Part shown: one piece after another, positions 1-64,000 of the stretch
Layout: each line of letters starts with the position of its first letter
Position numbering within the stretch: the stretch's first letter is position 1
Origin: Salinicoccus halitifaciens
Lineage (GTDB): Bacteria; Bacillota; Bacilli; Staphylococcales; Salinicoccaceae
Reading direction: 5' to 3'
Assembly (NCBI RefSeq): GCF_021026095.1
Contig: NZ_JAJNCU010000004.1
Span: 120,015 to 184,014 of the forward strand
DNA: 64,000 nucleotides
Notes under the pieces: model-generated
The model's database searches: none
Seen by the model: only the letters and a program-made list of their open reading frames with translations
What the model was told of the DNA's origin: nothing
Translations under genes and position numbers: made by a program

Positions 1-1419
1 TTCATGCTCTTTATCCCTCTCCATTTCATATTTGTCTTTCTTCATTATGAATAATCCTGCATAGCCGTAAATCAGACTGATGATGATGACCAAAAATGCA
101 TACCAGAAAAACGGCAGATAAGCAAGTGTTGCGACACCGAGTGTGGCTGCCATGAACACCCCGCCGTCGGACCACGGCACCATTGGAGTCGTGACTGTGC
201 CGCCGGCTTCAACGTTACGTGACAGCAGTGTACGGCTGACGCCCTGCCTGTTGTAATTCTCTTCTGTGATCTTGGTGCCTGTGAGCAGTGAAACGTATGC
301 CGCCCCGCCGAAGAATACGCCGAAGAATGATGCAAGCATCGTCGTGACCGTCAAGTTGCCTGTGCTTGTGGCCCATTTTGCGAATATATCCCCGATGACT
401 TTGAATGCACCAATCGTCTGCAGCAGACCACCGACGCCGAGCGCAAGGATAATCAGCAGTATGACGTCCAGCATGAATGTGATTCCGCCGCGGTCGAGCA
501 GGTTATCGATGAACTCGATGCCCGTCGAAACACCGCTTCCGGTATACATCGTCCCAAGTGCCTCGATAATGCCGTAGCCCTGGAACAAAGCTGCCCAGAT
601 GCTGCCGAGGAGCGCCCCGAAGATGATTACCGGCACCGATGGCAGTTTGAAAATGAGCATCGCCACGACTACAGCCGCCGGTATGAGCATGATCCAGGAA
701 ATATTGAATGTATCCTGCAGGTTCGCCATCGTATTTTCTGCAATCGTCAGATCCCCGCCGCCTTCCATGAGGAACATCCCGACCACCCAGTACAGTATGG
801 CCGCTATGATAAATGCCGGGAGCGATACGAATGCCATCGATTTGATGTGCCTGAATACATCGACATTCGAAAGCGAAGCCGTCATCACCGTCGTATCCGA
901 CAGCGGTGACATTTTATCCCCGACGTAACACCCGGACAATACGGCACCGGCGACCAGCGCGACCGGCAGTCCGAAGCTTTCGCCGATGCCCATCATCGCA
1001 ATCCCCGCCGTGCCGGCTGAACCGAATGATGTGCCCGTGGCCAGTGACGTGATTGCGCAGATGATCATCGCTGCCATCAGGAATATGCCCGGGCTGATGA
1101 TGCTTAGGCCGAAGTAGATCATCGTCGGCACCACACCGCCGGCGATCCACGAGCCGATGAGGGCCCCGACCGCAATCAGTATGAGTGTCGCACCCATCCC
1201 CTCATGGATGCCCTTCAACAGGCCGCGTTCCATCTCGAAATAAGAGTACTTCAGATAAATCCCGAACCCCATTATGACGAACCAGACCAGAAGAAGTGCC
1301 AGCTGGATCGGCAGTTCCAGGATCACTATTGAGCCAAACATCACCACAACGAATATAATCATGATTGCAATCAGCATCGTTACGCTGGGCAGTCTCTTTT
1401 CCACATTCATATTGTTCAT
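1..1419 (-). CDS. NhaC-family Na+/H+ antiporter-type transporter, 3' end cut by the window edge
   Basis: Polytopic membrane protein of the NhaC antiporter family. The 473 visible codons begin at ATG 1419 behind AAGGGGGAAAGAT. They contain repeated hydrophobic segments and the family-typical GSWIAGGVVPTMIYFG stretch; a paralogue lies at 18053-19519. NhaC proteins are usually 450-510 residues, so little is missing. The visible end is a charged cytoplasmic-looking tail rich in Lys and Glu. The gene follows 1441-2172 by 21 bases and is the last visible member of the leftward operon headed by the FAD oxidoreductase. Family knowledge: NhaC members exchange Na+ or H+ for each other or for organic acids. 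Inference: here it may import the imino-acid substrate or supply sodium homeostasis during its use. The true substrate cannot be read from sequence. Confidence 0.85.
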   Translation of the reverse strand, partial: MNNMNVEKRLPSVTMLIAIMIIFVVVMFGSIVILELPIQLALLLVWFVIMGFGIYLKYSYFEMERGLLKGIHEGMGATLILIAVGALIGSWIAGGVVPTMIYFGLSIISPGIFLMAAMIICAITSLATGTSFGSAGTAGIAMMGIGESFGLPVALVAGAVLSGCYVGDKMSPLSDTTVMTASLSNVDVFRHIKSMAFVSLPAFIIAAILYWVVGMFLMEGGGDLTIAENTMANLQDTFNISWIMLIPAAVVVAMLIFKLPSVPVIIFGALLGSIWAALFQGYGIIEALGTMYTGSGVSTGIEFIDNLLDRGGITFMLDVILLIILALGVGGLLQTIGAFKVIGDIFAKWATSTGNLTVTTMLASFFGVFFGGAAYVSLLTGTKITEENYNRQGVSRTLLSRNVEAGGTVTTPMVPWSDGGVFMAATLGVATLAYLPFFWYAFLVIIISLIYGYAGLFIMKKDKYEMERDKEHE

Positions 1420-1440
1420 ATCTTTCCCCCTTGTTTTCAT

Positions 1441-2172
1441 CTATCTAATGACAAACCCCTTCGAATATATATCAGAATCATCAATATAAAATTGAGAATT
1501 CGATATCAGAAAATGCCGGAATCGAAATCGATCCCCTTCAACCTTTACAAGACTTGAATTCAATGTCCTGATTTCCCTCTTGCCAAAGTGCCGGTTCAGG
1601 ACGGCAACCACTTCGCTCACGGGATATGCGATAATCATCTTCTCTTCATTGACGACTGCATGCATATCTTTATGCACCAATACTTTATAGCCTGAAAAAT
1701 CATTCATGGCCTCGACATGCGCCTTCACTGCAGCAATGTTCTCCACCGACAGTTCAAAATCGACCGCTTCAACAGCGACCCTCTTCCCGTTCACGTGATG
1801 GATATAGGTATCTTCTGTGACCTCGTGAATCACTTCATGACCGAGATCTTTATCTTCATAAATATACTCGGCATCTTTTTCATGTATATAGTACGCTTTA
1901 GCCCTATTGATGCTGCCCCGCTCAAGCAATGAACAGAGAAAACCCTTCAAAAGCATATCCTTGTTATCGATCACGGAGCTGGAATGCATTTCGACATTCA
2001 GCTCAGAATCATGGATGATCAGATTTACATATTTGCTGCCACGCGGTTCATTCAGCAGCAGGTCGACATTGTCATATCCCTCAACGGTACCTTGCAGCTC
2101 ATCCTTATGCACAATTCTGAGCAGCTGTCCGTTGATATGGATGTCATGGCTGTTGATCACTTTCCGAATCAC
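1441..2172 (-). CDS. Degenerate proline-racemase-like protein lacking both catalytic cysteines
   Basis: 243 residues from GTG 2172, preceded by AAGGGGGTGGAAAA. I do not recognise it as a named family, but it can be aligned by eye with the epimerase encoded just upstream: a His near residue 9 matches the THTGG start, NEPRG near residue 42 matches the PPRG motif, LLERG matches VELG, and the C-terminal GDRFRFRHFLIS plus IYSKGFVIR match GSRFRAKLLS and ITGSAWIMG. The two catalytic cysteine motifs (CGHDT and CGTGT in the neighbour) are replaced by Lys/Asn- and Ile/Ala-containing sequence. It is about 90 residues shorter than a normal racemase. The gene starts 12 bases after the epimerase stop, so they are probably co-translated. 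Inference: a pseudoenzyme, regulatory or assembly partner in the same pathway. The homology is my reading and not a search result. Confidence 0.6.
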   Translation of the reverse strand: MIRKVINSHDIHINGQLLRIVHKDELQGTVEGYDNVDLLLNEPRGSKYVNLIIHDSELNVEMHSSSVIDNKDMLLKGFLCSLLERGSINRAKAYYIHEKDAEYIYEDKDLGHEVIHEVTEDTYIHHVNGKRVAVEAVDFELSVENIAAVKAHVEAMNDFSGYKVLVHKDMHAVVNEEKMIIAYPVSEVVAVLNRHFGKREIRTLNSSLVKVEGDRFRFRHFLISNSQFYIDDSDIYSKGFVIR

Positions 2173-2184
2173 TTTTCCACCCCC

Positions 2185-3189
2185 TTATATTTCAGGTATC
2201 AGAAGATACCCCTCGTTCAGCGGATCGTCTTCGTGGTAATAAAAATCATGCCGGCCCATTATCCAGGCGGAACCCGTGATGGATATCCTGTTGAAGGAGA
2301 TGCCCGCCTCTTCCCTTGTGCTGAGCAGCTTCGCCCTGAACCGTGAACCCGTGATGCTTTCATGGATGAATTCTTCATCAGGTCCAAGCACACCGTCCTT
2401 ATGCAGGGTCGACACTTTGGCGCATGTCCCCGTGCCGCACGGCGAACGGTCGATGCCGCCCGGCGGCACGACGACGGCATTCCTGGTCACTTCACCCGGC
2501 TCATACAGTTCCATATGGGTCAGTTTGTCGATGAACGGGAATTCAGGGTGCTGTATTTCATGCTGCTCATTGATTGCATCCCGGAGCGCCATGGCGACCG
2601 AGACGATTTCCTCGGATGCATCGACATCAAGCTTGAGTCCGAGGTCCGCTGCATCGATGATGCCGTAGAAGTTGCCGCCGTAGGCGATATCGCATTTGAT
2701 GTCCTTCCTGTCCTTGTAATCGACATACACGGTCTTCAGATGAAACGCGTCCGTGCTGACGAAAGTCACCTCCTCGACCTTGCCGTCTGCCACCTTGCAT
2801 TCCGCTTCAACGACACCGGCCGGGGTATCCAGCACGACGGTGGTGTACGGCTCGGTCACTTCCACATAACCCAGCTCGACGAGTGCCGTGCACGTGCCGA
2901 TGGTGTCATGTCCGCACATCGGCAGATAGCCGCCGGTTTCTGCGAATATCACACTGAAATCCGTTCCCTCCTTCAAGGGAGGGAGCACAATCGTACTGCT
3001 CATCACATCATGACCCCGCGGCGGGTAGACGAGGAACTTCCGGATATGATCATGGTTCTCCTTCATATCGAGCATCTTTTCCTGAATCGTCTCCCCCTTC
3101 AATTCCGGCATGCCGGTGAGGACTGTCCGTGTCGGGTTGCCGCCCGTATGTGTATCGATGGTCAAAAACTGTTTTGAATGGATGTTCAT
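2185..3189 (-). CDS. Proline racemase / 4-hydroxyproline 2-epimerase family enzyme
   Basis: 334 residues, the normal length for the cofactor-independent proline racemase fold. Both catalytic cysteines are present: Cys92 in MCGHDTIG and Cys251 in DRSPCGTGT. A Cys pair is the mark of racemases and epimerases; trans-3-hydroxyproline dehydratases have Thr at the second site. It should invert C-alpha of proline or trans-4-hydroxy-L-proline to give the D (cis) isomer. ATG 3189 has AGGAGG eight bases upstream and overlaps the stop of the upstream FAD oxidoreductase gene (ATGA). The adjoining multi-subunit D-amino acid dehydrogenase genes favour 4-hydroxyproline epimerase, but proline racemase cannot be excluded from motifs alone. 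Confidence 0.88.
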   Translation of the reverse strand: MNIHSKQFLTIDTHTGGNPTRTVLTGMPELKGETIQEKMLDMKENHDHIRKFLVYPPRGHDVMSSTIVLPPLKEGTDFSVIFAETGGYLPMCGHDTIGTCTALVELGYVEVTEPYTTVVLDTPAGVVEAECKVADGKVEEVTFVSTDAFHLKTVYVDYKDRKDIKCDIAYGGNFYGIIDAADLGLKLDVDASEEIVSVAMALRDAINEQHEIQHPEFPFIDKLTHMELYEPGEVTRNAVVVPPGGIDRSPCGTGTCAKVSTLHKDGVLGPDEEFIHESITGSRFRAKLLSTREEAGISFNRISITGSAWIMGRHDFYYHEDDPLNEGYLLIPEI

Positions 3190-4361
3190 AAAGCTGCCTC
3201 CTTGAATCTCGACAGGCTGAGCGGACTGATGTCTTCGGTGAGCGAGCCGGTGACCATGTCACTCATCCATCTGCCGGTGATGGCGCTGAGCCCGATGCCG
3301 TCACCTTCATGCCCTGCCGCAATATAATAATTTCCGATATCCGTACCGGATATGATCGGCAGATGGTCGGGCGTCCACGGCCTGAGTCCGGCATAGGAGC
3401 GTATGATGTTCAAATCCTTCATCTTCGGAAAGTATTCGATCGCCCGTTGTGCAATCAGCCGGATGACGCGGGGATTCACCTTCGTATCGAAGCCGGTGAA
3501 TTCACGGCTGCTACCGATCAGGAAATTCTGGCTCTCCGTCGGTTCATGCACCAGGGCGATGCCGTAATCATTCATCGCTTCCGGGGCGACCCGCTCCCGC
3601 CCGAACTTCGTCATCAAATATCCAAACTCCTGAATTTTTCGTGTCCCCATCAGTTCCGTCCGTGATGCGACCAGTATATGGCCCTTCCTCGGCGTGATCG
3701 GCAGATCGATATCGAGCATCCTGCTGATTTCAGGGGCGTAAATGCCGCCTGCATTGATCACTTTATTCGCGGTGAAAGATTTTTCTCCGGAATATATTTT
3801 GAACGTTCCCCCATCCATCTTTTTAATATCGGTGACCGGTGAATGTTCATATAAAGTGAAATCGTACTTTTCCGCTTCATTGATCAGCGAGAATGTCAGC
3901 ATGTAGGGATTCACGGTCGAATCATTTGTACACTCGAGCCCGCCCGTCAGGTGATCGGAAAAATGTTTGGAGTCATTCTTCAGATCTTCTTTTGTGAGCT
4001 TGTTGAAGAACCGCTGCTCGCCGTTCGCCTGATTATGCCGGTCGACCCATATATAAGCCTGCTCCAGCTCCTCTTCATTCGCACAGAGGAAGATGCTGCC
4101 CGGATGCCTGAATTCGAACGGCATTTCAAGCTCTTCCGACAATTCCTTGATCAGCGCCTGGCTCTGGATTGCCATCCTGCTGTCGAAGCCCGGCTCCTTA
4201 TCTATCAGCAGGACATTGCCGTCGCACTTTGAAGTCGTGCCTGATGCGACCGTATGCTTTTCGATCATCCCTACATTCAACCCTTTTTTTGCGGTGTAAT
4301 AGGCGATGCTTGCACCGATGATGCCGCCGCCGATGATCATTACATCAAAATGACTGGTCAA
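3186..4361 (-). CDS. DadA-like FAD-dependent oxidoreductase (probable D-hydroxyproline/D-amino acid dehydrogenase catalytic subunit)
   Basis: 391-residue flavoprotein with the N-terminal dinucleotide-binding motif MIIGGGIIGASIAYY (Gly11, 13 and 16) and the C-terminal RPWTPDHLPIISG/GHEGDGIGLS segments typical of glycine oxidase, sarcosine oxidase beta and HcnC/OoxB proteins. Expected reaction: oxidation of a D-imino acid such as cis-4-hydroxy-D-proline, passing electrons to the Fe-S/flavin partner subunits encoded at 5918-7683. The start is TTG 4361 with AAAGGAGGG ten bases upstream; the next in-frame ATG would begin inside the Rossmann motif. It is the first gene of the leftward operon and has a sigma-54-like promoter at 4391-4406. 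Confidence 0.85.
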   Translation of the reverse strand: MTSHFDVMIIGGGIIGASIAYYTAKKGLNVGMIEKHTVASGTTSKCDGNVLLIDKEPGFDSRMAIQSQALIKELSEELEMPFEFRHPGSIFLCANEEELEQAYIWVDRHNQANGEQRFFNKLTKEDLKNDSKHFSDHLTGGLECTNDSTVNPYMLTFSLINEAEKYDFTLYEHSPVTDIKKMDGGTFKIYSGEKSFTANKVINAGGIYAPEISRMLDIDLPITPRKGHILVASRTELMGTRKIQEFGYLMTKFGRERVAPEAMNDYGIALVHEPTESQNFLIGSSREFTGFDTKVNPRVIRLIAQRAIEYFPKMKDLNIIRSYAGLRPWTPDHLPIISGTDIGNYYIAAGHEGDGIGLSAITGRWMSDMVTGSLTEDISPLSLSRFKEAAL

Positions 4362-4390
4362 TATGCCACTCCCTCCTTTAACTGTATATA

Positions 4391-4406
4391 AGAAATAAGC
4401 GTGCCA
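4391..4406 (-). promoter_or_regulatory. Sigma-54-like (-24/-12) promoter of the leftward operon
   Basis: On the minus strand the sequence reads TGGCACG, four bases, then TTTCT. The -24 box matches the sigma-54 consensus exactly. The -12 box differs from TTGCW at the G. A practically identical site (CTGGCACGYTTATTTCTTAT shared) lies in front of the rightward arm at 5865-5880. The predicted transcription start would be near 4380, just ahead of the AAAGGAGGG ribosome binding site. The activator encoded next door has the GAFTGA loop needed to act on sigma-54. Confidence 0.65.
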
Positions 4407-4434
4407 GCTTTAAACATGATGTTACTATTATCGT

Positions 4435-4463
4435 TTGTGATAAAGTGTAAAGAATCTTATAAT
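4435..4463 (+). promoter_or_regulatory. Sigma-A promoter of the activator gene
   Basis: TTGTGA at 4435-4440, a 17-base spacer and a perfect TATAAT at 4458-4463, 33 bases before the activator start codon. This suggests the enhancer-binding protein is made by the housekeeping polymerase while its targets use the sigma-54-like sites on either side. Confidence 0.65.
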
Positions 4464-4495
4464 CAGTATAATAAAGTTTACAGAAGGAGATGCCC

Positions 4496-5863
4496 ATGAT
4501 TGAAAAGAAAATGATTGAAGTCCTCATCAATTTTTACAACCATTCATTCACGATCATCGATAAAGACGAGAAACTGATTTACTGGAGCGACCGTGCATCC
4601 GAAATATTCAACCTGAAGCATGAAGATGTCATCGGGAAGGACATCAAGGAAGTGTTCTCGGAAGACCAGCTGCTCATACTGGAATCTTTACGGGATAACA
4701 AATCTTTCGAAAAGAAGCGGCATAAGGCCACCCCGGACATCTATGTGGACATCAAGGCGGAACCGGTCACTGTGGACGGGGAAGTCCTCGGCGCCGTCGT
4801 CTCCGAAGTGGACGTCACTTCGCAGATCAAAAGGGAAAAGGAGATGGAGGCACTCAAAAGCAAAGTCGATATTTTGAGCGATAACGTCAAGCAGTTGAAC
4901 AATGACAACCATTTCAAGAACATCATCTATAAGAGCTCCATCATGGAAAACTTGAAGAATCAGATCGAGAAAGCTGCGCGTACGGATGCAAACATCCTCA
5001 TCACCGGTGAAACCGGTGTCGGCAAGGAGCTGTTCGCCCAGGCGATACATAAGATCAGCGGGCTCCGGGGCGATATGATCCCGCTCAACTGCGGTGCGAT
5101 TCCGAATGAATTGTTCGAGTCGGAACTGTTCGGCTATGACAGGGGCGCCTTCACCGGCGCAAGCAAAGAAGGCAACAAGGGTAAAATCGAGCTTGCGGAG
5201 GACGGGACTTTATTCCTTGATGAAATCGGTGAGATGCCGCTCGAGATGCAGGTGAAATTCCTGCGCATACTGCAGGAAAGGAAATATTTCAAACTGGGCG
5301 GGAAGAAGGAGATGACGACGAACTTCAGGCTGGTGTCCGCCACCAATAAGAGGATCACCGAACTGCTGTCTTCCGACAACTTCCGTTCCGACCTGCTCTA
5401 CCGGATCAATGTCATCAACATCCACATCCCGCCGCTCAGAGAGAGGCCGGACGATATTGAATCACTGTTCTATTATTATCTGTTCCAGCTGTCCGAGAAG
5501 TACAATACCGACCTCATGTATGCAGACCAGGAACTGCTCCGGCAGATCAGGGAATATGAATGGCCGGGCAATGCACGCGAGCTCATCAATGTCGTCGAAC
5601 GGCTAGTGATATTCTCGAACGGCGGCACCCTTGATAACGATATCTTCCATCAATACCTGCAGGAAGTCGGACAGAGCCGGAACCTCACGGCCTACACCGT
5701 CCCTGCCGGTGATGTCGAATTGAAAGAGTATGTCGACAGGCTTGAAGCGGATTATATCCGGCAGGTCATTGAAAACAATGATCATAACATCGAAAAATCC
5801 GCTGCGGTGCTCGGCATCAGCCGCCCGACATTATACTCGAAGATCAAGAAATTCAAACTGTGA
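4496..5863 (+). CDS. Sigma-54-dependent enhancer-binding transcriptional activator with PAS sensor domain
   Basis: 455 residues. PAS-like sensor domain about 8-110, short coiled-coil linker about 111-140, AAA+ sigma-54 interaction domain about 142-370, C-terminal Fis-type helix-turn-helix about 415-455. Walker A GETGVGKE is at 171-178, the sigma-54 contact loop GAFTGA at 217-222, Walker B GTLFLDEIG at 237-245. A complete GAFTGA means it should truly drive sigma-54 polymerase rather than act as a TyrR-type sigma-70 regulator. ATG 4496 is chosen because AAGGAG lies seven bases upstream; ATG 4490 overlaps that site. It sits between two gene sets carrying matching sigma-54-like promoters and is presumably their activator, with a pathway intermediate as PAS or N-terminal ligand (inference). 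Confidence 0.92.
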   Translation: MIEKKMIEVLINFYNHSFTIIDKDEKLIYWSDRASEIFNLKHEDVIGKDIKEVFSEDQLLILESLRDNKSFEKKRHKATPDIYVDIKAEPVTVDGEVLGAVVSEVDVTSQIKREKEMEALKSKVDILSDNVKQLNNDNHFKNIIYKSSIMENLKNQIEKAARTDANILITGETGVGKELFAQAIHKISGLRGDMIPLNCGAIPNELFESELFGYDRGAFTGASKEGNKGKIELAEDGTLFLDEIGEMPLEMQVKFLRILQERKYFKLGGKKEMTTNFRLVSATNKRITELLSSDNFRSDLLYRINVINIHIPPLRERPDDIESLFYYYLFQLSEKYNTDLMYADQELLRQIREYEWPGNARELINVVERLVIFSNGGTLDNDIFHQYLQEVGQSRNLTAYTVPAGDVELKEYVDRLEADYIRQVIENNDHNIEKSAAVLGISRPTLYSKIKKFKL

Positions 5864-5864
5864 C

Positions 5865-5880
5865 TGGCACGTTTATTTCT
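5865..5880 (+). promoter_or_regulatory. Sigma-54-like (-24/-12) promoter of the rightward operon
   Basis: TGGCACG, four bases, TTTCT, beginning right after the activator stop codon and 38 bases before the first Fe-S gene. It differs from the site at 4391-4406 by one base over 20. Its -24 box is consensus and its -12 box carries the same T-for-G change. The independent recurrence at the head of both arms is the main evidence that it is functional. Confidence 0.65.
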
Positions 5881-5917
5881 TATTACTTGTTAAGATAAAT
5901 CATTTGAGGTGAAGGTC

Positions 5918-6193
5918 ATGGACAATAACGGGGATTTCGTCGTGTGCAGATGTGAAAATGTCACATATGCCGAGATGATGAAGGAAATGGAAAGAGGCGT
6001 GAACAATGCCAGGGAGATGAAATTGAAGACACGGGCCGGTATGGGATTCTGCAACGGCAGGACATGCGGGCACCTGATCAATAAAATGATGGATGAGACA
6101 GACAGCGGACCCGATTTCATCCATTTGAGGTCGCAGCCGCCGATCCGCACGATTTCTTTTGAAACGCTGGCAGGAGGTGCGCATGATGACTAG
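5918..6193 (+). CDS. BFD-like [2Fe-2S] protein, dehydrogenase complex subunit
   Basis: 91 residues with a four-cysteine bacterioferritin-associated-ferredoxin-like pattern: Cys10, Cys12, Cys45 and Cys50 (CRCENVT and GFCNGRTC). In heteromeric D-hydroxyproline dehydrogenase, opine oxidase and HcnB proteins this domain is usually fused to the C-terminus of the flavin/NAD subunit; here it is a separate gene. ATG 5918 follows GAGGTGA at good distance and is preferred over the GTG at 5909. The stop overlaps the start of the next gene. Likely role: electron relay between the two flavin subunits. Confidence 0.8.
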   Translation: MDNNGDFVVCRCENVTYAEMMKEMERGVNNAREMKLKTRAGMGFCNGRTCGHLINKMMDETDSGPDFIHLRSQPPIRTISFETLAGGAHDD

Positions 6194-6521
6194 AAGGATA
6201 CTGGACCATAAAATCCTCGGTCCGAGAAAAAATAAGATTGTGCCTTTTAAATGGAACGGGGAGACTTACTACGGGGCGGAAGGCGAAAGTATCACAGCCG
6301 CCCTCCTCGCCAATGATGTGCGGACACTCCGTCACCATGAAAGGGATGGGGCCCCGCGGGGCCTGTACTGCAACATCGGCCACTGCTCCGAATGCAGGGT
6401 GACCGTTGATGGTGCGCAAAATGTGCGCGCCTGCCTGACCCCTGTCCGTAAGGACATGGAAATCAGGCGGCAGGGCGCCCTGCCGCATCTCGTCAAAGGA
6501 GGCGGAGACGATGGATTATGA
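6183..6521 (+). CDS. [2Fe-2S] ferredoxin-fold small subunit (HcnA/OoxC-like)
   Basis: 112 residues with Cys63, Cys68, Cys71 and Cys84 in the plant-type ferredoxin spacing C-x4-C-x2-C-x12-C (GLYCNIGHCSEC then RAC). This matches the gamma subunit of heteromeric D-hydroxyproline dehydrogenases and the HcnA/OoxC families (sarcosine oxidase alpha N-terminal-like). AGGAGGTG lies five bases before ATG 6183. The gene overlaps the previous stop and the next start by 11 bases each, so the three rightward genes are tightly coupled. Confidence 0.85.
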   Translation: MMTRRILDHKILGPRKNKIVPFKWNGETYYGAEGESITAALLANDVRTLRHHERDGAPRGLYCNIGHCSECRVTVDGAQNVRACLTPVRKDMEIRRQGALPHLVKGGGDDGL

Positions 6522-7683
6522 TGTGATCATCATAGGCGCCGGGCCTGCAGGGCTCAGCGCCGCAGGTGTATTGAAGGATGATAAGCGCGTGCTCGTCATC
6601 GACGAATATTACCACCACGGCGGCCGGCTGCTCGGCCAGCTCTACGAGGAATCCAGGGGAAACTGGTGGAACGGCATGGAAATCGCCGATGAACTGTATG
6701 GCGGGCTTGAGGGTAAAGTCGAATTCAGCCTCGGCACCTCCGTCTACAATGCCGAGCGGGAGGGGTCTTTATTCACCATATATACGGATAAAGGCAATTT
6801 CACGGCCCGGTGCCTCGTCGCCGCGACCGGTTCCAAAGAAAACTCCTCCCCGCTGCCCGGATGGGAACTGCCCGGGGTCATGACCGTCGGGGCGGCCCAG
6901 GTGCTCACCAATTTCCACCGGGTCGCACCCGGCGAAGCCGGGGTCATCATCGGCATCAATCCCCTCTCCATGGTGATCGCCATGGAGCTCGGCTATGCAG
7001 ATGTGGAAGTGAAGAAGATATGCCTGCCTGCGGCAAATGACATCAATACGGCAACACCGAAAGATGCGTTGGAAACGCTGATGGGCCTCAGCCGGTCTGC
7101 CCCTTCGAAATTTTTAGCTTTCGCAGGCGGCGTCGGCCGAAGACTCACGCTGCTGCACGGTCCTGTGCTGAATTTCTTCCCTTCTGGCGGGGTGAGGACG
7201 CTCGGCCTCCCGATCTCCATCAAGGAAAGAGTCGTCCGCATCAATGGGACGGATCAGGTCGAGTCCGTCACCACCATTAAGACGAGAGCCGACGGCAGCG
7301 TGATTGAAGGGACGGAGCAAGAGATTGTCTGTGACTTTGTCTGTATTTCCGACGGCCTCTCGCCGGTCAATGAAATTACTTCGCTGTTCAATCTGAAGCA
7401 TGTATACCTTGAGTCCCTCGGCGGGTACGTGCCCCTCCACAGCGAGAAGATGGAGACCGAAATCGAGGGCCTTTATGTCGCCGGCAACATCACCGGCATT
7501 GAAAACGCCAAAGTCGCGATGCTCCAGGGAGAGATGGCCGCCCACCGGATTCTGGGAGATGAGGCAGCATCTGAAGACACTTTGAGGAAGATCAACGAAG
7601 AACGTAAAAACGCCAAGGTGAAATTCCATGAAGACCTGGATGCAGGCCGGGAAAAACTCCAGCTCTACTGGCTCGCGAAATGA
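6511..7683 (+). CDS. FAD/NAD(P)-binding oxidoreductase subunit (HcnB/OoxA-like)
   Basis: 390 residues with the N-terminal FAD motif YDVIIIGAGPAGLSAAG and a second nucleotide-binding fold. The C-terminal GLYVAGNITGIENAKVAMLQG segment is typical of pyridine nucleotide-disulphide oxidoreductases. It is shorter than HcnB (about 460) because the BFD-like Fe-S domain is encoded separately at 5918-6193. Together with 5918, 6183 and the FAD subunit at 3186-4361 it would form a four-component D-hydroxyproline or D-amino acid dehydrogenase, probably membrane-peripheral and feeding the respiratory chain (inference). Start ATG 6511 follows AAGGAGG inside the previous gene. Confidence 0.85.
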   Translation: MDYDVIIIGAGPAGLSAAGVLKDDKRVLVIDEYYHHGGRLLGQLYEESRGNWWNGMEIADELYGGLEGKVEFSLGTSVYNAEREGSLFTIYTDKGNFTARCLVAATGSKENSSPLPGWELPGVMTVGAAQVLTNFHRVAPGEAGVIIGINPLSMVIAMELGYADVEVKKICLPAANDINTATPKDALETLMGLSRSAPSKFLAFAGGVGRRLTLLHGPVLNFFPSGGVRTLGLPISIKERVVRINGTDQVESVTTIKTRADGSVIEGTEQEIVCDFVCISDGLSPVNEITSLFNLKHVYLESLGGYVPLHSEKMETEIEGLYVAGNITGIENAKVAMLQGEMAAHRILGDEAASEDTLRKINEERKNAKVKFHEDLDAGREKLQLYWLAK

Positions 7684-8171
7684 TGAGAGACCGTATTGGA
7701 GTCAGTCCGGACAGGATTTGAAATAGTGAGGTGCCCGCCCAGATGCGGGATTGAAATCCGGACGGAATCTGAGGTCTGGAGACCGCTGTCTGGATTCGTG
7801 ACTGAACTCCGGACAGAACTTGATGCACAGCGACCGCCATCTGGATTCAAGAGCAAAATCCGGACGGACCCTGATGCGCAGAGACCGCTGTCTGGATTCA
7901 AAAGCAAAATCCGGACGGACCCTGATGCGCAGAGACCGCTGTCTGGATCCAGCACCAATATCCAGACAGAGCCGTAAGTACGGAGAGGACCGTCTGAATC
8001 CGGGACCAATATCCAGACGGAACCTGATGTGCAGAGACCGCTGTCTGGATCCAGCACCAATATCCGGACAGAACGTGAAGTCCGACGACCGCTGTCCGAA
8101 TCCGGGACCAATATCCGGACAGAGCCTGAAATACAGCGGCCGCCGTCCGAACCTGGCACTCCCATCCAGAC
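7684..8171. repeat. Tandem array of about ten 51-bp hairpin repeats
   Basis: About 490 bases without a credible gene, made of degenerate units with a 51-bp period. For example CCGGACGGAC recurs at 7860 and 7911, inside two nearly identical units. Each unit carries GACCGCTGTCTGGATT, a short loop and ATCCGGAC. The GTCTGGATT and AATCCGGAC arms pair with one G:U, so every unit can fold into a hairpin. Outer units are more diverged than the central pair, as in arrays growing by slippage or unequal exchange. The array lies between the oxidoreductase gene and the IS, and no other terminator is visible after 7683, so it may end transcription (inference). Confidence 0.8.
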
Positions 8172-8176
8172 TCCTC

Positions 8177-9859
8177 TCAAATCAAAATAAAAGGGGCTGG
8201 GACATAAAGCCCTTTGAAAACTAAGAAAAGTGGCGATTCATCGATTAATTCGGATGAATCGCCACTTTTTCCATATTTCTGCAGACGGTCCGCCTGAATC
8301 TGCCGGAATTTCCGCAGGTTCAAGGCGAGTAACGCAAGCCCGGTTTCGATTTTGACCTTGCGTGCACCCCGGACCGAGAAGCGTTTGAACGCCAAATTCG
8401 CCTTCAAATTGCCGAAAACCGTTTCAATATCTATCTTCCTCTGCTGATAGATTGTCCGGTTCTCTTTCATTGAAAGCGTGCGTCGGGCCTGGGCTTTGAA
8501 ATACTCCAGGTTCATATTCTTTTGGATCCGTTTGTTGATTTGTTGATCGCTCTGGATGCACTTTTCATACAACGGGCATCCGCTGCAGTCTGCGGATGCA
8601 TACATTTTGAATGACCGGGTGTAACCGTATTTGTCTGTCCGATCAGCGTACCGGTCAAACCGGATCTCCCGCCCGTCCGGACAAATGTACAGATCATTTT
8701 CAGCGTCATATGCCCAGTTGGCAGGGTGCATCTCATCCGTCCGGTGTTTTTTCTTCTGCTCCCTGTAGTACGTGTTGTAGGGAATGAGCGCCGTCCGTTC
8801 ATAGTCATCCATGATCATTTCATAGTTGGCCTCGCTGCCATAGCCGGCATCGGCGACGATCTTTTCCGGCAGGTGATGAAACGTCTCCATCATCGTATGC
8901 AGGAACAGTTTCAATGTCCGGGTATCTGTTGGATTCGGATAAAGATCAAATCCTAAAACGAACTGATTGTTACTTGCGACCTGCAGGTTGTAGCCGGCTT
9001 TCAGCTGCCCGTTGCGCATGTGGTCTTCCTTCATGCGCATGAAGGTCGCATCCGGGTCGGTTTTCGAGTAGCTGTTCCGTTCGCCGAGAATCTCCAACTG
9101 CTGGGTATATTTCAGCTCGCGGTCCCGCAGGTCCGCGCATTTCTTTTTGGTTTCTCGAATGATTGACCGTTCCGACCGGATGGCCTTTCTGTCCGGCACA
9201 TCTTCAGTCGCCTCAATCGCCTCTGTCAAATCATTCTCCACTGTTTCCAATGCCTGATGCATGGTGTTCAGATGCTCGGCTGTAACCAGGTCCTCCGATT
9301 CTTCAAGCAGTGCCGGGAGGATCTGTGCTTCGTACATCGTGTCATACATCAGTTTTGATTGCGCCCGCAGCTTCTCCTGATGTTTCTCCACGCTCTTCCT
9401 GAAGACGAATGTGTACTTGTTGGCATTGGCTTCCAGTTTCGTGCCGTCGATGAAAATCGCATCCGCATCAATCAAATCATTGGCCTGCAGCTGGCCCCTG
9501 AATTGGATGAAAGCCTCTTCGATGAGCACGCTCATATGAGGATGGACCCTGAACCGGTTGATGGTGCGATAGGAGGGTTTCTGATTTTGCGCAAGCCACA
9601 TCATCCGCAGACTGTCAGTGAGTTCGGCTGCGATTTTACGGCCGGAGTACACGGACCGGGTGTACCCGCACAGGATGATCTTCATCATCATTCTTGGGTG
9701 ATGGGAGGACGCGCCGAAGTGATGCTCGAATCCTTCGAATGCCGCATCCGGGATGCTTTCCACCATGTCATTCACCGCTACGGCGATGTCATCTTCTGGA
9801 ATCATCACTTCGATATCCTATGGAATTGTGATCTGGTTCATGTTATAATCTTTATACAT
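8177..9859 (-). pseudogene. IS1182-family transposase with amber codon at position 14
   Basis: The likely authentic start is ATG 9859, preceded by AAGAGGTGCCTT. The reading frame runs MYKDYNMNQITIP, then TAG at 9818-9820, then continues in frame as DIEVMIPEDD with 543 further open codons from GTG 9808. The body is typical of IS1182/IS1272 DDE transposases (GYTRSVYSGRK, SYRTINRFRVHP, FIDGTKLEANANKYTFV, ETVFGNLKANLAFKRF). The reading frame passes through the left inverted repeat, and its stop codon lies 11 bases outside the element. Restart at GTG 9808 or ATG 9805 could still yield an active protein, but no good ribosome binding site precedes those codons, so I call it a probable pseudogene. 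Confidence 0.75.
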
Positions 9860-10013
9860 AAGGCACCTCTTTTTTGTTTGTGTGGTTACTTACATTATAA
9901 GAGAGTGTCTTTGTTTTGTCTTATATTTATATATAAGAATGTCCCCGGATTAAAATTCACATTTTAATCCGGGGACATTTGGTTTCAGCCGGGATTTATG
10001 TCCCAGCCCCTTT
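8190..10013. mobile_element. IS1182-family insertion sequence
   Basis: 1824-bp element bounded by perfect 19-bp inverted repeats, AAAGGGGCTGGGACATAAA at 8190-8208 and its complement at 9995-10013. It encodes one leftward transposase. Two long subterminal hairpins are visible: 8228-8268 (15-bp arms AAGTGGCGATTCATC) inside the 3' end of the transposase gene, and 9946-9982 (arms TGTCCCCGGATTAAAA) upstream of it, which could block read-in transcription. I see no clear target duplication. Family knowledge: IS1272-like members of this family often insert at hairpins, so part of the terminal repeat might be target sequence. The right end touches the stop codon of the XRE regulator gene. Confidence 0.85.
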
Positions 10014-10531
10014 CATGTCACATTGGAAGATACGAGGAGGATCTTCGCCGGTTCGTCGCTATCGTTATACCACTCGTGCTCCACTTTTGAGTCGATGTGG
10101 ATCGAGTCGCCCGGTCCCAGGACAGTCTGCTCGCCCTGAATGATGACCTGCAGTGTCCCGCTGAGCACATAGATGAATTCCTGCCCCCTGTGGGTATATG
10201 GCGAGTGCTGTGTCTCCCCCGCCTTCAATTCCACGAGTGCCGGGGTGAATAAAGGATTCTCTATATCCCCGGACAAGTCCTCGTATGAAAAATTGCCGTT
10301 CAGTGACGCGGTGTCCACCGGGTCTTTCTGGTTATCATCAAAGAAGAAATTGACATTGACGTCGAGTGCTTCTGATATTTTTTTCAATGATGTGAAAGTC
10401 AGTGTCCTCAAGTCGCGTTCGACCTGGGATAAGAAGCTGATGGACAACCCGCTTTCGGCGCTCAGCTCCTTCAACGTCATCTTCCTGCCTTTTCTTAATT
10501 TCTTCAGTTCACTTCCCAGTGTCTCACTCAT
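10013..10531 (-). CDS. XRE-family transcriptional regulator with C-terminal cupin domain (PuuR-like)
   Basis: 172 residues: helix-turn-helix about 8-62 (LKELSAESGLSISFLSQVE) and a cupin sensor domain about 100-172 (ELKAGETQHSPYTHRGQEFIYVLSG). This architecture belongs to PuuR/YdcN-type regulators of amine or amino acid catabolism. It starts 17 bases after the aldehyde dehydrogenase stop, so the two form an operon. That fits autoregulated control, perhaps through the palindrome at 12122-12142 (inference). The last base of its TGA stop is the outermost base of the IS terminal repeat, so the original C-terminus may have been a few residues longer. Confidence 0.88.
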   Translation of the reverse strand: MSETLGSELKKLRKGRKMTLKELSAESGLSISFLSQVERDLRTLTFTSLKKISEALDVNVNFFFDDNQKDPVDTASLNGNFSYEDLSGDIENPLFTPALVELKAGETQHSPYTHRGQEFIYVLSGTLQVIIQGEQTVLGPGDSIHIDSKVEHEWYNDSDEPAKILLVSSNVT

Positions 10532-10548
10532 GTCCTGACCTCATTTGC

Positions 10549-12036
10549 TTATGATCTGTGCATATTGACGAACACACTCTTCACTTCCACATAGTTTGCG
10601 ATGCCGTAGTCCCCGCCCATATCGCGGCCGATGCCGGATTGCTTGTAGCCGCCGAACGGCATGGTCTCGAGCTCGAGTCCGAAATCGTTGATCCATACTG
10701 TGCCGGCTTCCAGTTTCGATGCGATATAGTGGCCGTCTTTGATGTTCTCGGTCCAGACGCTTGAAGCAAGGCCGTAGTCACTGTCATTCGCCCTTTTGAT
10801 CGCTTCATCAATATCATCGAACGGCATGACGCACATTACTGGTCCGAATATCTCTTCCCTCGCGATCGCCATATCATCGGTGACATCCGTGAATATCGTC
10901 GGCTCGACAAAATACCCCTTATCTCCGATGCGGCTGCCGCCGGTGATCACTTTCGCGCCGGCTTCTCTGCCCTCCTCGATATATCCAAGGACTTTATTCA
11001 TCTGCTTCTCTGAGATCAACGGGCCGATATCGGTGTTTTCGTCGAGACCGTCGCCAACGACCAGATCCTCCGCCCGCTTCTTCAGCTCCTCGACCACCTT
11101 ATCATAGATTCCCCGCTGCACATATACCCTTGTCGTCGCACTGCAGTTCTGGCCGGAGTTGTACATCGTTCCGTCGAAGATCCCGTCAAGCCCTGAATCA
11201 AGATCGGCATCTGCCAGTACGATCGCCGGTGATTTTCCGCCGAGCTCCAACGTGATGGACTTGATGTCTTCAGCGGCATGCTTCATGATTTCACGGCCGG
11301 TGTTCGTCGATCCTGTGAACGCCACTTTCGATACGTCCTTATGGGTGACGAGCGAGTGGCCCGCGACCGAACCCTGGCCCGGTACGATGTTGACCACACC
11401 GTCGGGGAAGCCCGCTTCTTTGAAGAGTTTCGCTGCATAAAGGATGGATAACGGCGTATCCTCGGCAGGCTTCAGCACAATCGTACAGCCTGCAGCAAGC
11501 GCTGCGCCCATCTTCCATGCGGCCATCAGAAGCGGATAGTTCCACGGCACGATCTGCGCCACGACGCCGACCGGCTCATGTACGGTGTACGTCACATAAT
11601 TCGGGTCGACGTTCGTCGTCTTGCCGAAGATCTTCGTCGCCCATCCTGCATAATATCTGAAATGGGTGACCGTGCCGTCCACATCATCTTCCAGTGCCTG
11701 CATATATTTCTTTCCGTTATCCAGTGCTTCCAGCTGCGCAAGTTCTTCCCGGTGCGCCTCAAGCAGGTCGGCGAACTTATAGATCAGTTCAGACCTTGAC
11801 GCCGCATCCATCTTCGTCCATTCCCCATTGTCGAACGCCTCTTTTGCGGCACGCACCGCCTTGTCGATGTCTTTTTCAGTCGCTTCACTGACAGTCGCGA
11901 TCACTTCTTCGGTCGCCGGGTTTTTGACTTCGAACGTATTGCCGCTCTCCGAAGGCACATACTCCCCGTTGATATACAGCCCCTTCTCCTGCTCCAAAAA
12001 CTCTTTTACTCCAGGTTTCAATTCCATCAATGACAT
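10549..12036 (-). CDS. NAD(P)-dependent aldehyde dehydrogenase
   Basis: 495 residues, normal for the superfamily. VPWNYPLLMAAWKMGAALAAG and FTGSTNTGR bind the nucleotide, ELGGKSP holds the general-base Glu and NSGQNCSA the catalytic Cys. It oxidises an aldehyde to a carboxylate; sequence resembles the DhaS/betaine-aldehyde/gamma-aminobutyraldehyde dehydrogenase branch. The PuuR-like regulator downstream favours an amine-derived aldehyde. An alternative is 2-oxoglutarate semialdehyde from the hydroxyproline pathway. ATG 12036 follows AAGGAGTGGGATGGG and is preferred over a TTG 48 bases upstream that lacks a ribosome binding site. Confidence 0.88.
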   Translation of the reverse strand: MSLMELKPGVKEFLEQEKGLYINGEYVPSESGNTFEVKNPATEEVIATVSEATEKDIDKAVRAAKEAFDNGEWTKMDAASRSELIYKFADLLEAHREELAQLEALDNGKKYMQALEDDVDGTVTHFRYYAGWATKIFGKTTNVDPNYVTYTVHEPVGVVAQIVPWNYPLLMAAWKMGAALAAGCTIVLKPAEDTPLSILYAAKLFKEAGFPDGVVNIVPGQGSVAGHSLVTHKDVSKVAFTGSTNTGREIMKHAAEDIKSITLELGGKSPAIVLADADLDSGLDGIFDGTMYNSGQNCSATTRVYVQRGIYDKVVEELKKRAEDLVVGDGLDENTDIGPLISEKQMNKVLGYIEEGREAGAKVITGGSRIGDKGYFVEPTIFTDVTDDMAIAREEIFGPVMCVMPFDDIDEAIKRANDSDYGLASSVWTENIKDGHYIASKLEAGTVWINDFGLELETMPFGGYKQSGIGRDMGGDYGIANYVEVKSVFVNMHRS

Positions 12037-12088
12037 CCCATCCCACTCCTTGTTTTGATATGTAATGACTAAATCTTCTGTCAACTAA

Positions 12089-12142
12089 ATCATATACGAT
12101 GCCAAATAAAAAATCAATCAAAATTTCACCGTGAGTGAAATT
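12089..12142 (-). promoter_or_regulatory. Promoter and palindromic operator of the aldehyde dehydrogenase operon
   Basis: On the minus strand, TTGATT (12112-12117), a 17-base spacer and TATGAT (12089-12094) form a sigma-A promoter. Five bases upstream is an 8-bp perfect inverted repeat, AATTTCAC and GTGAAATT, with a 5-base centre at 12122-12142, placed between this promoter and the divergent hydrolase gene. A helix-turn-helix dimer such as the co-encoded XRE/cupin protein is a natural candidate ligand (inference). Confidence 0.5.
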
Positions 12143-12210
12143 AATGTGTTATCACTTAGCCAAACGGGGAATAATAAACCAAGATGATTTTACATAAAGG
12201 GGGGATTTAT

Positions 12211-13074
12211 TTGGATAGAATCACCGGCACTTTTCAGCTTAATCACCATATTATGGAGTACTCGGTCACTGGTGACGGGGAGGAGACGGTTTTACTGCTG
12301 CATGGCGGCCACTCCAACAGCAATGAAACATTCGGCGTTAAAATGCTGGTCGACGGGGGATATACAGTCCTCATACCTTCAAGGCCAGGTTATGGGAAAA
12401 CTTCCAAGGGCATCGGAGATTCCCTTGCAGAAACTGCCGAATATTATATTGGGTTGCTGAACCATCTGTCGATTGACAAAGTCCATCTGATTGCGATTTC
12501 TGCAGGAGGCACGTCCGGCATTTATCTGGCTTCAAAATACCCCGGAAGAATCAAAAGCTTAATTTTGCAAAGTGCAGTCACACAGGAATGGCTGCGCCCC
12601 GATGACAGTTTATATAAAATAGCCCGGGTCGCTTTCCGTTCACCGGTCGAGAAAGTGACATGGCGGCTTTTATCAACGATGAACAACCTTTTCCCGAAAA
12701 CCGTCTTCAGATTTATGGCGCCTTCATTCAGTACACTTTCAAATAAAGAGATTCTTGATGAAATGTCGGATAACGACATCGAAGAAATCCGCCTGATGAA
12801 CAACAGGCAGTCTTCGGGTCAAGGTTTTTTGATCGACCTGGCCGCCACGAAAGAAATCACTGCGGCTGATCTGCAGGAAATCCGGTGCCCTGCCCTCATC
12901 ATCCACAGCAGGAATGATGCTTCCGTCCCTTTGGAGCATGCATATTTTGCCCATGACAATATCCCGGACAGCACTTTGATCGTCACTGAATCCTGGGGCC
13001 ATATAATCTGGGTCGGCAGGGATGCAGAAGAGACGGATGAGCTGGTCACAGAGTTTCTGGAAAACAAAAGATGA
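12211..13074 (+). CDS. Alpha/beta hydrolase
   Basis: 287 residues of alpha/beta-hydrolase fold: oxyanion segment LLLHGGHSNSN, nucleophile elbow LIAISAGGTSG with Ser, catalytic Asp in HSRNDASVP and His in WGHIIWV. The first Gly of the G-x-S-x-G elbow is Ala, as in some esterases of this fold. The substrate is unknown. The start is TTG 12211, preceded by AAAGGGGGG at 12197-12204; the ATG at 12184 lies upstream of that site. It is divergent from the aldehyde dehydrogenase operon and is followed directly by a two-way terminator. Confidence 0.75.
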   Translation: MDRITGTFQLNHHIMEYSVTGDGEETVLLLHGGHSNSNETFGVKMLVDGGYTVLIPSRPGYGKTSKGIGDSLAETAEYYIGLLNHLSIDKVHLIAISAGGTSGIYLASKYPGRIKSLILQSAVTQEWLRPDDSLYKIARVAFRSPVEKVTWRLLSTMNNLFPKTVFRFMAPSFSTLSNKEILDEMSDNDIEEIRLMNNRQSSGQGFLIDLAATKEITAADLQEIRCPALIIHSRNDASVPLEHAYFAHDNIPDSTLIVTESWGHIIWVGRDAEETDELVTEFLENKR

Positions 13075-13106
13075 CCCGGCAATCCCATTGCCGGGCCATC
13101 TTTTTT
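13067..13106. terminator. Bidirectional terminator between hydrolase and amidohydrolase genes
   Basis: CCCGGCAAT, three bases, ATTGCCGGG flanked by AAAGATG and CATCTTTTTT gives a long hairpin with U-tracts in both directions, closing two convergent genes. Confidence 0.85.
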
Positions 13107-13108
13107 AA

Positions 13109-14302
13109 TCATTCATTTCCAAGTCTTGAAAGCACGACTTCCCCAAGCACTTTAGCGCTGATCAGGAGGGAGTCTTCATTGATGTCGAACTTCGGATGGT
13201 GGTTGATGTAGGCTTTCTCCACACCTTCAGGTTTTGCACCGACGTTGATGAACGTCCCCGGTGTCTTCTGCAGATAGTAGGAAAAATCTTCGGAACCGCT
13301 TGAAGGGTCATGGCTGGCAACATTTTTAATGTGTCCGCCCTTGCTGTTCTTCAGAATTTCACCGACCGCCTGCGTCTTCTCCGGGTCGTTGTAGAGCACC
13401 GGATAATCATAGATGTACTCGAGGTCGCATGTAACGCCGAAAGCGGTCTCCAGGCCATTGATGATTTTGACCATCTCGTCATGGATCGGCTCTTTATTCT
13501 CCTCTTCCATGTAACGCACGGTACCCCGGAGCGTCACCTTATCCTGGATGACGTTCTGGCCGCCGGGTGCTTCAAATGCAGTCACGGAAACCACCGTCGT
13601 ATGCTTCGGATTCATTCTCCTTGAAACGATCGTCTGCACCTGTGTCACGAAATGGGAACCTGCAACGATCGGGTCGATCGTCGTCTCAGGCATCGCACCG
13701 TGGCCGCCGCTGCCCTGGATATGGAGATTGAAGTTCGAACGTCCGGCCATGGCGTTGCCTTCCACCAGGCCGACTTCCCCAGTTTCAAACATCGGGAAGA
13801 GGTGGATGCCGTAAACCTCATCGAGGTCATCCAGTATGCCGGAAGCGACGATACTCTTCGCACCGCCCGGCGGCACTTCTTCAGCATGCTGGTGGATCAG
13901 TTTGATCGTACCGTCCCACTCGTCCTTCAACTCGATGAGTGCTTCGCCGAGCGTCAGCAGGTAGGCCGTATGCCCGTCATGTCCGCAGGCATGCATGACG
14001 CCCTCATTTTTCGACTTGAACGGCACATCCGTTTCTTCCGTGATAGGAAGCGCATCAAAGTCCGCACGGAGGCCGATCGTCTTCCCTTCGTTTTTGCCGT
14101 TGATTTCAACGACAATGCCGTTCTCGCCCTCGATTTTCTCTGTGACCTTCACATCTTTATCTTTATAGAAATCTGCGATGTAACGGGCAGTTTTCTCTTC
14201 TTTGAATGAAAGTTCAGGATTCTCGTGAAGATGACGCCTGATCTCGATCATGCGGTCTTCTTTTTCCTCAAGCTTTTTAAACAGTTTTTCTGTAAGTGAC
14301 AT
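13109..14302 (-). CDS. M20-family amidohydrolase (N-acyl amino acid / peptide hydrolase)
   Basis: 397 residues, M20D metallopeptidase. Metal and catalytic motifs are in order: RADFDALPI, VMHACGHDGH, HQHAEEVPPGG, GSGGHGAMPETTIDP, GSEDFSYYL and the late HHPKFD. Such enzymes remove acyl groups from N-acyl amino acids or split aromatic conjugates such as hippurate. ATG 14302 has AGGAGG seven bases upstream; an upstream in-frame extension has no ribosome binding site. It is monocistronic between the terminator at 13067 and a divergent thioesterase gene. It is a fourth M20 paralogue in addition to the tandem trio at 47.6-51.1 kb. Confidence 0.87.
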   Translation of the reverse strand: MSLTEKLFKKLEEKEDRMIEIRRHLHENPELSFKEEKTARYIADFYKDKDVKVTEKIEGENGIVVEINGKNEGKTIGLRADFDALPITEETDVPFKSKNEGVMHACGHDGHTAYLLTLGEALIELKDEWDGTIKLIHQHAEEVPPGGAKSIVASGILDDLDEVYGIHLFPMFETGEVGLVEGNAMAGRSNFNLHIQGSGGHGAMPETTIDPIVAGSHFVTQVQTIVSRRMNPKHTTVVSVTAFEAPGGQNVIQDKVTLRGTVRYMEEENKEPIHDEMVKIINGLETAFGVTCDLEYIYDYPVLYNDPEKTQAVGEILKNSKGGHIKNVASHDPSSGSEDFSYYLQKTPGTFINVGAKPEGVEKAYINHHPKFDINEDSLLISAKVLGEVVLSRLGNE

Positions 14303-14450
14303 GCAAAAACCTCCTGATAATGATACCTTCATTTTAAACTTTATCCTCACAGTCTTCAAATCATATGTTACCGGTTTCACAAAAGTTGCCAAACGTGAAA
14401 AAAATTATGATAAGATGAGACATATAAATTCAAACTTAGGGGCAGGCGAC

Positions 14451-14969
14451 ATGACAATCAATAAAAAACCTATGAGCTTTTCAAAATCCATCAAATCCAC
14501 GCAGGTGTTCCCCGAGCACACCAATCATCTGAATACGATGTTCGGGGGCAAGATTCTGGCAAACATCGATGAGATCGCAGCAATTGCGGCGATGAAGCAT
14601 GCTGAAACGAACTGCGTCACTGCATCCATCGATTCCGTGAACTTTCTAAAGCCGATCCGCGCCGGTGAAATCGTCACATATGAGGCATATATATCACATG
14701 TGGGGACGTCTTCGCTCGAAGTATGCGTCCAGATCAAAGTGGATAATCCATTTACATATCAGAGCGACCTTGCAGTCCTCAGCTTCCTGACATTCGTCGC
14801 CGTCAATGAAGACGGTGAAAAAGTCGAAGTGCCGAAAGTCTATCCGACGAACCAGCATGAGGAATGGCTGTTCAAGACGGCCGATGACCGCATTCAAAAG
14901 CGTCAGGATCAGCGTATGAAGAGTAAAGAAATGATCGAATTCCTGAAAAGCATTGAAGAGCAGGCATGA
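14451..14969 (+). CDS. Acyl-CoA thioesterase, hotdog fold (YkhA-like)
   Basis: 172 residues with the acyl-CoA hydrolase signature HTNHLNTMFGGKILANIDEIAAIAAMKHA and the SIDSVNFLKPIRAGE strand of BACH/YkhA-type cytosolic thioesterases. It hydrolyses acyl-CoA to free acid and CoA. ATG 14451 follows TAGGGGCAGGCGAC; about 200 bases of open frame upstream have no start signal. It stands alone and ends at a two-way terminator. Confidence 0.85.
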   Translation: MTINKKPMSFSKSIKSTQVFPEHTNHLNTMFGGKILANIDEIAAIAAMKHAETNCVTASIDSVNFLKPIRAGEIVTYEAYISHVGTSSLEVCVQIKVDNPFTYQSDLAVLSFLTFVAVNEDGEKVEVPKVYPTNQHEEWLFKTADDRIQKRQDQRMKSKEMIEFLKSIEEQA

Positions 14970-15006
14970 TAAAAGGAACCGGGAGTTTTCCCCGGTTCCT
15001 TATTTA
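14970..15006. terminator. Bidirectional terminator
   Basis: AGGAACCGGG, seven bases, CCCGGTTCCT at 14974-15000 with U-rich tails on both sides (TATTTATT rightward, TTTTATC leftward) serves the thioesterase and the convergent MOSC gene, whose stop codon overlaps it. Confidence 0.8.
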
Positions 15007-15704
15007 TTGGGTCCGAACACCCTCGGTTCCTTATTTTCAGGAATGCCGTCGAGACGCTTCTGCAAGGATTTTTTCCAGCTTCCTGCGAGCAGCTCCACAT
15101 CCCTGAGTTTTTCTGTGAGGGACAGGTTTTCGGTCTGCCTGTACATCACCTCATTGCAGGCATCGACAGGCCACTCGGGGTGCGGCCTTTCCAGAAGTTT
15201 GAAGCGGTCGCCGGCCTGCACACGACCTTCTTCAATCACCCTGAAATACCACCCGGTCCGGCCGCTGTCTTCGATCCTGAGCGCAAGGTCGATGATCCTG
15301 TGCCTTCTTGCAGGGCGCCAGCACGGCCGCCTCGGCTGGGAAACCTGTACCCTGGCCCCGCCGAGCTGATAAACATCACCGATGCATACATTGGTTTCAT
15401 CCAATCCGCTGACGGCGAGGTTTTCACCGAAAGCCCCCGGCCCCATTTCCTGTCCGAGCTCTTTTTCCCATTCTGCGTAGTGGCGGACAGTGTAACAGAA
15501 AGCCGCCTTTTCGGGTCCGCCGTGATTTTTCTTATCCCCGACCTCATCGTTTTTAAATCCTGTTTCCGTCAGATGCACCGCTTCATCGGTCTCGCTGCGG
15601 TAAATCGCGGTCGTCCATTTGCGGTCCATCTTCCGTTCCGCGTTGTCATCGCCATAAGTTTTGGCCTTTCCTGTAAATAAATGTTCAACTTTGCCGAATT
15701 GCAT
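15000..15704 (-). CDS. MOSC domain protein, YiiM-like
   Basis: 234 residues: MOSC domain about 25-165 with the conserved Cys in QVSQPRRPCWRPARR, followed by a C-terminal three-helix (3-alpha) domain. MOSC proteins handle sulphur carried by molybdenum cofactor; YiiM-type proteins take part in reduction of N-hydroxylated compounds in other bacteria. ATG 15704 has GGAGG seven bases upstream. Single gene, ending in a shared terminator. Confidence 0.85.
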   Translation of the reverse strand: MQFGKVEHLFTGKAKTYGDDNAERKMDRKWTTAIYRSETDEAVHLTETGFKNDEVGDKKNHGGPEKAAFCYTVRHYAEWEKELGQEMGPGAFGENLAVSGLDETNVCIGDVYQLGGARVQVSQPRRPCWRPARRHRIIDLALRIEDSGRTGWYFRVIEEGRVQAGDRFKLLERPHPEWPVDACNEVMYRQTENLSLTEKLRDVELLAGSWKKSLQKRLDGIPENKEPRVFGPNK

Positions 15705-15803
15705 AATGATCCTCCAGTGAGCTGATAATAAAACCGGGCTTCCCTGCTGAACAGGTCCGTCTTCATCTAACATCACTTTATCACAACATTCCGTTGCGCC
15801 GCC

Positions 15804-17237
15804 TCAATTTTCCACCAGATTGATATTCTCATCATTGAACTCCGTAATCGCGTACTGGACGTCGAACAACTTGTGGAGTCTGCGGTTGATTGCACTTTTA
15901 GGAAATCTCATCTTATAATGGGAGCGTTTCGCCAATGCCTCCGTCTCCTCGTAATCAGGATGTTCCTTATCCTTAAGGATTGCATAGAGCCTGTCAAAAT
16001 CTTCAATCCCTCTGGATCCTTCTATGGGGGAAGGCCCTGTGTAGTCGACGATTTCCGGATAAGGCTTTCCTTCTTCCGATAAAAATTCGACAAGCTCGAT
16101 CTTATGCAGCCACCTGGCTTCATAATCATAAATATATGCAAGGCTGCCGCCTTCCGTCAGAAGTGCATCGACCTGTATATGACTCGATGTGAACCTCGTT
16201 TTTTCCCGGTCATCTTCATCGGTGTCCCCTGAAAATACACGGATCACCACCTTATCGTAGATGAATTCTGCATAGCGCATACTGCTCCAGTCGAAGACGG
16301 ACTGGATGATGAGATGGAGTTCATAACAATTCAAGCGCGTCGGTATGACCATTTCACGGTAAATCACATTTTCCCCGCCCGGAAGCGAGACTTTTATCCT
16401 GAATGCATTATAGGAAGTGTGCATCTTTTTATTCTTCAGCAGGACATTTTTATACCGCTGTTCCGTCACTTCAGATAAATTCGTCTCCCTGATCGTCTCG
16501 AGTATCTTCGGATGAGTGATGCCGTAGTCATCTTCCAGCTTGATGATCAGCCCGGATTTGATCAGCTCTTTGAATTCACCGGCATTTTCATAAAACGGGT
16601 GATCGTTCTCGGCCCGTTCCTTTATGACCTGGAAACTTTCATCCGATAACGACAGCAGTATATCTTTGATGCGTGTCCGGTCCGTCAGCAGTGACTTCAG
16701 CTCATCGACGAAAACCTCCTTCTGGAGTGAGGCCGGCGTGTGTGAAAGCGCTTTCGAAATTTCTTTCAATTGAGTGATTGTAATCCCCCTCAGCAGCTCC
16801 TCCAGTTTCAGATCGGCATATGAAAGAAGGATTGTCCTTTTCAGCGGACTGATTTCCTCCAGCCACTTCAAATCCTTGTTGTCTATATTCATCTCCTTGA
16901 CCAGGCTCCGCAGCATCTCTTCATGGACCACACACTGTTTGTCATCGACAGGAACAAGTATGAACTGTTCAACCAGAAAAGGATATTCGTCCTCTGATGC
17001 CTCCACGGTATAATAATCGTCCTTCGATTGAGATGACTTCAGTTGCTCGATGAGCTTAAGGTCCTGTGCATTCAGCTGCTCGACGAGCCAGCTGATATGA
17101 TACGGGTTGGTGATCTCCCGATGCCTGTAGACTGCAAACTCCTCAATTGATTGATACCCCTTGTTCCGTTTCTCGTTAAGCTGCTTTAACCTCTCTTCTG
17201 TGACAAATTGCTTATAGAATTCTTGAATCCCCAACAT
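15804..17237 (-). CDS. Protein with C-terminal plasmid pRiA4b ORF-3-like domain, unknown function
   Basis: 477 residues. The C-terminal half (about 285-430) matches the pRiA4b ORF-3-like family: FRIKVSLPGGENVIYREMVIP, the LHLIIQSVFDWSS helix, then YDYEARWLHKIELVEF. The N-terminal 280 residues are helical and acidic with no domain I recognise. Function is unknown; such domains occur on plasmids and in genomic accessory regions. ATG 17237 follows AAAGGGGGTCGTT. No operon partner is visible. A 24-base palindrome lies about 50 bases upstream. Confidence 0.7.
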   Translation of the reverse strand: MLGIQEFYKQFVTEERLKQLNEKRNKGYQSIEEFAVYRHREITNPYHISWLVEQLNAQDLKLIEQLKSSQSKDDYYTVEASEDEYPFLVEQFILVPVDDKQCVVHEEMLRSLVKEMNIDNKDLKWLEEISPLKRTILLSYADLKLEELLRGITITQLKEISKALSHTPASLQKEVFVDELKSLLTDRTRIKDILLSLSDESFQVIKERAENDHPFYENAGEFKELIKSGLIIKLEDDYGITHPKILETIRETNLSEVTEQRYKNVLLKNKKMHTSYNAFRIKVSLPGGENVIYREMVIPTRLNCYELHLIIQSVFDWSSMRYAEFIYDKVVIRVFSGDTDEDDREKTRFTSSHIQVDALLTEGGSLAYIYDYEARWLHKIELVEFLSEEGKPYPEIVDYTGPSPIEGSRGIEDFDRLYAILKDKEHPDYEETEALAKRSHYKMRFPKSAINRRLHKLFDVQYAITEFNDENINLVEN

Positions 17238-17286
17238 AACGACCCCCTTTAAATGCTCCCATGTCGCCATTTAAGCTTAAATATAA

Positions 17287-17310
17287 TGTATCACAAATTG
17301 TAATGATACA
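17287..17310. promoter_or_regulatory. Palindrome upstream of the pRiA4b-like gene, possible operator
   Basis: TGTATCA and TGATACA arms separated by ten bases, in the 264-base AT-rich gap between divergent genes 15804-17237 and 17502-17936. The arms are perfect complements, and no other structure is evident in this gap. The ligand is unknown. Confidence 0.35.
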
Positions 17311-17501
17311 CTAGATATTTATGTCAATTTTCAGTCAATTCAGTCATTTATTTTAATAGAGAGGTTGCGGACGCCGATTCCTTGCTGCATTTCCCCATCA
17401 TTTCATGCTGATATCACCGCCGTCGCGGCCTTTGAATTTATGAGACAATATATTCATGATATAATAATTTTTGGATATCTGAATGGGAAAGGACGTTTTT
17501 T

Positions 17502-17936
17502 ATGGAAAGCGGCTATATTGCTGAAAAAGAGATTCAGGTGATGTATGCAGATACAGACATGATGGGTGTCGTTTATCACGGCAATTATTTGAAGTGGGCG
17601 GAAGTCGGCCGAATGCAGCTGATCGAGGATATCGGCTATGATTATGTGGCCATGGAACGCGAAGGTTATTACGCACCTGTATATAACGTCGACATCACTT
17701 ATAAAAAAGCTTTGAAATACGGCGACCGCGCTTTTGTCAGGACATGGGTGCAGCTGAACAACGGCATGAAAACAATTTACGGATATGAGATTGTAAATGG
17801 TGACGGGGAGCTGTGCACTTTCGGTACCACGACGCATGTCGTCGTCAAAAAGGTCGACGGGGAATTTAAGACGGTCCCCTTCAAACGGGTCTTTCCGGAG
17901 TGGTTCCAGAAGTATGAAGAGATAAAAATGAAATAA
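17502..17936 (+). CDS. Acyl-CoA thioesterase, 4-hydroxybenzoyl-CoA thioesterase (YbgC) family
   Basis: 144-residue single hotdog domain with the signature YADTDMMGVVYHGNYLKW, in which the second Asp is catalytic. YbgC/FadM-like proteins cleave short- or medium-chain acyl-CoA. The start ATG 17502 follows GGGAAAGGACG at slightly long spacing. It is transcribed alone and terminates at 17957-17990. Confidence 0.87.
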   Translation: MESGYIAEKEIQVMYADTDMMGVVYHGNYLKWAEVGRMQLIEDIGYDYVAMEREGYYAPVYNVDITYKKALKYGDRAFVRTWVQLNNGMKTIYGYEIVNGDGELCTFGTTTHVVVKKVDGEFKTVPFKRVFPEWFQKYEEIKMK

Positions 17937-17956
17937 AACTTTGTTTCCAACAAATC

Positions 17957-17990
17957 ACACCGGGAGGCTTGGCCTGCGGTGTATTTTTAT
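17957..17990 (+). terminator. Terminator of the YbgC-like gene
   Basis: ACACCG and CGGTGT arms around an inner GGAGGC-TTG-GCCT helix, followed by ATTTTTAT. Confidence 0.65.
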
Positions 17991-18002
17991 ACTAATTTTG
18001 TC

Positions 18003-18030
18003 TTGTGAAAGCGGTTTCCCTGTGTATAAT
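18003..18030 (+). promoter_or_regulatory. Sigma-A promoter with overlapping candidate cre site (CcpA)
   Basis: TTGTGA (18003-18008), 16-base spacer, perfect TATAAT (18025-18030), 22 bases before the NhaC start. TGAAAGCGGTTTCC at 18006-18019 matches 13 of 14 positions of the catabolite-responsive element TGNAARCGNWWWCA. Lying across the -35 box and spacer, it would give repression by CcpA when sugar is plentiful. Confidence 0.55.
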
Positions 18031-18052
18031 TAAATCAAAAAGGGACGATGTC

Positions 18053-19519
18053 ATGGACAAAAAGCCGCTTTTTGAACATAAGACCAAAAAGGAGTTCAAT
18101 TTTTTCCTGGCCATCACACCGCTTGTGGTGATGATTGCATCGATGCTGTACGCCATCGTGGTGCTTGAGACCGACCCCCATCTGCCTTTGATCATCGGTA
18201 CCATCACTGCCGCACTCGTCGCCGTATTTTCCGGCTTTAAATGGGTTGATATCGAGGAGATGATGTATAAGGGGATCCGTCTCGCCCTCCCGGCGGTCGT
18301 CATCCTGATGATCGTCGGCCTCATCATCGGATCATGGATCAGCGGCGGTGTCGTCGCCTCGATGATCTATTACGGTCTGATGGTGATCAGTCCCCAGTAT
18401 TTCCTTGTCACGATATGCGTCATCTGTGCCATCGTCTCTCTTGCGATAGGCAGTTCATGGTCGACAATGGCGACCATCGGCGTCGCCGGCATGGGCATCG
18501 GGATAAGCATGGATATCAATGCCGCCATGATAGCGGGTGCGGTCATCTCCGGCTCATATTTCGGGGATAAGATGTCCCCGCTGTCGGATACGACGAACCT
18601 CGCTGCAGGATTGACGAACACGGACCTTTTCGAGCATATCCGACATATGATGTACACCACCATACCGGGACTCATCGTGGCACTCACCGCGTATTTCATC
18701 ATCGGCATCAACATCATCGGCGGCTCGACCGCCTCACCTGAAGATATTCAGGCGATGATGTCCGGCATGAGCGAAAATTTCGTCATCAGCCCCTGGCTGC
18801 TGATCGTCCCTGCTCTCGTCATCGTCTTCATAATAATGAAGATGAAAGCGGTGCCGGCGCTTATCACCGGTGTGGTGCTCGGGGTGATATGCACCATCTT
18901 CATCCAGGGAGATACGCTTGCGGATGCCGCTTCGACGTTGATGAACGGCTATGTGCTCGAGTCGGGCAATGAGATGGTGGACACGCTGTTCAACCGGGGC
19001 GGCCTGATGGATATGATGTATACGATCGCTTTGACGATCGCCGCCCTGACTTTTGCCGGGATACTCGAATATTCAGGGATGCTCCGTGCCATCATGCATC
19101 AGATCCTTAAAATCGCCAAAGGCACATTCGGCATCATCACGGCAACGATCCTGTCCTGCTTCACGACGAACGTCACATGTTCTGAGCAGTATATCTCGAT
19201 CGTCGTGCCCTCAAGGATGTACTTAAGGGCTTATATCGACAATAAACTCCATTCTAAAAACTTGTCCCGTTCACTTGAAGACGGCGGCACGCTGACTTCC
19301 GTCTTCGTCCCATGGAATACATGCGGCGTCTTCATCTACGGCACACTCGGCGTCGTCGCATGGGAGTATGCACCTTTTGCAATCCTGAACTTCACCGTTC
19401 CAATCATCGCCATCATACTGGCAGCCACCGGATTCGGCATCACCAGAGTCTCGGCGGAGGAACGCGATGCTTATATCGCCAAACATTATCCGGAGGAGAA
19501 TAAGACTGCAGAAGCATGA
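18053..19519 (+). CDS. NhaC-family Na+/H+ antiporter
   Basis: 488 residues with about 11-12 hydrophobic segments. Family motifs include GSWISGGVVASMIYYGL, GSSWSTMATIGVAG and GSYFGDKMSPLSDTTNLA, the last two typical of NhaC. It exchanges Na+ (or a carboxylate) against H+ across the cytoplasmic membrane. ATG 18053 with AAAGGGACGATGTC upstream is preferred to the ATG 48 bases earlier, which would overlap the promoter. Compared with the paralogue at 1-1419 it is monocistronic, and its promoter carries a candidate cre site. Confidence 0.88.
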   Translation: MDKKPLFEHKTKKEFNFFLAITPLVVMIASMLYAIVVLETDPHLPLIIGTITAALVAVFSGFKWVDIEEMMYKGIRLALPAVVILMIVGLIIGSWISGGVVASMIYYGLMVISPQYFLVTICVICAIVSLAIGSSWSTMATIGVAGMGIGISMDINAAMIAGAVISGSYFGDKMSPLSDTTNLAAGLTNTDLFEHIRHMMYTTIPGLIVALTAYFIIGINIIGGSTASPEDIQAMMSGMSENFVISPWLLIVPALVIVFIIMKMKAVPALITGVVLGVICTIFIQGDTLADAASTLMNGYVLESGNEMVDTLFNRGGLMDMMYTIALTIAALTFAGILEYSGMLRAIMHQILKIAKGTFGIITATILSCFTTNVTCSEQYISIVVPSRMYLRAYIDNKLHSKNLSRSLEDGGTLTSVFVPWNTCGVFIYGTLGVVAWEYAPFAILNFTVPIIAIILAATGFGITRVSAEERDAYIAKHYPEENKTAEA

Positions 19520-19520
19520 A

Positions 19521-19670
19521 GGGTCTGGGACATAAGTCCTTAAAAAATTATAAATTGAATGAAGGAGACGAAAAATCCGTACGTTTGACTCCCAGGGGAA
19601 CAGCATCTGCGCAAGACTACAGGCTTGCGCGATGCCCCCGGGAAAGCAAACATACGGATTCATTTTTTTC
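19521..19670. repeat. IS-end-like sequence followed by a nested 87-base palindrome, MITE-like
   Basis: GGGTCTGGGACATAAGTCC at 19521-19539 resembles the inner end of the IS1182 element at 8190. About 35 bases on, 19574-19660 folds as nested inverted repeats: outer arms AATCCGTACGTTTG and CAAACATACGGATT, middle CTCCCAGGGG and CCCCCGGG, inner GCATCTGCGCAAG and CTTGCGCGATGC. A run of seven T follows, so it can also terminate the NhaC transcript. I recall similar nested palindromes scattered between genes in Bacillales, but copy number here is unknown. Confidence 0.65.
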
Positions 19671-19700
19671 ATATAAAGTTCTGTACCAGTTCCTTTGCGA

Positions 19701-20744
19701 TCAGTCGTCCTGTTCCACGTCGAGCACTTCACCGGTCGCGGCATTGATTTCAACTTCGTACTCACGGCCGTCGTAGTCGATTTCAAAATCGTATTCGCTG
19801 TCTTCCTTATCCAGTTCCCATTCTTTCACCGTGCCGCCGCCTGCAGCATCGATTGCGATGCCGGCCGCTTCTTCAGATGAAATGAAGTCTCCGTCCACTT
19901 CGATGTTATTCGTGTACTCACCGCCGGCTTTATTTTCCTGGTCGATCTTCTTCACTTCACCGGTCGTTGCATTGATTTCAACTTCATACTTGGAGCCGTC
20001 CTTCATGACGTCGATTTCGTACTCATTGTCGTCCCTGTCGAACTCCTTCTCATGCACTTCACCGCCGCCGGTTTTATCTGTGGCGATCTTTACTGCTTCG
20101 TCCATGCCGATGAACCCGGAATCAGAGGCTGAACCGGTACTTGAAGACTGTCCGCCTGATTGCTTTTCAACATCCACTTTCTCCACTTCGCCGGTCGTTG
20201 CATTGATTTCAACTTCATGCTTGGAACCGTCCTTTACAACGTCGATTTCGTACTCATTGTCGTCCCTGTCGAATTCCTTCTCATGCACTTCACCGCCGCC
20301 TGCTTCATCCTTGGCGATCCTCACCGCTTCATCCATCCCGATGAACCCGGAATCTGCAGGTGTCACATTTTCCGTGCTGCCGGCTTTGTCATCCCCATCA
20401 TCACGGTCGGTCTCTTCTTCAATGATGCTCAAATCCTCTGCATTGATCTTGATGTCATATTCATCTTCGCCGTCTTCCATTTCAATCTCATAATAATGCA
20501 CGCCGTCATCTTCATCCAGTTCAACTTCAACGACGACACCTTCGAAACGCTCGCCCGCCAGGTCGACTGCATCCTGCACGGAATAACCGAGTTCTGATGT
20601 TTCCCCGCTTTTGACTTCAACCGTCCCTTCACGGTTCTCATCTTCCCAGTCCATATCATCCGAGGCACTCGCTGTCGAACAGGCACCGAGCACCAGCGCT
20701 GCGGATAAGCTGCCTGCAAGTAATGTGTTTTTGTAGAATTTCAT
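19701..20744 (-). CDS. Acidic lipoprotein with four PepSY domains
   Basis: 347 residues. Signal peptide with lipobox LGAC, lipidated Cys22, so anchored outside the membrane. Four PepSY domains follow at about 53-115, 132-193, 209-270 and 283-345, each ending in a KVEINATTGEV-like strand. Domains 2 and 3 are nearly identical over about 55 residues and at DNA level recur 231 bp (77 codons) apart, a recent internal duplication. Very rich in Asp and Glu. PepSY domains act as protease inhibitors or sensor modules in other proteins; the role here is unknown. AAGGAGGAG precedes ATG 20744. Three 11-bp-spaced TTTAA repeats lie upstream. Confidence 0.85.
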   Translation of the reverse strand: MKFYKNTLLAGSLSAALVLGACSTASASDDMDWEDENREGTVEVKSGETSELGYSVQDAVDLAGERFEGVVVEVELDEDDGVHYYEIEMEDGEDEYDIKINAEDLSIIEEETDRDDGDDKAGSTENVTPADSGFIGMDEAVRIAKDEAGGGEVHEKEFDRDDNEYEIDVVKDGSKHEVEINATTGEVEKVDVEKQSGGQSSSTGSASDSGFIGMDEAVKIATDKTGGGEVHEKEFDRDDNEYEIDVMKDGSKYEVEINATTGEVKKIDQENKAGGEYTNNIEVDGDFISSEEAAGIAIDAAGGGTVKEWELDKEDSEYDFEIDYDGREYEVEINAATGEVLDVEQDD

Positions 20745-20772
20745 CTTAACTCCTCCTTTTGATCTTATTTAT

Positions 20773-20827
20773 ATGATAGCCGCGGCAGGCTAAAAAGCGC
20801 TTAAAGTAAAATTAAAGGACAGTTAAA
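20773..20827 (-). promoter_or_regulatory. PepSY-gene promoter with three direct repeats typical of an OmpR/PhoP-type response regulator
   Basis: On the minus strand TTTAA occurs three times at exact 11-bp steps (complement TTAAA starting at 20801, 20812 and 20823). A -10 box TATCAT lies at 20773-20778 with no -35 consensus at the right distance (AGCGCT). Helical-phase hexamer repeats replacing a -35 box are the hallmark of PhoP/WalR-family activation. An AAGCGCTT core next to the last repeat also resembles half a cre site. Which regulator binds is unknown. Confidence 0.5.
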
Positions 20828-20843
20828 AAATGAAGATTGGATT

Positions 20844-22046
20844 TTAAGTGCCGGCCCGCACTTTATTCCTGAGCCGGATCGCAAGTGCGATGAGCACAAA
20901 ACACAGCAGGGCTGCGGCGAGATTGACGGTGACCACGCCCGGCCAGTGGTGGCTTGTCCAGAAAAGCCCCGCAAAAGTCCCGAGCAGCGACGCCCCCACA
21001 TAGTAGAAGAACAGATAGAGCGAAGACGCCTGGGCCTTATTGCCGGCGGCATTCCTGCCGACGAGCCCGCTCACCACCGAGTGGCTTGCGAAGAACCCGT
21101 ATGTGAACAGCGACAGTCCGAGAATGATCGCCGGTACATTCGGGATGAATAAAACCAATATCCCGAGTGTGAGGATTGAAAGCCCGAGATAGATCACCTT
21201 TTCCTGCCCGAGGCGCATGACCAGATTGCCGTTGATGACGGAGCTGACCGTGCCGATCAGAAGGATGAGGAAGACCCAGCTGACGATCGACTGGCTGATG
21301 TTGAACGGATCACCCAGGAGTACGAAAGTCACATAGCTGAACAGTGCAATGTTCATCCCCATCAGCAGGAATCCGGTCCCGAAGAGGCACAGCAGCACCG
21401 GATTCTTCAGGTGGCCGATGAGCGAAGCCAGCAAAGCGCCCGCCGACAGTTTCTGGGCTTCAAAATGCCGGGAAGGATTCAAAAGCTTCCAGAATACCAG
21501 GGTGGCGATGATGCTGATGATGCCGATTGCGAGGAAGGCGGCCTGCCAGTTGAACACATCGCCCATAAGCCCGGAGAATACACGGCCGAAAACCGCGCCG
21601 AGCGAGTTCCCGCTTATGTACAGCCCCATCGCAAGCGGCATGCTTCGTGGATGGATCTCCTCACTGATGTAGGCCATCGCTATCGACGGCACACCGGCAA
21701 GGACGACCCCCTGAAGGGTCCTGAGTATGAGGAGCATCGTGAAACTCTCCCCGCTTAAAGGGGTGAGCACACATAAAAGGGACGCTGCAAACATCGATGT
21801 GACCATGATCTGCTTACGCCCCACGGCTTCGGACAGTGAACCGAAGATGATCATGCTCACCGCAAGGGCGAGCGTCGTCAAAGTGAGCGATAAACTCGAA
21901 GTGGCGGGCGTGACGCCGAAGACTTCGGTGAATTCCGGCATGAGCGGCTGTGCGGTGTAGAGGATTGCGAAAGTATTGAAACCCGCAGCAAAGAATGCGA
22001 TTGATATTTTGTTGAACGCCGGGGTCCCCTTCTCTATAAAGTCCAT
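20844..22046 (-). CDS. MFS transporter (YnfM-like)
   Basis: 400 residues with 12 predicted transmembrane segments, the A-motif-like GSLSEAVGRKQIMV between TM2 and TM3, and EEIHPRSMPLAMGLYISGNSLGAVFGR, characteristic of the YnfM/YdeA-type efflux branch. Substrate unknown. ATG 22046 follows GGAGATGCTTATC; the ATG 15 bases upstream has no ribosome binding site. A 243-base spacer to the divergent lipoprotein gene holds promoters but no recognisable gene. Confidence 0.82.
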   Translation of the reverse strand: MDFIEKGTPAFNKISIAFFAAGFNTFAILYTAQPLMPEFTEVFGVTPATSSLSLTLTTLALAVSMIIFGSLSEAVGRKQIMVTSMFAASLLCVLTPLSGESFTMLLILRTLQGVVLAGVPSIAMAYISEEIHPRSMPLAMGLYISGNSLGAVFGRVFSGLMGDVFNWQAAFLAIGIISIIATLVFWKLLNPSRHFEAQKLSAGALLASLIGHLKNPVLLCLFGTGFLLMGMNIALFSYVTFVLLGDPFNISQSIVSWVFLILLIGTVSSVINGNLVMRLGQEKVIYLGLSILTLGILVLFIPNVPAIILGLSLFTYGFFASHSVVSGLVGRNAAGNKAQASSLYLFFYYVGASLLGTFAGLFWTSHHWPGVVTVNLAAALLCFVLIALAIRLRNKVRAGT

Positions 22047-22289
22047 GATAAGCATCTCCATCGGGTTTTTTATTATTTATAATGCTACCACTATGGCGTT
22101 TGTTAGTAAATTGGTGATGAAGGCCGGCATTATCCATAAAGCCCTCCAAATCAGCTTCAAAAGCACCTTTTAACCCCCCTTAAGTATTTTGATTTTTCAA
22201 AAAATTTACTTTAAATTTATTTTGGTTTATGAGATAATTATGGTATATACATACGCAAATAAGGGGGGAAACAGGGAGGGGGGAGCTTT

Positions 22290-22742
22290 ATGAAACGTTT
22301 TTCCTTTGGGATGCTGATGTGCCTGGCCATTTTCATGAGCGGATGCAGTGAGGACGACTTCAACGGGCGGACTTTCAAGGTCATCGATTCAACAAATTTT
22401 CTGGAGACGAGAACGGAATTTGATTCAGAAGAGGAAAGGGGTGAGCTATTGTCTTTGACTTTCGATTCGGGAGAGGTCATCATCAATTCCGCAAAGCACT
22501 TGAAAGGAAAGTATAAGGCAGTGGATGATCAGCTGGAAATCACTCTTGTGGATCATCAGGGGGAACTGCTGCTGGTCTTCTCGGATCTCGCTTCAAGTGT
22601 CGAGAAGGATGTGAAGTACACAGCCGAAATCTCCGATTTGGACTATTCTCTCGATGCCAATGGTGATTTGGCCCAGCTCAAGCTCATCGAGATGTATGAC
22701 CGGGAAGGTATGGTGGTCTTTTTCGAAGAAACGGGAGATTGA
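22290..22742 (+). CDS. Small predicted lipoprotein, unknown function
   Basis: 150 residues. N-terminal signal peptide with lipobox FMSGC (Cys19) after a hydrophobic stretch; the mature part is acidic, probably beta-rich. Similar in layout to short staphylococcal lipoproteins, but I cannot name a family. AGGGAGGGGGGAG precedes ATG 22290, an unusually strong purine-rich site. Single gene ending in the two-way terminator at 22742. Confidence 0.65.
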   Translation: MKRFSFGMLMCLAIFMSGCSEDDFNGRTFKVIDSTNFLETRTEFDSEEERGELLSLTFDSGEVIINSAKHLKGKYKAVDDQLEITLVDHQGELLLVFSDLASSVEKDVKYTAEISDLDYSLDANGDLAQLKLIEMYDREGMVVFFEETGD

Positions 22743-22769
22743 AAAAACGGCCCCGCCGGGGCCGTTTTC
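22742..22769. terminator. Bidirectional terminator
   Basis: AACGGCCCC, three bases, GGGGCCGTT with A-run before and T-run after, between two convergent genes. Confidence 0.85.
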
Positions 22770-23301
22770 ATCTTTCTATTTTCCAGTTCAAGTGAAAGCG
22801 CACATTCAGCACCGTATTTGAGTCGGCCATGGTGATTGCACCCTGGTTTTTTCCGGCAAGGAAGTGGTTTAAGATGTGTTCACGTTTTTCTATCACTTCA
22901 TCATCAATCTTTTCACCAATGCCCGCCTCACTCTCCACCTCGAGGGGTTTGAATATATAAGGCGATTCTTCAAATTCGTAAAGCTCCATCGTTTCCGAAT
23001 TCCAGGAACTGTCCAGGTAGAATGTCTGGTGATGGGCGCAGATCAAATCCTCATACAGCTGTTCCGAAATCTCCATTTTGCGGTATGTTTCTATGCCATC
23101 CTCTTCATCGCATAAAGTCGCAAAATACCGGCCTTCCTCCTCTTCAATGGAAGAAGGTTTCAGATTTTTGATCTCGGAATAATTTTCTCCGCGTATACCT
23201 TCAAGAAGTGCTCTGTATATGGCGATATCAGAATCATTTTCGACTGTCATTATAAAGTTGTTGAAATCATCCAAATGATACATATGACTTTTATTCATCA
23301 C
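22768..23301 (-). CDS. Hypothetical acidic protein
   Basis: About 177 residues; I do not recognise a family. The sequence is acidic, without signal peptide, membrane segment or obvious motif; predicted mixed alpha/beta. GGAGG lies nine bases before GTG 23301 and twelve before the adjacent ATG 23298, so the start is one of these two rather than a further upstream codon. It lies alone between the terminators at 22742 and 23398. Confidence 0.55.
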   Translation of the reverse strand: MMNKSHMYHLDDFNNFIMTVENDSDIAIYRALLEGIRGENYSEIKNLKPSSIEEEEGRYFATLCDEEDGIETYRKMEISEQLYEDLICAHHQTFYLDSSWNSETMELYEFEESPYIFKPLEVESEAGIGEKIDDEVIEKREHILNHFLAGKNQGAITMADSNTVLNVRFHLNWKIER

Positions 23302-23397
23302 GAGTCCGATCCTCCGTCCGTTTATTTCAACCACAGTATATTATACATTATTTCACAAGAAATTTACACCGATATGCAATATTTCCACTCATTTTCC

Positions 23398-23434
23398 TCA
23401 AAGAAACCGGCCGCAACATTGCTGCTGCGGCCGG
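23398..23434 (-). terminator. Terminator of the M24 peptidase gene
   Basis: CCGGCCGCA and TGCGGCCGG arms, followed leftward by TTTCTTTGAGG. Confidence 0.7.
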
Positions 23435-23455
23435 TCATCAGAAATTGACGCCTCT

Positions 23456-24562
23456 TCATCTCTCGAGTATGATCTCTTCGATATCCTTTGGAAACTTGTT
23501 GAAATTATGCGTCCCTTCTTCACCGATGTAGAGTGCATCCTCAATCCTCACGCCGCCGAACCCGGTCTGGTAAATGCCCGGTTCAATCGTCACCACATGG
23601 CCGGGCTCGAGCGGATCTTCGTTTTCGCTGTCGAGTGAGGGCTGTTCATGCAGTCCGTAGCCGAGGCCGTGGCCGATGCGGTGTGTGAAATAATCCCCAT
23701 ATCCCGCTTCGATGATCACATCCCGCGCTGCAAGGTCCACTTCCTTCATCGGTGTGCCGTGGACCGCCGCTTCGATCCCTGCGAGGTTCGCCTCAAGTAC
23801 AGCTTCATAAATCTCGCGCTGCTGGTCCGTCGGTTCCCCGATGATGAATGTGCGTGTCATATCGGAGACATACCTCGACTCCGTGACGACGCCGAAATCT
23901 ATCAGCAGGAAATCCCCCGGACGGACTTCCGTATCGCCGGACTCCCCGTGGGGCAGCGCCGAGTTCTCACCGGTGAGGACGAGCGGACCAAATGAGACAT
24001 CTTTTGCGCCATATGACTTCAGCTTCCCTGTCAGAAAATCCGCAATCTCCTTTTCCGTCCTGCCGATGACGCCCGCTTCCGTCAGATCCGACAGGGCCTT
24101 CTCCGTCATATCGACCGCTTCCTGCAGCTGTGCCTTATCCTCCTCATTTTTGATGCCGCGCAGTGCATTGACCGCCGAGTCGATTGAAAAGATGCTTTCA
24201 GCGGCATATTCATCGAGCAGTTTCATATATCTTTCATACACCAGGTGGCTGCCTTCGATGCCGATCGATTTCGTCTGCCCGCGGGCGAACTGATCGAACA
24301 ACAAACCGAACGGGTCTTCCCCGTCGCGGTGCGGCAGATGATTGACGACCGTCGCCGTCTCATTCACGATCTCCTGGTCGAGCTCCGGATATAAAATCGT
24401 TGTCTCTTCAGTCTCCGTATCTATGATGAGCGCAAGGAGCCTTTCATGCGGTTCGATGAAACACCCTGTAAAGTAGAAGATGTTCAACGGCTCGGTGAGC
24501 AGCACAGTATCCACATTGACACTTGATGCAAGTTTCGAAACTCTCTCTTTATATATCGACAT
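23456..24562 (-). CDS. M24-family Xaa-Pro aminopeptidase / proline dipeptidase
   Basis: 368 residues: creatinase-like N-terminal domain (about 1-130) and pita-bread catalytic domain. All five metal ligands are visible: Asp222 (LLIDFGVV), Asp234 (SDMTRTF), His298 (HRIGHGLG), Glu327 (VTIEPGIY) and Glu341 (VRIEDA). It removes an N-terminal residue from Xaa-Pro peptides or splits Xaa-Pro dipeptides, and so could supply proline or hydroxyproline from peptides (inference). Start ATG 24562 follows AAAGGATGAGGAACTGA. Monocistronic. Confidence 0.9.
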   Translation of the reverse strand: MSIYKERVSKLASSVNVDTVLLTEPLNIFYFTGCFIEPHERLLALIIDTETEETTILYPELDQEIVNETATVVNHLPHRDGEDPFGLLFDQFARGQTKSIGIEGSHLVYERYMKLLDEYAAESIFSIDSAVNALRGIKNEEDKAQLQEAVDMTEKALSDLTEAGVIGRTEKEIADFLTGKLKSYGAKDVSFGPLVLTGENSALPHGESGDTEVRPGDFLLIDFGVVTESRYVSDMTRTFIIGEPTDQQREIYEAVLEANLAGIEAAVHGTPMKEVDLAARDVIIEAGYGDYFTHRIGHGLGYGLHEQPSLDSENEDPLEPGHVVTIEPGIYQTGFGGVRIEDALYIGEEGTHNFNKFPKDIEEIILER

Positions 24563-24668
24563 TCAGTTCCTCATCCTTTGCTTTTTTATTTGCACGGGGT
24601 CTTTCAGTTATAAATAAAACCTCACCGTGGTATGATTTAAAGTAATGTTATAACGAATGGTGATGAAT

Positions 24669-25274
24669 ATGAGAAGATTTTACCGGTTCTTCAACAGACT
24701 GCATTCCAAAATCAATGAGAACTTTCAGCTGCCGCTGTTCCTTTCTCTGGCACTGCTGACCCTCTATACCGTCATTACCGGATTTGCCGCTTACTTGATC
24801 AATTATGGCGTGATCGGCCAAGCCGGCGGATTTCTGACCGACAATTATCCCGTTGTGATTTTAAGAATGATCATTCTCCTTCTTTTCATCAATTTCAACA
24901 TCATCTATTTGTACCTCCTGGTGCGTTATTTTAAACAACGGAAGGTCCCGCTCCGTGTGATCTATTCGTATTATGCGGTCTTTGCGACATTCCTGTTTCT
25001 TTTATCCATCATCCTGTTCTTCGCCGTCCTGTTTTCCTATTACGTGATCGGCATGGGGACCGAGCATATCCTGCTCATCTTCGGACTTGCGATTCTGATT
25101 ATACTGACGGGTGCCAACCTGTACCCGGCCTACTTCCTCTTCCTTTCCCTGAAAGAGGAGCCGGTCGACGTCTTCTGGGCGATCATCCTCTGTATCATAG
25201 GCATCCACATATTCAGTTATGTGCTCTTCAACATTTGGAACAGAATCCATATCTTCCAATTATGGTTATTCTGA
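24669..25274 (+). CDS. Integral membrane protein, unknown function
   Basis: About 201 residues with five strongly hydrophobic segments (about 22-44, 60-85, 100-125, 130-155, 170-192) and a basic N-terminus. No family recognised. Start uncertain: ATG 24669, with GGTGAT before it, or ATG 24657 or 24663. Convergent with iadA and separated from it by a terminator hairpin. Confidence 0.6.
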   Translation: MRRFYRFFNRLHSKINENFQLPLFLSLALLTLYTVITGFAAYLINYGVIGQAGGFLTDNYPVVILRMIILLLFINFNIIYLYLLVRYFKQRKVPLRVIYSYYAVFATFLFLLSIILFFAVLFSYYVIGMGTEHILLIFGLAILIILTGANLYPAYFLFLSLKEEPVDVFWAIILCIIGIHIFSYVLFNIWNRIHIFQLWLF

Positions 25275-25297
25275 CGGCCGCAAGGGCCGTTTTTTTA
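25274..25297 (+). terminator. Terminator of the membrane protein gene
   Basis: ACGGCC and GGCCGT arms with a short loop followed by seven T. The tail leftward is AAAAAA-complementary, so it may also serve iadA. Confidence 0.75.
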
Positions 25298-26443
25298 TTC
25301 GAAAGTCCCTTTTACAAGCGTTTTGCCGTACTGCCTGAGCACTTTCCCTTTCGCGATGACCGTATCCAGCTTGAAGCCTTCATCGAAAAGCAGGAGATCT
25401 GCATGCATACCTTCCGCGATGCGGCCTTTTTCATGGAGCTGCAGCACCGCTGCGGTGTTTTGGGTGACGGTGCTGAGCGCCTCCCCTGTGGAGAGGACCC
25501 CGCTGTCATGGAGTGCCTTTACGCTGTCGGTGAGGGTCTTTAGGGTTGCCACTTCGAGCCCCTGAAGATTCCCTGCCGCATCGAACACCGGCAGGCTGCC
25601 GTTGCCGTCGGAGGACAGTGTGAGTCGTTCCATATCGCCGCCGGCAGCCTTGAATTTTTCCACATCAGCAATGATATCCTCCCCGGCGGTCATATCCACA
25701 TACGCACCGAGCTTCGTCAGCCCGGCCGCTTCTTCGATCAGATCATCCGTCCGGTTGACATGCGTCGGATAGATGTTATGCGCCGGCAGGTCATAGTCCT
25801 CGATCAGTGCCTTCAGCTGGCTGAGCCCTGCCCTGCCGCCGCCTGTATGGAAATGGGTCACCCCCGCCTTTCCGGCCGTCATGCCGCCCACCCGTGTTTC
25901 GGCCACGATTTTTGCGAGCTCCATCGTCGTGGGCTGGCTCGAGCGGTGGTCGGAAATCGCAATTTCCGCTGTACCGATCACTGTATCTATTAAATAAAGG
26001 TCGCGCTCCAGCGTCCCGGTAATCGTCGGCGGCGGAACCTGGTAATTCCCTGTATACATCAGGGCGGTGATGCCTTCTGCCGTCAGCGCCTTCGACTTGG
26101 CGTAGAGCGCCTCAAGCGACCGGCTCGTCTTGTCCGTGCCGATGAGGCCGACAGCCGTGGTGATGCCGGCATCGATGAACTGTCCGATATGCGTTTCCGG
26201 GGTGCGGGTGTGGTAGCCGCCTTCCCCGCCGCCGCCGATCAGGTGGACATGGGGATCGATGATGCCCGGTGTGAGCATCTTCCCTTCCCCCGTTATGATA
26301 TTGACCGGGATATCCAGCGCCAGGTACTTCTCGATGTCGGTCTCCTTTTCAATGAGGGCGATCCGTCCGCCGATGATCACCACGTCATTTATGCCTGAGT
26401 ATACGGGTGCGAACACATCGACACCGGTGATGATGGTGATCAT
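25295..26443 (-). CDS. iadA: Isoaspartyl (beta-aspartyl) dipeptidase
   Basis: 382 residues, M38 amidohydrolase-superfamily TIM barrel. Metal ligands His65 and His67 in DPHVHLIGGGGEGG; further IadA motifs are YTGNYQVPPPT, ISDHRSSQPT and LSSDGNGS with the catalytic Asp. It hydrolyses beta-aspartyl dipeptides from damaged proteins. Its ATG overlaps the stop of the S9 peptidase gene (ATGA), so the two peptidases are co-translated, suggesting a peptide-salvage operon. Confidence 0.9.
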   Translation of the reverse strand: MITIITGVDVFAPVYSGINDVVIIGGRIALIEKETDIEKYLALDIPVNIITGEGKMLTPGIIDPHVHLIGGGGEGGYHTRTPETHIGQFIDAGITTAVGLIGTDKTSRSLEALYAKSKALTAEGITALMYTGNYQVPPPTITGTLERDLYLIDTVIGTAEIAISDHRSSQPTTMELAKIVAETRVGGMTAGKAGVTHFHTGGGRAGLSQLKALIEDYDLPAHNIYPTHVNRTDDLIEEAAGLTKLGAYVDMTAGEDIIADVEKFKAAGGDMERLTLSSDGNGSLPVFDAAGNLQGLEVATLKTLTDSVKALHDSGVLSTGEALSTVTQNTAAVLQLHEKGRIAEGMHADLLLFDEGFKLDTVIAKGKVLRQYGKTLVKGTFE

Positions 26444-28419
26444 GACACATCATGCTCCAGATATTCATCGAACCATGAAGTCAGATGTTTGAGCCTTTCG
26501 ACCCTGAGGTTCGGTTTGCCTGTACGCGACAGGTTATGGTCTGCAGCCGGAAAGCGGACGAAAGTCGTATCTTTCTTTTTATATTTCAATGCGATGAACA
26601 GCTGCTCCGCCTGTTCCACCGGACAGCGGTAATCATTCTCACTGTGCAGTATCAAGAGCGGTGTTTCAATATCATCCACATACTTGATCGGTGAATGGTG
26701 CCACATCGTCTCAATATCGTTGAAATCGGCTTTGATCTGCCAGTCACTGAAATAATAGCCGATGTCGGAAACACCCCTGAAGCTCACCCAGTTGGAGATG
26801 CTGCGCTGCGTGACCGCCGCTTTGAAGCGGTTCGTATGGCCGACGATCCAGTTCGTCATGAAGCCGCCGTATGAACCGCCGGTCACACCGAGGTTGTCCT
26901 GGTCGATCCACTCATATTTTCCGGTGATGTGATCCACACCCGCCATGATGTCTTTGTAATCCCCGTTGCCGTAATCACCCCTCACGGCATCGACGAACGA
27001 CTGGGAGTAGCTGTGGGAGCCGCGCGGATTCACATACAGCACCGCATAGCCTTTAGCGGCGAACACCTGCATCTCATGGAAGAAGGTGTTCGCATAAAAT
27101 GCATGCGGTCCGCCGTGAATGTTGGTGACCATCGGATACTTCCGCCCTGCCTTGAAGCCTGCCGGCTTCATGAACCATCCATGGACTACCGTATCATCGA
27201 AGCTCTTATATTCCACCGCTTCAGGCTTCACAATCTCTGTTGCCTTGACATATGCCTCATTGACCGACGTCAGGGGCTCGAGCCCGGCCTCTTTCAAATC
27301 GTACCGGTACAGTTCGCCGGGATGCTCCGGCCTTGAAATCGCAAGATATGCATAGTTTTCATCCGCGTCTATCCCATGTATATGATGGGCGTCCCGGAGC
27401 AGCGGCGAAAGCCCGCCTTCCAGGTCCCCCCGGTAAAGGTTGACACTCCCCATTTCCGAAACAAGGAAGAGGAATTCTGTTTCCGAAATCCAGGCCGTCG
27501 GATTCATTACGGTCGACTGCTGGGTGTCATGCGCCACATAGTCACCGACCGGCTTATCCAGCCGTGCTGTGAGCTCAGACCATTTCCCGTCTTCCACATC
27601 ATAAAGGGCGATATGTGCATGCGTCGCATTTTCGAATTCCCGCCCGATATGTGTGATCAGCAGATGCGCTTCATCCGGGCTGACATCCACTTTAACGATG
27701 TACCCTTCATCTTTTGCGATTTCTTCACTTTCCCCGCCGTTGCTTTTAATGTACAGTTTTTCGGAGAAATTGAAGTCCCTGTCCTCGCTTTCATCCGATG
27801 AATAGATGATCGTCCCGCTTGCCATCACGGCATGCAGCGTGAAGTTCGCCTCACCCGACAGGATAGTTTCTTCTTCTCTTGTCTTCAAATCCACTGACTT
27901 CACCGCCTGGTACTTCTCCTTGACGAGCCCGATGCTGTCGGCTTTATATTTCATGCGGTTGATGACGACGGGCTCAGGGAACTTCTCTTTATCCTTCTCC
28001 GCTTCAGCTTCCGCCATCTCTTTTTCCGTTTCCGGCACATTCGAGACATGGTAGAAGATCCTGCTGCCGTCACTAGAAAACAGTGCACTCGCCACCCCTT
28101 CTTTTTCCGCCGTGAGCTGCTCCCTTTCACCGCCGTCCAGTCTGATCAGGAACACCTGCGGCTTGTCATGTTCGCCTTTGGCGATGAACATTGTCTCCGT
28201 CCCCTCCGGAGAATGCCTCACGTTCGAGATGCGCTCCTTTTTATAGCTCAATTGGCGGCTGCCGGAATCGTCATGCTTATAAAGGTTCGTCACGTAAATG
28301 TTCTCTTCCTCATCCAGATGGGTCACTGAATATGTAACTGCGTTCCTACCCGGCACCGCTACAGGTGAAGCCACCGATTTGATATTGAATATATCTTGGA
28401 TATCCACTTTTTTCGACAC
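26440..28419 (-). CDS. S9-family prolyl oligopeptidase-type peptidase (acylaminoacyl/dipeptidyl peptidase, YuxL-like)
   Basis: 659 residues: N-terminal beta-propeller (about 1-410) and C-terminal alpha/beta-hydrolase domain with Ser516 in GGSYGGF, Asp596 in HSENDYRCP and His628 in AADHNL. No signal peptide, hence cytoplasmic. It cuts short peptides from their N-terminus. A GGGG-rich ribosome binding site precedes ATG 28419. First gene of a two-gene operon with iadA. Confidence 0.9.
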   Translation of the reverse strand: MSKKVDIQDIFNIKSVASPVAVPGRNAVTYSVTHLDEEENIYVTNLYKHDDSGSRQLSYKKERISNVRHSPEGTETMFIAKGEHDKPQVFLIRLDGGEREQLTAEKEGVASALFSSDGSRIFYHVSNVPETEKEMAEAEAEKDKEKFPEPVVINRMKYKADSIGLVKEKYQAVKSVDLKTREEETILSGEANFTLHAVMASGTIIYSSDESEDRDFNFSEKLYIKSNGGESEEIAKDEGYIVKVDVSPDEAHLLITHIGREFENATHAHIALYDVEDGKWSELTARLDKPVGDYVAHDTQQSTVMNPTAWISETEFLFLVSEMGSVNLYRGDLEGGLSPLLRDAHHIHGIDADENYAYLAISRPEHPGELYRYDLKEAGLEPLTSVNEAYVKATEIVKPEAVEYKSFDDTVVHGWFMKPAGFKAGRKYPMVTNIHGGPHAFYANTFFHEMQVFAAKGYAVLYVNPRGSHSYSQSFVDAVRGDYGNGDYKDIMAGVDHITGKYEWIDQDNLGVTGGSYGGFMTNWIVGHTNRFKAAVTQRSISNWVSFRGVSDIGYYFSDWQIKADFNDIETMWHHSPIKYVDDIETPLLILHSENDYRCPVEQAEQLFIALKYKKKDTTFVRFPAADHNLSRTGKPNLRVERLKHLTSWFDEYLEHDVS

Positions 28420-28487
28420 AAAAAATCCCCCTTATCAGTTTCCTACATTTTAACACTAATAAAGGGGCGGTTTGAATTGAAAGGTAT

Positions 28488-29453
28488 TTAATTTTCCAGA
28501 CATTCGGACAATTCCGTCATGCCCTGGGTGATCCTCGGGCCGGGCCGCGTCAGGATGTCCGGATCGACCGCACACTGCCGGTCCTCCGATTGTATCGACA
28601 GATTATCAACGCCGCGGAAATTCTCCACTTCTTTGCTCAATTGCTCCGCGTCGGCACCGCTCGCGGAAATGATGTAGTCCGGGTTCCTGTCCAGTATCTC
28701 CTCATAACTCACACTGACGAACCCTTCCAGGTCTTTAAATATATTTTCAGCACCGGCTTTTTCGATTACGTCATGGAGGAATGTCCCCCGCCCCGTCGTA
28801 TACATTTCAGGGCCGCTGCTCACCTGCAGGAAGACGGTTCCGCGGTCCGGCGCCGCTTCCATGACCGCAGCAAGGTCTGCTTCGAATGCCGCTGCGGCCT
28901 CGCTCGCTTCATCAGGCGCGCCGAGAAATCCACCGGCCGCCATCATCGTTTCCGGAATCTCATCGACAGTTTCCACCTCTTCCAGGAAGATGACTTCCGC
29001 CCCGGTCGCTGCTGCCGCGTCTTCCAGCACACCGCCGTGGACGGCATATGAAGATTCATGGGACAGAATATGCGTGGGTTCCAGTGCCATCAGCTGTTCA
29101 ACATCGAATTCGAATGCGTCGAGCCGTTCGACATCCGGATCATTCACCAGGTCTTCAGGGTATGTATCCACGGTGGTGATTCCGACGATTTCCTCTTCCA
29201 GCCCGAGGGCGGCAATTATCTCGGTGTTGCTCGGGATCAATGAGACGATCCGCCTTTCAGGAGTAGAAAAAGACTCTGAGCTGTTCAGCTCAGAGCCTCG
29301 GTCACTGCTTAAATTCGAATCTGAAGATGTCGGTTCCTGCTGTTCGGAGAAATCATTCTGCTGTTGCTGCTGTTGCTGCATCATCATCATGCCGCAGCCT
29401 GATAAATTCATGACCAGGAAAAGCATGACGACTGTTTTGACGACCTTCCTCAT
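28488..29453 (-). CDS. BtuF/FhuD-like substrate-binding lipoprotein
   Basis: 321 residues: signal peptide with lipobox LSGC (Cys20), then an MMMM-QQQQQQQ tract and a Ser-rich linker to about residue 64, then a periplasmic-binding-protein fold (RIVSLIPSNTEIIAALGLEEEIVGIT) of the cobalamin/siderophore class. It would bind a metal chelate at the outer face of the membrane. No permease or ATPase gene is adjacent, so it must share an ABC transporter encoded elsewhere or act alone. It lies 16 bases after argS, an arrangement I also associate with staphylococci. Confidence 0.82.
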   Translation of the reverse strand: MRKVVKTVVMLFLVMNLSGCGMMMMQQQQQQQNDFSEQQEPTSSDSNLSSDRGSELNSSESFSTPERRIVSLIPSNTEIIAALGLEEEIVGITTVDTYPEDLVNDPDVERLDAFEFDVEQLMALEPTHILSHESSYAVHGGVLEDAAAATGAEVIFLEEVETVDEIPETMMAAGGFLGAPDEASEAAAAFEADLAAVMEAAPDRGTVFLQVSSGPEMYTTGRGTFLHDVIEKAGAENIFKDLEGFVSVSYEEILDRNPDYIISASGADAEQLSKEVENFRGVDNLSIQSEDRQCAVDPDILTRPGPRITQGMTELSECLEN

Positions 29454-29469
29454 AAGAACGCTCCTTCAA

Positions 29470-31116
29470 TCACATTTTTTCCGGCGCGGATACGCCCACA
29501 AGATTCAGCGCATTCTCAAGCGTCTGTCTGACCGCTTCTATCATCAATAAATACGCACCCGTTTTATCATCGTCCTCACCGAGCACTTTTTCAGCATTAT
29601 AAAACTTGTGGAAAGTGCTGGCAAGCTCCTGGATGTAAGTCGTGACCCTGTGGGTGGCGCGGTGCTCCGCCGCACCTTTGATGATGTTCGGGAATGCCGC
29701 CATCTTCTTGATGAGATCAAGTGCCTGTTCGTTTTCTATGATGGAAACGTCCGCATCTCCGGTAACTTCATGCCCCTTCTCTTCCGCCTGTCTTAAAATG
29801 CTGCAGATTCTCGCATGGGCATATTGTGCGTAGTAGACCGGGTTATCATTGGATTCCGATTTTGCCAGATCCATATCAAAATCAAGGTGTGAATCGGAAC
29901 TCCTCATCGCGAGGAAATAACGGCATGCATCGACACCGATCGTATCGATCAATTCCCGCAGCGTGACCGCTTTGCCGGTACGCTTGCTCATCTTGACTTC
30001 CTCACCGTTCTCTATCAACCGTACCATCTGCATGATCTTTATTTCAAGCATTTCGGGATCTTTGCCCAGCGCACCGAGCGATCCTTTCAGACGGTTGATG
30101 TAGCCGTGGTGGTCCGCCCCGAAAATGTTGATCAGCTTGTCATAGCCCCGTTCCACCTTATCGTAATGGTAGGCGACGTCCGGCATGAGGTATGTGTATG
30201 TGCCGTCGCTTTTCCGCAGCACCCGGTCCTTGTCGTCGCCGAAGTCGGTTGTACGCAGCCATAGTGCACCTTCGGCCTCATACGTATAGCCGTTCCCCGT
30301 CATCACTTCAAGGGCCGCTTCGACTTCCTTGTTCTCATACAATGAAGTTTCACTGAACCAGTTGTCGAAATGGACATTGAAGTCAGCCAGGTCCTTCCTC
30401 AGCTTCTCCATCTCGTAGTCCACGCCGAGTTTCCTGAACATCTGTATGCGGTCCTCTTTCGTCGTCTCGATCAGTTCCGGGTTTTCCTCGGCAAGCTTTT
30501 CGCCGATCGCTTTGATGTCCTTACCCATGTAGCCGTCTGCCGGCATGATGAGTTCCTGCCCAAGCGCCTCAAGGTAGCGCGCATCGATGGACAGTGCGAG
30601 ATTGTCGATCTGGTTGCCTGCATCATTGATGTAATATTCACGTTCCACATCATATCCTGCGAAATCCAGTATATTGGACAGCGTGTCGCCGACACTCGCA
30701 TTCCTCGCATGCCCGATATGCAGGTCGCCCGTCGGGTTTGCACTGACGAATTCCACGAGCACCTTCTGTTTTTCATCAGGGTTCGAACGGCCGTATGCTT
30801 CGCCGAGCTCCAGCACCTGCGGGACGATCTGCGTCACCGACGATTCGTCCATATAGAAATTTATGAAGCCCGGTCCGGCGATATCCACCGACTTCACATT
30901 TGCTGCGGAGTGGTCCAGATTTTCAACGATGGCGGAAGCGATGTCCCGCGGGTTCTTCTTCGCCTGCTTTGTCAGCGTCATCGCAACATTCGACGAAAAA
31001 TCCCCATTTGCCTTATCTTTCGGGGTTTCTATTTTAATTTCAGGCACTTCATCCACAATCCCGGATTTCTGCACTGCATTTTTCAAGGCTTCCAATAAGC
31101 CGGCTTTTAAATTCAT
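29470..31116 (-). CDS. argS: Arginyl-tRNA synthetase
   Basis: 548 residues, class I synthetase. N-terminal Add-1 domain, HIGH motif in [15 protein letters not shown] near residue 130, KMSK motif in [13 protein letters not shown], and the C-terminal DALR anticodon-binding domain with [10 protein letters not shown]. It charges tRNA-Arg. ATG 31116 follows AGAGAGG and overlaps the stop of the YwiB-like gene by one base (TGATG), so translation is coupled. I see no T-box leader. Confidence 0.97.
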
Positions 31117-31517
31117 CAATAACCCTCTCTTTCCAATTCATAATGATAATTGCCCAGCAGCTGACCCTGCTCATATAGATCATATTCAATGATGACACGG
31201 TCGCTTTCAATGAGCAGCGCTTTCGTGTACAGCTTGAAATGATGGCGTCCCGCCGCTGATTCATAAAATGTATCCGTCATTTCGCCTTCGACGAAAGTGA
31301 ACTTCATGCTGACGATCCCGCTTCTCTGAATCTTAATGAAGTCATCGCCGATGCGCAGGACGACATCCAGCCGGTGACCTTCCATATCTTCCCGGTACTT
31401 CAAGTACCGGTCGCGTTTTTCAATTTCCGTAACTTCGATTTTCTGGACGAATGAGCGGTCTTCCCCGCCCACCCGGAAGTTCTGCGTGAGTAAAAATTTT
31501 GATGTTTCACCTTTCAT
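31116..31517 (-). CDS. YwiB-like protein, DUF1934 family
   Basis: 133 residues predicted as a small beta-barrel (calycin-like), matching the DUF1934/YwiB family regularly found directly upstream of argS in Bacillales. Recognisable stretches: [29 protein letters not shown] and GNYHYELE. Function unknown; the tight coupling with argS suggests shared control. GGTGATGAT precedes ATG 31517. Confidence 0.8.
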
Positions 31518-31575
31518 ATCATCACCTGCAAGTAAGGTAGATTATAACATATTCAGACATTAAAAAAATCGGTGA

Positions 31576-31604
31576 TAAAAAAAAGACAGGGTGTCCCCTG
31601 TCTT
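31576..31604 (-). terminator. Terminator after the ywhD-like gene
   Basis: On the minus strand AAGACAGGG, three bases, then CCCTGTCTT with an eight-T run: a strong intrinsic terminator closing the ywfO-ywhD unit. The remaining 185-base gap is AT-rich. Confidence 0.85.
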
Positions 31605-31702
31605 AATGTCCCAGTTATATTTTATATAACTATATAGTATTTTATAGTCGTTCAGGGAAATCTGCAACCTCCATTTATAAAAGACACAATTCAGACAAAG
31701 TT

Positions 31703-32227
31703 TCAGTCATCTTTCATTACTTCCTGCAATTCTTTGGAATTATTCCACATTTCCTCGTTATGGTTCTGAAGGAATTTCTTCAGGGAGCTTCTGCTTTCCT
31801 TGTCCATTCCATCGAGGATGATCTTGCCTTTCATGGATCGGTCCATCTGGTTCACATGCTCGTGCATCAGCTTGTATCCGCGCTTCTTCTCCTTATTGAT
31901 GGATTCATAGCATACGGTCAGGCCTTCATACACCGGCCCGTCCTTTGTGCGTTCGACGGTCACCCAGACCAGCCAGAACCGCCTCTCCCCCTCGCCTTTC
32001 GGTGCCTCGGGGTCAGTCACCCATTTGACGCGCCGTTCGACTTCGGCGCGCCCATGCAGGCCCCCGACATCTATGAACACTTCCTGGGTATCGATATCGA
32101 TGTAGACCGGCGCAACATTCTCCACACTGATCATGCCGAAGTTCTGGCCCTTGTGGCCGGTCAACGGGTCATCCTTGATTATATTGAACTGGAAGCCCGG
32201 CTTTTTTCCATTGGAATCATTTGACAT
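31703..32227 (-). CDS. ywhD: YwhD-family protein
   Basis: 174 residues matching the Bacillales YwhD family (GFQFNIIKDDPLTGHKGQ, HGRAEVERRVKWVTDP, MDRSMKGKIILDGMD). Soluble, function unknown. It starts 12 bases after the HD-domain gene and is probably co-transcribed with it. Length normal for the family. Confidence 0.82.
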   Translation of the reverse strand: MSNDSNGKKPGFQFNIIKDDPLTGHKGQNFGMISVENVAPVYIDIDTQEVFIDVGGLHGRAEVERRVKWVTDPEAPKGEGERRFWLVWVTVERTKDGPVYEGLTVCYESINKEKKRGYKLMHEHVNQMDRSMKGKIILDGMDKESRSSLKKFLQNHNEEMWNNSKELQEVMKDD

Positions 32228-32239
32228 TGTATCCTGCTC

Positions 32240-33544
32240 CTATGCTAATTGATTCAATATATTGATTATTTCACCTTTGATTTCAAGGTCTTCGATCGCT
32301 AATATCTTCTCTTTCGGATAGTATAATTTCGATTCCATACGGTGCACACCCGTGATGGAATTGATGATCGCCGACTGGCTGCTGATTTCCCTGAGCTCCC
32401 CGTTGTTCTTCTTGAGATGTATCGGCTTACGGTTGTTCTTTGCCCCCGGCCGGTCGTAATCATACGGCAGATCCGAGAACGAGTCGCTGAAAATATAGTA
32501 CTCCGGCTCGATGCCCGCCCTTCTGAACAGATCCTCAAGCTCGCTCTGGGTGATGAATGAACCGTCAAAAGGCAGATATTTGAACAGCTCACGGTTCACA
32601 AAACGGTTGGCGAGGTCCGAGAGTATGTCATCGTCTTCATTGATCCACTCCTGCAGATAGAAATTGACGACCATCTCATCCAGCCGCAGATAATCGTCTA
32701 CGGAGACATCCTCTTCGAAGAACGGTATGAAATATTTGGGCGCCTGTTTGAATTCATGCCCTTTTTCATGCAGATGCTTCGCCCGTTTCAAAGCGAGGTT
32801 CAAAAGCACCTCACCGCCCCTTGAGACGGGGTGGAAGTAGACCTGCCAGTACATCTGGTACCGGCTCATCAAATAATCCTCCACAGCATGCATCCCGCTC
32901 TCCTTGATGATGACCTCCTCTTTTGAAGGCCTCATCACACGCAGTATCCTCTCCATATCGAAACGACCGTAGCTGACGCCTGTATAATAGGAGTCCCTCT
33001 GCAGGTAATCCATCCGGTCCGCATCGATCTGGCTTGAAATCATGCTGATGACGAGCTTGTTTTCATGCGTCTGGTCGATCACCTGTGCGACTTCACGCGG
33101 GAAATCGGGACTCACACGCTTCAGGACTTTATTGACATCCGTGTCGCCCAGTATGATTTTGCGTGTATATTCCTCATGATCGGTATGGAATATCTTCTCG
33201 AAGCAATGGGAAAAAGGACCGTGCCCAAGGTCATGCAGGAGGGCGGATGCCAGCGCAAGCAGGCGGTATCCGCCCTGCCATTCCTCATGTTCCTTGAAAT
33301 TCTCGGTCATCCGCCTGACGATTTCATACACACCGAGTGAGTGGTTGAAGCGTGTATGTTCGGCAGAATGAAAAGCCAGATAAAGTGTCCCCAGCTGTTT
33401 AATCCTGCGGAGGCGCTGAAATTCCCGTGTTTTTATCAAATCCCAGATCAATTGATCGCGGACATGGACATACCGGTGCACCGGGTCCTTAAAGACTTTT
33501 TCTTCAGCCAGCTGCTTTTTTGCATACGGCACTTCTGTCAACAT
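32240..33544 (-). CDS. HD-domain phosphohydrolase (YwfO-like dNTP triphosphohydrolase family)
   Basis: 434 residues. The HD metal site is visible as HTRFNHSLGVYEIVRRM and LHDLGHGPFSHCFE, with IDADRMDYLQRDSYYTG further on, all typical of SAMHD1/dGTPase-like enzymes. YwfO-type proteins hydrolyse deoxynucleoside triphosphates, balancing DNA precursor pools. ATG 33544 follows AAGGAGGCAGACGATC. First gene of a two-gene operon with ywhD. Confidence 0.87.
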   Translation of the reverse strand: MLTEVPYAKKQLAEEKVFKDPVHRYVHVRDQLIWDLIKTREFQRLRRIKQLGTLYLAFHSAEHTRFNHSLGVYEIVRRMTENFKEHEEWQGGYRLLALASALLHDLGHGPFSHCFEKIFHTDHEEYTRKIILGDTDVNKVLKRVSPDFPREVAQVIDQTHENKLVISMISSQIDADRMDYLQRDSYYTGVSYGRFDMERILRVMRPSKEEVIIKESGMHAVEDYLMSRYQMYWQVYFHPVSRGGEVLLNLALKRAKHLHEKGHEFKQAPKYFIPFFEEDVSVDDYLRLDEMVVNFYLQEWINEDDDILSDLANRFVNRELFKYLPFDGSFITQSELEDLFRRAGIEPEYYIFSDSFSDLPYDYDRPGAKNNRKPIHLKKNNGELREISSQSAIINSITGVHRMESKLYYPKEKILAIEDLEIKGEIINILNQLA

Positions 33545-33634
33545 GATCGTCTGCCTCCTTCGCCTTCAGTTTCCATATTATCATAACTCTTCATATTAAG
33601 TGCAAATCCCGCGCCTCCGTCCGGTGCGCGGACG

Positions 33635-33669
33635 TAAAAATACGGCGGAGGCAGCACGCCTCCACCGTA
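33635..33669 (-). terminator. Terminator of the small charged protein gene
   Basis: Arms TACGGCGGAGGC and GCCTCCACCGTA (one mismatch) and a T-run leftward. Confidence 0.7.
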
Positions 33670-33678
33670 AACATTCCT

Positions 33679-33882
33679 TTATATACGCCGCTCGCGCTTT
33701 TCGTCCTTCTGTTCCTGGACGTCTTCCTCACGCTCGGCGTCTTCCTTTATCTCATCGCTCGGCGGCTGGTCCGGGGGCACCTGTTCCCTGACTTCATCCC
33801 CGTGCACCTTTTCCTTCTCCTCCAGTTCAGCTTCGTCTTCACGTGTCGTCATTCTTTTATTCTCATCATTCTTCTTATCCAT
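33679..33882 (-). CDS. Small highly charged hydrophilic protein
   Basis: 67 residues from ATG 33882, which has AAAAGGAGGCGCAATCAA before it. About two thirds of the residues are Glu, Asp, Lys or Arg; a QVPPDQPPSDE Pro-rich centre interrupts them. No hydrophobic core, so probably disordered, resembling stress- or desiccation-related hydrophilins in composition (inference only). It has its own terminator. Confidence 0.6.
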   Translation of the reverse strand: MDKKNDENKRMTTREDEAELEEKEKVHGDEVREQVPPDQPPSDEIKEDAEREEDVQEQKDEKRERRI

Positions 33883-33939
33883 TTGATTGCGCCTCCTTTT
33901 CCTTAATACTCCAATTCCCAAAATGCATAGGAGGCTAAA

Positions 33940-35118
33940 CTATATTTCATGCTTTTTTTCATGTCTGCCGTAAACGGCGTGGAAAATGACCAGTCCGGCC
34001 GCTATCGAAAGGACGAGCAGCTGGTACAGTCCCCCGTAGCCGGTGGCAGGCACGATCATTCCAAGGAAGAACGGGCCGAAGCCGAGGCCGATTTCGAGCA
34101 TGATGAAAAATGTTGAGGTCGCAAGGCCGACATTCTCCCTTTTTGCGATCTTTACACACACCGCCTGGGCGACCGACTGGAAATTGCCGAAGCCGAGGCC
34201 GATCAGGAAAGCGGCCAGCAGGAGCACGCCCCCCGCCGCAGCCTGTCCAAGGGTGAAGAACCCGGCGGCCATGATGATGGAGGCCGGATAGATGATGATA
34301 TTCGCACCGTACTTATCCAGCATCTTCCCCGTCACCGGCCGCGTCATCAGGATTGCTGCGGAATAGACGAGGAAGAAGATGCTTGCGGCAGTGACCAGGT
34401 CCAGCTCGATGGCATACAGGTTCAAAAAGGACAGCACCGCAGAATATGCAATCCCCATGAAGAGGACCGAGAAGCCCATCGGAAGCACATCCTTGTCGAT
34501 CATCACGAACCTGCCCCTCGGCGCGCCTTCCGGCCGCACCGTATTGTTGGTTCTGATCAGCGGCAGCATCAATGAAACCGCAAGCACGGCAAGGCCGATG
34601 TAGATGAGCATCGTGTTGAAGCTGATGTGTTCAAGTATCAGGAACGATAAAAAAGGCCCGGCCGCCGAACCGAGGACCATGCTCAGGCTGAAATGGCTGA
34701 TGCCTTCGCCGCGCCGCTCCGGCGGGACTGAAATCGTCGCAAGCGTGTTCAGGGCGGTGCTGATCACGCCGGTGGCGATACCGTTCAAAAGACGGACGGC
34801 AATCAGGAAATAAAGGCCCCCGTCTATGAAGTATAGTGCATATGTAATGAAGAAGAAGACCGTCCCGATATACATGATCCTCTGTGCACCCATGTTGTTG
34901 ACTTGATAGCCGGTGAGCGCCCGCCCGGCCAGCACCCCGACGATGAATACACTCGCCACGAATCCGGCGGTGGCCGGTGACGCCCCGTAATTTTCAATTG
35001 CCGTGCTCCCGATCGTCACCAGTGTCGAATACATCGAAAACATGACGATGAAATGAAATAAGAATATGATGATGAACTCCGGCGTCCAAATCTTCGCCCT
35101 GTATTTACTTTTAGACAA
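33940..35118 (-). CDS. MFS transporter
   Basis: 392 residues with 12 hydrophobic segments, LLNGIATGVISTALNTLATISVPPERRGEGI in the TM4-5 region and GRALTGYQVNNMGAQRIMY as motif A, typical of the YwoG/YxaM-like MFS branch found in staphylococci. Substrate unknown. The start is TTG 35118 with AAAGGAG eight bases upstream; a GTG nine bases earlier lies on top of that site. Confidence 0.8.
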   Translation of the reverse strand: MSKSKYRAKIWTPEFIIIFLFHFIVMFSMYSTLVTIGSTAIENYGASPATAGFVASVFIVGVLAGRALTGYQVNNMGAQRIMYIGTVFFFITYALYFIDGGLYFLIAVRLLNGIATGVISTALNTLATISVPPERRGEGISHFSLSMVLGSAAGPFLSFLILEHISFNTMLIYIGLAVLAVSLMLPLIRTNNTVRPEGAPRGRFVMIDKDVLPMGFSVLFMGIAYSAVLSFLNLYAIELDLVTAASIFFLVYSAAILMTRPVTGKMLDKYGANIIIYPASIIMAAGFFTLGQAAAGGVLLLAAFLIGLGFGNFQSVAQAVCVKIAKRENVGLATSTFFIMLEIGLGFGPFFLGMIVPATGYGGLYQLLVLSIAAGLVIFHAVYGRHEKKHEI

Positions 35119-35142
35119 TGCGTCCACTCCTTTACCAAAACC

Positions 35143-35172
35143 ACAAAAACCAGTAACATGCCGTTACTGGTT
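35143..35172 (-). terminator. Terminator of the pta-lipL operon
   Basis: AACCAGTAAC, five bases, GTTACTGGTT, then TTTTTG leftward. The lipL stop codon TAA lies inside the first arm. Confidence 0.8.
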
Positions 35173-36000
35173 TAAAAGGTCCGAAAATATCTTCCTGTCG
35201 AGTTCGCCCCTGATATCCTCGTTGCGCCTGATCATCCGCAGGACATATTCCGTGTACCTGCCGTCGAATTCTTCGGGCAGGGTGCCGGTATCTTTGGGGC
35301 CGATCTTCAAAACGTCCAAAAATTTATCAAGCATATCATCCACGGTCCAGCTTTTTCCAAGGAGTTCGTTCAATGAAGCCATGACGTCCGGCTCTATATC
35401 CGGGTACTGGAAGCGTGTCTCGGCATCCTTTTTCGCATGCCCGTAGAATTCCTTCATGACCTCCGCCCGCGCGGCCCCGCTTCCGGTGACGCACAGGTAA
35501 ATCTGGACGGCGACCCCGTCCCTGATCCGCCGCTGGGAGATGCCGGCGAATTTCCTGCCGTCAATGCTCAGGTCATAACTTCCAGGACAGTAGCTCCCAT
35601 GGATTTCATACGCCTCCACATCTGCACCGTCCAGCACGTCCCGGACCAGGGCAAGCATCAGATCGTAGCCGTCATCTATCGAGGGCGAATGGCTTTTATT
35701 CATGACGAGCGAGATGTTCAGCACCCCTTCATCAAGCACGACGCCGAGCCCTCCGCTGTTCCTGACTATGTAATCGTAGCCCGCCTTCGATAAATATGCG
35801 AGCCCGTCATGGAGGTGCGGGAGCCTCGCGTCATGAAGGCCGAGGATGACGAATGGATGATGAGTCCATGCACGGAACTTGAACGATCCATCGCTGCTCA
35901 CGGTTTCCTGAAGTGCGTCGTCGATCGCAAATGAGTGATACGGATGCGGCGTCACTTCAGGCGGGATGTAATCCCATTCTGCTTCAAAAAATTCATTCAT
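35164..36000 (-). CDS. lipL: Octanoyl-[GcvH]:protein N-octanoyltransferase
   Basis: 278 residues of the lipoate ligase/transferase fold. RNSGGLGVV and the LipL-type active site GSYCPGSYDLSIDGRKFAGISQRR with Cys138 and Lys150 distinguish it from ATP-using LplA ligases. It moves octanoyl groups from GcvH to the E2 subunits of 2-oxoacid dehydrogenases during lipoate synthesis. Its start overlaps the end of pta by eight bases; pta-lipL adjacency is the known Bacillales order. It ends in the terminator at 35143. Confidence 0.88.
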   Translation of the reverse strand: MNEFFEAEWDYIPPEVTPHPYHSFAIDDALQETVSSDGSFKFRAWTHHPFVILGLHDARLPHLHDGLAYLSKAGYDYIVRNSGGLGVVLDEGVLNISLVMNKSHSPSIDDGYDLMLALVRDVLDGADVEAYEIHGSYCPGSYDLSIDGRKFAGISQRRIRDGVAVQIYLCVTGSGAARAEVMKEFYGHAKKDAETRFQYPDIEPDVMASLNELLGKSWTVDDMLDKFLDVLKIGPKDTGTLPEEFDGRYTEYVLRMIRRNEDIRGELDRKIFSDLLNQ

Positions 36001-36985
36001 GGCCGTTCTTCAGTGCCAGTGCCTGTGTTGCGGTGAAGAGTGCAAGGTTATACACTTCGTCCGTGGTGCAGCCGCGGGACAGGTCGTTCACCGGCTGATT
36101 GAGCCCCTGCAGTATCGGACCGTATGCTTCAAAGCCGCCGAGGCGCTGTGCGATCTTATATCCTATGTTTCCGGCTTCCAGGTTCGGGAAGATGAAGACG
36201 TTCGCGTTGCCCTGGACTTCGGAGTCCGGCGCCTTCTTCTCGGCGACACTCGGGACGAATGCTGCATCGAACTGGAATTCACCGTCGATCGGCACGCCGG
36301 GCAATTTATCCTTGGCATACTGTGCAGCTGTCCTGACGCGTTCGGTCTCTTCGGTCTTGGCGGAGCCCTTCGTCGAGAAGCTGAGCAGTGCCACCGTCGG
36401 ATCCACATTGAAGCTCTGTGCGGTCTTCGCTGTTTCGACAGCCACTTCCGCGAGTTCCTCAGCGTTCAGGACCGGGTTGATTGCGCAGTCCCCCATGACA
36501 TACAGCTCATCTTCGCGCAGCATGAAGAAGATCCCGCTTGTACGCGAGACGCCGGGCTTCGTCTTGATGATCTGCAATGCCGGACGCACAGTGTGCGGGG
36601 TGGAATGCATGGCACCGGAAACCAGCCCGTCGGCTTTCCCTGTATAGACCATCATCGTTCCGAAATAATTCACATCATTGATGATGTCATCCGCCTGCTC
36701 TTTCGTCACTTTGCCGTTCCGCCTTTCGACGAAAGCATCTGCAAGTTCTTCCTTATCCTCGCAGTCTACAGGATTGATGATTTCCAGATTTTCAATATCA
36801 AGCGACTTTTCTTCGGCAAGCGCCCTGATCTCATCCTGGTTGCCCAAAACGATCGGATGGACATAATTTGTTTTTTCCAGTTCAACTGCCGCTTTCAATA
36901 TTCTGCCGTCAACACCTTCAGGGAAAACGACTCTGACGTTCTCCCCTTCCAAGTTAGCTTTTAGTTTATCTAAAAATTGACTCAT
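35993..36985 (-). CDS. pta: Phosphate acetyltransferase
   Basis: 330 residues, the short single-domain Pta. Motifs: MVYTGKADGLVSGAMHSTPHTVRPALQII, SRTSGIFFML, LSFSTKGSAK and GPILQGLNQPVNDLSRG. It interconverts acetyl-CoA and acetyl phosphate in overflow metabolism. Strong AAGGAGGAAACC precedes ATG 36985. Divergent from hemQ over a 138-base spacer that contains a TATAAT box for pta. Translationally coupled to lipL. Confidence 0.96.
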   Translation of the reverse strand: MSQFLDKLKANLEGENVRVVFPEGVDGRILKAAVELEKTNYVHPIVLGNQDEIRALAEEKSLDIENLEIINPVDCEDKEELADAFVERRNGKVTKEQADDIINDVNYFGTMMVYTGKADGLVSGAMHSTPHTVRPALQIIKTKPGVSRTSGIFFMLREDELYVMGDCAINPVLNAEELAEVAVETAKTAQSFNVDPTVALLSFSTKGSAKTEETERVRTAAQYAKDKLPGVPIDGEFQFDAAFVPSVAEKKAPDSEVQGNANVFIFPNLEAGNIGYKIAQRLGGFEAYGPILQGLNQPVNDLSRGCTTDEVYNLALFTATQALALKNGHE

Positions 36986-37123
36986 GGTTTCCTCCTTGAA
37001 AAGCCTATGTACGAGATTATTATACCTTTTCTGTCACAATATTTCATCCTTAAATACTTTTAAAACGTTTTCAGTTGGAGTATCATAGATATGATAACAA
37101 TTAAAAAAGAGAGGTTTTTTAAA

Positions 37124-37870
37124 ATGAGCGAAGCTGTTTCAACACTGGATGGATGGTGGAGTCTGCATTTATTGTACAATGTCGACTGGACTTCATTGAA
37201 AACCCTGGAAGAATCAAAAAAAGACCATTTGATCGGTGAACTCCAATCTTTCCTGGAGCGGGAAGAGGAAGTTCATAAAAATAAAGAAGGCAGCTATTCA
37301 TTTTACAATGTGACCGGCCAGAAAGCGGACATCATCCTCTGGATGCTGCGTCCGACCATCGATGAATTGAATAAATTGGAACTGGAATTTAATAAGCTTG
37401 GCATCAGGGATTACCTGATCCCGGCCTACTCATATGTATCCGTCATTGAGATGAGCGGATACCTTGCCAAGGAATCGGATGAAGATCCGTATGAGAACCC
37501 TTACGTCCAAAGCCGCCTGTACCCGGAAGTGCCTAAGTCCAAGTACATCTGCTTCTATCCGATGGATAAAAAGCGCGATCTGGATGACAACTGGTATATG
37601 CTTCCGATGGAGGAAAGGCGCCGCCTGATGTATGACCACGGCATGATCGGCCGCCAGTATGCAGGCAAGGTCAAGCAGTTCATCACAGGCTCACAGGGGC
37701 TCGACAAGTATGAATGGGGCGTGACTTTATTCTCCGATGATATGCTCGAATTCAAGAACATCATCTATGAAATGAGGTTCGACGAAGCTTCCGCACGCTA
37801 CGGCATATTCGGCGACTTCTATGTCGGTGTCCACCTGCCGGCTGACGAACTGCCTGCTTTTTTCAAGTAG
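37124..37870 (+). CDS. hemQ: Coproheme decarboxylase
   Basis: 248 residues. His172 ([13 protein letters not shown]) is the proximal haem ligand, and Tyr145 and Lys149 (FYPMDKK) are the catalytic residues; all three fall at the S. aureus HemQ numbering. It makes protohaem from coproheme using peroxide, the last step of the coproporphyrin-dependent path of Gram-positive bacteria. ATG 37124 follows AGAGAGG; the in-frame ATG at 37091 lacks a site. Single gene. Confidence 0.95.
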
Positions 37871-37941
37871 GCGGATGTTTGAACACCGGGAAAATCGGCT
37901 ATAACACAATGCTGGATTAAATAATTCGAAGGGGTGTTGAC

Positions 37942-38031
37942 ATGGGCCGTTTAATAAGGAGACTTGCAATAGTTCTGGCACCTATAATCATTAAGAAAAT
38001 ATTCAATAAGAATAAGTCGGGTAAAAAATAG
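37942..38031 (+). CDS. Tiny cationic amphipathic peptide gene (29 codons)
   Basis: ATG 37942 has GAAGGGGTGTTGAC upstream and a TAG stop at 38029-38031, followed six bases later by a good intrinsic terminator. The peptide is one helix: MGRLIRRLAIV, LAPIIIKKIF, then NKNKSGKK, with net charge about +9 and a hydrophobic face. A ribosome binding site, a start, a stop and a private terminator all within 130 bases argue for a real small gene. It may be a membrane-associated peptide; no family recognised. Confidence 0.6.
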   Translation: MGRLIRRLAIVLAPIIIKKIFNKNKSGKK

Positions 38032-38036
38032 TCTGG

Positions 38037-38069
38037 AAATGCCGGGTGCGGAGTCATCCGGCATTTTTT
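38037..38069 (+). terminator. Terminator of the tiny peptide gene
   Basis: AAATGCCGG and CCGGCATTT arms, 12-base loop, then TTTTTA. Confidence 0.75.
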
Positions 38070-38121
38070 ATAAGTGACTGCTTCAGGTATGATGGATTAA
38101 AACAGTAAATGAGGAAAGCTT

Positions 38122-38358
38122 ATGTCATCGAATATCAACAGATCAAAAAGATGGATACTCATATTTACAGGCACCGTGACCTCGGTCGTGGCAGTACTGT
38201 TACTGGTTGTGGGCCTGATTTTCATCATTGCCGAAGGCGACTGGTTCGGACTCGCCATCGTGATTTTCGGGTTGATTTCAATCTGGTTTGCACAACGGGA
38301 ATTCAAGGAATATATGCAGCTGAAGAAAGAAGCGGACGAAACACGGAAGCGGGGTTAA
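38122..38358 (+). CDS. Small two-helix membrane protein
   Basis: 78 residues: basic N-terminus, hydrophobic segments about 12-37 and 42-57, then a charged C-terminal helix (QREFKEYMQLKKEADETRKRG). No family recognised. AGGAAAG lies before ATG 38122. The 155 bases to the ferredoxin gene hold no terminator that I can see. Confidence 0.6.
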   Translation: MSSNINRSKRWILIFTGTVTSVVAVLLLVVGLIFIIAEGDWFGLAIVIFGLISIWFAQREFKEYMQLKKEADETRKRG

Positions 38359-38513
38359 ATTACACGGCGCGGCTCAGCCTAAATGTGTATTTTAACCGAG
38401 TTTCCAGAAATGGTTTGAAAAATGGCCGGGATTCACTTACTATTCAATTATAGCCGGATTTAAACGAACCAAATTTAAGTGAAGGAATCCATAGATTGAA
38501 GGAGGTAATTCAA

Positions 38514-38753
38514 ATGGCATTTGTCATTACCCAGCCGTGTATCGGTGAGAAAGCAGGCGACTGCGTCGATGTCTGCCCGGTAGACTGTATAGAAGAAGGC
38601 GAAGATCAGTACTTCATCGACCCGGATATCTGCATCGACTGCGGTGCATGTGTTACGGTCTGCCCGGTGGAAGCGATCATTGAAGAATACGATATGACGC
38701 CGGAAGACGAGCCGTTTTTCGAAAAAGCCAAGAAATTCTACGGCCTCGCATAA
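38514..38753 (+). CDS. fdxA: 7Fe ferredoxin ([3Fe-4S][4Fe-4S])
   Basis: 79 residues. Cysteines 9, 17 and 50 fit the [3Fe-4S] cluster and 21, 40, 43 and 46 the [4Fe-4S] cluster, with Cys25 free, as in Azotobacter FdI-type proteins. Acidic C-terminus. Low-potential electron carrier in the cytoplasm. AAGGAGGTAATTCAA precedes ATG 38514, and a terminator follows, so it is a strong single gene. Confidence 0.88.
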   Translation: MAFVITQPCIGEKAGDCVDVCPVDCIEEGEDQYFIDPDICIDCGACVTVCPVEAIIEEYDMTPEDEPFFEKAKKFYGLA

Positions 38754-38770
38754 TAGATGGAAATACTTAT

Positions 38771-38803
38771 GGCCGGACCTCTGTGAGGTCCGGTCTTTAT
38801 TTT
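38771..38803 (+). terminator. Terminator of the ferredoxin gene
   Basis: CCGGACCTC, three bases, GAGGTCCGG, then TCTTTATTTT. Confidence 0.8.
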
Positions 38804-38825
38804 GCCTTAATGCAGGCCGCCCCAA

Positions 38826-38857
38826 TATAAAAGGCTGCATCCTGAATGGATGCAGCC
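38826..38857 (-). terminator. Terminator of the ywdK-like gene
   Basis: GGCTGCATCC, five bases, GGATGCAGCC with TTTTATATT leftward, next to the stop codon of 38863-39225. Confidence 0.75.
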
Positions 38858-38862
38858 GATGA

Positions 38863-39225
38863 TCAAATCCTCACTATTCCAATGATCACCATCACCCAGG
38901 CAGCAAGGAACAGCACGCCGCCGATCGGAGTGATGGCACCGAGCACCGAGATGCCTGAGACCGCGAGTATATACAGTGATCCGCTGAAAAATATGATGCC
39001 TGCAAACATCAGCCATCCCGCCGCATTCATCGGCACGTCCGTGAGCCCGATCAGGATTCCGACCGCGATCAGCCCCACCGAGTGGAACATCTGATACTGC
39101 ACAGCCGTTTCCCATACGCCGAGGTAATGATCGCTGATCTTCCCTTCGAGTCCGTGCGCACCGAATGCACCCAGTGCGACTGATATGAAGGCGTTCACCG
39201 CCCCTAGAATTACAAATAATTTCAT
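38863..39225 (-). CDS. ywdK: DUF423 membrane protein (YwdK/YgdD family)
   Basis: 120 residues with four hydrophobic helices and the DUF423 signature [32 protein letters not shown] split over two segments, here starting at residue 17. Function unknown but widely conserved. It is the last gene of the ung-ywdI-ywdK leftward operon, the same neighbourhood as in Bacillus subtilis. AGGGAG precedes the start. Confidence 0.85.
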
Positions 39226-39244
39226 TTCACTTTACTCCCTGCTG

Positions 39245-39520
39245 TTAAAAATCAAAAATTGAATCGTCCGTCCGTTTTTCTTCAGGCGGCCTGCCCTCTT
39301 TCTGGCTGCCGCCCATCATTTCAAGCATCTTTTTATCCTTATCCGTGAGGTCCGGTTCCGCTTCTTCCGTCCCGGCACGGGCCGTGTCCGGCCCCTCCGC
39401 CCTCAGCAAGCCGACCAGCGTCTCGACAGCATACAGATGCTTTTCGAACTCATGGGGCAGGCTGGAGACTTCGAGCATATGGAGCTCTGCCTTCAACTGG
39501 CTGATGATCTCCCGCTTCAT
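39245..39520 (-). CDS. ywdI: YwdI-family protein (DUF5327)
   Basis: 91 residues. N-terminal helical region [16 protein letters not shown] with a conserved [12 protein letters not shown] segment, then an acidic disordered tail ending in DDSIFDF. Matches the small YwdI proteins encoded after ung in Bacillales. Its ATG overlaps the ung stop (ATGA). Function unknown. Confidence 0.7.
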
Positions 39521-40170
39521 TCCTGCTCACTCCAGTCCACCGGTGCCCGTCCGTTTTCCTCCAGGTATTCGTTCGTCCGGCTGAAAGGTTTGGAGCCGAA
39601 GAACCCCCGGTATGCGGATAAAGGGCTTGGATGTACGGATTTTATTATCATATGCTTTGAACCGTCTATGAGTGCCTCTTTTTTCTGGGCGGGCTTGCCC
39701 CAGAGTATGAACACGACATTTTCAAGCTCTTCGGACACCATTTTGATCACGCTGTCCGTGAATTTCTCCCAGCCGAGCCCGCGGTGCGAATTCGCTTCGT
39801 GCGCATCCACGGTGAGCACCGTGTTGAGCAGCAGCACACCCTGTGCGGCCCAGTCTTTCAGGCTGCCGCCTGTGCGTCTGATGCCGAGGTCGTCCTCAAG
39901 TTCCCTGTATATGTTCCTGAGTGACGGCGGGATTTTGATGCCTTCATTCACCGAGAAAGCAAGTCCGTGCGACTGCCTCTCCCCGTGGTAGGGATCCTGG
40001 CCGAGTATGACCACCCTGACGTTTTCAAATGATGTCAATTCGAATGCCGTATATATTTCGTCCCTTGGCGGGAATACTCTGCCGTTTTCATATTTATCCT
40101 CCAGCACCGCTTCCAGTGTGCTGAAATCATGTTCTTCCTTTATTTTTGCGAATACTTCCGACCATTCCAT
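39517..40170 (-). CDS. ung: Uracil-DNA glycosylase, family 1
   Basis: 217 residues with the water-activating motif GQDPYHG (Asp59) and the DNA-contact loop [13 protein letters not shown]. It removes uracil from DNA as the first step in base excision repair. ATG 40170 follows AGAGGTGATGTA; the earlier in-frame codon lacks a site. Translationally coupled to ywdI. Confidence 0.95.
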
Positions 40171-40286
40171 TACATCACCTCTTTTAAAATTCAATTATAC
40201 CACTCAAGTAAGCAATGCTCTAGAATTACAGCGTCAAATATAGTAAAATATCATTATTAATCTATTAGAGGAAAAGAGGAACTTTT

Positions 40287-41117
40287 ATGCAGCTTCAAAA
40301 GACCCTGACCATCGCGGGTACGGACGTCAGCGGAGGCGCAGGTATAGCCGCCGACCTGAAAACATTCCAGGAACATGAAACTTACGGGATGTCCGTCATT
40401 GTGACCACAGTGACGATGGATCCCGAAACTTGGTCCCACCGGGTATTCCCCACGGCTCTCGAAGTCGTGGATTCACAGATAGAAACAGCTTTATCCATTT
40501 CACCGGATGCCATCAAGACCGGCATGCTGCCTTCGGAAGAAGTGATTGAGAGGGCGAAGACGGCATTCCTGAACAGCGGTGCGAAATTTTTCGTCATCGA
40601 CCCGGTCATGGTCTGTAAAGGTGATGATGAAGTGCTCAATCCGGGTCTTGTGGACGCGATGATTGAACATCTTCTGCCGCATGCAACAATCGTCACCCCG
40701 AACCTGGTTGAAGCGGGCCATCTGACCCGCCGCAAAACACCCAAGACACTGGACGAAGTCAAAGAATGTGCAGTGGAGATCGTAAGGCAGGGTGCACAGC
40801 ATGTCATCATCAAAGGCGGTACGGGCATCGAGGGTGACAAAGCGATTGATGTATACTATGATGGTGACGAATTCCACCTTTTGACAACCGAGAAGATCGA
40901 TGCATCATACAACCACGGTGCAGGATGCACATTCGCTGCAGCAATCACCGCGAAGCTCGCCAAAGGTGAAACACCTCTTGAAGCCGTACGGTCAGCCAAG
41001 GCCTTCGTCACTTCAGCAATCAAGAACGGCTGGAGACTGAATGAACACGTCGGTGTCGTCAGACACGGCGCAGCGAATACAGTGGAAGAAATCAAAGTAA
41101 AAGAAGAACAGATCTAA
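40287..41117 (+). CDS. pdxK: Pyridoxal kinase of the ThiD-like CC-PLK type
   Basis: 276 residues, ribokinase fold: IAGTDVSGGAGIAADLKTF at the start, KTGMLPS, and NHGAGCTFAAA at 208-218. Cys110 and Cys214 sit at the positions known from the S. aureus dual-cysteine pyridoxal kinase, whose Cys214 binds substrate aldehyde. It phosphorylates pyridoxal and related vitamers, possibly also hydroxymethylpyrimidine. AGAGGAACTTTT precedes ATG 40287; terminator at 41116. Confidence 0.88.
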   Translation: MQLQKTLTIAGTDVSGGAGIAADLKTFQEHETYGMSVIVTTVTMDPETWSHRVFPTALEVVDSQIETALSISPDAIKTGMLPSEEVIERAKTAFLNSGAKFFVIDPVMVCKGDDEVLNPGLVDAMIEHLLPHATIVTPNLVEAGHLTRRKTPKTLDEVKECAVEIVRQGAQHVIIKGGTGIEGDKAIDVYYDGDEFHLLTTEKIDASYNHGAGCTFAAAITAKLAKGETPLEAVRSAKAFVTSAIKNGWRLNEHVGVVRHGAANTVEEIKVKEEQI

Positions 41118-41145
41118 AAGAGATAGCCTGTCTATCTCTTTTAAA
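41116..41145 (+). terminator. Terminator of pdxK
   Basis: AAAAGAGATAG and CTATCTCTTTT arms with a five-base loop. The pdxK stop codon overlaps the first base. Confidence 0.75.
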
Positions 41146-41180
41146 TTGAATTCATATGCAGAAGTGGGAGTGGCATTTTA

Positions 41181-41540
41181 ATGGAGAAGATTGACCGTGA
41201 GAAAGTGCAGGAAATACTGAATCAATATCAGGACCGGCCTGTCTATATACACGTTGAAATCACGAGTGGGGTCTACGCGGACCACTTGGACGAGAACATC
41301 TTTAATGCAGGCACATTCCTGCGGAACATCCAGGTCGAGTTTGTTCAGGGTGCCATCCGGGGCGGCAGGAACGGTCAGTACCGTGTCGGATTGAAGCTTG
41401 TGAACGGCGGATGGATCTATGTGCTCGGCCTGACGCACTATGTCATCAACGAGAATGATGAATTCATCATGCACGGCTTTGACCATGAAGGGAAATTGGC
41501 CAGTGCTTTGGAAATATCTTCTAATGAGTTTTTCAAATAG
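41181..41540 (+). CDS. yojF: YojF-family protein (DUF1806)
   Basis: 119 residues; RPVYIHVEITSGVYA and GGRNGQYRVGLKLVNGGWIYVLGLTHY are family features, predicted beta-rich. In Bacillales it is encoded beside bshB2, as here (12-base gap). Function unknown; probably linked to bacillithiol. First gene of a three-gene operon with bshB2 and folE2. Confidence 0.82.
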   Translation: MEKIDREKVQEILNQYQDRPVYIHVEITSGVYADHLDENIFNAGTFLRNIQVEFVQGAIRGGRNGQYRVGLKLVNGGWIYVLGLTHYVINENDEFIMHGFDHEGKLASALEISSNEFFK

Positions 41541-41552
41541 GAGGAAATCGGA

Positions 41553-42221
41553 ATGGAAAAAGAAAGACATGTTTTAGTCGTCTTCCCCCACCCGGATGAT
41601 GAGGCATTCGGTGTTTCCGGCACCATCATGAAATACATCGACTCAGGCGTGCCGGTGACATACGCCTGCCTGACTTACGGTGACATGGGAAGAAGCCTCG
41701 GGTATCCTCCTTTCGCAACGCGGGAATCATTGCATGAGATAAGGAAGCAGGAAGTCGAGAAAAGTGCTAGAATAATGAAGCTGACTGATTTAAGGCTTCT
41801 TGGCTACCGGGATAAGACACTCGAATTTGAACAGCCCGGCCACCTGGCTTCAGTCATCAAAAGTTTGATTGACGAACTCAACACCTCAAGAATCATTTCC
41901 TTCTATCCGGGGTATTCTGTCCATCCGGATCATGAGGCGACCGCAGAAGCCATTGTGGGTGCTGTGAAAGATATGGCGCCTGAAAAAAGACCGGCCCTCC
42001 AGCTCGTCGCTTTTGACAAGGATACACTGGAAGACCTCGGGGATCCCGACATCATCAATGACATCACCGGCTATGAAGACAGGAAAGAAGAAGTGATGGC
42101 GGCTCATATTTCCCAGACCGGCCCGCTGCTGAAACGGCTCGCTGCCGACACCGTGGAAGGCCAGGAAACAAGGGAAGCTTATTTAAAGTTAGAACAATTT
42201 TACAGTTATGATATAGATTAA
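41553..42221 (+). CDS. bshB2: Bacillithiol biosynthesis deacetylase BshB2
   Basis: 222 residues, PIG-L/LmbE-like zinc deacetylase. Zinc and catalytic residues in FPHPDDEAFG (His13, Asp15, Asp16) and HPDHEAT. It removes the acetyl group from GlcNAc-malate on the way to bacillithiol, and related enzymes can also cleave bacillithiol conjugates. AGGAGG lies eight bases upstream. Followed ten bases later by folE2. Confidence 0.9.
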   Translation: MEKERHVLVVFPHPDDEAFGVSGTIMKYIDSGVPVTYACLTYGDMGRSLGYPPFATRESLHEIRKQEVEKSARIMKLTDLRLLGYRDKTLEFEQPGHLASVIKSLIDELNTSRIISFYPGYSVHPDHEATAEAIVGAVKDMAPEKRPALQLVAFDKDTLEDLGDPDIINDITGYEDRKEEVMAAHISQTGPLLKRLAADTVEGQETREAYLKLEQFYSYDID

Positions 42222-42231
42222 GGAGATTATT

Positions 42232-43110
42232 ATGGAAGAATTGGATTTAACGACACGAGAAGGTCGTTTTAAACATTTTGGTTCTGTTGAACCTGTAGAA
42301 GGGACCAAGCCAACAGAGAAAGCTGAAATGGCTGATCTTCAAAATTCTAAAAAAGATTTTTTATTTGCAGTGGAATCTGTGGGCATCAATAATTTGAGTT
42401 ATCCGGTCGTGATCGGTGATTACCAGTCCGTCGGAAACTTTGAACTTGCAACGAGCCTCCGCCGTGAGGAGAAGGGCGTCAACATGAGCCGTCTGCTCGA
42501 AGCACTGGAGACGGAGAACAAGAACGGTGTCAGCCTGGACTTTGAAACGCTTGAACAGGTCCTGAAAGTGCTCCGCGACCGCATGCGCCAGGAAAACGCA
42601 GAAGTCACTGCAGACGGCAAATGGTACTTTTCCAAACCAAGCCCCGGCACGAACCTGCACGGCATGGCCCACGCAGATGTAAAATATTCTCTTGCCCTGG
42701 ACGAAGGCGGACTTACGAGGAAACAGTTCGGCATGACCGCAATGGTCACGACACTCTGCCCATGCTCGAAGGAAATCAGTGAATACAGTGCACATAACCA
42801 GCGCGGCTATGTCAAGGTGCTGATCGATGTCGACCCTGATGCAGAAGTGCCTGAAAACCATAAGGAAATCGTTTATGAACTGCTCGAGATTAATGCTTCA
42901 AGCCAGCTCTACCCAATCCTGAAAAGGACGGATGAGAAGATTGTGACCGAACGCGCCTACGAAAACCCGCGCTTCGTCGAAGACCTGATCCGCCTGATCG
43001 CCTACGATATTGCCGATCTTGACTGGGTCAAAGGTTTTGAGCTGGAATGCCGCAACGAGGAAAGCATCCACCAGCACGATGCCTTCAGCCGCATGAAATA
43101 TCAGAAATAA
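42232..43110 (+). CDS. folE2: GTP cyclohydrolase IB (FolE2)
   Basis: 292 residues. Family signatures SYPVVIGDYQSVGNFELATSLRREEKGVNMSR (in two parts), GMAHADVKYSL and TMVTTLCPCSKEISEYSAHNQRG with the metal-ligand Cys. It converts GTP to 7,8-dihydroneopterin triphosphate for folate. FolE2 is not strictly zinc-dependent and often replaces FolE under zinc shortage. AAGGAGATTATT precedes ATG 42232. The first 140 bases are clearly richer in A and T than the rest of the gene. Ends in a two-way terminator. Confidence 0.93.
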   Translation: MEELDLTTREGRFKHFGSVEPVEGTKPTEKAEMADLQNSKKDFLFAVESVGINNLSYPVVIGDYQSVGNFELATSLRREEKGVNMSRLLEALETENKNGVSLDFETLEQVLKVLRDRMRQENAEVTADGKWYFSKPSPGTNLHGMAHADVKYSLALDEGGLTRKQFGMTAMVTTLCPCSKEISEYSAHNQRGYVKVLIDVDPDAEVPENHKEIVYELLEINASSQLYPILKRTDEKIVTERAYENPRFVEDLIRLIAYDIADLDWVKGFELECRNEESIHQHDAFSRMKYQK

Positions 43111-43111
43111 T

Positions 43112-43137
43112 AAAAAGACATCCTAGGATGTCTTTTT
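43112..43137. terminator. Bidirectional terminator between folE2 and a HAD gene
   Basis: Perfect 26-base palindrome: AAAAAGACATCC, TA, GGATGTCTTTTT. Confidence 0.85.
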
Positions 43138-44019
43138 TTATTTGGAAGATGGTTCCAGTTCATTATTGAGCGCTTTCTCAATGACTTCGGCCACACCATC
43201 ATCTGAATTCGTGCCGGTCACGACATCCGCAATGGCCTTCACTTCGGATGTTGCGTTCCCCATGGCCACGGCTGTGCCGACGCGTTTCAGCATGGATATA
43301 TCATTCAGGTTGTCACCGATCGCCATCGTATCCTTCAGATCGACATCCAGAGTTTTTGCCAGCTTTTCGAGTGCAATGCCCTTCTGTGCCTCCGCATGGG
43401 TGAGTTCGATGTTCCCCGGGGATGATGCGGAGACGGCAATATCATCAATTTCATTAAGATAGTTCTTGGCCCTCACCAGCTTCGCACGGGAGGTTGACGC
43501 CGCAAGGAATTTCAATACGTTCTCATCTTCACGTTCATATACATCCCTGTAATCCCGGACTTCCTGCAATGAAGTTTTGGCGAGCCTCTCACGCATCAGC
43601 CTTCTGATCTTATCCACATCCGGGGTCCCACCGGATTGTCTGGCCAGCTCTATGAAGATGTCGATATCCCTCTCGATGCTCGTCGTGTATATTGCACGGT
43701 CCGTATAAACCTGGTAGAAGATATCCTCCGCCTTCAGGACTTCCGAGACCTCTGTAATCAGATTGCGCGTGAGGGGATGGTCGGCCACCACTTCATGCCG
43801 GTCATCACGCACCTGTGCCCCGTTCAGGCAGATATATGGAATCTGCAGCCGGTATTCCCGCACTATCGCATGGGCTTCATAATAGGCTCTTCCTGTTGCA
43901 ATGACGACATGGACACCCTGCTCGATCGCTTTATTGATTGCGAGTATGGTTCTTGGTGTGATTTCATGCTCGGGTGTGAGCAGGGTCCCATCCATATCAA
44001 TTGCTATCAACTTAACCAT
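43138..44019 (-). CDS. Cof-type HAD-superfamily hydrolase
   Basis: 293 residues: motif I DMDGTLLTPE (Asp8, Asp10), cap domain of type C2B, motif IV MAIGDNLNDISMLKRVGTAVAMGNA. Cof/YidA-like enzymes dephosphorylate sugar phosphates and cofactors such as FMN. Substrate cannot be inferred. Start ATG 44019 lacks a perfect ribosome binding site (TTATGGTTAAG context). Separated from tadA by 38 bases. Confidence 0.86.
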   Translation of the reverse strand: MVKLIAIDMDGTLLTPEHEITPRTILAINKAIEQGVHVVIATGRAYYEAHAIVREYRLQIPYICLNGAQVRDDRHEVVADHPLTRNLITEVSEVLKAEDIFYQVYTDRAIYTTSIERDIDIFIELARQSGGTPDVDKIRRLMRERLAKTSLQEVRDYRDVYEREDENVLKFLAASTSRAKLVRAKNYLNEIDDIAVSASSPGNIELTHAEAQKGIALEKLAKTLDVDLKDTMAIGDNLNDISMLKRVGTAVAMGNATSEVKAIADVVTGTNSDDGVAEVIEKALNNELEPSSK

Positions 44020-44057
44020 AAGTTAAATAAAACTCCCTTTTAATGATATATTTTACA

Positions 44058-45237
<1,180 letters not shown>

Positions 45238-45252
45238 TTCCTGTCCTCCTGT

Positions 45253-45280
45253 TAAAAATAAGAAGGCACAATGCCTTCTT
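45253..45280 (-). terminator. Terminator of the kbl-tdh operon
   Basis: AAGAAGGCA, three bases, TGCCTTCTT, then ATTTTT leftward. The tdh stop codon overlaps the hairpin. Confidence 0.8.
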
Positions 45281-46223
45281 ATGATTTATCCCTGATTGCG
45301 TTTATCATTTCCGTTGTCATTTTTTCCAGATCATATCTGGGGCTGAAACCCCACTGTTTCTCCGCTTCACTCGTATCGATGGAATCCGGCCAGCTGTCCG
45401 CGATCCCCTGCCTGACGGGATCCACATCATAATCGAGCTCAAATCCGGGTATATGCTTTTCAATCTCACGTGCAATCATTCCGGGCTCGACGCTCATTGC
45501 CGAGACATTGAATGCATTACGGTCGGTGAGATCTTCGGCATCCGCCTCCATCAATTGTATCACAGCATCGATGGCATCATCCATATACATCATGTCCATA
45601 TACGTCCCTTCACCTATATAGGAGGTATACTTGCCCGATTTGACCGCTTCAAAATATATTTCGACAGCATAGTCGGTGGTGCCGCCGCCCGGTTCCTTGA
45701 CATGGGAGATAAGGCCCGGAAAACGGAGGCCCCGCGTATCCACGCCGAACTTCTTGAAATAATAATCGCACAGCAGCTCCCCGGCCACTTTGTTGACGCC
45801 GTACATGGAGGTCGGCCGCTGGATCGTCGTCTGCGGTGCGTCCTTTTTCGGCGTGGACGGACCGAAGGCCCCGATCGAGCTCGGCGTGAAAAATTTGATG
45901 TCCCTTTTCCTTGCGGTCTCGAGCGCGTTGACGAGCCCGCCCATATTGATATCCCATGCGATCAGCGGCTTTTCCTCGCATGTCGCACTGAGCAGTGCCG
46001 CCATATGCATGATGGTATCCGGCTTGAACTCATCCGCCGTCTCCACCATCTCATCATATCTTCTTACATCCAGTATTTTAAACGGCTTCCCCTTAAGCGG
46101 CCCTTCGGCAGGTTCGTTGATATCGGTCGCCAGCACATTGTCATCGCCGTATATCTCCCTCAGTTTTACAGTCAATTCCGTGCCGATCTGCCCGAGTGCG
46201 CCTGTAATCATTATTCGTTCCAT
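45279..46223 (-). CDS. tdh: L-threonine 3-dehydrogenase, short-chain (UDP-galactose-epimerase-like) type
   Basis: 314 residues, extended SDR fold: NAD-binding [12 protein letters not shown] (Gly8, 11, 14), catalytic YGVNK and a conserved Ser in [14 protein letters not shown]. This epimerase-like subgroup oxidises L-threonine to 2-amino-3-ketobutyrate. Location right after kbl, which uses that product, supports the assignment. It begins 12 bases after the kbl stop. Confidence 0.87.
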
Positions 46224-46235
46224 AATATACCCCTC

Positions 46236-47426
46236 TTATGATATCACGTTTAGTTCTTTTCCTACTTTTTCATAGATTTCCAGTGCCTCATCCAGCATCT
46301 CCTTCGTATGTGCTGCCGTCGGCATGTTGCGCACACGGCCGGTCCCCCTCGGCACCGTCGGGAAGACGATGGATTTCGCATAGACGCCCTCTTCCATCAG
46401 CCGCTTCGAGAACGCCTGGGTCGTCTTCTCATCGCCGATGATGCATGGCGTGATCGGTGTCTCTGAATTGCCGATATTGAAGCCGAGTTCTTTCAGGCCC
46501 TTCTTCAAGTAGTCCCCGTTCTCCCACAGGCGGTCATGCAGCTCTGTCGATGCCATCAGCATCTTCACTGCTTCGTTGATCGCCTTCGTATCACCCGGTG
46601 TGAGTGAAGTCGAGAACAGGAACGGACGGGCCGCCACTTTCAGGTAGTCGGCAAGCTCTTTTGTGCCGGCGATATAGCCGCCGACCACGCCGATCGCCTT
46701 CGACAGGGTGCCCATCTGGATATCGACTTCCTTCTCAAGACCGAAATGCTTCACCGTGCCGGCGCCCTTGCCCATGACACCAGAGCCATGCGCATCATCC
46801 ACGTAGGTGATGAGGTCGAACTCTTTGGCGATCTCGACGATCTCCGGCAGTTTCGCCACATCCCCGTCCATCGAGAACACCCCGTCCGTGATGTACATCA
46901 CTTTTTTGTACTGCCCGGACTCTGTCGCTTCTTTCGCCTTTTTCCTCAGATCATCCATATCCGAGTGGTTGACGCGGATGATCTTCGCACGGGACAGACG
47001 GCAGCCGTCGATGATTGAAGCATGGTTCAGTTCATCTGACAGTATCGCATCCTCCTTGTTCATCACAGCCTGTATGGCCGCCATATTGCAGTTGAAGCCG
47101 GACTGGAACGCGACCGCCGCTTCGGTCCCCTTGAATTCAGCAAGCGTCTCCTCCAGCTCGACATGGACATCGAGTGTACCGTTGATCGTCCTCACCGCAC
47201 CTGCACCGACCCCGTGGGAATCGATCGTATCCTTTGCCGCCTGCTTCAGCTTTTCATCTGTGGCGAGCCCCAGATAGTTGTTTGAAGACAGGTTGATCAA
47301 TTCCTTGCCGTCAATGTCGATCACCGGGCCGTTCGCACCCCGGACCATATTGATTTCATTGTACAGACCGTTATCTTTCAACTCCTGTAAATTCGAAGAT
47401 AAAAATTCATTCAGTATTTTAGACAT
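46236..47426 (-). CDS. kbl: 2-amino-3-ketobutyrate CoA ligase (glycine C-acetyltransferase)
   Basis: 396 residues, alpha-oxoamine synthase family, PLP fold type [30 protein letters not shown] and the PLP lysine in [13 protein letters not shown]. It splits 2-amino-3-ketobutyrate with CoA into glycine and acetyl-CoA. ATG 47426 follows GAGGAGAGGGGCAA. With tdh it forms a complete threonine-to-glycine path. Its promoter carries a cre-like sequence. Confidence 0.93.
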
Positions 47427-47453
47427 TTGCCCCTCTCCTCTCAAATCCATCTT

Positions 47454-47482
47454 ATCATAATAAAGCGCTTTCTTTTAGTGAA
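47454..47482 (-). promoter_or_regulatory. kbl promoter with embedded cre-like sequence
   Basis: On the minus strand TTCACT (47477-47482), 17-base spacer, TATGAT (47454-47459). The spacer holds AAAGCGCTTT, the perfect core of a catabolite-responsive element; 11 of 14 consensus positions match (47460-47473). CcpA repression of threonine degradation would be logical, but the match is incomplete. Confidence 0.45.
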
Positions 47483-47529
47483 ATCCTGTATAATAAAGTA
47501 ATTGAACTATTCAATTAAAATTAAATAGT

Positions 47530-47557
47530 TTGAAAAATTTAGGTTGTTTGATAAAAT
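47530..47557 (+). promoter_or_regulatory. Promoter of the M20 amidohydrolase cluster
   Basis: TTGAAA (47530-47535), 16-base spacer, TAAAAT (47552-47557), 29 bases before the first start codon. AACTATT at 47505 and AATAGTT at 47524 form an inverted repeat ending in the -35 box that could be an operator. Confidence 0.5.
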
Positions 47558-47585
47558 TAACTATTATCTTAATGGAGGTTAGAAT

Positions 47586-48761
47586 ATGACGATACACGAT
47601 CTGGCGGAGTCCACCCTTCCCCAAATGATCGAACACAGAAGGTATCTCCACATGCATCCGGAAGAGTCATTCCATGAAGAGGAGACTTATCAATATATCC
47701 TTGAATATCTGCAGGCGTATGACACGCTTAAGATCAGGGAGAAAGTCGGGGGCGGCGGCATCCGCGCAACACTCGGCACAGGCAGCCCGCATATCGCCAT
47801 ACGTGCTGACTTTGATGCCCTGCCGATCCAGGATGAAAAGGATGTGCCATATAAATCGACTGTTGACGGCCTCATGCATGCCTGCGGGCATGACGGACAT
47901 ACGAGTACATTGTTTGCGCTGCTCGACCTTGCGGCCGCGCAGGAGAAGGCGGGCAAATTGAAGGGCGCCGTCTCATTCATCTTTCAATTCGCCGAAGAAA
48001 TACAGCCCGGCGGTGCAGTTTCCATGGTCGCAGACGATGTCCTGGAAGGCGTGGACAAAGTCTATGGCCAGCACTATTGGAGCCAGCACCCGACCCATAC
48101 GGTGAAGGTGAAGCCCGGCCCGATGATCTCAAGCCCGGACTATTTCGTCATCACAATCAAGGGCAAGGGCGGACATGCTGCACAGCCGCATGATTCCGTC
48201 GACCCGGTGCTGATCGCCGCCGAAGTGATCACAAACCTTCAAAGCGTCGTCTCACGGCAGATATCCCCGATCGAAAACGCCGTTGTGACTTTCGGTAAAG
48301 TGCGTGCCGGGACGGCATTCAACATCATCCCGGACACTGCTGAAATCGTCGGCACGGTCCGTACATTCAAACCTGAGATCAAAGATCAGATCCATGAAAT
48401 ATTCCAGAAGGAAGTTGAATATACGGCAAAAAAACGCGGTGCCGAAGGCGAGCTGCTCTACAACTACGGCTACCCTGCCGTCATCAACCATGAAAGGGAA
48501 GCTGAAGTGATTGAAAAAGCTGCACTCGAACTCGGGCTGCCGTTTGAAACAGCCAAGCCGCTCATGATCGGTGAAGATTTCAGCTATTATATCCTTGAGA
48601 AGCCGGGCGCCTTCTTCCTTACAGGTTCCGGCAATCAAGATAAAAACTCGACATACCTCCATCATCATCCGATGTTCGACCTTGATGAAGACGCCATGGT
48701 CAGCGGTCTGTCGATGTTCATGAAAATTCTGGAGATCGAGCAGGTGATTGAATGGAACTGA
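47586..48761 (+). CDS. M20-family amidohydrolase, first of three tandem paralogues
   Basis: 391 residues: RADFDALPI, LMHACGHDGHTS (metal Cys and His), FAEEIQPGGA, the dimerisation-domain GKGGHAAQPHDSVDPV, GEDFSYYI and HHHPMFD. All catalytic positions of M20D hydrolases are kept. Likely substrates are N-acyl amino acids or similar amides. TGGAGG lies before ATG 47586. It overlaps the next gene by ten bases. Staphylococci usually have one such gene between tuf and kbl. Confidence 0.88.
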   Translation: MTIHDLAESTLPQMIEHRRYLHMHPEESFHEEETYQYILEYLQAYDTLKIREKVGGGGIRATLGTGSPHIAIRADFDALPIQDEKDVPYKSTVDGLMHACGHDGHTSTLFALLDLAAAQEKAGKLKGAVSFIFQFAEEIQPGGAVSMVADDVLEGVDKVYGQHYWSQHPTHTVKVKPGPMISSPDYFVITIKGKGGHAAQPHDSVDPVLIAAEVITNLQSVVSRQISPIENAVVTFGKVRAGTAFNIIPDTAEIVGTVRTFKPEIKDQIHEIFQKEVEYTAKKRGAEGELLYNYGYPAVINHEREAEVIEKAALELGLPFETAKPLMIGEDFSYYILEKPGAFFLTGSGNQDKNSTYLHHHPMFDLDEDAMVSGLSMFMKILEIEQVIEWN

Positions 48762-49942
48762 AACAGATAGAGAAGATTTCCGATGACCACTTCAATGAAC
48801 TCGTAAAACTCCGACGCCATTTCCATATGAATCCTGAGCTGTCATTCAAAGAAGTCCATACGCCGGCATATATCGCAAGCTACCTTCATGACCTCGGCCT
48901 CGAAGTCCAGGAAGGCGTCGGCGGACGTGGTGTCGTCGGCAGGCTCATAATCGATCCTAATCTGCCCACAGTGGCACTTCGTGCAGATTTCGATGCCCTG
49001 CCCATCCATGACCAAAAGGACGTGCCATACCGCTCTACAGTCCCTGGAGTGATGCATGCATGTGGACATGATGCCCATACATCTGTGATCATGACAGCCG
49101 CCCGCATATTAAGCGAAAATAAAGACTCGTTGAAAGGCAATGTCGTATTCATTTTCCAGCATGCCGAGGAAGTCGATCCCGGGGGCGCCATACAGATGAT
49201 TGCAGACGGCTGCCTCGACGGCGTCGATGCGATTTTCGGCCAGCATGTCTCAACAAGCCTCGACATCGGCACCATCGGTTATATAAAAGGCACAGCCACC
49301 GGCATACCGGATGACTTCACAGTGAAAATCAAAGGCAAGGGCGGCCATGCATCGAAACCGGACGGCGCCATCGATCCGCTTGCCGCAGCACTCTCCTTCT
49401 GCCATCAGATGCAGTATGCCGTCACCAGGAAATCATCGCCGATGGAACCGGTCGTCCTTTCCATCACGATGTTCAACGGCGGCCACCAGCATAACGTCAT
49501 CCCTGACGAAGTCGAAGTCGGCGGCACGATCAGGACATTCAACCATGAAACCCAGGAAGTCATGATCAGGGAACTGAAGAAATGCCTGGAAGGCCTTGTG
49601 ACGATGACCGGCGTATCCTATGAGCTCGACTACATGAAAGGCTATCCGCCGGTCGTCAATAATCATGAAAAGACGGATATCGTCATACAGGCATCCGCAG
49701 AAGTCTCCACAGTCGATCAAGTGAAGGAACTCCAGCCGAGCCTCGGCGGCGAGGACTTTTCCTATTATCTGCAGAGAGTGCCCGGCACCTTCTATTTCAC
49801 TGGTGTCAGGAATTCAAATTTCAGGGCAGATTACCCGCACCATCACGGCATGTTCGACATTGATGAAAAAGGGCTGGTCAATGCGCTGTCGGTCATGCTG
49901 CGTGCAGTATGCATATACTTTGACGGGGAGGCCGTAAAATGA
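48752..49942 (+). CDS. M20-family amidohydrolase, second tandem paralogue
   Basis: 396 residues with complete motifs RADFDALPI, MHACGHDAHTS, QHAEEVDPGGAI, GKGGHASKPDGAIDPL, GGEDFSYYL and HHGMFD. It is clearly diverged from its neighbours, so the triplication is old and the copies probably differ in substrate. The start overlaps the first gene and its stop overlaps the third (ATGA), giving one polycistronic message. Confidence 0.88.
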   Translation: MELKQIEKISDDHFNELVKLRRHFHMNPELSFKEVHTPAYIASYLHDLGLEVQEGVGGRGVVGRLIIDPNLPTVALRADFDALPIHDQKDVPYRSTVPGVMHACGHDAHTSVIMTAARILSENKDSLKGNVVFIFQHAEEVDPGGAIQMIADGCLDGVDAIFGQHVSTSLDIGTIGYIKGTATGIPDDFTVKIKGKGGHASKPDGAIDPLAAALSFCHQMQYAVTRKSSPMEPVVLSITMFNGGHQHNVIPDEVEVGGTIRTFNHETQEVMIRELKKCLEGLVTMTGVSYELDYMKGYPPVVNNHEKTDIVIQASAEVSTVDQVKELQPSLGGEDFSYYLQRVPGTFYFTGVRNSNFRADYPHHHGMFDIDEKGLVNALSVMLRAVCIYFDGEAVK

Positions 49943-51114
49943 TGGACATAAGAAAAGAGATAGAATCCAGATATGAAGAAATGCAGGCTGTGCGCAGGCA
50001 TATGCACAAATATCCGGAGCTGTCCTTCCAGGAAACGAATACGAAAGCTTTTATATACGATCAGATCAAAGACCTGCCGCTTGAAATCGAGCGTGATGTC
50101 GGCGGCAACGGCCTGCGTGCGGAACTGCATGTGAATGATGATTTCAAGACCGTGGCCCTGCGTGCCGATTTTGATGCATTGCCGATCACAGAAGAGAGTG
50201 ATGTGGCATACAAATCCGAAATCGACGGCGTCATGCACGCCTGCGGCCATGATGCACACACTGCAATGCTGATCACCACCGCAAAAATCCTGTGTGCCCA
50301 TAAGGACACTTTACCTGTGAACGTGGTCTTTATTTTCCAGCATGCTGAAGAACAGCTGCCAGGCGGAGCGAAAAGCATGGTGGAAGCGGGTGTCCTCAAC
50401 GGTGTGGATTATGTATACGGCATACACGTCTCCAGCAAGTACCCGACAGGCATGCTCGGCTACAACTACGGATACAAGCATGCGGCAGCAGATTCCTTCC
50501 ACTTTAAAGTGAAGGGCCGCGGCGGGCACGGTGCAGAACCCCATGTGGCAAATGACCCTGTGGTCGCAGCAGCTTCACTGATCCAGCAGCTGCAGACGAT
50601 CGTCTCCCGGACGGTCGATCCCCTGAAATCCGCAGTCGTCACAGCAGCCATGTTCAATGCCGGCAGCGCCTTCAACATCATACCGAACAATGCAGATATC
50701 AGCGGCACCGTGCGGACATTTGAAAAAGAAGTCCAGGACAAAGTGATCACCCGGATGGAAGGCATCCGGAGAGGCATCGAAGAGAGCTTTGCGCTGGAAT
50801 GCGAGCTCGAATACGTCAAAGGCTATCCCGCCGTCCTGAACTCGGATGAGCTGGTCGACACGCTGCTTGAAGCAACCCAAGGCAAAACAGAGTTCATTAC
50901 ATCAGTCGAGGAAGTCGAACTCTCAATGGGCGGCGAAGACTTCGCCTATTACCTTGAAAAAGTGCCCGGCGCATTTTTCAACATCGGCACGATGAATAAA
51001 GAGCTCGGAACCGATTACCCGCACCACCACCCGAAGTTCGACATCGACGAAGCAGGCATGCAGGCAGGCGTGGAAAGCTATTTGCGCCTGATCACGAATT
51101 TCAGGGAGATATAG
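49939..51114 (+). CDS. M20-family amidohydrolase, third tandem paralogue
   Basis: 391 residues with RADFDALPI, MHACGHDAHTA, QHAEEQLPGGA, GRGGHGAEPHVANDPV, GGEDFAYYL and HHHPKFD, all intact. GGGGAG lies just before ATG 49939 within the upstream gene. The stop at 51112 is followed at once by the second 51-bp repeat array rather than by a classical terminator. Confidence 0.88.
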   Translation: MMDIRKEIESRYEEMQAVRRHMHKYPELSFQETNTKAFIYDQIKDLPLEIERDVGGNGLRAELHVNDDFKTVALRADFDALPITEESDVAYKSEIDGVMHACGHDAHTAMLITTAKILCAHKDTLPVNVVFIFQHAEEQLPGGAKSMVEAGVLNGVDYVYGIHVSSKYPTGMLGYNYGYKHAAADSFHFKVKGRGGHGAEPHVANDPVVAAASLIQQLQTIVSRTVDPLKSAVVTAAMFNAGSAFNIIPNNADISGTVRTFEKEVQDKVITRMEGIRRGIEESFALECELEYVKGYPAVLNSDELVDTLLEATQGKTEFITSVEEVELSMGGEDFAYYLEKVPGAFFNIGTMNKELGTDYPHHHPKFDIDEAGMQAGVESYLRLITNFREI

Positions 51115-51320
51115 GGTCTGGGCTGCTTACTCAGTCTTGAAAATCACTGTGAGTGAGCAGACACGACAAGATCCTGCTTACTCAGGCTCGGAAATCATTA
51201 TGAATGAGCAGGTATGACAGGATTCTGCTTACTCAGCTCTGAAAATCACTGTGAATGAGCAGGCATGACAGGATTCTGCTTACTCAGACCTGAAAATCAC
51301 TGTGAGTGAGCAGGCATTTT
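51115..51320. repeat. Second array of 51-bp hairpin repeats, four units
   Basis: CTGCTTACTCA recurs at 51123, 51175, 51226 and 51277, that is at 52, 51 and 51 bp. Each unit continues through a roughly 15-base loop (GAAAATCACTG type) to TGAGTGAGCAG, the complement of the first arm with one mismatch, so every unit is a hairpin. The sequence is unrelated to the 7684-8171 array but period and layout are the same. It fills the gap between convergent M20 and tuf genes. Confidence 0.8.
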
Positions 51321-51337
51321 CCAAAATATTTCATCAA

Positions 51338-51378
51338 AACAAAAAAAGCGCAAAATCTCGATTGAGATTTTGCGCTTT
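51338..51378 (-). terminator. Terminator of tuf
   Basis: Fifteen-base perfect arms AAAGCGCAAAATCTC and GAGATTTTGCGCTTT with a four-base loop and a T-run leftward (TTTTTTTGTTTTG). Confidence 0.92.
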
Positions 51379-51397
51379 CTGTTTATAAGGTCTGAAA

Positions 51398-52585
<1,188 letters not shown>

Positions 52586-52634
52586 TTTAAAATACATCTC
52601 CTTATTTAAAGAAATTAATTTGTTTTATAGTTTA

Positions 52635-52706
52635 CTTGGGAAGAGTGAATCACTCCCCCAAGGTGTTTCCTAAACCACTTATAAATGATTTGGCTGTAAA
52701 AATCAA
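52635..52706 (-). promoter_or_regulatory. tuf promoter and leader stem-loop
   Basis: On the minus strand TTGATT (52701-52706), 17-base spacer, TATAAG (52678-52683). The leader then contains an imperfect stem at 52635-52662 (CTTGGG and GAGTG arms pairing with CACTC and CCCAAG), with no T-run after it, so it is more likely an mRNA-stabilising element than a terminator. Confidence 0.5.
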
Positions 52707-52715
52707 GCCACCTAA

Positions 52716-54797
52716 TTATGCACCTGTGTTTTTCTTGATGATTTCTTCAGCGATTGATTTAGGCACTTCTTCATAGTGATCGAAAGTCATCGTGTAAGTT
52801 CCGCGTCCCTGAGTGTTTGAACGGAGTGATGTTGCGTAACCGAACATTTCAGAAAGTGGGACGAAAGCATTGACGACCTGTGCATTACCACGGGCATCCA
52901 TACCTTCCACACGTCCACGACGGCTTGTTACGTCACCCATGATGTCACCAAGGTACTCTTCAGGCATGACGATTTCAACCTTCATGACAGGCTCGAGGAT
53001 GACAGGGTCACAAACTTTTGCAGCTTCTTTCAAAGCAAGTGATGCAGCAATTTTAAATGCCATCTCGGATGAGTCGACATCGTGGTATGAACCATCAAAC
53101 AATCTTGCTTTGACATCAACGAGCGGGTAACCGGCAAGAACACCGTTTTCGAGGGAATCCCTGAGGCCCTGCTCAACAGATGGGATGAATTCACGTGGTA
53201 CAGCACCACCGACGATATTGTCTTCGAATTCGAATCCTGCGCCCTGCTCATTAGGTGTGAATTCAATATGAACATCACCGAACTGACCGCGTCCACCTGA
53301 CTGACGTGCAAATTTACCTTGTACGGATGCTGAAGATTTGAATGTCTCACGGTAAGAAACCATTGGCGCACCAACGTTACACTCTACCTTGAATTCACGC
53401 TTCATACGGTCGACAAGTACATCAAGGTGAAGCTCACCCATACCGCCGATGATGACCTGGCCGGTCTCATTGTCAGTACGTGCAGTGAAGGTAGGGTCTT
53501 CTTCCTGAAGTTTCACAAGCGCTGTAGTCATCTTATCCTGGTCCGCCTTGGATTTAGGCTCAACGGATAAGTGGATGACCGGCTCTGGGAATTCCATAGC
53601 CTCCAGGATCACCTGGTTCTTCTCGTCTGTAAGAGTATCACCGGTACCTGTATCTTTAAGACCTACCGCAGCAGCGATGTCTCCGGCGTAAACCGTTGAG
53701 ATCTCCTGACGGGAGTTTGCGTGCATCTGAAGGATACGTCCAACACGTTCACGCTTGTCTTTAGTCGTGTTTCTGATATAAGAACCAGAATCCAGCGTAC
53801 CTGAGTACACGCGGAAGAATGTCAGCTTACCGACGAACGGATCTGTCATCACTTTGAATGCAAGTGCTGCAAACGGCTCGGAATCGTCAGGTTTTGCAAC
53901 AATCTCCTGTTCTTCATCATCTTTAACATGACCGACGATCGGTTTTACATCCAATGGGGATGGAAGATAATCGATTACCGCGTTAAGAAGTAACTGGACA
54001 CCTTTGTTTTTGAATGCTGTACCGCAAAGTACAGGGTAGAATTCAACATCACACGTCGCTTGACGGATCGCAGCTTTAAGCTCATCGGTGCTGATTTCTT
54101 CGCCGCCAAGGTATTTCTCCATGATATCTTCGTTGACATCTGCCAGACCTTCAATGAGGGATTCTCTCAACTCTTCAGCTTTTGCTTTGTACTCTTCAGG
54201 GATTTCGATTTCTTCAATCTCTGTCCCCAGGTCATTACCGTAGCTGTAAGCTGTCATGTGAATCAAGTCGATGATTCCGTTGAAGTTATCCTCCGCTCCG
54301 ATAGGGAACTGGATAGGATGGGCATTTGCCTGCAGGCGGTCTCTGATGGTACCGACTGAATATTCAAAGTCAGCACCGATTTTATCCATCTTGTTAATGA
54401 ATACGATACGAGGAACGCCGTAAGTTGTTGCCTGTCTCCATACTGTTTCCGTCTGCGGTTCAACACCTGATTGAGCATCAAGCACTGTCACAGCTCCGTC
54501 CAGTACACGAAGTGAACGTTCAACTTCGACAGTGAAGTCTACGTGTCCAGGCGTATCGATGATGTTTACACGGTGTCCGTCCCACTCGGCTGTCGTCGCT
54601 GCAGATGTGATTGTAATACCACGTTCCTGCTCCTGCTCCATCCAGTCCATCTGTGAAGCACCTTCATGCGTTTCACCAAGCTTGTGGATACGTCCTGTGT
54701 AATAAAGAATACGTTCAGTCGTCGTAGTCTTACCGGCATCGATGTGAGCCATGATACCGATGTTACGCGTTCTTTCTAATGAGAATGGTCTTGCCAT
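52716..54797 (-). CDS. fusA: Elongation factor G
   Basis: 693 residues with [29 protein letters not shown] and NKMDKIGAD GTPase motifs, then domains II-V. It drives translocation on the ribosome. GAAGGAGAAAAGA precedes ATG 54797. It lies 59 bases after rpsG in the str operon. Fusidic-acid resistance cannot be judged by eye. Confidence 0.98.
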
Positions 54798-54856
54798 GAG
54801 TATTCTTTTCTCCTTCCAAAAATGGATTGCGGTTTATAACTGTCAGACACCCGCAC

Positions 54857-55327
54857 CTACCAGCGGTAGTGAGCGAACGCTCTGTTAGCTTCTGCCATTT
54901 TGTGTACTTCTTCACGTCTCTTGACAGCACCACCAGTGTTGTTTGCAGCGTCAAGAATTTCATTTGCGAGTCTTTCTACCATTGTCTTTTCCCCACGCAG
55001 ACGAGCGTAGTTCACGAGCCAACGCAGACTCAGCGTAGTACGACGTTCAGGGCGCACTTCCACAGGCACCTGGTAGTTTGAACCACCGACACGGCGAGCT
55101 TTAACTTCAAGTACCGGCATGATGTTTTCGATTGCTTCATCGAAAACTTCCATAGCGTCCCTGCCTGAGCGCTCCTCCACTAAATCGAATGCACTGTACA
55201 GGATACTTTGTGAAGTACCACGTTTACCGTCAATCATCATTTTGTTGATCAATTTTGTAATCAGTTTTGAGTTGTGTATCGGATCTGGCAACACATCTCT
55301 TTTTGCAACTGGACCTTTACGAGGCAT
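54857..55327 (-). CDS. rpsG: 30S ribosomal protein S7
   Basis: 156 residues, standard length: [16 protein letters not shown] at the start and [15 protein letters not shown] at the end. It binds the 3' domain of 16S rRNA and in many bacteria represses its own operon. GGGAGGATTACAAT precedes ATG 55327. Second gene of the rpsL-rpsG-fusA operon. Confidence 0.98.
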
Positions 55328-55408
55328 ATTGTAATCCTCCCTTCAAATATTATCACTTATTCTTTCAAAGTTTAATGCTTTTAACGTAACGTTAACATCT
55401 GAACCTTA

Positions 55409-55828
55409 TTAGCTCTTGGCTTTAGGCTTCTTCGCACCGTAAAGTGAACGACCCTGCATACGGCCGTCAACACCTGAAGTATCAAGTGCACCACGAACGA
55501 CATGATAACGGACACCCGGTAAGTCTTTTACACGGCCTCCGCGGATAAGAACAACACTGTGTTCCTGCAGGTTGTGGCCGATACCAGGGATATATGCGTT
55601 GACCTCTATATTATTTGAAAGTCTCACACGAGCATATTTACGAAGTGCAGAGTTCGGTTTCTTTGGAGTCATTGTACCTACACGTGTACAAACACCACGT
55701 TTTTGAGGCGCAGCATCTTTAGTGACGCGCTTTTTAAGACTGTTGAAACCTCTGTTCAATGCTGGTGAGTCTGTGCTTTTACCTTTTGTTTTACGAGGCT
55801 TTCTGATTAGCTGATTAATAGTTGGCAT
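55409..55828 (-). CDS. rpsL: 30S ribosomal protein S12
   Basis: 139 residues: [30 protein letters not shown] and [17 protein letters not shown]. The Lys residues altered in streptomycin-resistant strains (PKKPN and RVKDLPG) are wild type. AGGAGGAATATCCAAG precedes ATG 55828; an in-frame upstream extension crosses the leader hairpin and is not coding. First gene of the str operon. Confidence 0.98.
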
Positions 55829-56185
55829 CTTGGATATTCCTCCTCCCTTTACTAAGTTTCTGTAATACCACACATCCAGGTGGTTCATTTTTAGAATATA
55901 AAAAATCTGTAAGAAATGATTCTTACATTTTCGCATCTAAATTGTCTCTCACGAGGTAAATTACCCATCATAGAGTAACCTTAACAATAATAGCATCTGG
56001 GAATTACCATTGTCAAGTTTTTCTTTGAATTTTTACCCTCGATTGCCCGAGATGTCCATACTAACAAGCTAAGACATGAAGTACAAGGATTAGCTACAGG
56101 ATAATCAAGGAATGGCCGCCTGCAATGCAGCGGCCACCCCGGGATTTATCTGTATTAAGGCCTGTGATGCCGGCCGATTTTCAAA
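55829..56185 (-). promoter_or_regulatory. str operon promoter and attenuator-like leader
   Basis: A 357-base gap between rpoC and rpsL. On the minus strand TTGACA (56011-56016), 18-base spacer and TATTAT (55987-55992) form a strong sigma-A promoter. About 55 bases downstream, arms TGTAAGAA and TTCTTACA (55908-55927) with a four-base loop are followed by GATTTTTTAT, an intrinsic-terminator shape inside the leader. A GC-rich hairpin (56113-56136) closes rpoC. The small L7Ae-like gene commonly found here in Bacillales is absent, and I see no other reading frame. Confidence 0.65.
56113..56136 (-). terminator. Probable rpoC terminator
   Basis: TGGCCGC and GCGGCCA arms with a TGC/GCA inner helix and one bulge. 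The U-tract is poor (TTCCTTGATT), so read-through into the str operon is possible. Confidence 0.5.
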
Positions 56186-59100
56186 TTATTCTTCCACAAG
56201 CACTTCTTCGGCACTTTCTGCCGTCTGATCCATGTCGACTTCAACATCACGGTATCTCGGCATTCCTGTACCTGCTGGTATCAGTTTGCCGATGATGACG
56301 TTCTCTTTGAGGCCGAGCAGGTCATCACGCTTGCCTTTGATTGCAGCATCCGTAAGGACTCTCGTCGTTTCCTGGAAGCTTGCAGCCGACAGGAAGCTTT
56401 CGGTCTCGAGTGATGCTTTTGTTATGCCGAGCAGTACAGGCTTCGCTGTCGCCGGACGTTTCCTCTTCTTGAAGATCTCTTTGTTTGCATCCGTGAATGC
56501 ATGGATGTCCACTAAAGCACCAGGCAGCAGTGCCGTATCTCCTGCATCGATGATCCTCACCTTGCGAAGCATCTGTCTGACCATCACTTCGACGTGCTTA
56601 TCATCGATTTCAACACCCTGCATACGGTAAACTTTCTGAACTTCTTTAAGAAGGTATTCCTGCGTGCGGTTAAGGCCGGCCACGGTGAGGAGTTCTTTAG
56701 GCTCGATTGAACCTTCAGTCAGCGGCTGACCCGGAATGACCGTGTCACCGATTTCGACTTTCAGACGTGCAGCGCCCATCGCGGTATACGTCCTCGTCTC
56801 CTGTTCACCTTTGACCTTGATCTCCTGCTGGCGGTCTTTGACGATTTCAATATCGGTTATTTCACCGCTGATTTCAGTGATCACTGCCTGACCTTTCGGG
56901 TTACGTGCCTCAAACAGCTCCTGGATACGTGGCAGACCCTGGGTGATGTCGCTTCCTGCAACACCGCCTGTATGGAATGTACGCATCGTCAGCTGTGTAC
57001 CCGGCTCACCGATGGACTGGGCTGCGATGGTGCCGACCGCTTCGCCGACTTCGACTTTTTCACCCGTTGCCAGGTTTTTACCGTAGCAGCGTTCACATAC
57101 ACCGTGACGGGCGTTACATGTGAAGGCGGAACGGATGTACACTTCTTCAATGCCACTGCCTACAATCTCTTTAGCAGTTTCAAGAGTGATCAGCTCGTTC
57201 GCTTTCACGATGATTTCCTTGGTTTCAGGATGTCTGACCGTTTCTTTTGCGTAACGGCCTTCAAGACGGTCGAATAACGGTTCGATCAGTTCAGATCCTT
57301 CAGTCAGCGCAGATACAAGCAGTCCTTTATCAGTACCGCAGTCTTTCTCACGCACGATTACATCCTGTGCCACATCTACGAGACGGCGTGTCAGGTAACC
57401 TGAGTCGGCAGTCTTAAGTGCCGTATCCGCAAGTCCTTTACGCGCACCGTGTGTCGAAATGAAGTACTCGAGTACTGTCAGTCCCTCACGGAAACTTGAG
57501 GTGATCGGAAGCTCGATGATCTGTCCTGACGGGTTGGCCATCAGTCCACGCATACCTGCAAGCTGTGTGAAGTTTGATGCGTTACCACGTGCACCCGAGT
57601 CACTCATCATGAATATCGGGTTCAGACGGTCCAGTGAGCCCATCAGTTTATCCTGAATGATATCTTTGGCTCTGGTCCAGAGCTCAATCACTGTGTTGTA
57701 GCGTTCTTCTTCCGTAATCAGACCACGTGAGAACTGCTTTTGGACTTTTTCGACTTTCTCATCTGTCTCATCAATGATCTTCTGCTTATCAGGCAGTACG
57801 ACGATATCGGATACACCGACGGTGATGCCCGCTTTCGAAGAATATTTGAAGCCCAGATCCTTCATCAGGTCCAGCATTACGGAAGTTTCCGTAATATGGA
57901 ACTTATTGAAGATTTCAGCGATGATCTGACCCAGGAACTTCTTATCAAAAGGATCAGCCAATGGCCTGTCTTTGTAATATTCCTTCAGTCCGCCTTCACC
58001 GAGTTCCCCGACTCTTACAAAATACTTATCCGGTGTCTTTTCTTCAAGGTTCGTTCTTGTCGGTTCATTTATATAAGGGAAGGATGGCGGCATGATTTCA
58101 TTGAAGATGATCTTGCCGACCGTCGTCAGCATCACTTCTCCACGGTGATCGTCCGAAACCTTCTCATGTTCAAATGAGTCGGTATGGACACCAATCCTTG
58201 TATGAAGCCCCACGTACCCATTCGTGTAAGCCATGATGACTTCGTTTGCGTCTTTGAAGATATGTCCTTCGCGTTTATCATTCTCACGCTCAAGCGTCAG
58301 ATAATAGTTTCCGAGGACCATATCCTGTGACGGTGTCACGACCGGCTTGCCGTCTTTAGGGTTCAGGATGTTCTGTGCTGCAAGCATGAGCATTCTCGCT
58401 TCTGCCTGAGCCTCTTTCGATAATGGTACGTGGACCGCCATCTGGTCACCGTCAAAGTCAGCATTATAAGCAGTCGTTACAAGCGGGTGGAGGCGGATCG
58501 CCCTGCCCTCTACAAGCACTGCTTCAAATGCCTGGATACCGAGACGGTGAAGTGTCGGTGCACGGTTTAAAAGTACAGGGTGTTCACTGATGACATCTTC
58601 CAGCACATCCCAGACTTCGCTTTCCATACGTTCAATCTTGCCTTTGGCGTTCTTGATGTTGGTCGCCATCTCTCTTTGAACCAGTTCCTTCATGACGAAT
58701 GGTTTGAAGAGTTCAAGGGCCATTTCCTTCGGCAGACCACACTGGTACATTTTCAGGTTCGGTCCGACGACGATGACCGAACGGCCTGAGTAGTCGACAC
58801 GCTTACCGAGCAGGTTTTGACGGAACCGTCCCTGCTTACCTTTCAACATATGTGACAATGATTTCAATGGGCGGTTGCCCGGTCCTGTCACCGGACGGCC
58901 GCGGCGGCCGTTATCGATCAATGCATCCACTGCTTCCTGCAGCATACGCTTTTCGTTCTGGACGATGATTCCCGGCGCACCCAGGTCGAGAAGCCGCTTC
59001 AAACGGTTGTTACGGTTGATTACACGGCGGTACAGGTCGTTCAGGTCACTTGTCGCAAAGCGTCCGCCGTCCAGCTGCACCATAGGACGGATTTCCGGCG

Positions 59101-59803
59101 GGATGATCGGGAGTACATCCAGAATCATCCACTCCGGCTCATTGCCGGAATTACGGAAAGATTCAACCACTTCAAGGCGCTTGATTGCACGCGTCAATCT
59201 CTGCCCTGTAGCGGATTCGAGCTCTTTCCTCAGACTTGCCAGCTCTTCTTCCAGGTTGACTTCACGAAGCAGATCTTTGATCGCTTCCGCACCCATCTTC
59301 GCAGTGAAGGTGTTGCCGTGCTTGTCATAATACTCCCGGTATTCTCTTTCGGATAACAGCTGTTTTGGCTCAAGCCCTGTGGATCCAGGCTTGATTACCG
59401 CATAAGAAGCGAAATAAATGATCTCCTCAAGTGAACGCGGAGACATATCCAAAAGCAGTCCCATCCTTGAGGGGATGCCTTTGAAATACCAGATGTGGGA
59501 GACAGGGGCTGCAAGTTCTATGTGCCCCATTCTCTCACGGCGTACTTTGGCTCTTGTCACTTCCACACCACAACGGTCACAGACCATGCCTTTATAACGT
59601 ACACGTTTATACTTTCCGCAGCTGCACTCCCAATCCTTTGTAGGACCGAAGATCTTCTCGCAGAACAATCCATCACGTTCCGGCTTTAAAGTTCTATAGT
59701 TAATTGTTTCGGGTTTCTTGACCTCACCGAATGACCACGAACGGATCTTTTCCGGTGAAGCAAGGCCGATTTTCATATATTGAAATCTATTGACATCTAT
59801 CAA
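56186..59803 (-). CDS. rpoC: DNA-directed RNA polymerase subunit beta'
   Basis: 1205 residues. N-terminal zinc ribbon [20 protein letters not shown], active-site [12 protein letters not shown] with the three Mg-binding Asp, trigger-loop [12 protein letters not shown] and the second zinc site [13 protein letters not shown]. Full length compared with staphylococcal RpoC (about 1207). It starts 38 bases after rpoB and is co-transcribed with it. Confidence 0.98.
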
Positions 59804-59841
59804 TGAGCTTTCCTCCCTAATGTTTAATCAAGCTCAGTACA

Positions 59842-62800
59842 TCACTCAGTGACATTTTCAGTCTCAACCTGCTTCTTGTCGCTGACATTCAGCTGATTGG
59901 AAGCATCTTCTTCATCCGTGTCATGCATATCGACTTCTTCATCCTGATTATCCATGATGTTGACGTTCAGACCCAGACTCTGGAGCTCTTTCATCAATAC
60001 TCTGAATGACTCGGGAACACCTGGTTTCGGTACGTTTTCACCTTTGACGATCGCTTCGTAAGTCTTGACGCGGCCGACGGTGTCATCTGATTTGACGGTC
60101 AGGATCTCCTGCAATGTGTATGCGGCACCATATGCTTCAAGTGCCCAGACTTCCATCTCACCAAAACGCTGTCCACCGAACTGGGCTTTACCTCCGAGTG
60201 GCTGCTGTGTCACGAGTGAATATGGTCCTGTGCTTCTCGCGTGAAGCTTATCATCGACCATGTGTGCAAGTTTCAGCATGTACATGACACCAACAGAAAT
60301 CCTGTTTTCGAATGGTTCACCTGTACGTCCGTCGTAAAGGACGGTTTTTCCGTCACGTGCGAGACCGGCTTCTTCCATCGTATTCCAGACATCGTCTTCA
60401 TTCGCACCATCGAATACCGGTGAAGCCATCTTGAGACCCATGGCACGGGATGCCATGCCAAGGTGCATTTCAAGCACCTGTCCGATATTCATACGTGATG
60501 GTACACCAAGCGGATTGAGCATCAGGTCGATCGGTGTGCCATCCGGCAGGTAAGGCATGTCCTCTTCCGGCAGTATGCGGGAGATGACACCTTTGTTGCC
60601 GTGACGGCCGCACATCTTGTCCCCGACACTGATTTTCCTCTTCTGGACGATGTAGACTCTCACAAGCTGATTGACACCAGGCGACAATTCATCGCCGTCT
60701 TCGCGGTTGAACACTTTGACATCCAGCACGATGCCGCCGGCACCGTGAGGTACACGGAGTGAAGTGTCACGCACTTCACGTGCTTTTTCACCGAATATTG
60801 CATGGAGCAGACGCTCTTCTGCAGTCAGTTCCGTCACACCTTTAGGCGTCACTTTACCGACAAGGATATCACCGTCGGTCACTTCGGCACCGATGTAGAC
60901 GATACCGCGGTCATCCAGCTTCTTCAGGGCGTTATCTGATACGTTCGGTATATCACGCGTGATCTCTTCCGGTCCAAGTTTTGTGTCACGGGCTTCGGAT
61001 TCATACTCTTCAATATGGATCGAAGTGTAGACATCATCTTTGACCAGTCTCTCACTCATGATTACAGCATCCTCATAGTTGTAGCCGTCCCATGTCATGA
61101 AGCCGACCACCAGGTTGCGGCCGAGTGCCATTTCACCGTTGTCCATGGACGGGCCGTCGGCGAGTATTTCACCTTTGGAGACGACATCACCCACTGAGAC
61201 GATCGGTTTGTGGTTATAACATGTACCGGAGTTGGAGCGGATGAACTTGGACAGTTTATAAACGTCCTTTTCAGTCTCGACTTCTTTTCCGTTCTGCTCT
61301 TCAATACGGTATACGTGAACTTCCTTCGCTTCCACATGCGACACCCTGCCTTTATATTTGGCAACCACTGCTGCACCTGAATCGCGCGCAGATACGTGCT
61401 CCATGCCCGTACCGATATGCGGTGATTCCGGAATCAGAAGAGGTACTGCCTGACGCTGCATGTTCGCACCCATCAGGGCACGGTTGGAGTCGTCATTCTC
61501 AAGGAACGGGATACAGGCCGTAGCTGCAGAAACGACCTGCTTTGGCGATACGTCCATATAGTCGATGCGGTCCCTGTGCATCTGGGTGTTGTTGCCCCGG
61601 AAGCGACAGAAGACTTCTTCGTTTTCGAAGCTGCCATCCTCGTTGAGCGGGGAGTTAGCCTGTGCAACGACATAGCTGTCTTCTTCATCAGCCGTCAGAT
61701 AATCGATCTGGCTCGTCACACGGCCTGTATCATGATCGACTTTCCTGTAAGGCGTTTCGATGAAGCCGAACTCATTTACACGCGCATAGCTTGATAATGA
61801 GTTGATCAGACCAATGTTCGGGCCTTCCGGCGTTTCAATCGGACACATGCGTCCGTAGTGTGAATAGTGGACGTCACGCACTTCCATGCCTGCACGTTCA
61901 CGGGTAAGACCGCCGGGCCCGAGGGCAGACAGACGCCTCTTGTGGGTCAATTCCGCAAGCGGGTTGGTCTGGTCCATGAACTGTGAGAGCTGTGAGCTGC
62001 CAAAGAACTCTTTGATGGACGCAATCACAGGACGGATGTTGATGAGCTGCTGCGGGGTGATCGATTCGGTGTCCTGGATGGACATACGCTCACGGATCAC
62101 ACGCTCCATACGGGATACCCCGATCCTGAACTGGTTTTGGAGCAGTTCGCCCACGGAACGCAGACGACGGTTTCCAAGGTGGTCTATATCATCTGTGTAT
62201 CCGACACCATGCAGCAGGTTGAAGAAATAACTGATTGAAGAAATGATATCTGATGGAGTGATGGATTTCACTTCTACATCCGGGAAGGCATTGCCGATGA
62301 CTGTCGTCGTGCCTTCTTCAAAGTTCGGTGCTTCAACATTGATCGACTGGACCTCGATCGGCTCATCCAGGATACCCTGTTCAAGCTCATAAGTTTCCAG
62401 GTTTGCTGTCGTTTCAAGCGCTTCGGTGATGGAATCCAGTGTTCTGCGGTCGATCGTCGCACCTTTTTCAGCGATGATTTCACCCGTCTCTTTGTCAACG
62501 ATCGGTTCAGCCAGCACCTGGTTGAACAGACGGTTTTTCAGGTGAAGCTTCTTATTCATCTTATAGCGGCCGACGCTTGCCAGGTCATAGCGCTTCGGAT
62601 CGAAAAACCTTGAGTACAGCAGGTTCTTCGCATTTTCCACCGTCGGTGGTTCACCCGGACGCAGGCGTTCGTAGATTTCAAGCAGTGCCTGATCCACGGT
62701 TTCTGTAGTATCTTTGTCTAATGTGTTGCGTATATATTCATTATCTCCCAGAAGGTTGATGATCTCCTGGTCTGTTGAGAATCCTAGGGCTCTGACCAAA

Positions 62801-63378
62801 ACCGTGATCGGCAGTTTGCGGGTACGGTCGATCCTGACGTACACCACATCCTTAGCATCGGTTTCATACTCAAGCCATGCACCGCGGTTCGGTATTACCG
62901 TCGCACCATAACTCAGTCTGCCATTCTTGTCGTATTTTTCAGAGTAGTAGACGGAAGGGCTACGTACGAGCTGGGATACGATGACACGTTCAGCTCCATT
63001 AATGATGAAAGTTCCAGTGTCCGTCATCAATGGGAAGTCACCCATGAATACTTCCTGTTCCTTCACTTCACCCGTTTCTTTTATCACCAGGCGAACTTTC
63101 ACTCGTAATGGTGCAGAATAAGTAGCATCGTGGTTCTTTGCCTCATCTTCATCGTACTTGGGTTCACCAAGTTTGTAATCCACAAATTCCAATGACATAT
63201 TTCCAGTGAAATCCTCCACCGGTGAAATGTCCTTGAACATTTCTATCAGACCCGTCTTTAAAAACCATTCATAAGACTTCGTCTGAATCTCAATCAAGTT
63301 AGGCAGATCCAATTTCTCCTCGATACGTGCATAGCTTCTGCGTTTGGCATGTCTTCCATATTGAATCACTTGACTCAT
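59842..63378 (-). CDS. rpoB: DNA-directed RNA polymerase subunit beta
   Basis: 1178 residues from ATG 63378 ([19 protein letters not shown], aligned with the staphylococcal start); a GTG four codons earlier overlaps the ribosome binding site AGGGGTG. The rifampicin region [31 protein letters not shown] (two pieces) is wild type at the usual resistance positions. C-terminal [16 protein letters not shown] is followed by an acidic tail. Catalytic core of transcription with RpoC. Confidence 0.98.
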
Positions 63379-63443
63379 CGACAGATTCACCCCTAATAAA
63401 ATTTACGTAAAACATACACATTAGCATACTATTATGTTTAAAG

Positions 63444-63480
63444 ACAAAAAGAAAACGGAATCGAAATCAACCCCATTTTC
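63444..63480 (-). promoter_or_regulatory. Attenuator-like hairpin in the rpoB leader
   Basis: On the minus strand GAAAATGG, a 14-base loop and CCGTTTTC (one G:U pair), then TTTTTG. A weak intrinsic-terminator shape between the rpoB promoter and rpoB, of the kind that lets part of the transcripts stop before rpoBC. Confidence 0.4.
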
Positions 63481-63569
63481 TATTTATATTAAACAGTATT
63501 TAATACGCTCCATTTCAATAAGCAGACAAAAAGTGCATACTTATTGGTATTATATTTTTACATTCTATA

Positions 63570-63598
63570 ACTATATCACAACAGTTTTGTCAAGTCAA
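63570..63598 (-). promoter_or_regulatory. rpoB promoter
   Basis: Minus strand: TTGACT (63593-63598), 17-base spacer, TATAGT (63570-63575). A second TTGACA five bases downstream could pair with TATAGA at slightly long spacing. The start would be about 190 bases before rpoB. Confidence 0.6.
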
Positions 63599-63649
63599 AT
63601 TCGTTATTGATTTTCTTTTCGTTTTGTGGTTCCGGCCGTGCAGCCGCCG

Positions 63650-64000
63650 TCATTTGATGCCCTTCAATACATAGTAGCCTTTGTCTTTCATGACGGTGCT
63701 GACGTTGCCGAACTTTTGTTCAATTGCACTTTTATAAGACTTCATGCCCTGCTTTTTCTGGACGACCATGTAAAACGCACCGCCCTCCTCCAACCGCTCA
63801 TGACCGTCATCTATGATCGACATCACCGTGTCCTTCCCCGCCCTGAACGGAGGGTTCGTGACATACAGCCCCGCCGGGACATCCGAGCGGTCGTATTCTT
63901 CCCGGCTCAAAATCCTTGCGTCGATATGGTTCCTCTCAACATTGTCATGGAGCAGTGCGATCGCATCTTCATTGACTTCGACCATCACCGGTTCGAGCTT
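63650..64000 (-). CDS. RsmC-like class I SAM-dependent methyltransferase, 5' end outside the window
   Basis: The last 116 codons are visible, in frame to the window edge (KLEPVMVEVNEDAIALL). VTNPPFRAGKD is the N6-adenine/guanine-N2 methyltransferase motif IV (NPPF), and GGAFYMVVQKKQGMKSYK follows. Matches the YbxB/RsmC-like protein encoded between rplL and rpoB in Bacillales. It presumably methylates rRNA. It ends 270 bases before rpoB. Confidence 0.85.
   Translation of the reverse strand, partial: KLEPVMVEVNEDAIALLHDNVERNHIDARILSREEYDRSDVPAGLYVTNPPFRAGKDTVMSIIDDGHERLEEGGAFYMVVQKKQGMKSYKSAIEQKFGNVSTVMKDKGYYVLKGIK

Follow-up and report, generated by a model that had tools for sequence, protein, structure and literature searches.

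A sox/hydroxyproline-type locus of Salinicoccus halitifaciens with twin variant -24/-12 elements and a divergent RpoN encoded nearby

Known systems

The sox locus of Bacillus thuringiensis HD73, which serves sarcosine utilisation, has mapped σ54 promoters on both sides of SoxR, with a shared upstream binding site (PMC4941409, PMC4428206). The locus of Salinicoccus halitifaciens described here shares with it, on one side, genes for DAO, proline racemase, a protein of unknown function, a DapA-like protein and aldehyde dehydrogenase, on the other side the small and alpha subunits, and between opposing σ54 promoters (predicted ones here) a PAS activator gene that does not itself have a -24/-12 promoter. 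A sox-type layout, in the sense of an activator flanked by opposing σ54 units that hold the DAO, racemase and subunit genes, is present in full. (What this means operationally is that lists of genes, and not sequences, have been compared with B. thuringiensis.) The B. thuringiensis promoters are of the canonical TTGCA type (TTGGCATGATTTTTGCA and TTGGCACGTCAATTGCA) and use the general SigL, whereas those of S. halitifaciens read TTTCTT and rpoN is part of the cassette.

Specialised RpoNs with activators of their own are known from C. sphaeroides (Cereibacter/Rhodobacter), whose RpoN1, RpoN2 and RpoN3 discriminate at position -11 (PMC11999139). A specialised RpoN paired to an activator, and discrimination close to the -12 element (inferred in the present case), are features shared with the S. 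halitifaciens locus. In C. sphaeroides the discrimination is among paralogues in one genome, whereas here the substitution falls on the G of the GC; moreover, unlike those paralogues, the cassette RpoN is the only full-length RpoN found per genome of the family. PrdR-type σ54 activators provide the best NCBIfam match of the S. halitifaciens activator (472.6 bits, under the family cut-off of 795), and their gene neighbourhood differs from the cassette's. TTGGCATNNNNNTTGCT has been used in a survey of Clostridiales (PMC6615313). RpoN in S. halodurans is mentioned, and proposed as important for heat tolerance, in PMC4685198. No description of a TTTC-type -12 box or of a dedicated RpoN in the family was found in the open-access literature searched. 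The layout is already known from B. thuringiensis; the dedicated RpoN and the fixed -12 change are likely to be new.

The twin elements and the genes that they face

The window (the whole stretch of DNA analysed) is 64,000 nucleotides long, and Table 1 lists its features. Two exact copies of the 20-mer CTGGCACGYTTATTTCTTAT, with 0 mismatches and in opposite orientations, flank the activator gene, the right-hand copy starting immediately 3' of the activator stop codon. The number of copies expected by chance is 0 (100 shuffles), and a chance origin of the pair is ruled out. In both arms the -24 element TGGCAC is unaltered and the spacing is standard (N5 between TGGCAY and TTTCTT), but the second box is TTTCT in place of the canonical TTGCW. 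(The numbering of the GC varies by author, as -14/-13 or -13/-12.) The twin elements are a variant of the canonical σ54 promoter, which satisfies it in the -24 element and the spacing and fails it in the GC of the -12 box.

Table 1. Features at the activator locus, in window coordinates; promoters are predictions
Feature	Position	Strand	Remark
Putative NhaC-type antiporter	1..1420	-	truncated by window edge
Conserved 243-aa protein, unknown function	1441..2172	-	same place in relatives
Proline racemase family (hydroxyproline 2-epimerase-like)	2185..3189	-	
FAD-dependent D-amino acid/hydroxyproline-type dehydrogenase (DAO)	3186..4361	-	
Left-arm variant -24/-12 promoter CTGGCACGCTTATTTCTTAT	4388..4407	-	faces DAO gene; conserved in relatives
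σA-like promoter of activator, TTGTGA-17-TATAAT	4435..4463	+	10/12 matches
TGTAAA...TTTACA inverted repeat	4446..4482	.	surrounds activator -10 box
PAS-AAA+-Fis HTH σ54 activator with GAFTGA	4490..5863	+	start probably 4496
Right-arm variant -24/-12 promoter CTGGCACGTTTATTTCTTAT	5864..5883	+	faces BFD gene; conserved in relatives
BFD-like [2Fe-2S] protein	5918..6193	+	
Fer2_4 [2Fe-2S] protein	6183..6521	+	
FAD/NAD oxidoreductase (sox alpha/HcnB-like)	6511..7683	+	
Putative XRE-cupin-type regulator	10013..10531	-	adjoins aldehyde dehydrogenase in relatives as well
Aldehyde dehydrogenase (2-oxoglutarate semialdehyde dehydrogenase-like)	10549..12084	-	no family above its cut-off

The activator carries ELFGYDRGAFTGA and is made up of PAS, AAA+ and Fis-type HTH domains; an AAA+ domain with a GAFTGA loop, together with an HTH, qualifies it as a σ54 activator (bEBP). 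To judge from RBS spacing, translation probably begins at the second ATG of the frame. Of 20 relatives aligned, all have the TATAAT of its own promoter and 19 have TTTG-N20-TATAAT (the partly unreadable activator L079 was omitted from the intergenic alignment, as it was from the activator tree). The inverted repeat around the -10 box may possibly be a binding site of the activator, but this is inference only. The first-pass annotation, made from the sequence alone, had claimed twin near-identical motifs with a perfect -24 box and TTTCT in the -12 position, and between them a GAFTGA activator with its own σA promoter. Both claims held: the motifs are exact 20-mers, the loop is intact and the σA promoter is found. 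The genome also has a second PAS-AAA+ activator (contig C5, L061:7562-8941), with a degenerate version of the GAFTGA loop (ELFGREDGTGSVRKALFE) and without any -24/-12-type site found in its vicinity.

The left arm faces the DAO, proline-racemase-family, 243-aa and NhaC genes, in that order, and past the window edge two DapA-like genes and what we take, on sequence motifs, to be a TRAP transporter. (The names of the putative NhaC-type antiporter and of the putative XRE-cupin-type regulator likewise rest on sequence motifs.) The right arm faces the genes for the BFD, Fer2_4 and FAD/NAD subunits. This gene set suits the conversion of hydroxyproline by way of D-hydroxyproline to 2-oxoglutarate. 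No NCBIfam enzyme model matches the cassette above its own cut-off, and the 243-aa protein has no Pfam match. A catabolic cassette of the sox/hydroxyproline type, with hydroxyproline as substrate, is the likely identity of the locus, as inferred from gene content.

Several further features of the neighbourhood deserve mention. A 51-bp unit is repeated about 7 times in an array (window 7756-8129) between the right-arm genes and a 543-aa ORF at 8177-9808 (-), which resembles an IS1182-type transposase. This ORF lies between the right-arm genes and the XRE/aldehyde dehydrogenase pair, neighbours in relatives. The two DapA-like genes (L002:14969-15847 and 19064-19867 (-)) are near-identical and bracket the TRAP transporter genes, and the cassette of Oceanobacillus jeddahense (L226) shares this duplication.

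The resident RpoN

Absence of rpoN, which would have refuted the first-pass annotation, is rejected: a search of the genome (2.68 Mb in 11 contigs, 99.75% complete) found one full-length rpoN, at L002:10728-11918, which is 8.1 kb beyond the left edge of the window, with 12.6 kb between it and the activator. Its product contains the core-binding (CBD) and DNA-binding (DBD) domains of Pfam and its best PDB matches are σ54 structures. It is also divergent. The NCBIfam rpoN_sigma score is 172.4 bits (cut-off 277.35), the Pfam activator-interacting domain (AID, region I) finds no match, though the region can be aligned by eye, and a score of 92 bits is the lowest of any full-length match in a class sample of 151 genomes (the next is 111).

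Within the family, rpoN is present in 19 of 33 genomes (6 genera), and strong activator genes (PF00158 match at E <= 1e-30) are present in exactly the same 19. Each of these genomes has one GAFTGA activator, on a common contig with rpoN and about 3-13 kb from it in 16/19, and on a separate contig in the other 3. The claim of a σ54 circuit is supported by this co-occurrence and by the proximity of rpoN to the locus. Five of the 19 genomes have a second activator, with a loop that is degenerate in three (L034, L082, L083) and reads GAFMGA in two (L062, L063); it is conceivable that the GAFMGA activators of these 2/19 genomes also use the cassette RpoN.

At four Jeotgalicoccus loci (L128, L130, L131, L134) the right-arm genes are followed, on the same strand, by rpoN, and from this gene order it is inferred that its own promoter may drive it. 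In two relatives (L235, L236) rpoN has a TGGCAY-N5-TTTCTT site of its own at a distance of 84-87 bases upstream, which points to self-activation. In the window's genome no such promoter was seen for rpoN.

Conservation and distribution of the variant promoter

Thirty-seven of the 38 arms beside GAFTGA activators are readable, and all 37, in three genera, have TGGCAY-N5-TTTCTT, with T in place of the canonical G in the -12 box. The search pattern held TGG[CT]A and TT.C constant and left open the -13 base and the two positions that follow the C, all of which are T in every readable arm. The arm promoters are invariant at 11 positions. (The arms of close relatives are partly identical, as in L070 and L071, and the 37 arms are not independent cases.)

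This bears on the possibility that the circuit is decaying and its rpoN a drifting relic. The long stem branch of the RpoN tree, the weak family scores and the lack of an AID match speak for decay. Against it, dN/dS is 0.12-0.21 across six RpoN pairs, which shows selection maintaining rpoN; no stop codons were found in the matched rpoN frames of the family genomes; and the promoters are invariant to the extent just stated. Decay is very unlikely.

A second possibility is that the twin motif is a binding site of the activator or of another regulator and that transcription starts elsewhere. Its one support is that the transcription start at the locus is unmapped. Against it, the motif lies at a fixed short distance upstream of gene starts in relatives, matches the -24 box, and is never present at both arms in rpoN-less genomes of the family; mapped σ54 starts are at the same places in the homologous B. 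thuringiensis locus; and a σA scan of the region gives no site over either 20-mer. This alternative, too, has very little to recommend it.

Use of the promoter elsewhere is restricted. The window's own genome has three TGGCAY-N5-TTTCTT sites, the two arms and one within a 612-aa ORF. The looser TGGCANNNNNNTTNC occurs 56 times against 84 for the reversed control, so that the loose form by itself proves nothing, and wide use of the motif across the genome is rejected. The 19 rpoN genomes together have 70 exact sites (reversed control, 32), and the 14 rpoN-less genomes of the family have 17 (reversed control, 42). The 33 sites outside the arms in the rpoN genomes, a number at about the reversed-control level, were all examined: 25 are within ORFs, 3 lie ahead of a proline-racemase-family gene and 2 ahead of rpoN, and 3 (L229, L237, L240) have no clear role. 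Two of the three racemase sites (L233, L234) had appeared intragenic because the ORF list extends to the first possible start codon; that assignment is rejected, both being just upstream of the real start.

Individual sites may be noted in their own right. At L228, L233 and L234, all outside the main locus, a TTTCTT-type site is just upstream of a second gene of the proline racemase family, which at L228 is truncated. The site at L229:2470 (-) has a spacer identical to that of the window's right arm, and 194 bases downstream of it comes a 386-aa ORF that has no Pfam match. Among the 25 sites within ORFs, one (L336) also has a different ORF 116 bases downstream of it; a site identical to it is present in an rpoN-less genome.

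Residues that read the -12 box

In cryo-EM structures, H377, S379 and R383 of σ54 read the conserved GC and R455/R456 read CTGGC (PMC9770992). Alignment to the K. pneumoniae-type σ54 chain 7qv9_M places S310, A312 and R316 of the cassette RpoN at positions 377, 379 and 383. All 21 cassette RpoNs have S377, A379 and R383 (that is, H377S and S379A, with R383 unchanged); R455 and R456, which read the -24 element, are intact in 21/21, as is the RpoN box SRRTVNKYK. The RpoNs outside the cassette that were read number 116, of which the class sample supplied 110, the order 3, Oceanobacillus 2 (both SigL) and Marinitoga 1. All 116 keep S379, R383 and the RR pair of the RpoN box, and 110 keep H377. (Of 83 class RpoN matches without a locus 80 were fetched, and 12 that failed the frame filter were read separately.) E378P was considered as a hallmark and dropped, since P or V is found at this position in other RpoNs too.

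The remaining 6 of these 116 lack H377. Two of the six, encoded by the ordinary-type rpoN genes L114 and L115 from another family of the same order, have N/S at 377 and a TTGC-type site about 30 bases downstream of the gene, which means that H377S is not by itself a sufficient explanation for the change of the box. The cassette RpoNs form one divergent clade, comprising three genera of the family plus Oceanobacillus; the match of residues with promoters is confined to this one evolutionary branch and so counts as one event, not 21. (The wide RpoN tree omitted the near-duplicate L200 and the misread row L206; L206 is included in the residue count.) It also remains possible that the divergent region I, the one without a Pfam AID match, is instead the cause of the changed box.

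The lineage-specific -12 preference of RpoN that the first-pass annotation had suggested is supported by the uniformity of the 37 arms and by the change of two of the three GC-reading residues.

The cassette beside ordinary SigL in Oceanobacillus

A contig scan found 18 loci of the cassette RpoN type, 16 in Salinicoccus, Lacicoccus and Jeotgalicoccus and 2 in Oceanobacillus. (The scan used two short peptide patterns and misses relatives that lack them.) The Oceanobacillus hosts are O. oncorhynchi and O. jeddahense, and both genomes also encode an ordinary SigL. Both species have the twin promoters, and in O. jeddahense the gene order around the activator is that of the window. Within 6 kb of activators in the two genomes (<=6 kb), TGGCAY-N5-TTKCW sites comprise 17 of TTGC and 5 of TTTC type; four of the latter are cassette arms and the fifth is not. 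Elsewhere in these genomes the corresponding numbers are 19 and 28.

In a tree of cassette RpoNs only, Oceanobacillus groups with the window's genus on modest support (82/79, midpoint root). The activator tree places it beside the same genus, with a value of 98 by SH-aLRT alone and with long-branch warnings; the wider RpoN tree has a long stem branch and a warning that long branches meet. The cassette RpoN clade has likely crossed between the family and Oceanobacillus, in a direction that is unresolved. The first-pass annotation had offered retention in a side branch or transfer with the pathway, and each has some support, the former in the extension of the RpoN clade through three genera of the family and the latter in this crossing. 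Its suggestion that Staphylococcus proper lacks rpoN can be set beside strong rpoN matches in 3/117 genomes of the order outside the family, a count that does not single out Staphylococcus by name.

The principal alternative to an altered preference is that these are ordinary σ54 promoters with a tolerated weak -12 box, in which the T only lowers basal activity. The -24 box is perfect, and R383, a main GC contact, is unchanged, which counts against an altered preference; it is also the case that strength varies among σ54 promoters in general. Against tolerance, TTTCTT is too fixed for a tolerated deviation (all readable arms, three genera), two GC-reading residues are altered in the same clade, and the sites by other Oceanobacillus activators are mostly TTGC. 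A tolerated weak box is therefore unlikely. We consider it very probable that the twin elements are promoters of the resident RpoN and that altered preference is the likeliest cause of the changed box. This is a joint claim; promoter activity and preference are inferred, without transcription-start, binding or mutant data.

Proposed mechanism and implications

Under the altered-preference reading, a PAS-sensing activator would be made from its σA promoter, bind upstream DNA and open the two flanking σ54 promoters, the leftward one driving the DAO, epimerase, NhaC and deaminase genes and the rightward one the iron-sulphur and FAD subunits. The σ54 would be the divergent RpoN encoded in the same neighbourhood, which would recognize the -24 element in the standard way and, by its changed helix-turn-helix, read TTTCTT rather than TTGCW. 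It would serve the cassette locus and, in some relatives, also a second racemase-family gene or rpoN itself. The sequences, their conservation, their co-occurrence and the residue changes are shown; promoter activity, altered preference, the activator binding site and the substrate are inferred. The best reading, and a very likely one, is that of a sox/hydroxyproline-type locus that brings a σ54 of altered -12 preference, one nearly confined to this single locus (transcription starts, promoter discrimination and substrate being inferred).

A bolder reading can be entertained, in which the cassette is a self-contained transferable unit whose RpoN helix-turn-helix has rewritten the -12 GC to TC (through S379A with H377S), serves, besides its own expression, hardly more than a single catabolic locus, and coexists with SigL without cross-talk because the two sigmas read different -12 boxes. 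For this joint claim the balance of evidence, all of it indirect, is only slightly favourable, discrimination being inferred. That ordinary SigL cannot read TTTCT is no more than a possibility, without direct evidence.

The GC of the -12 element is regarded as a hallmark of σ54 promoters, and here a whole clade has T for G. The clade can be thought of as a natural experiment on change of σ54 specificity, in which the -12 box and two of three GC contacts have changed while the -24 box and its arginines have not. Searches based on TTGC would miss promoters of the TTTCTT type. The two Oceanobacillus genomes place two kinds of σ54 in one cell, and their separation is directly testable. For Salinicoccus itself, the analysis suggests a narrower role of RpoN than the one put forward in S. 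halodurans, that of a heat-tolerance regulon (PMC4685198).
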